DNA of 33,537 nt from Pirellula staleyi DSM 6068 (lineage in GTDB: Bacteria; Planctomycetota; Planctomycetia; Pirellulales; Pirellulaceae), in contig CAMDKL010000060.1 of NCBI GenBank assembly GCA_945900945.1, forward strand, positions 1 to 33,537, read 5' to 3'. Numbering within the stretch: the stretch's first letter is position 1; every line of letters starts with the position of its first letter. This document shows positions 1 through 33,537 of this stretch, in pieces. Both the position numbers and the translations under genes were made by a program. Below the pieces are notes generated by a model that was given only the letters and a program-made list of their open reading frames with translations, was not told where the DNA came from and made no database searches.

Positions 1-1508
1 GCAGCAAGCTCCTGTCGCAATTCTCGTTTGAGAATTTTGCCGACCGGACTCTTAGGTAGCTCAGATCGAAACACAACGCTCGATGGCACTTTGAATTTAT
101 TGACAAAGCGAGCGACATGGCTTTGAATTTCGATTTCCGTTGCGGTATGGCCGGGCCGAAGCACAACGACTGCACAGACTTGTTCGCCAAACGTCACGTC
201 GGGAATGCCGATCACCGCGGCTTCGGCAACTGCCGGATGTTGGTAGATCGCTTCTTCGATTTCGCGCGGTGAAATGTTTTCGCCCCCTTTGATGATCAAG
301 TCCTTTATTCGTCCAGTGATATACAGGTAGCCATCGGCATCGACGCGCCCGAGGTCACCCGTGTGTAGCCAACCGCTCCGCATTGCAAGCTCCGTCGTTT
401 CAGGATCCTTCCAATAACCTTGCATCACGTGCGGACCGCGTACGCAGACTTCACCTTCTTGACCAGTTGGAACCGCTCGGCTTGCTTTGTCAAGAATCGC
501 CAAATCCATTTCGTGAAGAGGTCGACCAACGGACCCAACCCGGTGGGCCTCGGAGTCCTGGTAACTACTGATGGCGCAAGTGGCTTCCGAACATCCGTAG
601 CCGTCCCGGATCCGGCAGCTAAACGTCCGCTCGAATTCGCGGCGAACCTCGTCAGGCGTGGCCGCACCTCCAGTACTCACCACTTCGAGACTAGAACAGT
701 CGTATTTCTGACGGTCAGGAAAGGTCAGCATGTACGAAAGCATTGTCGGCACGACCGAGAACCGGGCTATCTTAAACTGCTGTATCGTTTCAAAAACTTG
801 CCGAGTGTCCCACTGTGGCAGGATGATCGAACTGCAGCCGAAGATTGCGTTGAGGTTCATGCCAAGCACACCGAATACATGGCTGAGCGGCAGTACTTGC
901 ATCGCTCGCGTAGAGGGAGCCATAGCGCCCAGCTTGATCACAGCAGCCACATTAGTTTGTAAGTTTTTATGGCTTTGCATGACCCCTTTAGGCTGACCCG
1001 TGGTCCCCGATGTGTAGATGAGCATTGCCAAGTCATCCTCATTACACTCATGCATCGACTTGAGGGGTTGGGCTTTCGCCATCAATGGTTCGAGCGGTGT
1101 CGTCGATTCAAGTTCGCTAGACCCATGCACCAAAATCGCACGAATACCGGGGACATTTTCCGAGGCTTCACCAATCCGTTGCGCGAGTACCGCAGATGTG
1201 ATGACCACCTGAGCTCCGGAGTGTTCCAGCACATAACGAACTTCGCGAGCAACCCAATTGGGCGTCACAGGTATCATTACGGCCCCCAATCGCCAGATGG
1301 CATGAAAGGCATCCGTCACAGTCGGGTCGTTAGCCATCATGACGACAACCCGATCGCCTGGCTGAACGCCTTGATCTCGCAATACGCTCGCCATTTTCTC
1401 CGCACAAAGCAACCGCTGCACATTGCTATGCCAGCGGTCCTGATGGTAGACACTCGGGTATTCGCCAAAACGCTCGATACTATCCAGAACTAATTGTGCA
1501 ATATTCAT
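1..1508 (-). CDS. Acyl-CoA synthetase / AMP-dependent ligase (ANL superfamily), 3' end cut by window edge
   Basis: The minus strand reads open without a stop from an ATG at 1508 to the window edge (502 codons). It should activate a carboxylic acid with ATP to an acyl-adenylate and transfer it to CoA. The ANL signatures appear in order: the P-loop YTSGTTGQPKG (residues 165-175), DGYGCSEAT (302-310), HTGDLG (382-387), GR-KD (399-403), KGGEN (407-411) and the C-terminal SPVGKILKREL with the catalytic lysine at about 491. Only a few residues should be missing. The length fits medium- or long-chain acyl-CoA ligases. It diverges from two short-chain dehydrogenases, so a role in fatty-acyl or hydroxyacyl-CoA metabolism is inferred; the actual acid cannot be read from sequence. 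No strong Shine-Dalgarno is visible before the ATG. Confidence 0.93.
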   Translation of the reverse strand, partial: MNIAQLVLDSIERFGEYPSVYHQDRWHSNVQRLLCAEKMASVLRDQGVQPGDRVVVMMANDPTVTDAFHAIWRLGAVMIPVTPNWVAREVRYVLEHSGAQVVITSAVLAQRIGEASENVPGIRAILVHGSSELESTTPLEPLMAKAQPLKSMHECNEDDLAMLIYTSGTTGQPKGVMQSHKNLQTNVAAVIKLGAMAPSTRAMQVLPLSHVFGVLGMNLNAIFGCSSIILPQWDTRQVFETIQQFKIARFSVVPTMLSYMLTFPDRQKYDCSSLEVVSTGGAATPDEVRREFERTFSCRIRDGYGCSEATCAISSYQDSEAHRVGSVGRPLHEMDLAILDKASRAVPTGQEGEVCVRGPHVMQGYWKDPETTELAMRSGWLHTGDLGRVDADGYLYITGRIKDLIIKGGENISPREIEEAIYQHPAVAEAAVIGIPDVTFGEQVCAVVVLRPGHTATEIEIQSHVARFVNKFKVPSSVVFRSELPKSPVGKILKRELRQELA

Positions 1509-1760
1509 AATGACTCAACGCGATCGGTGTATCGTGACGGCGTATGCAGCTCGCTCGAGCGACTACGCGAGTTTACCGTCCTTTGGGTAACACGCAAAGA
1601 GGGCTGGCAAGCCCCCCGTTCCTTTACTGTGGCCGTCGCCTGCTTGCGAGTAGTCGGACCGTTCGGTAAGATCCCGCAGGGTGGGCTGCCAACATTTCTC
1701 GCCTGCATGGAAAGGCTGACGGCCTAAACCATCGTTAACTTCTCTTCTCGCGAGGATTCT
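1509..1760. promoter_or_regulatory. Divergent intergenic region between acyl-CoA ligase and SDR genes
   Basis: This 252-bp spacer lies between the start codons of two divergently transcribed genes, so promoters for both must lie in or near it. I see no clear -35/-10 pair, operator palindrome or convincing small gene. Confidence 0.4.
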
Positions 1761-2525
1761 GTGAGCGCATGCATTTCACTCTCTTCCAAAGTAGCCATCG
1801 TTACTGGCGGCGGGCGCGGAATCGGCAAAGCGATCGCAAAACGTCTGGCTGAGGCCGGAGCGGATGTCGTGATCGCCAGTCGAAAACTCGAAAACCTAGA
1901 GGCAACGGCCCATGAGCTGTCCAGTTTGCCTGGCCAAGTAGTACCGATTGCATGTCATATCGGTCGACTGGACCAATTGGAAAATCTCGTGTGCGAAACC
2001 GAGAAGCGACTTGGACCAGTCGATATTCTTGTCAACAACGGCGCTACCAACATCGGCCAGGGACCCTCTCTCGATGTGACCGATGAGATGCTCGACAAGA
2101 TGGTCGAGATCAATATCAAGGCCGCTTTGCGATTGGTCCGTTTGACAGTGCCGAAGATGATCGATCGCAAGAGCGGTGGATCCATTATCAATATTAGCTC
2201 GATCGCAGGTCTTCACCCGCAACCGGAAGGGCTACTTTACAGCTTCACCAAGGCCGGGCTGATCATGATGACACGGAGTTGGGCTCGCGAATTCGGGCCG
2301 CACGGTGTCCGGGTCAATGCGATTGCGCCAGGATTGATCCAAACCGATTTCAGCGAGATTCTTTGGAAGAATGAAATGTATCAGCAGGCGATTAAGACGA
2401 CACAGCCGATTCGACGCATTGGTCAACCCGATGACATCAGTTACGCAGCGCTGTACCTCGCCTCTGATGAAGCATCCTTTGTGACAGGACAAGTGATCGT
2501 ACTCGACGGCGGTGCCATTGCCTGA
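1761..2525 (+). CDS. Short-chain dehydrogenase/reductase (classical SDR, 254 aa)
   Basis: Classical SDR, an NAD(P)-dependent oxidoreductase of alcohol/ketone groups in the cytoplasm. The cofactor motif TGGGRGIG is at residues 15-22, NNG (usually NNAG) at 92-94, the catalytic serine at 146-147 and YSFTK giving Tyr160 and Lys164. Asn-Ala-Ile-Ala-Pro-Gly after the active site and the C-terminal TGQ-LDGG complete the family pattern. Length is typical. The start is GTG at 1761, chosen because CGAGGA lies just upstream; the nearby ATG at 1769 is out of frame. The protein resembles FabG-like 3-oxoacyl reductases, but SDR substrate cannot be assigned from motifs. It is followed after 55 bp by a second SDR in the same direction, so the two are probably co-transcribed. 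Confidence 0.93.
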
Positions 2526-2530
2526 CGCAA

Positions 2531-2555
2531 AACAGGTAGGCAGCCTGTTCTACCT
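2531..2555 (+). promoter_or_regulatory. Overlapping alternative hairpins between two SDR genes
   Basis: AACAGG (2531-2536) pairs with CCTGTT (2544-2549), while AGGTAG (2534-2539) pairs with CTACCT (2550-2555). The two 6-bp stems share bases and cannot form together. They could attenuate or stabilise the dicistronic mRNA, but stems this short may be chance. Confidence 0.3.
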
Positions 2556-2580
2556 ACGCTACGACAACTAAGGAAAGAAA

Positions 2581-3432
2581 ATGAATAGTTTAGAAGGAAA
2601 AGTTGCCATCATCACGGGTGCTGGAGGTGGCATCGGGCGCGAGTATGCCTTATTGTTCGCGGCGGAAGGGGCCAAGGTAGTGGTCAACGACATTGGATGC
2701 GAAGCCGATGGCAATGGCCAAAGTCCGACGGCAGATCATGTGGTCGCGGAAATCATCGCGAGTGGCGGCCAAGCGGTCGCAAACAACGACCCAGTCGGTT
2801 CCTTTGCGTCCGCTGGGCGAATCGTCCAAACCGCATTGGACGCTTATGGTCAGCTCGATATTCTCGTTAACAACGCCGGCATCCTTCGCGATCGCACGTT
2901 GTTAAAGATGACCGAACAAGAATGGAATCAAGTGATTGAAGTTCACTTGACGGGATCTTTTAGTTGCATGCAAGCCGCGGCACGCGTGATGACGGTACGA
3001 GACCAGGGTGGACGCATCATCAACACATCGTCCAGCTCCGGTTTACTGGGTAATTTCGGTCAAACCAATTACGGAGCGGCGAAAGCCGGTATCCATGCGT
3101 TGACTCGGATAGCGGCCTTGGAATTGGCTAAGCATAGGATTACGGTCAATGCGATTGCACCTGCGGCTTTGACTCGGATGTTTCAAACGATTCGTGGAGC
3201 AGCGGATTTGGTTAGCATCGACACCTTTGGGCCGAAGTTCATTGCACCTCTCGCTGCCTATTTGGCTTCCGATGCGGCGTCGAGTATTTCCGGTCAAACG
3301 TTTGGCATCGAAGGCCAGCATGTGTTTATCTACAAGATGATGACCAGCCACGGAGCGACTCAATGGAATGGTTCGCGACCGTGGACCATCGAAGAGCTCG
3401 GAAAAGCAATAGAACAGATTGTCCAGTGGTAG
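2581..3432 (+). CDS. SDR of the multifunctional-enzyme-2 / hydroxyacyl-CoA dehydrogenase type (283 aa)
   Basis: SDR with TGAGGGIG (12-19), Asp37 at the end of beta-strand 2 (NAD preference in this family), NNAGILRDR (97-105), a serine cluster at 150-153 and Tyr164/Lys168 in NYGAAKAG. The sequence VNDIG followed by an insertion rich in D/G/S, then NNAGILRD and LKMTEQEW, is what I know from the 3-hydroxyacyl-CoA dehydrogenase domain of peroxisomal MFE-2 and its free-standing bacterial relatives. A strong AAGGAAAG Shine-Dalgarno lies 5 bp before ATG. Together with the preceding SDR and the divergent acyl-CoA ligase it suggests beta-oxidation-like chemistry. Family assignment is firm; the specific substrate is inference. 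Confidence 0.92.
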   Translation: MNSLEGKVAIITGAGGGIGREYALLFAAEGAKVVVNDIGCEADGNGQSPTADHVVAEIIASGGQAVANNDPVGSFASAGRIVQTALDAYGQLDILVNNAGILRDRTLLKMTEQEWNQVIEVHLTGSFSCMQAAARVMTVRDQGGRIINTSSSSGLLGNFGQTNYGAAKAGIHALTRIAALELAKHRITVNAIAPAALTRMFQTIRGAADLVSIDTFGPKFIAPLAAYLASDAASSISGQTFGIEGQHVFIYKMMTSHGATQWNGSRPWTIEELGKAIEQIVQW

Positions 3433-3446
3433 CTTGGTGAGTGGTT

Positions 3447-3495
3447 AGAAGCGAGAAGCGAGAAGCGAGTGGCGAGTGGCGAGTGGCGAGTAGCC
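3447..3495. repeat. Tandem heptamer array (AGAAGCG x3, AGTGGCG x3, degenerate 7th)
   Basis: Three perfect AGAAGCG units (3447-3467) are followed by three AGTGGCG units (3468-3488) and one decayed copy (AGTAGCC). Related GCGAGTGG heptamer arrays are familiar from planctomycete genomes, where they often produce spurious open frames. The rest of the 3433-3700 spacer is GC-rich and contains no gene I can support. Confidence 0.85.
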
Positions 3496-3715
3496 CGACG
3501 CGAGTGGTCAGCGCAGTCGTGTCGACAAAAAACGTCTCGGCTCGGCGTCTCCTCGCCCCCAAGTCGGCTTGCGGGCTGGAGCGAAAGGCTCTTCGGCTAA
3601 AAACAGGCCGCGCAGCGGGCCGCGTATCGCTGGATTTCACCCACTAAATTGCCATTCGAGCCTAAATTTTTTGGCTTGGACCTAACGTGTCAACGGTCAG
3701 TGCGATACTTCTCTT

Positions 3716-3751
3716 GTCAAAGCTGACGAGCCACAACATCCTGGCTTTGAC
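3716..3751. promoter_or_regulatory. Inverted repeat GTCAAAGC...GCTTTGAC
   Basis: Perfect 8-bp arms (3716-3723 and 3744-3751) are separated by 20 bp, about 115 bp upstream of the small gene at 3868. The centre-to-centre spacing of 28 bp, close to three helical turns, would suit a dimeric regulator, but no factor is identifiable. Confidence 0.3.
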
Positions 3752-3772
3752 ATCCACCAAAGCGGCCTAATT

Positions 3773-3807
3773 CATCTCCTGCCTCAGCCCTCACGAGGCA
3801 GGAGGTG
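3773..3807 (+). terminator. Strong 13-bp-stem hairpin in the 5' region of the small gene
   Basis: CTCCTGCCTC (3776-3785) pairs perfectly with GAGGCAGGAG (3795-3804) around a 9-nt loop; one G-T and two Watson-Crick pairs extend the stem to 13. No T-run follows, so it may be a mRNA leader structure or a rho-dependent/processing signal rather than an intrinsic terminator. Confidence 0.45.
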
Positions 3808-3867
3808 GACGGCCGACCTGCGTTCATAAACCGTATCGCGTCTATCCAACAATCAAGGAAGATAACC

Positions 3868-4176
3868 ATGGCAAAATTCTACGTCCAAAGCGGAACACTT
3901 CGAGCGATCATTGACAGCCCAGACGCTGAGCGAGCAGCTCTGTGGGCCATCCACACCGCCATGGAACAAGTCATGCCGCTCGAAAGCGGGCCGGAATCCA
4001 CCGAGATGATCGTCTGCGGCCCTACAAACATGATAGCCTTGGCTGAGACAATTGAGCTGAGCGAAATAGGTTTCGATCGCGGCGACTGTCTACGGATCGA
4101 CACCTTCGACGCGTTTCAACATTGGAACATGCTGCTCAAAGCGGTTGAGAAGCTGAATACGCTGCTCGATGGCTAG
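3868..4176 (+). CDS. Small conserved-looking hypothetical protein (102 aa)
   Basis: The reading frame is open further upstream, to a GTG at 3805, but the ATG at 3868 is preferred because AAGGAAG sits 6-8 bases upstream and the longer version would overlap the 3' arm of the leader hairpin. The protein starts MAKFYVQSGTLRAI and is compact, without signal peptide or membrane segment. Its pattern (FYVQSG..R.I.....AE.AALWA) recalls a family of uncharacterised planctomycete proteins, but I cannot name a function. It has no tight operon partner: a repeat-rich spacer lies upstream and a convergent gene starts its 3' end 18 bp downstream. The strong leader hairpin hints at post-transcriptional control. 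Confidence 0.75.
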   Translation: MAKFYVQSGTLRAIIDSPDAERAALWAIHTAMEQVMPLESGPESTEMIVCGPTNMIALAETIELSEIGFDRGDCLRIDTFDAFQHWNMLLKAVEKLNTLLDG

Positions 4177-4194
4177 AGCAACCCAAAAGCTTGT

Positions 4195-4770
4195 TCAAGA
4201 AAACATCGCTTTAGTCAACGTCCACAGGATTGGGCTGTTAGCATTGTTCGGGTCCTGAAATTTTTCCACATGAAAACACTTTTCACCCAGTTGGCACCCT
4301 CCAGCCCATTCCGCGATGCAGTTCACTTCTTCCAGACCACCTGGGTGACCTGGATAAGCCAAGATGCTTACCAGTCCGCCCGGCCTGACTAATTCGACCG
4401 CTTGCTCAAGAGCCGTTATCGTTATTTCTGGCTTCGTCACAATGGATTTATCCCCGAGTGGCAAATATCCCAAATTGAACATAACGACCGATATTCTTCC
4501 AGCATGCGCTGGTTCGACAATAGTGGTCAAATTCGAATGGGAGCCAACCACCAATCGGCATTGACGCAATAGGTCTGCTTCATGCAGCCTTTTTTGCGAC
4601 GTTTCAATGGCTCTCTCTTGGATATCCACGCCATACACGATACCTGGTCGTCCTACTTGCCCAGCAAGAAACAACGTGTCGAATCCGTTTCCACAGGTCG
4701 CGTCTATCGCAATCGAGCCTTCGGTCAAATAGCGCTTCGCAATCGTTTGTGCCTCTACCGTGAAGTGCAT
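4195..4770 (-). CDS. mnmM: Class I SAM methyltransferase, MnmM/YtqB-like (191 aa)
   Basis: Contains the SAM-binding motif AIDATCGNGFDT (21-32), the acidic VDIQ ribose-binding strand (48-51) and the family-specific NLGYLPLGDK (99-108) and YPGHPGG (139-145). These last two are hallmarks of the rRNA-methylase-like family PF06962, whose Bacillus member YtqB is known as MnmM, the tRNA 5-aminomethyl-2-thiouridine methyltransferase (nm5 to mnm5). The length matches. It is the last gene of an operon and begins 3 bp after the stop of a DAO-family FAD oxidoreductase, which could supply the nm5 substrate. The MnmM role is inferred from motifs and context; another SAM-dependent methyltransferase activity is possible. 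Confidence 0.85.
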   Translation of the reverse strand: MHFTVEAQTIAKRYLTEGSIAIDATCGNGFDTLFLAGQVGRPGIVYGVDIQERAIETSQKRLHEADLLRQCRLVVGSHSNLTTIVEPAHAGRISVVMFNLGYLPLGDKSIVTKPEITITALEQAVELVRPGGLVSILAYPGHPGGLEEVNCIAEWAGGCQLGEKCFHVEKFQDPNNANSPILWTLTKAMFS

Positions 4771-4773
4771 GAT

Positions 4774-5898
4774 CTACTTTCGACGCGACCAATTCAGAGC
4801 AGGATCAAGGGCGCTCCCCTCCATGGAATCTATTGCCATCTCGGCTAGTCGGGGTGCCATCAGCGTTCCTTTTGACCCCAACCCATTCAGACAAAATGCG
4901 TTGCGATACACATCATGAGGCCCCATCAAGGGATGGCGATCATAACTCGCTGGTCGGACGGCCCAGCGTTGCTCCACAACCACGTGCTGGCCGCTACGAA
5001 AAGTTCCTGTGGTCATCGATTCCCAACGCCTCATTAGTTCATCGCGAAATCGATTCGTCTTTTCGTCGCTGGATTCGATAGGTTCATTCATTGCGATGCG
5101 GTCATAGGTCGCACCGACTAAGAAGCGTTGGTCACCGACAGGAACTGCCCAAGCATCGTGATGGATGACTTGCTTGCAACGAACATCCTGACTTTGCACC
5201 AGCAGGATATCGCCCCGGGCTGGGTGCAACGGTAAATCACGAAAGTAACGGTTTTCTCTCGCCGCGATGCCTTGGCAAAATACGATGCGTTTGCCAGCCA
5301 ATTGCAGTTCAGAAATTTCAATAGGATATCCGCTGTGCGAAGACTCGATTTCAATACTATGATCGCAATCAAGATTGCATTGGTGAAATGCATTGAGCTT
5401 TTCGAAATGCCTCTTTGTTTCTGAGATATAAGCAACTGTATCCAGTCTGGCTGCTGGTCCAAAGCAACAGAACCCAAATGGCGCATTCAAACCGAACCAA
5501 TCTGGGCCTGAAAACAATTCGGCATGAATCGAATTCGGCTCGGCATGATGGCCAAGCTCGATCCACTTGCCCTTGACCAATTCCCGTTCGGCCTCACTGC
5601 GAAAAACACGGAGTGCTGGCTCGACATGCCAAAACGATGCACTTAATGCTTTCTCTACTTGACGATAAAAAAGATTGGCTGCTGGATAGAATTCGCTCCA
5701 TCGCCAACTCGCAGCGGCTCGCGAGCCAGTCACCGGAGTGACCAACCCAGCGGCCACCCTCGATGAACTTTGAGCGTCGAGTCGATCGATAATCGCAACC
5801 GACCAGCCTCGCCAATGTGCCTGCCAAGCCACGGCCGACCCTGCCAATCCCGCACCAAGAACAATCAAATCGACGTTCTTAATAAGTGACTTCCTCAC
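4774..5898 (-). CDS. FAD-dependent oxidoreductase, DAO family, possibly MnmC(o)/MnmL-like (374 aa)
   Basis: The N-terminal Rossmann motif GAGLAG (15-20) with an acidic residue at 38 marks an FAD-binding D-amino-acid-oxidase-like fold; the AAGLVTPVTGSR segment (49-60) and the C-terminal GLGSKGTLMAPRLAE (residues about 340-355) resemble the oxidoreductase half of MnmC, which cleaves the carboxymethyl group of cmnm5U in tRNA to nm5U. No methyltransferase domain is fused; instead an MnmM-like methyltransferase follows 3 bp later. Its start overlaps the end of the terC-like gene by 20 bp, implying translational coupling. Alternative functions within the DAO family (glycine or D-amino-acid oxidase, ThiO) cannot be excluded. 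DAO-family assignment is firm; the tRNA role is inference from motif and context. Confidence 0.85.
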   Translation of the reverse strand: MRKSLIKNVDLIVLGAGLAGSAVAWQAHWRGWSVAIIDRLDAQSSSRVAAGLVTPVTGSRAAASWRWSEFYPAANLFYRQVEKALSASFWHVEPALRVFRSEAERELVKGKWIELGHHAEPNSIHAELFSGPDWFGLNAPFGFCCFGPAARLDTVAYISETKRHFEKLNAFHQCNLDCDHSIEIESSHSGYPIEISELQLAGKRIVFCQGIAARENRYFRDLPLHPARGDILLVQSQDVRCKQVIHHDAWAVPVGDQRFLVGATYDRIAMNEPIESSDEKTNRFRDELMRRWESMTTGTFRSGQHVVVEQRWAVRPASYDRHPLMGPHDVYRNAFCLNGLGSKGTLMAPRLAEMAIDSMEGSALDPALNWSRRK

Positions 5899-6703
5899 TT
5901 TTGCCGCGTGCTCGCAAGTTTAATAGCTCGACGCCCAATGCAAACAGCATCGCGAAGTAAACATAACCTTTGCTTACGTGTGTTCCGCAACCATCTGCGA
6001 CCAACATCGCCCCGATCATTACGAGAAATGCAACTGCAAGCATTTTCACGGTCGGATTCTGTTCGACAAAGACAGCTACCTTGGTCGAGAACAACATCAT
6101 GACAATCACAGAAACGATGACCGCAGTAACCATCACCCATAGCTGATCTGCCATTCCCACGGCGGTGATTACGGAATCCAACGAGAACACAATATCCAGT
6201 ACCATAACTTGAATAAGTACCGATGCATAGCTTGGCGGTGCTTTCGGTGATTGCGAAGACTGATGTCTATCGACCAAATGATGAATCTCTTTGACACTCT
6301 TCCAGAGCAAAAACAATCCGCCCCCAATCAAGATCAGATCCTTGATCGAAACGCCGTTAATTTCAGGTCGATCCGCCAGCCAAGCTTTCGCGGCTTCTCC
6401 CAGCGGCAAAATGTCCAACGAGATAAACGGGTCTTTCATTTTCATGATCAGGAATAAAGTGGCAAGCAATGCAATTCGCATTCCCATCGCCAAGCCAAGT
6501 CCGATTAGCCTGGCTGATTTTTGCTGTTCTTTTGGAAGTTTGCTAGACAACACCGAAAGAAAAACCAGGTTATCAATTCCAAGCACGATCTCCATTGCGC
6601 ATAATGCAACCAAGGCAACGAGATTGCTGCTCAGGCTCCCCTCCAACGCAACCGTAGAAGCAAACAGGCAAAAATCTGGGACGACTGGGAAAATAGGAAT
6701 CAT
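5879..6703 (-). CDS. TerC family integral membrane protein (274 aa)
   Basis: Polytopic membrane protein with the paired TerC signatures EIVLGIDN (38-45) in the first helix and DIVFSLDSVITAVG (170-183) after a central cytoplasmic loop; these acidic helices are thought to bind a cation. Bacterial TerC/Alx/MeeY proteins are associated with manganese export during membrane protein secretion, others with tellurite resistance. About seven hydrophobic segments are visible. ATG at 6703 is the natural start, although its ribosome binding site is poor. It is first in a three-gene operon with the FAD oxidoreductase (20-bp overlap) and the MnmM-like methyltransferase; no functional link between metal export and tRNA modification is obvious. 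Confidence 0.92.
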   Translation of the reverse strand: MIPIFPVVPDFCLFASTVALEGSLSSNLVALVALCAMEIVLGIDNLVFLSVLSSKLPKEQQKSARLIGLGLAMGMRIALLATLFLIMKMKDPFISLDILPLGEAAKAWLADRPEINGVSIKDLILIGGGLFLLWKSVKEIHHLVDRHQSSQSPKAPPSYASVLIQVMVLDIVFSLDSVITAVGMADQLWVMVTAVIVSVIVMMLFSTKVAVFVEQNPTVKMLAVAFLVMIGAMLVADGCGTHVSKGYVYFAMLFALGVELLNLRARGKSEEVTY

Positions 6704-6749
6704 AGTGTGACTAAAGATAGGGAATTTCCGTCCGAAAGAGAAGTCGCGT

Positions 6750-6779
6750 TTGCTTGTGGCAACATCGCCGGGATATTAT
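6750..6779 (+). promoter_or_regulatory. Candidate sigma70-type promoter for the zinc-ribbon protein gene
   Basis: TTGCTT (6750-6755) and TATTAT (6774-6779) are 18 bp apart, which would place transcription start about 25 bp before the TTG at 6810. It lies in the 106-bp divergent spacer with the terC-like gene. Confidence 0.35.
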
Positions 6780-6809
6780 AAGACGTTATTGACGTAACCC
6801 GTTTTTCCG

Positions 6810-8888
6810 TTGCCCAGGTTCGGTGGCCCTTTGGATCCTTTTCGTCTCGCTTGCCCCCATTGCTCTAGCAAAATTGTTGTGCGCCACGAGCAACTGCTAG
6901 GGCAAACGCTTCCGTGCCCAAAATGTAAAGATCCAATTACCGTCCCCACGCAAGCGCCCTCGCCCACAGAGCCAGCATTGAAAGTCGGTACACCCGCCAA
7001 TAGGCCTGTATCCTCGTCAGCACCTCAATCAGGTTCGAGGCCTGTTTCACCGATCATGGATTCTACAGCGATGACCAAGGTAGGGGACGTCGACTGGAAA
7101 GAGTTGATGGCAAACGAGGATCTCTCAGCACGCATCGAAAATGGAGGCGAAACAGGCTTGCGATTCAGGTCCGCCAACGAACCTGACTTTATTCCAATAC
7201 CCTCTACCTTTTCCCCGATCGTTCCGATGCCCGCCTCGAAATCCACTAGGCCGATTCAAAAGCGGGCTTGGCAGAGCGGCGACCTCACTAAACGTCGACA
7301 GATGCTGACTCTGGCGACCATCGCCATCACCGGTACACTGTTCGCGATACTTTGCTTTGTGGTATTCCTGCGAATGGTCGGTACCAAGGACAGGCCAATC
7401 GTTATCGCACCCAGCAGTGCACCATCCGATTCCAATGTTAAAAAACCGGAAACGATCGTCCCAAGTGAACTCGTTCAGACAATCGTTTCTAATCCCGACC
7501 GAGCAAGTGAAGATCCGGGTCAGACCGACATTTCCACTCCAATCGTTCCTGCGGAAACTTCGAACGAAACCCCCATACCACCTCCCAACCCTGCGACCCT
7601 ACTGGCCTCTCCGTCGAACAATGTTCCAAACGAGCCAAAGAAGGACGAAGGCGATGCGATTAATTCTCTATTCAGTGGCCTAGAGGTATTTCTCGGAACG
7701 GGAAAAATGAGCGAAGACCTCTCGGCTCCGAACAACGCGCTGCAAGAGCTAAACATCGAAAATGCCCCCGAGTCGCTCGCCCAGGTTTTCTATCCGATGC
7801 CAAAGCCGGTCCCGAACTGGGACGAGAAAGCAAAATTGGTCTTTCCCTCGTTTCAAGTGAAGGACATCAGCTTGCTCAGGTGCTTCGATATGTTCGGCAG
7901 AATGGCGGACATCGGTATCACGGTCGATTGGCAATCATGCCGAGTTGCAGGGTTCGACCTCGCTAAAAAAATTGACATCAACGAAAAAGGGAAATCAATT
8001 GCAGAGCTAGTTGAGCAGATCATCCAAGCAAACGGACTTGCATGGAGGTTAGATGAAAATGGCCTACCTGTCGTCTCGGCCCCCAACGCAGCCATGGAGT
8101 CCAGGGTGCGAGTTGACTGGTCAACCGCCGGGCTTTTTCCTGACGGATTCGAGCAAGAGGGCTGCAAGACGTTGATTCGATTGTGGGGTTACGATGATGT
8201 ATGTCGATTTGGCGAAGGTCAGTTGCTATGGAGCGAGCAAGCGAGTCCTATCAAAAAAGCCAATATGCAAGCGTCGCTTTGCGAAGTTGCGAGGGTCCAG
8301 AATTTGGCTACAGATCATCCGTGGACCAAATTGACAGTTTCGCCGTTGATTTTTTCGTCAAGCTCTTGGAACAATAGTTTCGCAGCATTGGAACGCCGAA
8401 TTGGCCCGACGATTTTTGCTCCTGAAAAACGGCCTATCCCTGATTTGTTAATGACTGCTGCCGCAGAAATAAAATTGAATTTAGTGATCGATTGGCAAAA
8501 CGTTTGGAGTCACGGTTTGACCCCGAAAGAGTCCACGGCAATCGTTTTGAGCGGAAGGACTTTCCCACAGACTGCCAGACGTTTTTTAAACGACTATGCC
8601 CTCGAAATCGTTCCCATCCTCGACGACACTGTTTGGCTCACAACCCGCGAAGAACGTCGTGGGCTCATACGCGTTGTCCCAGTGCGTTTGCCCAAAAATT
8701 ACACGTTGGATGATTTGAGACAGTCTTTGCGAATATTGGCCCCGCTAGGTGGAAATGACTTAAGGTTTCGAGTCGAGTCCGTACCAGGAACGGAGGATCT
8801 TTTCTTTGCAAGAATTTGTAGCCCAAGAGCAGATCAATTAAACGACCCCGACGTAATGATCGGTCTGGGCTGGCCCGACCACCCGTAG
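6810..8888 (+). CDS. Zinc-ribbon, single-pass membrane protein with two STN-like repeats (about 692 aa)
   Basis: The N-terminus has a CPHC (15-18) ... CPKC (36-39) zinc ribbon, a pattern common at the start of planctomycete membrane proteins. A disordered, Pro/Ser-rich stretch follows, one transmembrane helix at about 165-190, and another Pro/Thr-rich linker to about 270. The C-terminal half has no domain I can name with certainty. Two segments (about 345-415 and 545-615) follow the pattern of the secretin/TonB short N-terminal (STN) domain: a helix, then GITVDW or NLVIDW, then a second helix pair. The TTG at 6810 is the first possible start after an in-frame stop at 6795; a TTG at 6831 is an alternative. 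It would place the zinc ribbon in the cytoplasm and the large domain outside. Function unknown. Confidence 0.75.
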   Translation: MPRFGGPLDPFRLACPHCSSKIVVRHEQLLGQTLPCPKCKDPITVPTQAPSPTEPALKVGTPANRPVSSSAPQSGSRPVSPIMDSTAMTKVGDVDWKELMANEDLSARIENGGETGLRFRSANEPDFIPIPSTFSPIVPMPASKSTRPIQKRAWQSGDLTKRRQMLTLATIAITGTLFAILCFVVFLRMVGTKDRPIVIAPSSAPSDSNVKKPETIVPSELVQTIVSNPDRASEDPGQTDISTPIVPAETSNETPIPPPNPATLLASPSNNVPNEPKKDEGDAINSLFSGLEVFLGTGKMSEDLSAPNNALQELNIENAPESLAQVFYPMPKPVPNWDEKAKLVFPSFQVKDISLLRCFDMFGRMADIGITVDWQSCRVAGFDLAKKIDINEKGKSIAELVEQIIQANGLAWRLDENGLPVVSAPNAAMESRVRVDWSTAGLFPDGFEQEGCKTLIRLWGYDDVCRFGEGQLLWSEQASPIKKANMQASLCEVARVQNLATDHPWTKLTVSPLIFSSSSWNNSFAALERRIGPTIFAPEKRPIPDLLMTAAAEIKLNLVIDWQNVWSHGLTPKESTAIVLSGRTFPQTARRFLNDYALEIVPILDDTVWLTTREERRGLIRVVPVRLPKNYTLDDLRQSLRILAPLGGNDLRFRVESVPGTEDLFFARICSPRADQLNDPDVMIGLGWPDHP

Positions 8889-8949
8889 GCCCGACCCATT
8901 TTAGAATCGTTAAGCGATCATCAAGATTTTATCCCATGACCTCGAGCAG

Positions 8950-9432
8950 ATGTGTTGCGAGATCCTCCTAGAGGACTTGGCTGACTGCCAGTTGTTTGCA
9001 GAACAGGTTGCTAATCTTTCAACGACGCCGATGGCCATTGCGTTATCTGGGACGCTCGGCGCTGGAAAAACGCAATGGACTCGGTTCTTTGCAATAGCGC
9101 TCGGAGCTCAGCCAGCATCCGTCACGAGTCCCACGTTTATGCTGGTTCACGAATACGATAGCCAGCCGCCTATCTACCATTTGGACGCCTACCGTATCGG
9201 GGATGAAGACGAAATGCTGGAGCTTGGCATCGAGGAAATGCTGGACGCAGACGCGATAACCATTGTAGAGTGGGCGGATCGGTTTCCGAGACTTTTGCCG
9301 CCGCAAACTCTGAGAGTTCACTTGGAAGTTGGAGATTTGCCGACATCTCGGTTCGCTCGACTCCAGGCCGATGGTCAACGCGCCAAGGCGATCCTTGGGG
9401 AATTAGTTATTCTATGGTCATCGAAACGATAG
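8950..9432 (+). CDS. tsaE: tRNA threonylcarbamoyladenosine biosynthesis ATPase TsaE (160 aa)
   Basis: TsaE (YjeE) is the ATPase that works with TsaD and TsaB to make t6A37 in ANN-decoding tRNAs. The Walker A loop GTLGAGKT is at 34-41, the family motif SPTFMLVHEY at 60-69, HLDAYR at 77-82 and the conserved VEWADRF at 106-112. Length is typical. Start at ATG 8950; another ATG at 8937 is out of frame. It lies 61 bp downstream of the zinc-ribbon membrane protein and 87 bp upstream of a MoxR ATPase, all in the same direction, so a loose operon is possible. Confidence 0.95.
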   Translation: MCCEILLEDLADCQLFAEQVANLSTTPMAIALSGTLGAGKTQWTRFFAIALGAQPASVTSPTFMLVHEYDSQPPIYHLDAYRIGDEDEMLELGIEEMLDADAITIVEWADRFPRLLPPQTLRVHLEVGDLPTSRFARLQADGQRAKAILGELVILWSSKR

Positions 9433-9519
9433 GCCTGCTGGTTTATACTAGCCTCTTTAGAACGACGCGCAAGCTTGTGATGGACAACCCCTCAACTCTT
9501 TACAAAAAACATCATTCGC

Positions 9520-10476
9520 ATGTCGCTATTGGTACATGAATCATCGAAGCGGATCATTGCTAATATCGAAAAGGCAATTGTCGGGAAACGCAAACAACTG
9601 GTCTTGTCCTTGGTATCGTGGTTCTCTGGTGGACACATATTGCTCGAGGACGTACCGGGCGTTGCAAAGACAATGCTCGCGAGAGCATTGGCAGCCAGTG
9701 TAGGCTGCACGTTCAAACGCGTGCAATGCACCCCTGACCTGTTGCCGAGCGATATCACTGGCGCGGCGATTTTTAATCAAAAAACGAGCGAATTTGAGTT
9801 TCGGCCCGGCCCTCTGTTTACCAACATTCTTCTCGCCGACGAGATCAATCGCACCACACCCAGAGCCCAATCGGCATTGTTGGAAGCAATGGCAGAATCG
9901 TGTGCTACTATCGATGGCGTAACGCATAAACTGCCCAACCCTTTCCTCGTTATTGCAACTCAGAACCCAATCGATCATGAAGGGACGTTTCCTCTGCCAG
10001 AGGCACAACTGGATCGCTTCTTTATGAAATTCTCATTGGGTTATCCGTCCATGGAAGAGGAGTTACGGATGATACAAATGCTCGAACGAGAGCACCCGAT
10101 TCATTCTCTGACAAGCGTCATTTCGGTTGAGGAGATCGTTCAAGTTCAACAGCTCGTAAAGCAAGTTTATGTCGACCCCAAGGTGCGACAATACATGTTG
10201 CAAATCGTGCATGAAACGCGAGCCCATTCCGATTTGGCTCTAGGTGCAGGGCCGAGAGCCACGATTGCGATTTTTCGTGCATCCCAAGCCATGGCAGCGA
10301 TCCGAGGTAGAAATTATGTTCAACCAGACGATGTCAAAAAGACAATGGGGCCCGTTATGGCGCATCGGTTGATCCTGAGACCTGAAAGCCGTTTGCGCCG
10401 AATGACCAGCGAACAAATTCTCGATAGCATTGTCGCGGAGATCGCCGTCCCAACGCTTGAGGAGCAAAAAGCGTAG
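9520..10476 (+). CDS. MoxR family AAA+ ATPase (318 aa)
   Basis: AAA+ chaperone-like ATPase of the MoxR class. Walker A GVAKT is at 47-51 in the MoxR-typical context EDVPGVAKT, Walker B LLADEIN at 104-110, followed by RTTPRAQSALLEAM and the sensor-1 region ATQNP. The C-terminal lid with GAGPRA and DD is present. MoxR proteins usually work with DUF58 and VWA-domain partners encoded next door in maturation of protein complexes. Here the next gene is an unrelated secreted protein, so any partners must be elsewhere. Length is normal. Confidence 0.95.
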   Translation: MSLLVHESSKRIIANIEKAIVGKRKQLVLSLVSWFSGGHILLEDVPGVAKTMLARALAASVGCTFKRVQCTPDLLPSDITGAAIFNQKTSEFEFRPGPLFTNILLADEINRTTPRAQSALLEAMAESCATIDGVTHKLPNPFLVIATQNPIDHEGTFPLPEAQLDRFFMKFSLGYPSMEEELRMIQMLEREHPIHSLTSVISVEEIVQVQQLVKQVYVDPKVRQYMLQIVHETRAHSDLALGAGPRATIAIFRASQAMAAIRGRNYVQPDDVKKTMGPVMAHRLILRPESRLRRMTSEQILDSIVAEIAVPTLEEQKA

Positions 10477-10569
10477 ATTGTTACAACGATTGCAACTGGC
10501 ATTCCAGATAAAATGATTGACTGTTTAACCATGAAGCGTCACGATATGTCGATCGTTTCAAAAACAAAT

Positions 10570-10583
10570 TGCCGACGTCGGCA
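10570..10583. promoter_or_regulatory. Perfect 14-bp palindrome TGCCGACGTCGGCA
   Basis: It lies 38 bp upstream of the start codon at 10621 in the MoxR-downstream spacer, a position suited to an operator. There is no T-run and no loop, so a terminator is unlikely. Confidence 0.3.
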
Positions 10584-10620
10584 CACTATATGACTGTCGC
10601 ATCTCAATGAAAGGTCAGAA

Positions 10621-11514
10621 ATGTCCCGTCTCGCATTAACCGCATTTGGGGCTATCGTGGTGGCTAGCACCGCCATACTCGGTATGTCGCACACCTACGG
10701 CCAAACACCTGTCTTACCGAAAGGAACGCAAGGCACCTTCGATACGGTGGAAGCGACCGTGCTTAAGGTATTCTCCGTTGAACAACGCGGGCACAGGTTC
10801 ATAGCATACTTGGTAAAATGGAACGATTTCGATGTAATCGTGAGCGACCCGCTAGCGCGCAGCAATTTTCGGGAAGGTGACACCATTGAATTTCTGGCCC
10901 AGAGAATAAGCTTAAAAAATGCCCCCGTTGGCGTCTCCACTTTGAATTTCACGCTCCTTTCTAACAGAATGGGAACAGAAGGGGTTAATGTCAAACGAGC
11001 TAGTGACTCCGAATCACCCGAAGAGCGGAAACGCCAGATGAAGATCGCTGAAGGCGATCTAAATGCGGTGACGAATGAAGTGGAGCGTTTTTACGCCCTT
11101 AACCGTGCATCGAAAAATGCGTTGAAGGAGGGAAAGACGGAGGAAGCCCAGAAGCTTGCGAATGAATTGTTGGAAATGGCGAGGGCACGAACGAACGACT
11201 GGAACTTTGGCAACGCGATTCAGGACTCAAATCAAGTGCTAGGTAGAATTGCGCTGGCGAAGGGCGATCTCGCGGAAGCGAAAAAACGCCTGCTCGACTC
11301 TGCCGACTCAAAAGGTTCGCCTCAGATGAACTCGTTTGGTCCGAACATGCGACTGGCTAAAGAGCTTTTGGGAAAAGGCGAGACGGAGGTTGTCTTGGAA
11401 TACTTTAGTCGTTGCCGTGCGTTCTGGAAAAGAGGAGACGAGCAACTGGCCTCTTGGACGGAATCGGTGACCGATGGGAAAGTTCCCGATTTCGGCGTAA
11501 ATTTCGACTACTGA
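10621..11514 (+). CDS. Secreted hypothetical protein with helical (TPR-like) C-terminal half (297 aa)
   Basis: A signal peptide is visible: charged MSR, a hydrophobic core LALTAFGAIVVASTAILGM and probable cleavage after about residue 27 (SHTYG/Q). Residues about 38-115 are beta-rich; residues about 140-290 are mainly amphipathic helices with TPR-like spacing (NALKEGKTEEAQKLANELL, then IALAKGDLAEAKKRLLDSA). Such TPR-like C-termini ending with EYF.RC..FW are ones I associate with uncharacterised planctomycete proteins. AAAGG lies 7 bases before ATG. It is 144 bp after the MoxR gene and preceded by a palindrome, so it may have its own promoter. No function can be assigned. Confidence 0.8.
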   Translation: MSRLALTAFGAIVVASTAILGMSHTYGQTPVLPKGTQGTFDTVEATVLKVFSVEQRGHRFIAYLVKWNDFDVIVSDPLARSNFREGDTIEFLAQRISLKNAPVGVSTLNFTLLSNRMGTEGVNVKRASDSESPEERKRQMKIAEGDLNAVTNEVERFYALNRASKNALKEGKTEEAQKLANELLEMARARTNDWNFGNAIQDSNQVLGRIALAKGDLAEAKKRLLDSADSKGSPQMNSFGPNMRLAKELLGKGETEVVLEYFSRCRAFWKRGDEQLASWTESVTDGKVPDFGVNFDY

Positions 11515-12008
11515 TCGCCAGCCTACAATGCCCAAGAACCCATAGAAGGATTGGATACTGCGTCGTTGTTTTGGGTAATCGCATGGGCTGGACTGTAGGG
11601 TCCACGAAGTTTCCCTGGCCAATATTGGTGCCGTTTTTGCTGGTTGGCTTTCTACTCTACTCGAATAACGTGCTCTCAAAAGGCATTCGGCGATCCACCG
11701 GCGTAGCGCCGCCACATCGGTGCTCGGAAAGCCCCAAGTTTAGACCTCTTTGCTATAGTTGGTCACTCGTGTTAAAATAGTGTTGGGAATTCAGCTTCTG
11801 CGAGCACGCATCGGAGCCTCCAAAGTTGTGTCGGCTACCCTTCACATCATACGATTGTCGGCCGGCGTTTTGTTCTGTACTGCAAGAATTGGCAATCGCC
11901 ACTGCTGCGGTGTTGTTGCCGGACGATAAGAGTTGCGTGCAAGGTTCGCACGCTAGCAGCTCATTCCTTTTTCAGTGAAAGTTTCCATGATCCAGAAGCA
12001 GTAACATC
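11515..12008. other. 494-bp intergenic region
   Basis: Separates the secreted TPR-like protein from the RIO kinase gene. It contains a CGGCG-TAG-CGCCG hairpin near 11700 and one sigma70-like promoter candidate (11750-11778). A frame at 11583-11780 encodes a short hydrophobic peptide but has no ribosome binding site, so I do not call it a gene. Confidence 0.5.
11750..11778 (+). promoter_or_regulatory. Candidate sigma70-type promoter upstream of RIO kinase
   Basis: TTGCTA (11750-11755) and TAAAAT (11773-11778) are separated by exactly 17 bp. It would give a leader of about 225 nt before the TTG start at 12009. Confidence 0.3.
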
Positions 12009-12854
12009 TTGAAAGCACCTAAGAGTATTCAGCCGCTGATCGACGACGGTCTAGTTGATGAAGTCCTTCGCTCGCTTATGAGTGGCAAAGAGGCCCAAGT
12101 CTTTCTTGTGCGATGTGGCCAGGAGATACGCTGCGCAAAGGTTTACAAGGATGTGGCCGATCGCAGTTTCAAAAAAGCGGTGCAGTATCAGGAAGGCCGA
12201 AAAATCCGAAACAGTCGCCGGCAGAGAGCGATGGAAAAGCGTTCCAAATTCGGGCGTGATCAACAGGAGGTTGTTTGGCAACGGGCTGAAGTGGACGCGC
12301 TCTACCGCCTTGCAGAAGCAGGAGTTCGCGTACCGAAGGCATATGGTTTGATTGATGGCGTGTTGTTGATGGAGCTGATTACTGGAGCAGACGGCGAAGT
12401 GGCTCCACGGCTCAACGATATCACATTATCCGCAGAGCAAGCCGTAAAGGATCACGCAACGGTCATGAATTTTGTCGTGCGAATGCTGTGCGTCGGACTG
12501 GTGCACGGTGATCTATCTGAATTCAATGTCCTCCAGAGCGAGACAGGTCCCGTTATCATTGACCTGCCGCAAGCCGTCAATGCCGCAGCAAACAATAGTG
12601 CCAAAAGTATGCTCCAACGTGATGTCGAGAACATCACCCAATACTATGCGCGATTTGCCCCGAGGTTGGCAGAGTCCCATTACGCAGAAGAAATCTGGGA
12701 TTTGCACGAAAAGCGTGAACTCAAACCCGACGTGAAATTAACTGGTAAGTTTGAGTTTTCGACCGAGACAGCTGATGTCGATGCGGTATTGCACCTCATT
12801 AACGTTGCCTATGAAGAAGAACTGGAGCGACAGGAACATATGCGCAACAATTGA
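12009..12854 (+). CDS. RIO1-like serine/threonine protein kinase (281 aa)
   Basis: Bacterial RIO-type atypical kinase. The start is TTG at 12009: the sequence MKAPKSIQPLIDDGLVDEV matches the N-terminus I know for the Pseudomonas PA4780-type RIO1-like kinases, and the upstream ATG frame runs into a stop. Motifs are SGKEAQV (25-31, nucleotide loop), the ATP-binding Lys44 in CAKVYK, HGDLSEFN (166-173, catalytic Asp168 and metal Asn173) and IIDLPQ (183-188, metal Asp185). The RNSRR-type basic stretch at 67-72 is also typical. The family is related to ribosome-biogenesis kinases of archaea and eukaryotes, but the bacterial substrate is not known to me. A hairpin terminator follows the stop. Confidence 0.93.
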   Translation: MKAPKSIQPLIDDGLVDEVLRSLMSGKEAQVFLVRCGQEIRCAKVYKDVADRSFKKAVQYQEGRKIRNSRRQRAMEKRSKFGRDQQEVVWQRAEVDALYRLAEAGVRVPKAYGLIDGVLLMELITGADGEVAPRLNDITLSAEQAVKDHATVMNFVVRMLCVGLVHGDLSEFNVLQSETGPVIIDLPQAVNAAANNSAKSMLQRDVENITQYYARFAPRLAESHYAEEIWDLHEKRELKPDVKLTGKFEFSTETADVDAVLHLINVAYEEELERQEHMRNN

Positions 12855-12861
12855 CACCAAA

Positions 12862-12895
12862 GGTGCCCGACAGAAACGGGCACCGGACAGCTTTT
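12862..12895 (+). terminator. Probable terminator after RIO kinase
   Basis: GGTGCCCG (12862-12869) pairs with CGGGCACC (12877-12884) around a 7-nt loop, 8 bp after the stop codon, with a short CTTTTC tract at 12890-12895. The T-tract is weak and displaced from the stem. Confidence 0.6.
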
Positions 12896-13096
12896 CAATA
12901 TCCTGGAATTTGAGAATCTGTTTGATTTCCTCAGGAAAATCGCTCTTACAAAGCTTGGGAAGAGTCCCTTTATCGATAATGCATTTGTCTCCCACCCCCT
13001 GACCGGCTAACCTGATAGGAATATGCGAAAGCGACAATAGTCCCGGATCCGCTAATCACTACGGCCTTTCAAACCGAACTCTAGAAATATTCAGCC

Positions 13097-14749
13097 ATGC
13101 CCTCGTTCGCCCCAAGTCCAAAAGTAGTTTGTCCAATGGTACTTCTGTCCGCTTTTTCTGTGATTTTCAATCTAGGATGGTCCAGGCAATCGTTTGCCGA
13201 AAAGTACTCACCTGAGCACCCCGTTGTTCAAGAAATGGTGCAGAAAGGAGTCGCGTTCCTGTCCTCCTCCAAAGACGGGTTGGGGGGCGAGGGGATTGCC
13301 TTGCTAGCCGGATATACCATTTTCAAAGTCACTGGAGATCCCGATCACCCTGTGGTCGTTTCTGCAGTAAGGGAAGCTCGAAACCTGGCTGCTTCGTTTT
13401 CTCGAAATAGCAGCGGAGAAGTAAACTCGCTTTACGTTCCGTCTTTGGCTGGAATGTTGCTGGCATCGATCGATGTGGAAACCCACGCAGTTCAGATCGG
13501 GCAGATTCGCGATTTCCTACTTCGGTCTCAGAAACGGCATGGTGGTTTTGGGTATCTCAGGGGGGAGCTTGATGATTCCGGCGACATTTCTCAAACCCAA
13601 TACGTCATGTTAAGTTTGTGGACAATGAACCAACTTGGAATCGAAATTCCAGACGAACCTATTATCGGAGCGATTAACTATATGGTTGCGGCACAGACCA
13701 ATGACGGCGGGTGGCCATATCAATTCGGCGGAAAAAAACCCGAGCCTGCGACTACCACCAACTCTCTCGCAGCGGCTGGTTTTTCCGCAATTTTGATCGC
13801 AGGTGATTTGCTCGGGTTGTACCGAAGTAAAGTTGCGGAAAATCAAGAAGAAGAGGGGATTATACCAATTGCATTCAGGCGAATTATGCCCGAGTCAAAG
13901 AGGTCCAAGGTCAATATAGATCGAACGCGACTGGATAACGCAACCAAACGAGGTGAATTCTGGCACAATGCGAATCCATACAATCGAGCTATATGGCATT
14001 ACTATTATGTGTATAGCCGCGAGCGGTACGAATCCTTTTTGGAGATTACCAAAGGGAAGCAACAAAAGAGCCCTGATTGGTACAATCAAGCTGTTGAGAT
14101 ACTTCAAGCTGCACAGTCTCCAAACGGAGCGTGGGGAGTCAAAGACACTGATAGCTCTCTTAGCCCTCCCGTTTGTACCAGTTTTGCAATTCTATTTTTG
14201 ATTCGAAGTACTCAGAAGGCAATTGGGGCTTTGAACGAGGCTTATGTTGTTGGTGGCGATTCTTTGCCAGATGACTTGACCTCGGTCCGCGCCGTTGGTG
14301 GTAAAGTTATTTCCAAAACCTCAACGACCTCCATTGACGATGCTCTCAAAATGCTCGAAGAAGATGGAAAAAATGAGACGGAAGATGAATTGGTAGCTGA
14401 CAAGATGCTGTTGGCTGCCGACCCAAATCAACGGAAAGAGCAGCTAAATCGATTCGCAAGGCTATTGAACGCTAAAGAACCTAAGACCAGAAAAATCGCT
14501 GCCAAATTACTTGGTCGGGGCGACGATTTGGACCTAGTTCCGGCATTGATTTACGCAATTACGGATCCAGACCCAGACGTTCCTCGCATCGCGGAACAGT
14601 CTTTGCGACTTATCTCAAGACAGTTGGATACTCACCATTTGCCAAAAGAAAAAGGGGAAAAACTCTCCGACCCAACGAAATTGAAAGCGTCTACACAATG
14701 GAAGAAGTGGTTTTTGAGCCTCAAACCCAATTACGTGTTCGTCAACTAA
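13097..14749 (+). CDS. Secreted prenyltransferase/squalene-cyclase-fold repeat protein with C-terminal HEAT-like segment (550 aa)
   Basis: A signal peptide ends near residue 34 (SFA/EK). Residues about 40-395 form an alpha/alpha toroid with repeats around GGFGYLRG, DGGWPYQFGG and NGAWGVKDT, the QxDGGW-like pattern of prenyltransferase/squalene oxidase repeats. There is no DxDD cyclase motif, so it is probably a non-enzymatic scaffold. Residues about 450-520 look like HEAT-type helices (RKIAAKLLGRGDDLDLVPALIYAI). Proteins of this type are common in planctomycetes and often sit beside ExbB/TolQ-like genes; none is present here. The next gene, a single-pass membrane protein 49 bp downstream, is probably co-transcribed. 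Confidence 0.85.
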   Translation: MPSFAPSPKVVCPMVLLSAFSVIFNLGWSRQSFAEKYSPEHPVVQEMVQKGVAFLSSSKDGLGGEGIALLAGYTIFKVTGDPDHPVVVSAVREARNLAASFSRNSSGEVNSLYVPSLAGMLLASIDVETHAVQIGQIRDFLLRSQKRHGGFGYLRGELDDSGDISQTQYVMLSLWTMNQLGIEIPDEPIIGAINYMVAAQTNDGGWPYQFGGKKPEPATTTNSLAAAGFSAILIAGDLLGLYRSKVAENQEEEGIIPIAFRRIMPESKRSKVNIDRTRLDNATKRGEFWHNANPYNRAIWHYYYVYSRERYESFLEITKGKQQKSPDWYNQAVEILQAAQSPNGAWGVKDTDSSLSPPVCTSFAILFLIRSTQKAIGALNEAYVVGGDSLPDDLTSVRAVGGKVISKTSTTSIDDALKMLEEDGKNETEDELVADKMLLAADPNQRKEQLNRFARLLNAKEPKTRKIAAKLLGRGDDLDLVPALIYAITDPDPDVPRIAEQSLRLISRQLDTHHLPKEKGEKLSDPTKLKASTQWKKWFLSLKPNYVFVN

Positions 14750-14798
14750 CTTTGCACCGCACGAAAATCAAACTCAAAATCTCTTAGCAAACGCAATT

Positions 14799-15731
14799 AT
14801 GTCTTCCGCAACATCCAGTGCAAAACCAGCTCAAGGGCTTCTCGAGGTCGACGAGACCTCGATGCGAACCAACAAGGTGGACCAAACGTCCAGTTTTCTT
14901 TTGAGCCTGGTTATCCTGATTGGCCTAGGTGTTTTCTTGCTCGCGCTTTTGTTCTTCATGCGGTCGATGTCGAGCTCCGCAAAGGGGCTTACGCTCCAGC
15001 AAGAGCGAGTCGAAGGCCGCGGGCTGAATGCCGAAGGCTTGGAAAGAGACTTTGATCCACCTGCTGCCGATGAAGTAGAACAACTCAATGAACCTGCAAT
15101 CGAACAGACGCTGCAAATGGTGACCGACGCTATCAGCACCATTTCAGCGACGTTGGAAAGTATCGAATCTAGCATGACTGCTAACAACGCAAGCGCAGGC
15201 AAAGGGGATAGTCGCCAAGCCGGTGCAGAGGGCGAGGGCGAAAAAATTGTACCACGCAGCGAACGATGGGAACTTAAATTTACAGCTCGCGATCGACGCA
15301 ACTATGCCCTTCAATTGGAGTTTTTTAAAATTGATATAGCGGCCATTGGCGGTGGTGTTGCAACCGTTGACTATGTCGCAAGTGTAGCAAGTGCTCCCAG
15401 TAAAAAATCGGGTACTTCTAAGGATTTCAAGGGCCGACTGTATTTCATGAGCACAACACAGAATGTTTTAGAACAGTACGAGCGGCAGATTTTGCAAACC
15501 GCTGGAATTCCAAACACCAATCGCCAAATTCTCAAATTTGTCTCAAAAGATACCGAAGAGAAGCTCGCTCAAGCCGAAGCAACTTACTATGTGGAAAAAC
15601 GCAGTAAGGAATTGCGAATTGCCGACATAGCAAAGACTGTGTTCGAGTGTCGACAGATCAAAAAGGGAGGCGGCTTCGAATTTATCGTCATCGACCAACG
15701 CTATCTAGGCGTTTCCGGCGTTAAAAAGTAG
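14799..15731 (+). CDS. Single-pass membrane protein of unknown function (310 aa)
   Basis: Residues 1-30 are hydrophilic, one strong transmembrane helix lies at about 33-54 and the rest (about 255 residues) is predicted to be outside. It has a low-complexity acidic/Gly stretch at about 125-150 and then a compact C-terminal domain beginning near WELKFTARDRRNYALQLEFF. Topology (short N-terminus in, large domain out) resembles ExbD/TolR or periplasmic stator-like proteins, but no family motif is recognisable. It follows the secreted toroid/HEAT protein by 49 bp in the same direction, so the two may form an envelope complex. Function unknown. Confidence 0.75.
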   Translation: MSSATSSAKPAQGLLEVDETSMRTNKVDQTSSFLLSLVILIGLGVFLLALLFFMRSMSSSAKGLTLQQERVEGRGLNAEGLERDFDPPAADEVEQLNEPAIEQTLQMVTDAISTISATLESIESSMTANNASAGKGDSRQAGAEGEGEKIVPRSERWELKFTARDRRNYALQLEFFKIDIAAIGGGVATVDYVASVASAPSKKSGTSKDFKGRLYFMSTTQNVLEQYERQILQTAGIPNTNRQILKFVSKDTEEKLAQAEATYYVEKRSKELRIADIAKTVFECRQIKKGGGFEFIVIDQRYLGVSGVKK

Positions 15732-15808
15732 CCGGGTCTCGCATGAATTCGACTCGGATTCACTGTGGTCTTCCAGCCTAGAGAAACGGCACGGAGTGAC
15801 GTTCTACA

Positions 15809-16423
15809 CTATAGATTGGCGCCAGGGGTCGGCTCAATTCGAGGCATGGACTCCACTACTTTGTCAATCAATCCATACGCACAAGCCTCTTCCGGATCCA
15901 TGAAGCGGTCACGGTCGGTGTCCTTTTCAATCTGCTCAAGTCCCTGTCCGCAATGGCGAATGAGAATCTCATTGAGACGGCGCTTTGTCCGTTGAAACTC
16001 TTTTAAGTGAATCGAGATTTCCTCAGCAGTTCCCTGCATTCCGGCAAGTGGTTGATGGATCATGATTCGGGAGTTGGGTAACGAATACCGCTTATTCTTG
16101 GCACCTGCGGTCAGCAATACAGCACCCATCGACGCCGCTTGGCCAATGCAATAGGTCGCAACGTCGCACGAAACAAACTGCATCGTGTCATAAATAGCCA
16201 TGCCGGCGCTAACGCTGCCGCCGGGGCTGTTGATGTACATGTGAATATCCGCTTTCGGATCATCCGATTGCAAAAACAGCATCTGTGCGACCAAGGCGTT
16301 TGCAATTTCATCATCTACCTGCGAACCCAAGAATATTATTCGATCCTTGAGCAAACGGCTATAGATATCGTAAACGCGTTCTTCTCGACCGCTTTTTTCA
16401 ATGACGTATGGAATCAGTGGCAT
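15809..16423 (-). CDS. clpP: ATP-dependent Clp protease proteolytic subunit, first type (204 aa)
   Basis: Serine peptidase ClpP. The catalytic triad is visible as Ser98 in GQAASMGAV, His123 in MIHQP and Asp172 in KDTDRD; the oxyanion NSPGGSV (65-71) is intact. It has the canonical ClpP length and closely follows the main bacterial ClpP pattern. It forms the degradation chamber used with ClpX or ClpA/C unfoldases. It is the downstream gene of a two-clpP operon (29 bp gap). No trigger factor or clpX gene is adjacent, unlike many bacteria. Confidence 0.97.
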
Positions 16424-16452
16424 TTAATCGTTGGCTCCAGAGTAGGTGTGCG

Positions 16453-17079
16453 TTAGGAATTCTCTTCGTCGCCCGTTGGCGTCTTGGTCAAGATCTTGTC
16501 GACCAACCCGTATTCCATGGCCTGAATTGCCGTAAGGAAGAAATCTCGATCTGTGTCCAAAGCGATTTGATCCGCAGTCTTTCCCGAGTGCTTTGCAAGG
16601 ATATCGTTGAGTTGCGATCGCATTCTCAAGATTTCTCTGGCTTGGATCTCAATATCGGAAATCTGGCCCCGAACGCCGCCATGCGGTTGGTGGACCATTA
16701 CCGAACTGTTCGGCAAACAATAACGTTTGCCCGGTGAACCGCCCGCCAAAAGAACCGCCGCACCACTAGCTGCCTGTCCCACGCAATAAGTTGCCACAGG
16801 GCACGACAGCATCTGCATTGTGTCGTAAATAGCCAACGTCGAAACGACTTCGCCACCCGGAGAATTGATGTAAAAGTGAATGTCCTTGCGTCGCTGTTCG
16901 CTTTGCAAGTAGAGCAATTTCATGATGACATCGTTAGCATTGCCAGCGTAAATTTCACCTTGGAGGAAAACGATACGGTTTTCCAACAACAAATCGCCGA
17001 GGGTCATCTGCCGTTGGCGTTGATAGCTTTGGTACGCGTGCGAGTCATAGACCGGCGGCATTTTCGAAAAGTGATTCAA
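16453..17079 (-). CDS. clpP: ATP-dependent Clp protease proteolytic subunit, second type (208 aa)
   Basis: A second ClpP paralogue. The triad is complete: Ser105 in GQAASGAAV, His130 in MVHQP and Asp179 in LDTDRD; NSPGGEV replaces NSPGGSV. The N-terminus (MNHFSKMPPVYDSHAYQSYQRQRQ) is longer and charged/aromatic, unlike that of its neighbour, which suggests different processing or axial-loop contacts. Side-by-side ClpP1/ClpP2 genes suggest a mixed tetradecamer of two different rings, as known in mycobacteria, or distinct homomers. Start ATG 17079 with a possible promoter at 17210-17237. Confidence 0.97.
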   Translation of the reverse strand: MNHFSKMPPVYDSHAYQSYQRQRQMTLGDLLLENRIVFLQGEIYAGNANDVIMKLLYLQSEQRRKDIHFYINSPGGEVVSTLAIYDTMQMLSCPVATYCVGQAASGAAVLLAGGSPGKRYCLPNSSVMVHQPHGGVRGQISDIEIQAREILRMRSQLNDILAKHSGKTADQIALDTDRDFFLTAIQAMEYGLVDKILTKTPTGDEENS

Positions 17080-17209
17080 TTGTTGCCTTCCCTTACTGCG
17101 AGTTCTTTAACCTTCGATCTATACATCTTTAGCATTGCCCACCTTTTGGCAAGGCCACAACAGGGAATCTTTGCCTCCATTGAGAGACTCCATCCCATCC
17201 GCAGTTACA

Positions 17210-17237
17210 ATTCTAGACTATGTCTCGACTATGGCAA
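17210..17237 (-). promoter_or_regulatory. Candidate clpP operon promoter with repeated CATAGTC
   Basis: On the minus strand, TTGCCA (17232-17237) and TAGAAT (17210-17215) are 16 bp apart, giving a leader of about 125 nt to clpP. Two CATAGTC copies 11 bp apart lie in the spacer, one helical turn, as a regulator site might have. Confidence 0.35.
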
Positions 17238-17322
17238 AACGCTAGCAAACAACTTAGAATTCTTGATATGGAGCGGCGGGCGATAATCGCTAGGGCCTCA
17301 GGCTGCCTATCAGGTGATATCG

Positions 17323-17362
17323 CCGGTGAAATCAGGCCCGGGGCTAGCGCCCACCGGTTCAC
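17323..17362. repeat. REP-like palindromic element with GGGCTAGCGCCC core
   Basis: Outer arms CCGGTG (17323-17328) and CACCGG (17352-17357) enclose GGGC-TAGC-GCCC (17341-17352). I associate the motif of CCCGGGGCTAGCGCCC next to CACCGG with dispersed palindromes of pirellulal genomes; that is recollection, not a search. It sits in the spacer between clpP and the mutase gene. Confidence 0.5.
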
Positions 17363-17444
17363 GAAACCCACGACTTGAATGCCATTGGGTTAGTGCCTGC
17401 GGCTCAGTAAAATCCTTTTCTATCCAGTCCAAGAAAGAGTAAGC

Positions 17445-19274
17445 TTGTCCACCTCACCTCGAATCCAGTCAGCTGTTCAACAGATAAAAATGGTCCAATC
17501 GCAAGGGAAAATCAGCCCGGGGTCGTTGGAAAACATTACTTGTTGGCTGACGCAGGACCGGTACGCCTCGTACCTGCCCAAAGTTCTCGAGCAAATCGAA
17601 TCCAGCAAGTGGCAAGCGTTGGACGATGCGTTCTGGACCGTCATTCCTTTCGGCACAGGCGGTCGGCGTGGTCGAATGAATGATATCGGGTCCAATGCAA
17701 TCAACGATCGAACCATCGGCGAAAGTGCACAAGGCTTGGCCGAATACATTTTACAAATGCCTGCTTCCAATGCGCCTCTTTCCTGCGCGATCGCCTACGA
17801 CACTCGGCACAAGTCTCGCCATTTCGCAGAACTCTGCGCGTCGATCATGGTGGCCAACGGTTTCCACGTCTATTTCCTGGACGACTACCGCGCAACGCCT
17901 CAGTTGTCGTTTGCCGTCCGGGAGAAAAAATGCTCGTGCGGAATCATGGTTACGGCATCGCATAATCCGCCGAGCGATAACGCGGTGAAAGTCTATTGGT
18001 CGACCGGTGGCCAGATTCTGCCGCCTCACGACTCAGCCATCATTGATCGTGTCATGAATGTCCAACAAATCAAAACGGTCTCGTTTGCAGACGCCCTTCA
18101 AACCGGAAAAATTTCGATCATTACTCAGGAAATCGATCGCGACTATCTAGCATCCGCCACAAAGTACTCATGGCCCGGATCACGAAATGTTCGTTTAATT
18201 TATTCTCCCCTGCATGGTGTCGGTAGCTTCGCTGTACTTCCACTGCTCAAAGCGGCGGGCTTCAACGATGTGATCGAATATGGGCCGCATGCAACACCCG
18301 ATGGAGATTTCCCAAATGTGCCTGGTCATGTTAGCAATCCGGAAAACACCGCCGTATTCACCGCCATCATTGAAGATGCCAAAGCGAAAAATGCGAACTT
18401 AATTTTAGCCACTGACCCAGATTGCGATCGCATGGGATGCGCCTGTCCATTAACGACAGATGCGAACAGCCCATGGGCAACCCTGAACGGCAATCAATTG
18501 GGTGCGCTGCTCACCGATTTCGTACTCGGAAAACTCATGTCGTTGGGGCAGCTGACCAGTAAAACTTACGTGATCAAGACGTTGGTTACAACCGATTTGA
18601 TACGTCGGATAGCGGAAAGTTATGGCGCTCGATGTGAAGGCAACATTCACGTCGGATTCAAGTGGATTGCCGGCTTGATGGACGATTGTGGCCCCGACGA
18701 TTTCGCTTTTGGAACGGAAGAATCACACGGTTACCTCATCGGCCAGTACTGTAGGGACAAGGACGGTGCGGTCGCTTGCTTGCTGATGTGCCAACTGGCA
18801 GCTGACTTGAAAGCCGAGGGGCTGACAATGCATCAACGGCTTGATCAGTTGCAAGTCCAACACGGCTGTCATCTCGAGGATTTGATCAACGTCCAAATGG
18901 AGGGGAGCGAGGGAATGGCCAACATGAAGAAACTCATGCAATCGCTTCGCGACAATCCACCAGCCGAGATGGGCGGCCTCAAGGTAGTGGCAGTCCGAGA
19001 TTATGGTAACTTAACTCGACGCATTGTCGGTGGCGGAACCGAGACAATCCTCGCTCCGAAAAGCAATATGCTTATGCTCGATTTGGCCTTGCCTGGGCAA
19101 TCTGTACCGTCAGGCAATGCAATCGCCGTGCGACCCTCGGGGACCGAGCCTAAAGTCAAGTTCTATTTGTTTGGCGTTGAGCCTGTAACCAACGCATCAG
19201 GACTTGCCAGTGCCAATCACGCTGTCGCCGAACGCATCGCCAAAATGAAACTGGCCGCAAAACGATTGGGGTAG
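17445..19274 (+). CDS. Phosphoglucomutase/phosphomannomutase (alpha-D-phosphohexomutase, 609 aa)
   Basis: Interconverts hexose 1- and 6-phosphates through a phosphoserine. Signature motifs are all present: FGTGGRRGRM (69-78), the catalytic-serine loop TASHNP (170-175, Ser172), the Mg-binding DPDCDR (324-329), the sugar-binding GTEESHGY (423-430) and the phosphate-binding RPSGTEPK (563-570). The length of about 600 fits the larger bacterial phosphoglucomutase/phosphopentomutase-like group (PGM2-like) rather than the 450-residue ManB group. Start is TTG at 17445 with only a purine-rich AAAGAG upstream; no ATG gives a better match. Hairpin at 19347-19371 may terminate it. Confidence 0.95.
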   Translation: MSTSPRIQSAVQQIKMVQSQGKISPGSLENITCWLTQDRYASYLPKVLEQIESSKWQALDDAFWTVIPFGTGGRRGRMNDIGSNAINDRTIGESAQGLAEYILQMPASNAPLSCAIAYDTRHKSRHFAELCASIMVANGFHVYFLDDYRATPQLSFAVREKKCSCGIMVTASHNPPSDNAVKVYWSTGGQILPPHDSAIIDRVMNVQQIKTVSFADALQTGKISIITQEIDRDYLASATKYSWPGSRNVRLIYSPLHGVGSFAVLPLLKAAGFNDVIEYGPHATPDGDFPNVPGHVSNPENTAVFTAIIEDAKAKNANLILATDPDCDRMGCACPLTTDANSPWATLNGNQLGALLTDFVLGKLMSLGQLTSKTYVIKTLVTTDLIRRIAESYGARCEGNIHVGFKWIAGLMDDCGPDDFAFGTEESHGYLIGQYCRDKDGAVACLLMCQLAADLKAEGLTMHQRLDQLQVQHGCHLEDLINVQMEGSEGMANMKKLMQSLRDNPPAEMGGLKVVAVRDYGNLTRRIVGGGTETILAPKSNMLMLDLALPGQSVPSGNAIAVRPSGTEPKVKFYLFGVEPVTNASGLASANHAVAERIAKMKLAAKRLG

Positions 19275-19346
19275 AGCTAAAGTAGAATTCTAGTTGTCGC
19301 CGAACTTAGAGCTTAGGCGAGCGGCGAAATGAAAACTGGCTGGATA

Positions 19347-19371
19347 AAACGAGTTGTGTTGATACTCGTTT
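19347..19371 (+). terminator. Hairpin downstream of phosphohexomutase
   Basis: AAACGAGT (19347-19354) pairs with ACTCGTTT (19364-19371) around 9 nt, 72 bp past the mutase stop. Its 3' arm ends in TTT, but there is no longer T-tract. Confidence 0.4.
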
Positions 19372-19411
19372 AACCCGGAATCGCTGGGGAATTCTCGTTT
19401 TTTCTGCAATA

Positions 19412-19446
19412 AATCACGAAAATAGAATCAAGCGTTCGCTTGATTC
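19412..19446 (-). terminator. Intrinsic terminator on the minus strand
   Basis: A 10-bp perfect stem with arms GAATCAAGCG (19425-19434) and CGCTTGATTC (19437-19446) and a 2-nt loop (in practice an 8-bp stem with a 6-nt loop). On the minus strand it is followed by CTATTTTCGTG, a T-rich tail. It lies 14 bp past the stop of the small minus-strand frame at 19460-19597 and does not face the plus-strand mutase properly. Confidence 0.6.
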
Positions 19447-19459
19447 AGGACTAATAAGT

Positions 19460-19597
19460 TTAGAAAGGACAATCTATACACTCTTCGTCAGATTCGCTTG
19501 TTTCTTGTGGGTTGTTTGTGTCCCTTATGCCAGTCCTACAAGGCATACAACCAGTTGGATCACTACCTCCGGCGGCAATACTAATAACACTACTCAC
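19460..19597 (-). CDS. Candidate small two-CxxC peptide gene (45 aa from GTG)
   Basis: The minus strand encodes a peptide beginning MSSVISIAAGGSDP with CMPC at 17-20 and CIDC at 40-43, an acidic stretch between them (SESDEE) and the C-terminus PF. The frame stays open upstream of the GTG to at least about 19690, but no better start codon is visible. Four cysteines as two CxxC pairs could bind a metal or be modified. Evidence that it is real: an intrinsic terminator sits 14 bp past the stop, on the right strand, and a hairpin (19622-19641) precedes it. Against: no homologue known to me and a tight GAAGGG-to-GTG spacing. No function proposed. Confidence 0.4.
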   Translation of the reverse strand: MSSVISIAAGGSDPTGCMPCRTGIRDTNNPQETSESDEECIDCPF

Positions 19598-19706
19598 TAG
19601 CCCTTCGCGACATTTTTTGATCGAAATCCGGAAAGATTTCGGAAAATACTTTTGATATTCGGCGTCCCCTCTGCGATTGGCGGACTGGTCGAGCGTCGTC
19701 CTCGCT

Positions 19707-19822
19707 GGGGTTGCGTCTACGAATTAGATGAAACCCCGTTGGGGTTTGGTCTCATGCGATCACGCGAGATTTCCAGGGTGCGCTGCGCGACCCTGGGCTA
19801 TGCGATATTACGCCGTTGGCGT
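19707..19822 (+). repeat. Left three-hairpin REP-like element flanking the RAYT gene
   Basis: In plus orientation the element reads: GGGGTT, CGAATT, GATG, then hairpin 1 AAACCCC-GTT-GGGGTTT (19731-19747), hairpin 2 CCAGGGT...ACCCTGG (19773-19796, with GCG/CGC extension), GATAT, then hairpin 3 TTACGCC-GTT-GGCGTAA (19808-19824). A second copy of hairpin 3 (19832-19844) and a 13-bp direct repeat ATGTGGCATCGTT (19852, 19875) follow. The same blocks occur in inverted orientation to the right of the transposase gene. Confidence 0.85.
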
Positions 19823-20019
19823 AAGAAAACTACGCCGTTGGCGTTCGAAACATGTGGCATCGTTAGCGAATACAATGTGGCATCGTTGTCTTAACGATTG
19901 CCGTGCTTTTGGCGTATGGAATGGAAGCCCGAAATGAAATATCGTTCAAAAACGTATCACACCACTTCATTCGAATTAATCATCCTTTGTCATAGATCCC
20001 GCATAGGAGGAACATTCAC

Positions 20020-20475
20020 GTGGCGCAGTCGCTGGCCCAGGTATATTTGCATCTTGTGTTCTCTACCAAAGAACGATGGCCGTTCTTCCAAGACAAAGCT
20101 GTAGTTCAGGAAACACATTGCTATCTTGGTGGGACATGTACGAAACTTGGTTGTCCTGTTATTCGCGTCGGTGGCGTGGCTGATCATGTCCAAATCCTGT
20201 TCCGTTTCGGACGAACCATTTCGATTGCGGACTTGATGCAGGAATTAAAACGTGAATCGTCGAAGTAGGTCAAGAACAATGGTGCCGCCTTCAAAAACTT
20301 TCATTGGCAAAGTGGGTATGGTGCTTTCTCCATCAGTCCGAGCCATGTCGATCTTTTGGTTGCATACATTGAGAAGCAAGAGGAACATCATCAATCGGAA
20401 TCATTTCAGGATGAATTTCGAAGGCTCATGAGACGTTACGAAATTGAATGGGATGAACGATACATTTGGGATTGA
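20020..20475 (+). pseudogene. REP-associated tyrosine transposase (RAYT, IS200-like TnpA), nonsense-mutated
   Basis: From GTG at 20020, with a perfect AGGAGG 7 bp upstream, the translation MAQSLAQVYLHLVFSTKERW is the classic RAYT/Y1-transposase start; GGVADHVQIL and the C-terminal YIEKQEEHH with the expected catalytic Tyr follow. An in-frame TAG at 20266-20268 interrupts it after residue 82; the frame continues without further stops to TGA at 20473-20475 (KNNGAAFKNFHWQSGYGAFS...). Members I know have Trp at that place (SSKW), so one G-to-A change explains the stop. The metal-binding HxH is HVQ here, a second lesion. These enzymes are thought to process REP palindromes, and this one lies between two inverted REP-like elements. 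Confidence 0.85.
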
Positions 20476-20549
20476 ATGCGTGATCTATCAATGGATTGCA
20501 TGAATTCGGCGAAAACTGTTTTAACGGCCAGTAGGGCCGTATGCGATTC

Positions 20550-20663
20550 ACCCCAACGGGGTCATATCTCAGAGCCCAGGATCGCAAAGCGCACCCTGGG
20601 GAAAAGTCGCCACGCAGTTCGATTACCCCAACGGGGTTGCATCCGCGAATTCGGTCAAACCCC
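20550..20663 (-). repeat. Right three-hairpin REP-like element, inverted relative to the left copy
   Basis: Read on the minus strand it repeats the left element: GGGGTT (rc of 20658-20663), CGAATT (20648-20653), GATG (20640-20643), hairpin 1 ACCCC-GTT-GGGGT (20625-20637), hairpin 2 CCCAGGGTGCGCT...CCTGGG (20575-20600), GATAT, hairpin 3 ACCCC-GTT-GGGGT (20550-20562). Hairpin centres are 43.5 and 31.5 bp apart, against 45.5 and 31.5 in the left copy; total length is 114 against 116 bp. An additional imperfect palindrome (AACCC/GGGTT) overlaps its outer end. Confidence 0.85.
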
Positions 20664-20672
20664 GTTTGGGTT

Positions 20673-20942
20673 CGTTCCACAATCTATTCAAAAATCTTTT
20701 CAATTGACCAGACGTGTCCGTTAAATGACGAAAAATAGCTTGTGGACCTGGAGGCTTGTTGTGAACTGGGCAAGAATGCGTTAGCATCCTAACCAGCATT
20801 TGGAATGCCATAGTTCAAACGAGATTGATCTCTAGGTGATGGGCGACGGGTACTGTATGAGAGATACTTGTCCGCATGCGATTGCACACCCATTCTCCGT
20901 CTCTCATTATTAGGTTTCACTCAGATAAAAGGAATTTCAGGT
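20673..20942. promoter_or_regulatory. recA upstream region
   Basis: This spacer between the right REP-like element and recA should hold the recA promoter. I see no convincing SOS box. The nearest candidate, TACTGTAT-GAGAG-ATAC at 20851-20867, has a good left half of a LexA-type site but the right half is displaced by a base and lacks CAGTA. A weak imperfect hairpin lies at 20775-20800. Confidence 0.35.
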
Positions 20943-22067
20943 ATGGCCGCTTCAACCAGCAAGAGCAAGAAAAAATCCGACAAAGGCCCACCGGCTGAGC
21001 CGATCACCGGTCTTGAGAGTATCTACAAACGAGAGCCTAGCCTCAGGACCACTCTCCAACAAATCGAAAAGCAATTCGGCGAAGGCTCCATTATGCCTTT
21101 GGGCGGAGAAGCACAGCTCAAAATTGAAGGCATTCCAACGGGCTCGCTTTCTCTCGATATGGCTCTTGGTGGAGTCGGAGTTCCTCGTGGCAGAATCATC
21201 GAGATCTTTGGCCCAGAATCCAGCGGCAAAACGACTATCGCATTGCATATTTGCGCTCAAGCTCAGAAGGCCGGCGGCATCGCGGCTATCATCGACGCTG
21301 AACACGCATTCGACCCAAGCTGGGGAAAGAAGCTCGGCGTTGAATTGGACACGTTATTAGTTAGCCAACCCAGCAGCGGCGAAGAAGCCATGCAAATCAC
21401 CGAGATGCTAATCAAGAGCAATGCGGTTGACGTTATCGTCATCGACTCGGTGGCCGCATTGGTTCCAAGACAGGAACTTGAGGGTGAGATCGGTGATTCG
21501 CACATCGGACTACAAGCTCGTTTGATGAGCCAGTCCATGCGTAAACTCACTGGCGTTATCGCCAAGAGCAAAACTTGCGTAATCTTTATTAATCAGATTC
21601 GTGAAAAAATAGGAGGTATGTCGTACGGTTCCCCGGAAACGACCCCTGGCGGTCGCGCTTTGAAATTCTATTCGTCGTGCAGAATCGATGTCCGCAGGAT
21701 TGGACAGCTCAAGGATGGCGAAATGATTGTCGGTCAGCGAGTCAAAACCAAGATCGTAAAGAATAAGGTCGCACCACCATTCCGTATTGCGGAATTCGAT
21801 ATGATGCACACCTGTGGCATCAGTTTCGAAGGTGACCTACTCGATCTTGGCACAGCTCACAAGATCGTTAACCGTAGCGGTGCTTGGTTCAAGTATGGCG
21901 ATACCTACATTGGCCAAGGAAAGGAAAAGGCACGCAACTACCTAATGGAAAACAAAGACGTTGCAAACGCCATACGCGATGCCATCATTGCGTGCGGTGG
22001 CTACGCAGGTCCAGAAGGCAAACCTGAAGCCAACGAAGTTGAACAAGAAGTCGCTGCCGATTCCTAG
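20943..22067 (+). CDS. recA: Recombinase RecA (374 aa)
   Basis: RecA, the DNA-dependent ATPase for homologous recombination and SOS induction. Walker [10 protein letters not shown] is at 90-98, Walker [12 protein letters not shown] at 163-173, and the DNA-binding loop 2 region [24 protein letters not shown] (read in parts) at 217-240. The start is ATG at 20943, with AAAGGA upstream; an in-frame TTG at 20868 would add 25 residues with no match to the family. A 20-residue Lys/Ser/Pro-rich N-terminal extension precedes the conserved core. It converges with the histidine kinase gene across a hairpin. Confidence 0.98.
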
Positions 22068-22082
22068 GATCAGCCCACGTAC

Positions 22083-22104
22083 GTCAGCCTGTCCTCAGGC
22101 TGAC
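22083..22104. terminator. Bidirectional hairpin between recA and histidine kinase genes
   Basis: GTCAGCCTG (22083-22091) pairs perfectly with CAGGCTGAC (22096-22104) around a 4-nt loop, in the 60-bp gap of two convergent genes. There is no T-tract on either side, so termination would not be classic intrinsic. Confidence 0.55.
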
Positions 22105-22127
22105 ACGGCACTGGTATCGATCGAAGG

Positions 22128-23822
22128 CTATCCTCGCATGGTCGGTAATGATTCAGCGGAACTTGGAACACGATTGGGCTTCCACGGCAACAGCAACTCG
22201 AATTCTGTACCATTACCTACTTCGGATCGCACCTCAATGTTTCCCCCATGCTCTTTCGCAATTTTGAGACTAACTGGCAAACCCAACCCAGTTCCACGAT
22301 TTCCCTTGTTGGACTCAAACATGGAAAAGATTCTCCCAAGGTCATTCGCGGCAATTCCAACGCCATTATCTCGCACTTGGATACTCGCAAATTCTTTGGA
22401 CTCACAGAGGAAAATCTCAACACAGCCATCCAGCTTGTCCACACAGGCATCGATTGCATTACCGACCAGGTTCATAAGAGCGCGGTGAATGGCCTCACTA
22501 TCAAGCATCATTTTTTGGAACGCTTCCGGACGACTCCATCGGATAGAAACCGACTTTTCCGTGCCCCGTATCGTTGATAGCTCAACTACGTCATCAATGA
22601 CGGTGCGCAAATCCACGATGCTGCGGTTCGGCTTGCGATCCTTGCTCATCGTGAGCATGTCCATTACGAACGATTCGATGCGTTCTTGGTTGCGCTCGCA
22701 AATGCGCCAGCCGCTTTGGACGACGTCCATTTCACCACCCTTGATTCCTTGATCGACGAGATAGCCGCCACCACGAAGCCCCTGGACAATGTTCTTAATA
22801 TGGTGCGAGAGCGTCGCAATGGTCTGGCCCATGGCTGCAAGACGTTCGGCTCGTACCATACTTTGGTAGAAGTTGGTATCTTCGATCGCAAGTGCCGCTT
22901 GATGTCCGATTGCGATGAGCATTTTGAGATGCTCTTCATTGAAAACGGGTTCGCGATTCATTGCGTATTGGCCCGCCGAAACCGAGGTGTCAATGTAGAT
23001 AACACCAACGCTACCGTAGCGTCCTTTCATGGGGACACATATGGCTTCACGTATCCCGCCAGCGGAAATGCTGGCGGTGGCGTTCCAGCGTTCGTCTTCG
23101 CACGCATCACTGGTAAGTACTCCTTCTTCCTTCTTACAGACGTAATCCAGAATCGTCTTGCTGATGGTCATTCGGTGGGAAGAGGCATTGACACCGCGAT
23201 TGCGGCGGCAACTCGGCATCAGCTCTCCTGTTTCCAAGTCAGTGAGCATGATGCAACCGCGATCGCAATTCACCCATTGAAAAATCAGCTCCAGGATTTG
23301 GTGCAACAGTTGGTCGATATCCAAAGTCCGACTCACCGCAAGCGAAGTACGGTACATGATTTCCCAATGACTTTTTGCTTGGGACGATGCTTTGTCGGAC
23401 TTGATCTTAGCTGTCCAATCGTCGGTCCGTTCACTCAATTGCTTTTCAACTTCGACTCGGCCAACAATTTGAGACGACTCGCTGTTTGCATTCTGCACGA
23501 TATCGACGTCATTGTCCGCTGGGCCAAAGGGACGAAAACTTAAACGGAACAACATCAACCGCTTGCCGATTTGGACACGATCGCCGACGCACAGTGTATG
23601 TTCTGTGATCCGCGTACCGTTTACAAAAGTCCCGTTGCTACTTCCTAGATCTCGCAAAATATACTCGCCGTCGACAAAATCGATTTCGGCATGAGTTCTA
23701 GAAGCTTCCGAGTCCTCGAGATGGACGTCGCAATGACTATCTCGCCCCAATTTTTGTTTGGATTTGTGAATCAAATAGTGGGTGCCAATGTTAGCACCGC
23801 GTACAACCAAAAAGGAAGCCAA
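22128..23822 (-). CDS. FHA-GAF sensor histidine kinase (564 aa)
   Basis: Cytoplasmic sensor kinase: FHA domain at about 1-100 (LGRDSHCDVHL, SRTHAEI, DLGSSNGTFVNG), a GAF domain at about 155-315 and a kinase module. The phospho-acceptor is probably His340 in TLSHHIKN, the N box NLVGNAIDAC is at 451-460, the G1 box DNGVGI at 485-490 and the G2 box GTGLGL at 510-515. No membrane helix, PAS or receiver domain. FHA binds phosphothreonine, so this may connect Ser/Thr kinase signalling with a two-component step. The start is TTG at 23822 because an in-frame stop is two codons upstream. No response regulator gene is adjacent. Confidence 0.93.
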   Translation of the reverse strand: MASFLVVRGANIGTHYLIHKSKQKLGRDSHCDVHLEDSEASRTHAEIDFVDGEYILRDLGSSNGTFVNGTRITEHTLCVGDRVQIGKRLMLFRLSFRPFGPADNDVDIVQNANSESSQIVGRVEVEKQLSERTDDWTAKIKSDKASSQAKSHWEIMYRTSLAVSRTLDIDQLLHQILELIFQWVNCDRGCIMLTDLETGELMPSCRRNRGVNASSHRMTISKTILDYVCKKEEGVLTSDACEDERWNATASISAGGIREAICVPMKGRYGSVGVIYIDTSVSAGQYAMNREPVFNEEHLKMLIAIGHQAALAIEDTNFYQSMVRAERLAAMGQTIATLSHHIKNIVQGLRGGGYLVDQGIKGGEMDVVQSGWRICERNQERIESFVMDMLTMSKDRKPNRSIVDLRTVIDDVVELSTIRGTEKSVSIRWSRPEAFQKMMLDSEAIHRALMNLVGNAIDACVDKLDGCVEIFLCESKEFASIQVRDNGVGIAANDLGRIFSMFESNKGNRGTGLGLPVSLKIAKEHGGNIEVRSEVGNGTEFELLLPWKPNRVPSSAESLPTMRG

Positions 23823-24099
23823 CTTTTTCTAACCCTCTTTATTCGACCAAATTTCCAGACCTGCCATTGTGGTTTTTCAAAGTTCCCATGCGATTGTAGC
23901 TGAAACATGTCACACTGGAACGGGGCAACGTATACTCTCCAGTTGGAAGAGAAGCCGACTTGGACGCATTGCCCAAATCGAGTAATGAATAGGAATCGTT
24001 TCAAATAAACAAAAAGAAATATCATCAAATGAAAAGACTTCTAACTCTTTTTTTGCCTTCTTACTTTGCTCCCACGTTGGTACATCGCGAGCGTTTGCG

Positions 24100-25644
24100 G
24101 TGGCGAATGGTGATACAGCAGCCAACGTGACCTTTGCCGAGCCGATCGCATCGCTCGTTTACGGTCATTGTTCTAATTGCCATCGACCAGGTCAGGCAGG
24201 CCCGTTTCCCTTGCTTAGCTATGCAGATGTATCGCAGCGTGCGGAGACCATTCAAGCGGTAATTCGGGATAGCTATATGCCTCCATGGAAACCGATTCAC
24301 GCCGGTCTGAATTTTTCGAATGATCGGAGATTGACCGATCATGAGAAAAATCAAATGGAAGCCTGGATTGCAGCGGGATGCCCTGAGGGGGACATATCGA
24401 AATTGCCAAAGGTACCTGATTTCCCTGACGGATGGAGTCTCGGCGTCCCTGACTTGGTTGTTCAAATGGAACGCCCGTTTCAAATCCCTGCGGATGGCCC
24501 TGACCTTTATCGTTCGTTCGTGTTTCCGGTAGGCCTGCCCGAGGACAAATGGGTTAAGGCGATCGAGGTCCGTCCGACAGCTAGAGGTGCGGTGCACCAT
24601 GCATTGTTTTTTCTCGACATCGATGGTGCGGCAAAAGAACAGAAAAGTGCAGATGGCCAGCCTGGATTCGCTGGCATGAATTTCCTGAAGACCAGAGGCA
24701 ACGCGCTCGATCGCATGCCGGATAGCCTCGCGCGGGGTTTGGGTGGATATGTTCCAGGTGCAACACCCAATCGTCTGCCAGGAGACTTAGCTCGCCATCT
24801 GCCCAAGGGCAGCGATATAGTGATGCAGACGCACTTTCACCCAACAGGGAAAAAGGAAACCGAACAGTCGCAGCTCGGACTCTATTTTGCAGACCGAGCG
24901 CCCAAACAGCTATTAGTCCCGGTGCAACTGCCACCACTCTTTGGGATGGGAGCAGGCATCGATATCGACGCTGGGGATTCCAATTACTTGGTCCATGATG
25001 AATATGTTTTGCCTATCGATATCGTGGGATTTGAAATCGGTGGCCACGCTCATTATGTTTGTCGCTCAATGACGATGATCGCAACTCCGCCTGGGGGTAA
25101 ACCCATGGAATTGTTGCGAATCGATGATTGGGATCTTGATTGGCAAGATCAATATTTGTTTGAAAGCCCTGTGCCTCTATCGAAAGGAACCAAGCTTGTG
25201 GTCGACATCGTCTACGACAACTCCGCACAGAATCCCGAAAACCCGTTTTCACCCCCCCGTCCGATTAGTTGGGGTCGTGAATCGACCGACGAAATGGGAT
25301 CGATCACGATGCTTGTGATCGCCAAAAACGAGAATGAACGTGTCCTACTTGAGCAGGAACTAAAATCCCGGACGTCAGAGAGCCTTCGAAAACGTATCGG
25401 TTCTCAAATGGGTCTCCTAGGTGGACTCATGGGTCGCAGCGGTCCCTTGAGCGGTGGGCTTCTAAAGCTGTTGGATCGAAATCGGGATGGCAAACTTCAG
25501 AAGAACGAAATTCCCGAAAAACAACGCGATCGCTTGCTCGATCTTATGGATAACAATAACGACGAAATGTTGGACCAAAATGAATTGGAAAACGGCAGGA
25601 AGTCGATCGAAAGATTTCTGAATGCGAAACCGAAAGGAAACTAG
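24100..25644 (+). CDS. Copper type II ascorbate-dependent monooxygenase-like protein with heme-c and EF-hand motifs (514 aa as read from GTG)
   Basis: Residues 24-28 are CSNCH, a heme c attachment site; MPPW follows at 60-63. The central part carries the copper ligands expected of peptidylglycine hydroxylase-like domains: VHHAL (His166-167), THFHP (His245, His247), GGHAHYVCRSM (His316/318, Met324). The C-terminus has two EF-hand loops (459-470 and 484-495). The GTG at 24100 gives no signal peptide. An ATG at 24029 starts MKRLLTLF and, if one T is added to the seven-T run at 24048-24054, joins this frame as MKRLLTLFFAFLLCS...AFA, a perfect export signal. So the native protein probably starts at 24029 and this copy is frameshifted, or the sequence has an error there. 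It is followed 5 bp later by the redoxin gene. Confidence 0.85.
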   Translation: MANGDTAANVTFAEPIASLVYGHCSNCHRPGQAGPFPLLSYADVSQRAETIQAVIRDSYMPPWKPIHAGLNFSNDRRLTDHEKNQMEAWIAAGCPEGDISKLPKVPDFPDGWSLGVPDLVVQMERPFQIPADGPDLYRSFVFPVGLPEDKWVKAIEVRPTARGAVHHALFFLDIDGAAKEQKSADGQPGFAGMNFLKTRGNALDRMPDSLARGLGGYVPGATPNRLPGDLARHLPKGSDIVMQTHFHPTGKKETEQSQLGLYFADRAPKQLLVPVQLPPLFGMGAGIDIDAGDSNYLVHDEYVLPIDIVGFEIGGHAHYVCRSMTMIATPPGGKPMELLRIDDWDLDWQDQYLFESPVPLSKGTKLVVDIVYDNSAQNPENPFSPPRPISWGRESTDEMGSITMLVIAKNENERVLLEQELKSRTSESLRKRIGSQMGLLGGLMGRSGPLSGGLLKLLDRNRDGKLQKNEIPEKQRDRLLDLMDNNNDEMLDQNELENGRKSIERFLNAKPKGN

Positions 25645-25648
25645 CAGC

Positions 25649-26283
25649 ATGAGCGCCAGCTCCAACCCTCATCCTAAGCTCAGCCATTTTGGTATCTTGC
25701 TTTGTCTATTGCTGGTCACGGCAAACCCAACGAATTCACACTCCGCTGATGATAAACCCACACTACCGTCATCGCTGTTCGGTGACACCCCCTATTTTTC
25801 CGATCTCGACGGCAAGTCCTACACGCTCAAAGCTGCCATAAAGCAACGGGCACTCGTGTTAATCTTTGTGACCACAGACTGTCCGATCGCCAATGGCTAC
25901 CAACCTTTGCTCGCGAGGTTGCACAAAGAGTTTCAAAACAAAGGTTTTGACTTGCCTTGATCCACGAAGGACCCAACCAAACGCCTGAGCAGTTGAGGGA
26001 GCATTCGGCGCAATACTCTGTGCCGTTTTCCGTTGTCATGGACGCTGAGCATTCGATTGCTCGCAGGGCGGGCGCCACAAAGACGCCGGAAGTGTTTGTT
26101 TTCGATGGCGACGGTGCGATTCTTTATCAAGGCCGAATCGACAATCTTCATCAAGGCTTTGGAAAGAAAAGGGCAGCCGTGAGCCGCGAAGATTTGCGTA
26201 TCGCTCTTCGCGAGATGGATTCCGGCGCAAGTATCAGTGTTCCAAGGACCGAAACCGTAGGTTGTTCGATTCAGCTAAAATAA
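25649..26283 (+). pseudogene. Secreted redoxin / AhpC-TSA-like thioredoxin-fold protein, frameshifted
   Basis: Two reading frames together form one redoxin. The first, ATG 25649 with AAAGGAAA upstream, has a signal peptide, then LVLIFVTTDCPIANGYQPLL (the TDCPI peroxiredoxin-like motif) and ends at TGA 25958-25960 after KGFDLP. The second, from 25951-25957 onwards, continues LIHEGPNQTPEQLREH, then VMDAEHSIARRAGATKTPEV and DGAILYQGRIDN, the normal redoxin C-terminus. Inserting one base between 25951 and 25957 restores a continuous frame (DLxLIHEGP). Either a real single-base deletion or a sequencing error. The gene lies 5 bp behind the copper-monooxygenase-like gene, a pairing I recall from planctomycetes, and ends 14 bp from the convergent fabH. 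Confidence 0.85.
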
Positions 26284-26297
26284 GCGTTTCGATGAGT

Positions 26298-27353
26298 CTA
26301 CCAGCGCAGCAAAGATGTACCCCAAGATAGTCCGGCACCGAAGCCGCATAACAATACGATATCGCCTCGCTTGATCAATCCTTGTCGATTGGCGTCGTCG
26401 AGCGCCATTGGAATACTGGCGGCTGAAGTATTGCCGTACTTGTCGAGGTTGACGAATACTTTTTCCTTCGGAATACCGAAGTGACTGACCGCCGCGTCGA
26501 TAATGCGAATGTTCGCTTGATGGAGAATGACGAGGTCAACGTCGGCCAACGTCAAGCCTGCTGCAGCCAACACATCCCTCGAACTGTCCGCGACGATTCG
26601 GACCGCCCATTTGAAGACGGTCCTCCCGTCCATGCTCAAGTACTGTCGCCCGCAGTTCAATGTCTCCACCGAGGTGGGTTCACGCGATCCACCGGCGGGA
26701 ATACATAGAGCGTGGAGGTCTCCCTCGGAACCTAAAGTAAAGCTGATCAGTCCGGTCGATTTCGACCGAACAGATGAACAGGGCTGCAACAATGCAGCTC
26801 CAGCACCATCACCAAACAGTGGGTACGTTTTTATATCCTGGGTATTCACTGTGCGACTCATCACCTCACAGCCGACGATCAAGGCGTTGCGGGTCGAACC
26901 GCTTCGAACGAACTGAGCACCCGTGACCAAAGCGTACATAAAACCCGAGCAAGCAGCACTGACATCAAACGCTGGCGCAATGCATCCCAACCGTTTTTGT
27001 AGAACACAGGCGGTCGACGGGGTAACGTGGTCCGGAGTCATCGTTGCACAAATCACAAGATCCACTTCCGATGGTTTCACGCCAGCACTAGCCAAGCACC
27101 TCAATGCCGCCTCGTAAGCCAAATCACTGGACGCCTGATCGCTACTAGCTTTACGTCGCTGGCGGATACCGGTGCGTTGAACGATCCAATCGCTATCGCA
27201 ACCAAGTTCCGCGAGGTCTTCGTTGGTCACAACCTGGTTAGGAGCATAGGAACCAGTAGCAGCAATCGAGACTCCTAGGCATGTTCCAACTCGTCCGCGA
27301 CGACTTTGGCTTAGCGAACTCTCCTCGGCAATGGTTGATTCGATAGTGGACAA
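26298..27353 (-). CDS. fabH: Beta-ketoacyl-ACP synthase III (FabH, 351 aa)
   Basis: Initiates fatty acid synthesis by condensing acetyl-CoA with malonyl-ACP. The catalytic triad is intact: Cys135 in SAACSGF, His278 in LHQAN and Asn308 in YGNTSAA; the DWIVQRTGI region (55-63) is present. The start is TTG at 27353; about 27 residues precede the usual beginning of the fold (GVSIAATGSYAP), so a shorter start is possible, but no better codon with a ribosome binding site is visible. It stands alone, not in a fab cluster, and faces the frameshifted redoxin gene. Confidence 0.95.
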   Translation of the reverse strand: MSTIESTIAEESSLSQSRRGRVGTCLGVSIAATGSYAPNQVVTNEDLAELGCDSDWIVQRTGIRQRRKASSDQASSDLAYEAALRCLASAGVKPSEVDLVICATMTPDHVTPSTACVLQKRLGCIAPAFDVSAACSGFMYALVTGAQFVRSGSTRNALIVGCEVMSRTVNTQDIKTYPLFGDGAGAALLQPCSSVRSKSTGLISFTLGSEGDLHALCIPAGGSREPTSVETLNCGRQYLSMDGRTVFKWAVRIVADSSRDVLAAAGLTLADVDLVILHQANIRIIDAAVSHFGIPKEKVFVNLDKYGNTSAASIPMALDDANRQGLIKRGDIVLLCGFGAGLSWGTSLLRW

Positions 27354-27711
27354 GATAGGAAATGGGAGTTTTGCCAGCAGGCCAGGATTTGAGATTGGAG
27401 GAGTATACCAATAAAGCCACCCGAAAGCATTTATTGACTAATTGAACTAAGCCTTCGTCGGCACCGTAAACTTTGCATATTAGTCAAAATGGGGATGCGA
27501 CTCATCGTCAGCAAATTAGGCGATCTAATTTTTCTGACAAGTATTCAACAATTTATGTCCAGTCATCCTTTTGGGGGGTGACTAGGAGCATACCTGGAGG
27601 TTAAATTTAGAGAACTTGCGAGCCGCAGGATTGCACTTTGTATGTGTGATTTTTTGCCTTTACGCACGGCTCGATTCGCAAACTCAAACCATAGAAAGTG
27701 CTGATGTTGCG
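27354..27711. other. 358-bp spacer between fabH and the NRDE gene
   Basis: AT-richer than its surroundings. It must contain the fabH promoter (minus) and the NRDE gene promoter (plus). An in-frame TTG-led extension of the NRDE gene to 27616 lacks family similarity, so it is treated as non-coding. GGAGGTTAA at 27596-27604 is a Shine-Dalgarno-like sequence without a supported gene behind it. Confidence 0.4.
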
Positions 27712-28491
27712 ATGTGCTTACTAGCCATTCAATATCGCGTAGTTTCCGAAAGTCCGATCCTAGTCGCTGCAAATCGAGAGGAGTTTTTCGATAGAAGAAG
27801 TACGGCCCCCGCTATCCAATCGGGCAAGCCGCGCATCCTATGCCCCACCGATCAACGCAATGGTGGAACATGGCTAGGGGTAAATCAGCACGGCATATTT
27901 GTAGGTATCTGCAATCGCCGAACCATGGAGCCTCTTGGGAGCAATCGTTCTCGAGGACTGTTGTGCAAAGAAGCCTTAAAGGCAACTTGCTCGCGCACCG
28001 CTCTCGAACGGATCTTGGAGGAATTTGACAAACACCAATTTGAAGCCTGCAACCTTGTCGTTGTGGACCGAGATGCTGGGTTTGCGATTCACCACGAGAC
28101 GGAAAACGAAATTATCGAGATGCAGGCTGGGCTGAATATTATCGGAGGTCGAAACCTAAACGACCCTCGAGATGAACGTGTCCAACTAGCAAATCGGTTG
28201 CTAACGCTGCAAACGCTGGACTCACCTGTGAAGTTCCTTGCGGTTGCTAGCAAAGTGTTTGCTCGATCACCGTCACTGACAGGCCGTGCCAATATGGTTT
28301 TGCGCGGTGCAGACTACGGTACCGTATCCAGTACGTTGATTGCCTTAGGGGCAAAACCCCGCGATGCGATTTACCAGTATGCTGACGGTCCAGCTGACGA
28401 GGCGAGATACGAAGACTACTCGCCTTTGCTAAGAGACATACTTAGCCGAGGTTTGCGAGAGGCACGTACGAAAGTTTCGATGGCAGACTAG
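27712..28491 (+). CDS. NRDE family protein (TANGO2/DUF833-like, 259 aa)
   Basis: The ATG at 27712 gives MCLLAIQYRVVSESPILVAANREE: the family begins with Met-Cys and contains NRDE, here NREE at 21-24; Cys2 exposed after Met removal is the presumed Ntn-hydrolase-like nucleophile. GGTWLGVNQHG (51-61) and CNRR (67-70) are also typical. The frame extends upstream to 27616 but the extra 32 residues do not fit. TANGO2 proteins are linked to heme or lipid homeostasis in eukaryotes; the bacterial function is not known to me. A strong terminator follows. Confidence 0.92.
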   Translation: MCLLAIQYRVVSESPILVAANREEFFDRRSTAPAIQSGKPRILCPTDQRNGGTWLGVNQHGIFVGICNRRTMEPLGSNRSRGLLCKEALKATCSRTALERILEEFDKHQFEACNLVVVDRDAGFAIHHETENEIIEMQAGLNIIGGRNLNDPRDERVQLANRLLTLQTLDSPVKFLAVASKVFARSPSLTGRANMVLRGADYGTVSSTLIALGAKPRDAIYQYADGPADEARYEDYSPLLRDILSRGLREARTKVSMAD

Positions 28492-28517
28492 CCACCCGGT
28501 TAATTACCAACGAAAAC

Positions 28518-28556
28518 AAAAGCCCTGCCTTGGAAATCAAGACAGGGCTTTTTTAT
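28518..28556 (+). terminator. Rho-independent terminator after NRDE gene
   Basis: AAAAGCCCTG (28518-28527) pairs with CAGGGCTTTT (28543-28552); TTG/CAA extend the stem inside a small internal loop, and the 3' arm runs into TTTTTT. It starts 26 bp after the stop codon at 28491. Confidence 0.9.
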
Positions 28557-28576
28557 TTCTTGCGAGGACCGAATCT

Positions 28577-28910
28577 ACTGGCATGTTCATCCGTGTACAC
28601 CCCAGCCACTGAAGTGGTGGCCAGCGTGATAAAAGCCCAGGCTTATCCGCCGGAGGCCATCGCCCGTCGGCTGCAAACTCCAACATCACTCCATTGCGAC
28701 CGTCGATTTCCATGCAAAACGAATGTGCCGAAACTCACCTGCCGCTGGCCTTTCGCGAATAGGAAATGACCAACCTTGAATCCGCGGCGAATGGCGTTGT
28801 GGAGGATTGATCTTAAGACAGACTAACCCATCCTGTTTATCGGTCGAGATGAACTCCGCAGCACCCGCACCTTCGTTCAACGCATCAGCCAGCGCAACGT
28901 TTCTCGGAAG
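28577..28910 (-). pseudogene. Decayed fragment of a planctomycete secreted-protein domain (DUF1583-like region)
   Basis: On the minus strand the translation ends of two or three frames join into one recognisable segment: NPPQRHSPRIQGWSFPIRER, then GEFRHIRFAWKS, then, after a one-base shift, DGRNGVMLEFAADGRWPPAD and, after a second shift, FYHAGHHFSGWG. This is the order I recall for a long module in planctomycete secreted proteins (consensus like GEYRYLRFAWK..G..GVMLELAADG.WPPADKP..RYY.G.N..GW). It has no start, lacks both flanks and contains stops, so it is a remnant. The family name is uncertain; the joined frames are direct. Confidence 0.6.
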
Positions 28911-29049
28911 ACTTGTTGACCATGAGTCGCGTCCCGTGGTTTCTCAAGGGCCTTTGAGTAGAGCGAAAAGATCTCGCCGTTCGATCCAGCTCTTCGGAAA
29001 TTGGGTCCATGTTCTTGCACATTTTAGTTGTCCTTGGAAAAAGAGTGGG

Positions 29050-29081
29050 ATGAACCACAAAGGCACGAAGAACCCAAAGAA
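29050..29081. repeat. Dispersed-repeat-like AACCACAAAGGCACGAAG tract
   Basis: A short degenerate 8-9-bp periodic sequence (CACAAAGG, CACGAAGA, ACCCAAAGA). I know similar GAACCACAAAGGCACGAAG tracts as intergenic repeats in several bacteria, but only one copy is in this window. Confidence 0.35.
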
Positions 29082-29187
29082 TAATGCGTTTGATACTGGC
29101 TATTCGATTTCTGAACCGTGATAATTTCAGATCAATGTATCATGCAGCAAGTGTCCAACGCCCCATCACAGCGTAGCGAAAGCAATC

Positions 29188-32100
29188 ATGAAGCGAAAAC
29201 GATCACCCCGAGTTGCGTTTGTCGTTAGATTACAAGTGCGAATGGCCCGAAAGTCGCTTGCACAGAAAAAGATCTCTAAGCGACGTCAGCTAAAAATGGA
29301 ATTACTCGAGCAGCGTTGCATGCTCGCCTCCGACTGGCAAAACCCCCTTTGGAATCTCGACGTCGATGACGACGGAACGCTTTCTCCATTGGATGCATTA
29401 GTAATCATCAACAAGATCAATGCGGCTGATCCGAATTTGAATCTGCGGCAACCGGTTGGCAACAATCCCTATCTAGACGTTGACGGTGACTTAACGCTTT
29501 CACCGCTCGATGTTCTCCAGATCATCAACCGAATCAACCTTGGGCAAACTTCTGTCCAAGTCAACGTGTCTCTACGAACTGACTCTGGGCAGTCATCTTC
29601 CGACCGAATTACCAACGACTCCGTACTCGTCGGTCAGTTCACGCCTCTAAGCGGATTGACCTATACGGCGAAAGCTCGAATCAACCGTGGACCTGTAGTA
29701 ACCGTCACGCTAGATTCGAACAACAAATTTATCTTCAATCCAAGTTCTATAGGTGCTGTTGCGGATGGTGATTTAGTTTCCAAGATACTAGTTGTGGCAA
29801 GTGACGGTTCAGTTGGACCTCGTCATGTCCCATTCACACTGAATACGATCGCACCTGCCATCGCCGCCGCGTTCAAGAACGACACAGGCTCAAGCGGTAC
29901 CGATAGGATTACGTCCGACCCGACTGTTACGGGTAGCGCCATCGACGATCGGCAAGTGGTTACCCTGCGGGCGGGTTTGGACAGCATGCAGATCCAGAAC
30001 TTTTTTGACATTTCTACCGATCTGCACGCAGATGGGAGTTTCACTCTCAGTCCAACACGGTTAGCCCAGATTAACGCTGGCCAACTATCCGACGGAAAGC
30101 ACATATTGCACGTTCAAGCGACTGACCAAGTCGGAAATTCCGCGAGTCTTGATTTCTCATTTAAGCTTCTGACACAAGCTCCCCCCGCACCAGAATTTAA
30201 TCTATCAGCTGGTTCGGCTAGCCCAGCTATTGCGACGACCTCCACAACGGACTCAGCCCGTGTCACGCTCGTGGGTACCTCGGGCCCGAACGTGACGGTG
30301 CAACTATTGAACGCCGGCACCACATCGCTCTCCAGCAATAACGGTTTTTTTCAATTTCCGGACGTAGTCGTGGCATTGGGCGACACTACATTCACGGCAC
30401 AAGCGACCGACGCAGCTGGCAATACATCCGGTCAATTCCAGAGAGTGATTCACAGAAACAGCAGCGTGGGTCAGCAAGATCCAGTACTCCGCTGGGTTCA
30501 AGCGGCAATCGGTGCGATTCAATTGGATGCTACACCTCCTCCCATGGCATCGCGCGCACTGGCCATGGTGAGCTCGGCCGTCTATGACGCGGTGAACTCA
30601 ATCGAAGGTAAAGCCGGGTACTACGTCACCATGGCTGCCCCATCCGGCGCTTCGGTCCAAGCGGCCGTGTCAGGCGCGGCCGACCAGGTGCTCAATTACC
30701 TCTATCCATCGCAAATACCGAATTTCGGCACCGTTTTGACCGCCGCTCTTGGCCAAGTTCCCGATGGGCAAAGTGAAACTGACGGCGTTGCTTTCGGTAG
30801 ACAGATCGCCAATGCGATCATCGCATTGCGAGCCAATGATGGTTGGAACACCTTTGTCGACCATGTGCCGGGCAGCGGGCCCGGAGCCTGGCAGCAAACG
30901 GCGCCGATGTACGCTCCTGCTTTGTTGCCGCAGTGGGCTGATCTGACTCCCTTTGCGATGGCCAGTCCAAGCCAATTCACTCCCTCCGGGCCACCGGTCC
31001 TGACGAGTCAAGCGTGGTCCGATGCCTACAGCGAGGTTAAGAGCATTGGCGCCGCCAACAGCGCGACTCGGACCGCCGACCAGACACAAATCGCCCGCTT
31101 TTGGACCGACGGCGGCGGCACCTATACTCCTCCCGGGCATTGGGTTCAAATCGCCGCCCAACTCGCCGCGCAGCAGGGCGCGAGTCTTGATTCAAACGCT
31201 CGTCTCTTTGCGATGCTTAACGTCGCCTTGGGCGATGCTTCGATTGTCGCCTGGAATACGAAATACAATTACGAGTTCTGGCGTCCCATTACGGCGATTC
31301 GCGCAGGTGATACGGACGGCAACGCTCAAACAACTATCGATGCAACTTGGACTCCACTTCTAACCACTCCCCCGTTTTCCGAATACACTTCCGGCCACAG
31401 CACGTATAGCGGCGCGGCGGCCGGAATTCTCGACTCGTTTTTTGGCAGAGCTGTCCCGTTTAGTTCGACCTCCGCCTTCTTGACCGACGCCAGCGGTCAA
31501 TTTGTCACGCGTGCCTTTACGAGTTTCGATTCCGCCGCGCGAGAAGCCGGCCAAAGCCGGATTTACGGTGGAATCCACTTTCAGTTTTCAAATCAAGATG
31601 CCTTGGTTGCCGGTCGCGCGCTCGCCGACCACGTACTCAAAACTTTCACCGTCTCCTCCGATACTCAACCGCCGAAGATCATCCTCGACAGCGCGTCTGG
31701 ACAAGCCGCCAAGCAAAATATCACACTAACCGGCCGTGTGCTGGACAATCTCTCTGGTGTCGAAAAGTTACAAGTTCAATTGGATGGAGGAAGTTTCTCG
31801 AACGTTGCGTTCAATGCCCAAGGTGTGTTCTCGATCCCGACACAATTCGCGTTGAATGGTTCCGCCGACGGACTACACGTCCTCGCACTGAAGGCGACAG
31901 ACGCCGCAGGTAACATTTCGGCACTTCGAAGCTACGCCTTTGCTCTCAATACGACAGCTCCGGCGATCGCCATCGCGTCTCCAGCTATCAATGGTAATCT
32001 GATCGCGGGTGCCCTGTTGACAGGGACCGTCAATGGTCACTTCGCACCGATCGTTGCCCTAACTTACGCTTTTGACGGCGGAGCAGCGATGCCAATCAAT

Positions 32101-33537
32101 TTCAACATCGGTAGCAATCCCAATCAGTATAGCTTTTCCGTTCCGCTCGATTTGTCCAAGCTAGCTCTGGGCGCACACCAACTGACAGTCTCCGCGACGG
32201 ATGCCGCCGGCAACACGACGACTTCGGCGCTGAGCGTCAACTTACCACAGAATTTGCCACTGGCCCTGCAAAGTTTTACGCCAAGCGCCGGGGCCGGCGA
32301 AATCGGTACGACTTATCGACCCAAGATCACTTTTTCGCGGTCGATCAACAAGGCGACACTCAACAGCAATAACTTTTTTGCGACCGACACGACCGGCACC
32401 AAGCTGGCGGCCACGATTGTACCGTCCGACGATGGTACCTATGCCTGGCTGTTCTTCACGCAACCGATGCCTGGCGCTTCGACAATTTCCGTCACAGTGA
32501 ATGGCTCCACAATTCGTACTGCGGATGGCGCGCTTTTGGATGCCTCAGGTAACGGTACGGCTGGCAGCCCGCTCAAGTTCCAATTTCAGACAGTCTCGTT
32601 GGCTAATTTGCCGAACACCACAATTACCGGCATTGTGGCTGACCCCGGCCCCGATCTGCAGCCAGCAACGGTCGATGACGTCAAATTCGGACCGGATGGC
32701 ATACTGAGCACGGCCGACGACGTCTATTTACGCCCGATCAATCATGTGAAGGTCTTTGTCTTGGGGTACGAGGATCGGGCCGTTTACACCGACGCCAGCG
32801 GACGCTTCACCATCACGTCCGTTCCTGCGGGCAATGTCAAGCTGGGCATTGATGGCCGGACAGCAACCAATACGCCGGCGGGGATCTTTTTTCCCGAGAT
32901 GGTGATGGATCTGCAGATCGAAGTCGGACAAGTCAACACTGTCATGTCGACGATGGCACAAACGACGAAGGAAGCGACCGCCTTGCTCAACGATTTAGGC
33001 GTTTACTTGCCTCGTTTGCCGCAGTCAAACCTGCACACAGTGAGCGGCGATCAACCAACTGTGGTTGGTGTCGATGCCGAGAGCGCCCCGAATCTGACAC
33101 CCGAGCAACGCCAATACTTGAAGATCACTGTGCCACCGAACAGTGCGATAGGCTTCGACGGTCAAAAACTCAGCACGTTTCAGATCGGCATTACCACGGT
33201 ACCAACAGCACTTGTGCAAGGCATGCTACCCGCAGGCGTTGCCAAACTGACTGCGGTGATCACGATTCAAGCTCCCAGCGTAGCGACTTTCTCGACGCCG
33301 CTCACATTGAGCTTCCCGAATATCTACGGCGCGGCGCCAGGTATGAAGCTCAGTATCTTTTCCTACAACCACACAACGGGTCAGCTTGAGATTGTCGCTA
33401 CCGGTACGGTAACTCCCGACGGCAAAGCGGTGATCACCGACCCCGGCACCGGGATCGTCAATCCTGGCTGGGGTGGACCGTTGCCGCCCGAGTCACGTGG
33501 CCGGTCTGACAGGCCCTGGGGACCAGGTGGTGGTGGT
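29188..33537 (+). CDS. Very large secreted protein: dockerin repeats, Ig/cadherin-like repeats, vanadium-haloperoxidase-like domain; 3' end cut
   Basis: The frame is open from ATG 29188 to the window end (1450 codons). A long Arg/Lys-rich N-terminus leads to LLEQRCMLAS (39-48), the planctomycete surface-protein signature. Two dockerin type I / EF-hand-like repeats follow (58-77 and 97-116, DVD.D..LSPLD....IN.IN). Repeated Ig/cadherin-like modules (VxATDxxGN) span about 120-435. Residues about 438-825 carry a haloperoxidase/PAP2 domain with K692-x6-R699-P700, SGH at 735-737 and SR(790-791)IYGGIH797. Ig-like modules (830-1130) and a carboxypeptidase-regulatory-like repeat (about 1144-1225) come after. 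The protein is probably exported and calcium-binding; halide oxidation or phosphatase activity is inferred from the domain. Alternatives: VHPO-like domains in bacteria are often phosphatases. Confidence 0.9.
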   Translation, partial: MKRKRSPRVAFVVRLQVRMARKSLAQKKISKRRQLKMELLEQRCMLASDWQNPLWNLDVDDDGTLSPLDALVIINKINAADPNLNLRQPVGNNPYLDVDGDLTLSPLDVLQIINRINLGQTSVQVNVSLRTDSGQSSSDRITNDSVLVGQFTPLSGLTYTAKARINRGPVVTVTLDSNNKFIFNPSSIGAVADGDLVSKILVVASDGSVGPRHVPFTLNTIAPAIAAAFKNDTGSSGTDRITSDPTVTGSAIDDRQVVTLRAGLDSMQIQNFFDISTDLHADGSFTLSPTRLAQINAGQLSDGKHILHVQATDQVGNSASLDFSFKLLTQAPPAPEFNLSAGSASPAIATTSTTDSARVTLVGTSGPNVTVQLLNAGTTSLSSNNGFFQFPDVVVALGDTTFTAQATDAAGNTSGQFQRVIHRNSSVGQQDPVLRWVQAAIGAIQLDATPPPMASRALAMVSSAVYDAVNSIEGKAGYYVTMAAPSGASVQAAVSGAADQVLNYLYPSQIPNFGTVLTAALGQVPDGQSETDGVAFGRQIANAIIALRANDGWNTFVDHVPGSGPGAWQQTAPMYAPALLPQWADLTPFAMASPSQFTPSGPPVLTSQAWSDAYSEVKSIGAANSATRTADQTQIARFWTDGGGTYTPPGHWVQIAAQLAAQQGASLDSNARLFAMLNVALGDASIVAWNTKYNYEFWRPITAIRAGDTDGNAQTTIDATWTPLLTTPPFSEYTSGHSTYSGAAAGILDSFFGRAVPFSSTSAFLTDASGQFVTRAFTSFDSAAREAGQSRIYGGIHFQFSNQDALVAGRALADHVLKTFTVSSDTQPPKIILDSASGQAAKQNITLTGRVLDNLSGVEKLQVQLDGGSFSNVAFNAQGVFSIPTQFALNGSADGLHVLALKATDAAGNISALRSYAFALNTTAPAIAIASPAINGNLIAGALLTGTVNGHFAPIVALTYAFDGGAAMPINFNIGSNPNQYSFSVPLDLSKLALGAHQLTVSATDAAGNTTTSALSVNLPQNLPLALQSFTPSAGAGEIGTTYRPKITFSRSINKATLNSNNFFATDTTGTKLAATIVPSDDGTYAWLFFTQPMPGASTISVTVNGSTIRTADGALLDASGNGTAGSPLKFQFQTVSLANLPNTTITGIVADPGPDLQPATVDDVKFGPDGILSTADDVYLRPINHVKVFVLGYEDRAVYTDASGRFTITSVPAGNVKLGIDGRTATNTPAGIFFPEMVMDLQIEVGQVNTVMSTMAQTTKEATALLNDLGVYLPRLPQSNLHTVSGDQPTVVGVDAESAPNLTPEQRQYLKITVPPNSAIGFDGQKLSTFQIGITTVPTALVQGMLPAGVAKLTAVITIQAPSVATFSTPLTLSFPNIYGAAPGMKLSIFSYNHTTGQLEIVATGTVTPDGKAVITDPGTGIVNPGWGGPLPPESRGRSDRPWGPGGGG

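Follow-up and report, generated by a model that had tools for sequence, protein, structure and literature searches.

Among the systems closest to the locus studied here, TnpA_REP uses a GTAG motif at the foot of the hairpin. Known members of the IS200/IS605 family are described as free of terminal inverted repeats in the part of PMC2817692 cited here. For the TIRYT/TIRtron type, the cited sections of PMC3733652 (Di Nocera 2013) report Y1 transposases with long inverted repeats, some of which are doubly palindromic, and name R. baltica as rich in TIRYT-type genes and repeats. The portions of PMC6006769 (Quentin 2018) used for this work place 26 TIRYT examples in subclasses 2.1, 2.2 and 2.5, and they characterize subclass 1.2 by the motifs DH[IV]H, WQ and YIKNQKEHH, a length of about 150 amino acids and a low copy number. 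In these portions, subclass 1.2 is listed with 'no' REP and without IS properties; its members generally lack the typical IS200 terminal structures and come mostly from Cyanobacteria and Bacteroidetes. A further relevant entry is the Rfam family RF01687 (Acido-Lenti-1), which is filed as sRNA and which Table 1 of Weinberg 2010, the part of that paper considered here, marks with 'y' (probably) for RNA. According to the cited passages of PMC13298647 (June 2026), the function of Acido-Lenti-1 is little known and a regulatory RNA has been suggested. A limited search of the literature, which also covered subclass 1.2 and relied on parts of the articles (among them PMC2864571, PMC10059132 and PMC8266576), retrieved no link between RF01687 and a transposase.

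Here, we analyzed a stretch of 33,537 nucleotides from Pirellula staleyi DSM 6068, referred to as the window, in which an initial annotation had described inverted multi-hairpin elements on both sides of a RAYT transposase remnant. The locus is quite probably a decayed copy of a transposon-like system, in which a subclass-1.2 Y1 HUH transposase is combined with inverted three-hairpin units and accompanied by non-autonomous doublets.

The window locus and its transposase

For comparison, we used 80 loci (the named loci), which were chosen by protein alone as the best 80 of at least 584 confirmed candidates, ranked by their likeness to a query built from planctomycete proteins. The hairpin units were detected with a covariance model (R1), which was trained on 45 units including both units of the window; 14 of the 80 named loci gave training units and 66 did not. 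The following features were assigned to the window locus:

19733-19822, minus strand: left three-hairpin unit (R1 score 51.5 bits, the unit being a training member of R1; alignment and folding)
19810-19822, minus strand: hairpin B of the left unit
19798-19809, minus strand: 12-nt spacer of the left unit, ending TAG
about 19773-19797, minus strand: hairpin A of the left unit
19733-19745, minus strand: hairpin C of the left unit
19832-19844, no strand assigned: extra hairpin ACGCC-GTT-GGCGT, tentatively the start of a decayed inner unit
20020-20475, plus strand: transposase pseudogene (Y1_Tnp, subclass-1.2 signature; PF01797 with E 1.6e-22, NF033573 with 56.5 bits)
20550-20637, plus strand: right three-hairpin unit (R1 score 52.8 bits, also a training member of R1)
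20550-20562, plus strand: hairpin B of the right unit
20563-20574, plus strand: spacer of the right unit, foot GAG
20575-20600, plus strand: hairpin A of the right unit
20625-20637, plus strand: hairpin C of the right unit
20659-20671, no strand assigned: extra weak hairpin outside the right hairpin C, which may correspond to the C' hairpin of B-A-C-C' copies in the relative genome G141
20943-22067, plus strand: recA, the downstream neighbor, outside the element

The window gene carries a TAG at codon 83, and its HUH motif reads DHVQ, so that the second histidine is replaced by glutamine. Because of these two defects, the gene as written is a pseudogene. The WQ motif and the tyrosine motif (YIEKQEEHH) are present. 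When the protein was scanned against NCBIfam with X at the stop, the IS200 model NF033573 was the sole match (56.5 bits at a cut-off of 55), and the RAYT model REP_Tyr_transpos gave no match at E values up to 0.001. Judged by its Y---Q--HH signature, which is not that of RAYTs, the window protein belongs to subclass 1.2 of TnpA_Y1. The named relatives share the signature DH[IV]H, WQ and Y..Q..HH (alignment A2); Y..Q..HH was found in 78 of 80 proteins, DH[IVAF]H in 75 and WQ in all 80. Solved structures retrieved by sequence comprised eight distinct sequences, which are all listed as transposases and include ISHp608. At the cut-offs used, a genome yielded at most six gene matches, which were divergent among themselves, and many near-identical gene copies per genome, as in IS200/IS605, were not found at these cut-offs.

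The two elements of the window are complementary to each other (84% over 50 nt; 75% over 99 nt, E 5e-12), and both are matched by R1, which confirms the inverted arrangement. The limits originally proposed (19707-19822 and 20550-20663) do capture two inverted elements but are better drawn as in the feature list, since the outer blocks reaching 19707 and 20663 sit beyond hairpin C; on the right side they merge into the weak hairpin at 20659-20671. The small loops, originally described as GTT, read AAC on the strand that has AG at the foot of hairpin A. Both units point with hairpin B toward the gene and with hairpin C outward, which is opposite to the commonest order among the relatives. An R1 scan with default filters revealed no third unit within the window up to E 10. 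A weak R1 signal beside the gene (19832-19898, 10.1 bits) is consistent with a decayed inner unit.

The initial annotation expected a 115-bp consensus that is repeated in the genome. As DNA, the window element has no third genome copy (the best matches were 17-21 nt long at E 0.8 or worse), but the structure model retrieved at least 30 further units. By eye, the window's own CCCAGGGT unit type was found in the window only, among 30 of the 32 own-genome matches. The transposase gene of this locus is no longer functional, and its subtype of unit appears not to have spread. With the gene broken, the units reversed and the subtype not found elsewhere in the genome, the proposed reading of this copy as a whole mobile unit is not supported.

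Among 26 stretches of the same genus, units upstream of recA were detected only in the own genome and in G015. In the latter (L255, G015:C130), a different subclass-1.2 gene with its own units lies directly upstream of recA. The window gene is closer to other relatives than to this gene, and the recA-side genes of the genus may reflect either ancient residence or repeated insertion.

The three-hairpin unit and the loci that carry it

The unit is composed of hairpin B, 12 nt that usually end in AG, hairpin A, about 22-25 nt and hairpin C. Left and right flanks of the named loci were compared with each other and with 210 mismatched flank pairs, and ten of the 80 loci with a flank below 300 nt were left out of this comparison and of the triloop counts. 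Here, we found that the inverted similarity exceeded the 99th percentile of the mismatched pairs in 50 of 70 loci, and 29 loci also showed direct similarity. Hairpins with triloops occurred 3.36 times per locus versus 0.38 times in shuffles, and 59 of 70 loci contained at least one. Strict triple units were present in 53 of 80 loci versus none in three shuffled sets; for B-A pairs alone, the corresponding values were 74 of 80 loci and about seven in a shuffled set. Triple units were also found in 25 of 33 loci of relatives.

The spacing analysis and the later unit analyses involved 130 loci (L010, L034, L035, L048 and L136 were not placed, and the duplicates L135, L137 and L147 were excluded); L029 and L050 look like a single record under two names and were both retained. 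Of 227 units, 134 had 17 nt and 47 had 18 nt between the B loop and the beginning of hairpin A. When B was searched from hairpin A only (n = 146), perfect pairing was observed in 57% of cases at 17 nt and in 12% at 18 nt, and at each of 52 other distances in at most 3%. In an alignment of 45 units (A3), both-side changes were seen at 18 of 18 pairs; this count calls for caution, since only units with perfect stems had been selected. At the foot of hairpin A, TAG and CAG predominate, and the preceding base varies.

With R1, a unit was detected within 600 nt of the gene in all 80 subclass-1.2 loci, as the initial annotation had anticipated for other genes of the clade. It can be seen from the distribution of the 249 matches that 227 fall in the 91 kb that are no more than 600 nt away from a gene and 22 in the other 263 kb, which corresponds to a 30 times higher density near the gene. 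Units were present on both sides of the gene in 66 of 76 loci, and the commonest order (within 130 nt) was B-A-C-gene-C'-A'-B' (50 of 80 loci). Judged by record titles, the loci come from Planctomycetota (17), Verrucomicrobiota/Lentisphaerae (21), Bacteroidota (22), Acidobacteriota (9), 'Deltaproteobacteria'/Desulfovibrionales (3), Calditrichota/Ignavibacteria (2), Sumerlaeota (2) and Armatimonadota (2), and two loci are unassigned. With units beside subclass-1.2 genes of so many phyla, the earlier assumption of a planctomycete-specific system is not supported.

In 59 control loci, none of which carries the Y..Q..HH motif, R1 matched none of the 30 RAYT loci and one of the 29 loci with IS200 and other Y1 genes (24.8 bits). 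The latter match corresponds to one of 20 IS200 loci, many of which are copies from two genomes. A looser hairpin detector found B-A pairs in 14 of 20 IS200 and 10 of 30 RAYT loci; its counts of strict triple units were one of 20 and two of 30, respectively. Since this detector also fires in controls, our claim of specificity rests on R1. Together with the IS200 model as only match at E 0.001 and the subclass-1.2 motif, the absence of R1 matches from the 30 RAYT loci speaks against the original naming of the window gene as RAYT. The presence of R1 units as such bears on the published description of subclass 1.2 and not on the protein assignment.

To explore the association between hairpins and transposase, we compared units within and across loci. 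In 43 of 67 loci, the left unit was matched best by the right unit of the same locus. A transposase tree was built for 97 of the 130 loci (AG-footed unit within 400 nt, at most one stop; window gene excluded). On this tree, the type of the A arm changed 19 times (63 of the 97 rows were used, as arm types with fewer than four rows were not counted) versus 31 times after shuffling within phyla, and 0 of 300 shuffles reached the observed value. The eighth base of the A arm, scored in 96 rows, changed 14 times versus a mean of 29 in within-phylum shuffles, and again 0 of 300 reached it. In a group of 24 transposases, 23 units have T at this base versus 13 of 73 elsewhere. By title or kinship, this group comprises 18 Planctomycetota, 5 Verrucomicrobiota and 1 Desulfovibrionales; its support is 90, and its branch stays open in a quick tree. 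A Mantel test gave 0.31 (p 0.001), but since this test is confounded by host descent, the label shuffle within phyla was used instead. Taken together, hairpin A type tracks the transposase tree within phyla.

Dispersed copies and the Rfam family RF01687

R1 units were found in 17 of 19 genomes, and all counts per genome are lower bounds (150 candidates were scored in each). The own genome contains at least 32 matches on 17 contigs, the two of the window included, and the relative genome G141 at least 45. Four genomes in which no gene was detected at the cut-offs used nevertheless carry units (G124 at least 19, G157 at least 66, G036 at least 5, G059 at least 35). Two others with no detected gene (G041, G052) had no R1 unit among the candidates scored. 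When 30 of the 32 own-genome matches were viewed by eye, most units belonged either to the CCATGGGC type, which is also that of the transposase on contig C285, or to the CCCAGCCC type. Units similar to the latter occur at the transposases L034 and L035 of two sister genomes (G022 and G024), which looks as though the cognate transposase of the own genome had been lost or not assembled. A further Y1 gene of the clade in the own genome (L007, G000:C17) is accompanied by inverted hairpin arrays of a related kind, in which the large hairpin has a four-base loop and the foot reads TATG.

Gene-less copies, which the initial annotation had suggested as orphans, do occur. They are scattered in the genomes as inverted doublets, in which B-A-C and C'-A'-B' are separated by often about 30 nt. 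G141 contains one gene-carrying copy of the order B-A-C-gene-C'-A'-B', ten doublets, whose spacers measure 15-33 nt, and several B-A-C-C' copies. Here, dispersed gene-less copies share their ends with a gene-carrying copy, which is a trait of MITEs and REPINs. In one G141 copy (L222), 224 nt lie between the units, and a single frame gives the start of a subclass-1.2 transposase PQSFASLYVHLIFSTKNRESW and its end FQEEFVAFLTKHNVEFDPRYVFD followed by a stop, with the catalytic middle missing. Only both gene ends remain between the units, as would be expected if a gene-carrying copy were reduced to a doublet by internal deletion.

Adjacent units were analyzed in the fetched dispersed and relative loci, for which all 133 R1 matches were used and nine overlapping pairs were set aside. 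Non-overlapping neighbors face each other C-to-C in 32 of 44 pairs, and all 8 pairs of the own genome do so. An A precedes hairpin B in 99 of 111 outer flanks (matches below 70 nt excluded), and in a subset of 98 of the 133 matches the corresponding values were 24 of 26 pairs and 86 of 92 flanks. In the named loci, A precedes B in only 77 of 194 flanks and thus, the exact element end is not universal. A doublet lies just upstream of ruvC in G141, and at E 0.01 no unit was detected at this position in any of seven relatives. When the two flanks of one G141 copy were joined and used as a query for an empty site, half matches only were obtained, and no target duplication was seen. Several G141 copies (L213-L215, L226-L229) share flanks with another repeat (GGGTGCC...GTGGGC), apparently as a compound repeat, and because of these shared flanks some copying may involve larger blocks. 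At L223 (G141:300809-302826), a stretch that by eye resembles a protein gene is bordered by a B-A-C unit on one side and an end similar to that of a doublet on the other; it may be a passenger or a mere neighbor.

The 46 positions of RF01687 correspond to hairpins A and B and the 12 nt between them, on the opposite strand and with hairpin C not covered. In the named loci, RF01687 gave 16 matches in 11 of 80 loci, and all 16 coincide with an R1 unit. The family also matches unit copies in the own genome and in G141. At E 0.001 it was found in 40 of 149 genomes of the phylum (33 over the cut-off), with 17 matches in the own genome, and in 0 of 14 control genomes. When 20 loci were fetched via RF01687, one of them from the own genome, R1 detected a unit at that spot in every case, and subclass-1.2 motifs were nearby in three. 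The window's own units did not match RF01687 up to E 1.

Possible mechanism and comparison with known systems

The architecture of the units, their specificity as measured by R1, their dispersal and their cognate association with the transposase were shown computationally. We consider it likely, with somewhat less assurance than for the origin of the window locus, that subclass 1.2 constitutes a Y1 HUH mobile system of its own, which would be the third kind next to IS200/IS605 and REP/RAYT. It would be characterized by three-hairpin ends, MITE-like doublets and a distribution over at least eight phyla, and Acido-Lenti-1 would be a DNA end rather than an RNA gene. By analogy with TnpA_REP and its GTAG, the transposase may bind a folded single strand with (T/C)AG at the 5' foot of hairpin A, and hairpin B, which is held at fixed spacing, may be recognized together with this foot. 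IS200/IS605 and REP biology suggest that cleavage would take place near the outer edge of B and that the transposase would move the segment from B to B'. Following the same analogies and the structure of copy L222, gene-less doublets would be non-autonomous copies that arose by internal deletion.

Alternatively, the system may be domesticated in a REPtron-like manner, with a stationary gene that only spreads or maintains the repeats and with no gene-carrying transposon. This scenario is a serious but less probable option. It would account for the few gene copies per genome versus many repeats, and it agrees with the description of subclass 1.2 as low copy without IS properties in the cited part of PMC6006769. 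However, the doublets and the gene-carrying copy of G141 share their ends, and L222, with a gene lacking its middle between such ends, fits a gene-carrying element that is losing its inside.

It appears improbable that the hairpins act as RNA, with Acido-Lenti-1 as a true small RNA or RNA regulator that lies beside these transposases by chance. The sRNA filing of RF01687 and the 'y' in the cited table of Weinberg 2010 point in this direction, and so does the wobble pattern. On the (T/C)AG strand, G-T pairs outnumber A-C pairs in named-locus units by 134 to 16 (41 versus 3 in higher-scoring and 93 versus 13 in lower-scoring units), as folded RNA would show with G-U. These counts favor the (T/C)AG strand but cannot separate DNA from RNA, as folded DNA tolerates G-T too, and they are partly biased by the model priors; moreover, the excess is on the strand opposite to that of Rfam. 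With inverted units at both gene ends, a single transcript would hold one end per sense, and the C-to-C inversion of 32 of 44 adjacent pairs and the restriction of R1 matches largely to one transposase subclass also argue against an RNA function.

A view of the hairpins as ordinary terminators of transcription, or as palindromes that arose by chance in GC-rich intergenic DNA, could invoke their short GC-rich sequences and the B-A pairs that the loose detector reports beside control genes, but it was rejected as highly improbable in view of the triloop excess over shuffles, the strict triple units (53 of 80 loci versus none in three shuffled sets), the fixed 17-nt geometry and the R1 controls (0 of 30 and 1 of 29).

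If subclass-1.2 transposases and three-hairpin units do form a mobile system, a DNA partner would be supplied for a widespread transposase subclass that has been described as having none. The same reading might also explain what the Rfam family published in 2010 represents, and Acido-Lenti-1 annotations may mark mobile DNA.

With RF01687, the unit has the A-12 nt-B part in common, and the differences concern the sRNA filing, the opposite strand and the lack of hairpin C. Long inverted repeats are shared with the TIRYT/TIRtron type, whereas the proteins belong to subclasses 2.1, 2.2 and 2.5 there (cited parts of PMC3733652 and PMC6006769) and to subclass 1.2 here. The nearest protein models and the solved structures come from IS200/IS605, but the known members of this family lack terminal inverted repeats in the cited part of PMC2817692, and R1 matched one of 20 IS200 loci. 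The REP/RAYT system resembles ours in its Y1 HUH transposase, inverted palindromic repeats by the gene, dispersed copies, inverted doublets and, possibly, a tag at the hairpin foot. This foot is GTAG in REPs and mostly TAG or CAG here, with a variable preceding base; in addition, the present system involves another protein subclass, three hairpins per unit at fixed spacing and a gene copy that shares its ends with the doublets. With subclass 1.2 as published in the cited portions of PMC6006769, the protein signature, the length of about 150 amino acids and the low copy number are common to both. In contrast to the published description, which lists no REP and mostly Cyanobacteria and Bacteroidetes, the genes studied here have three-hairpin flanks and come from many phyla, with no Cyanobacteria among the best 80 of at least 584 candidates.
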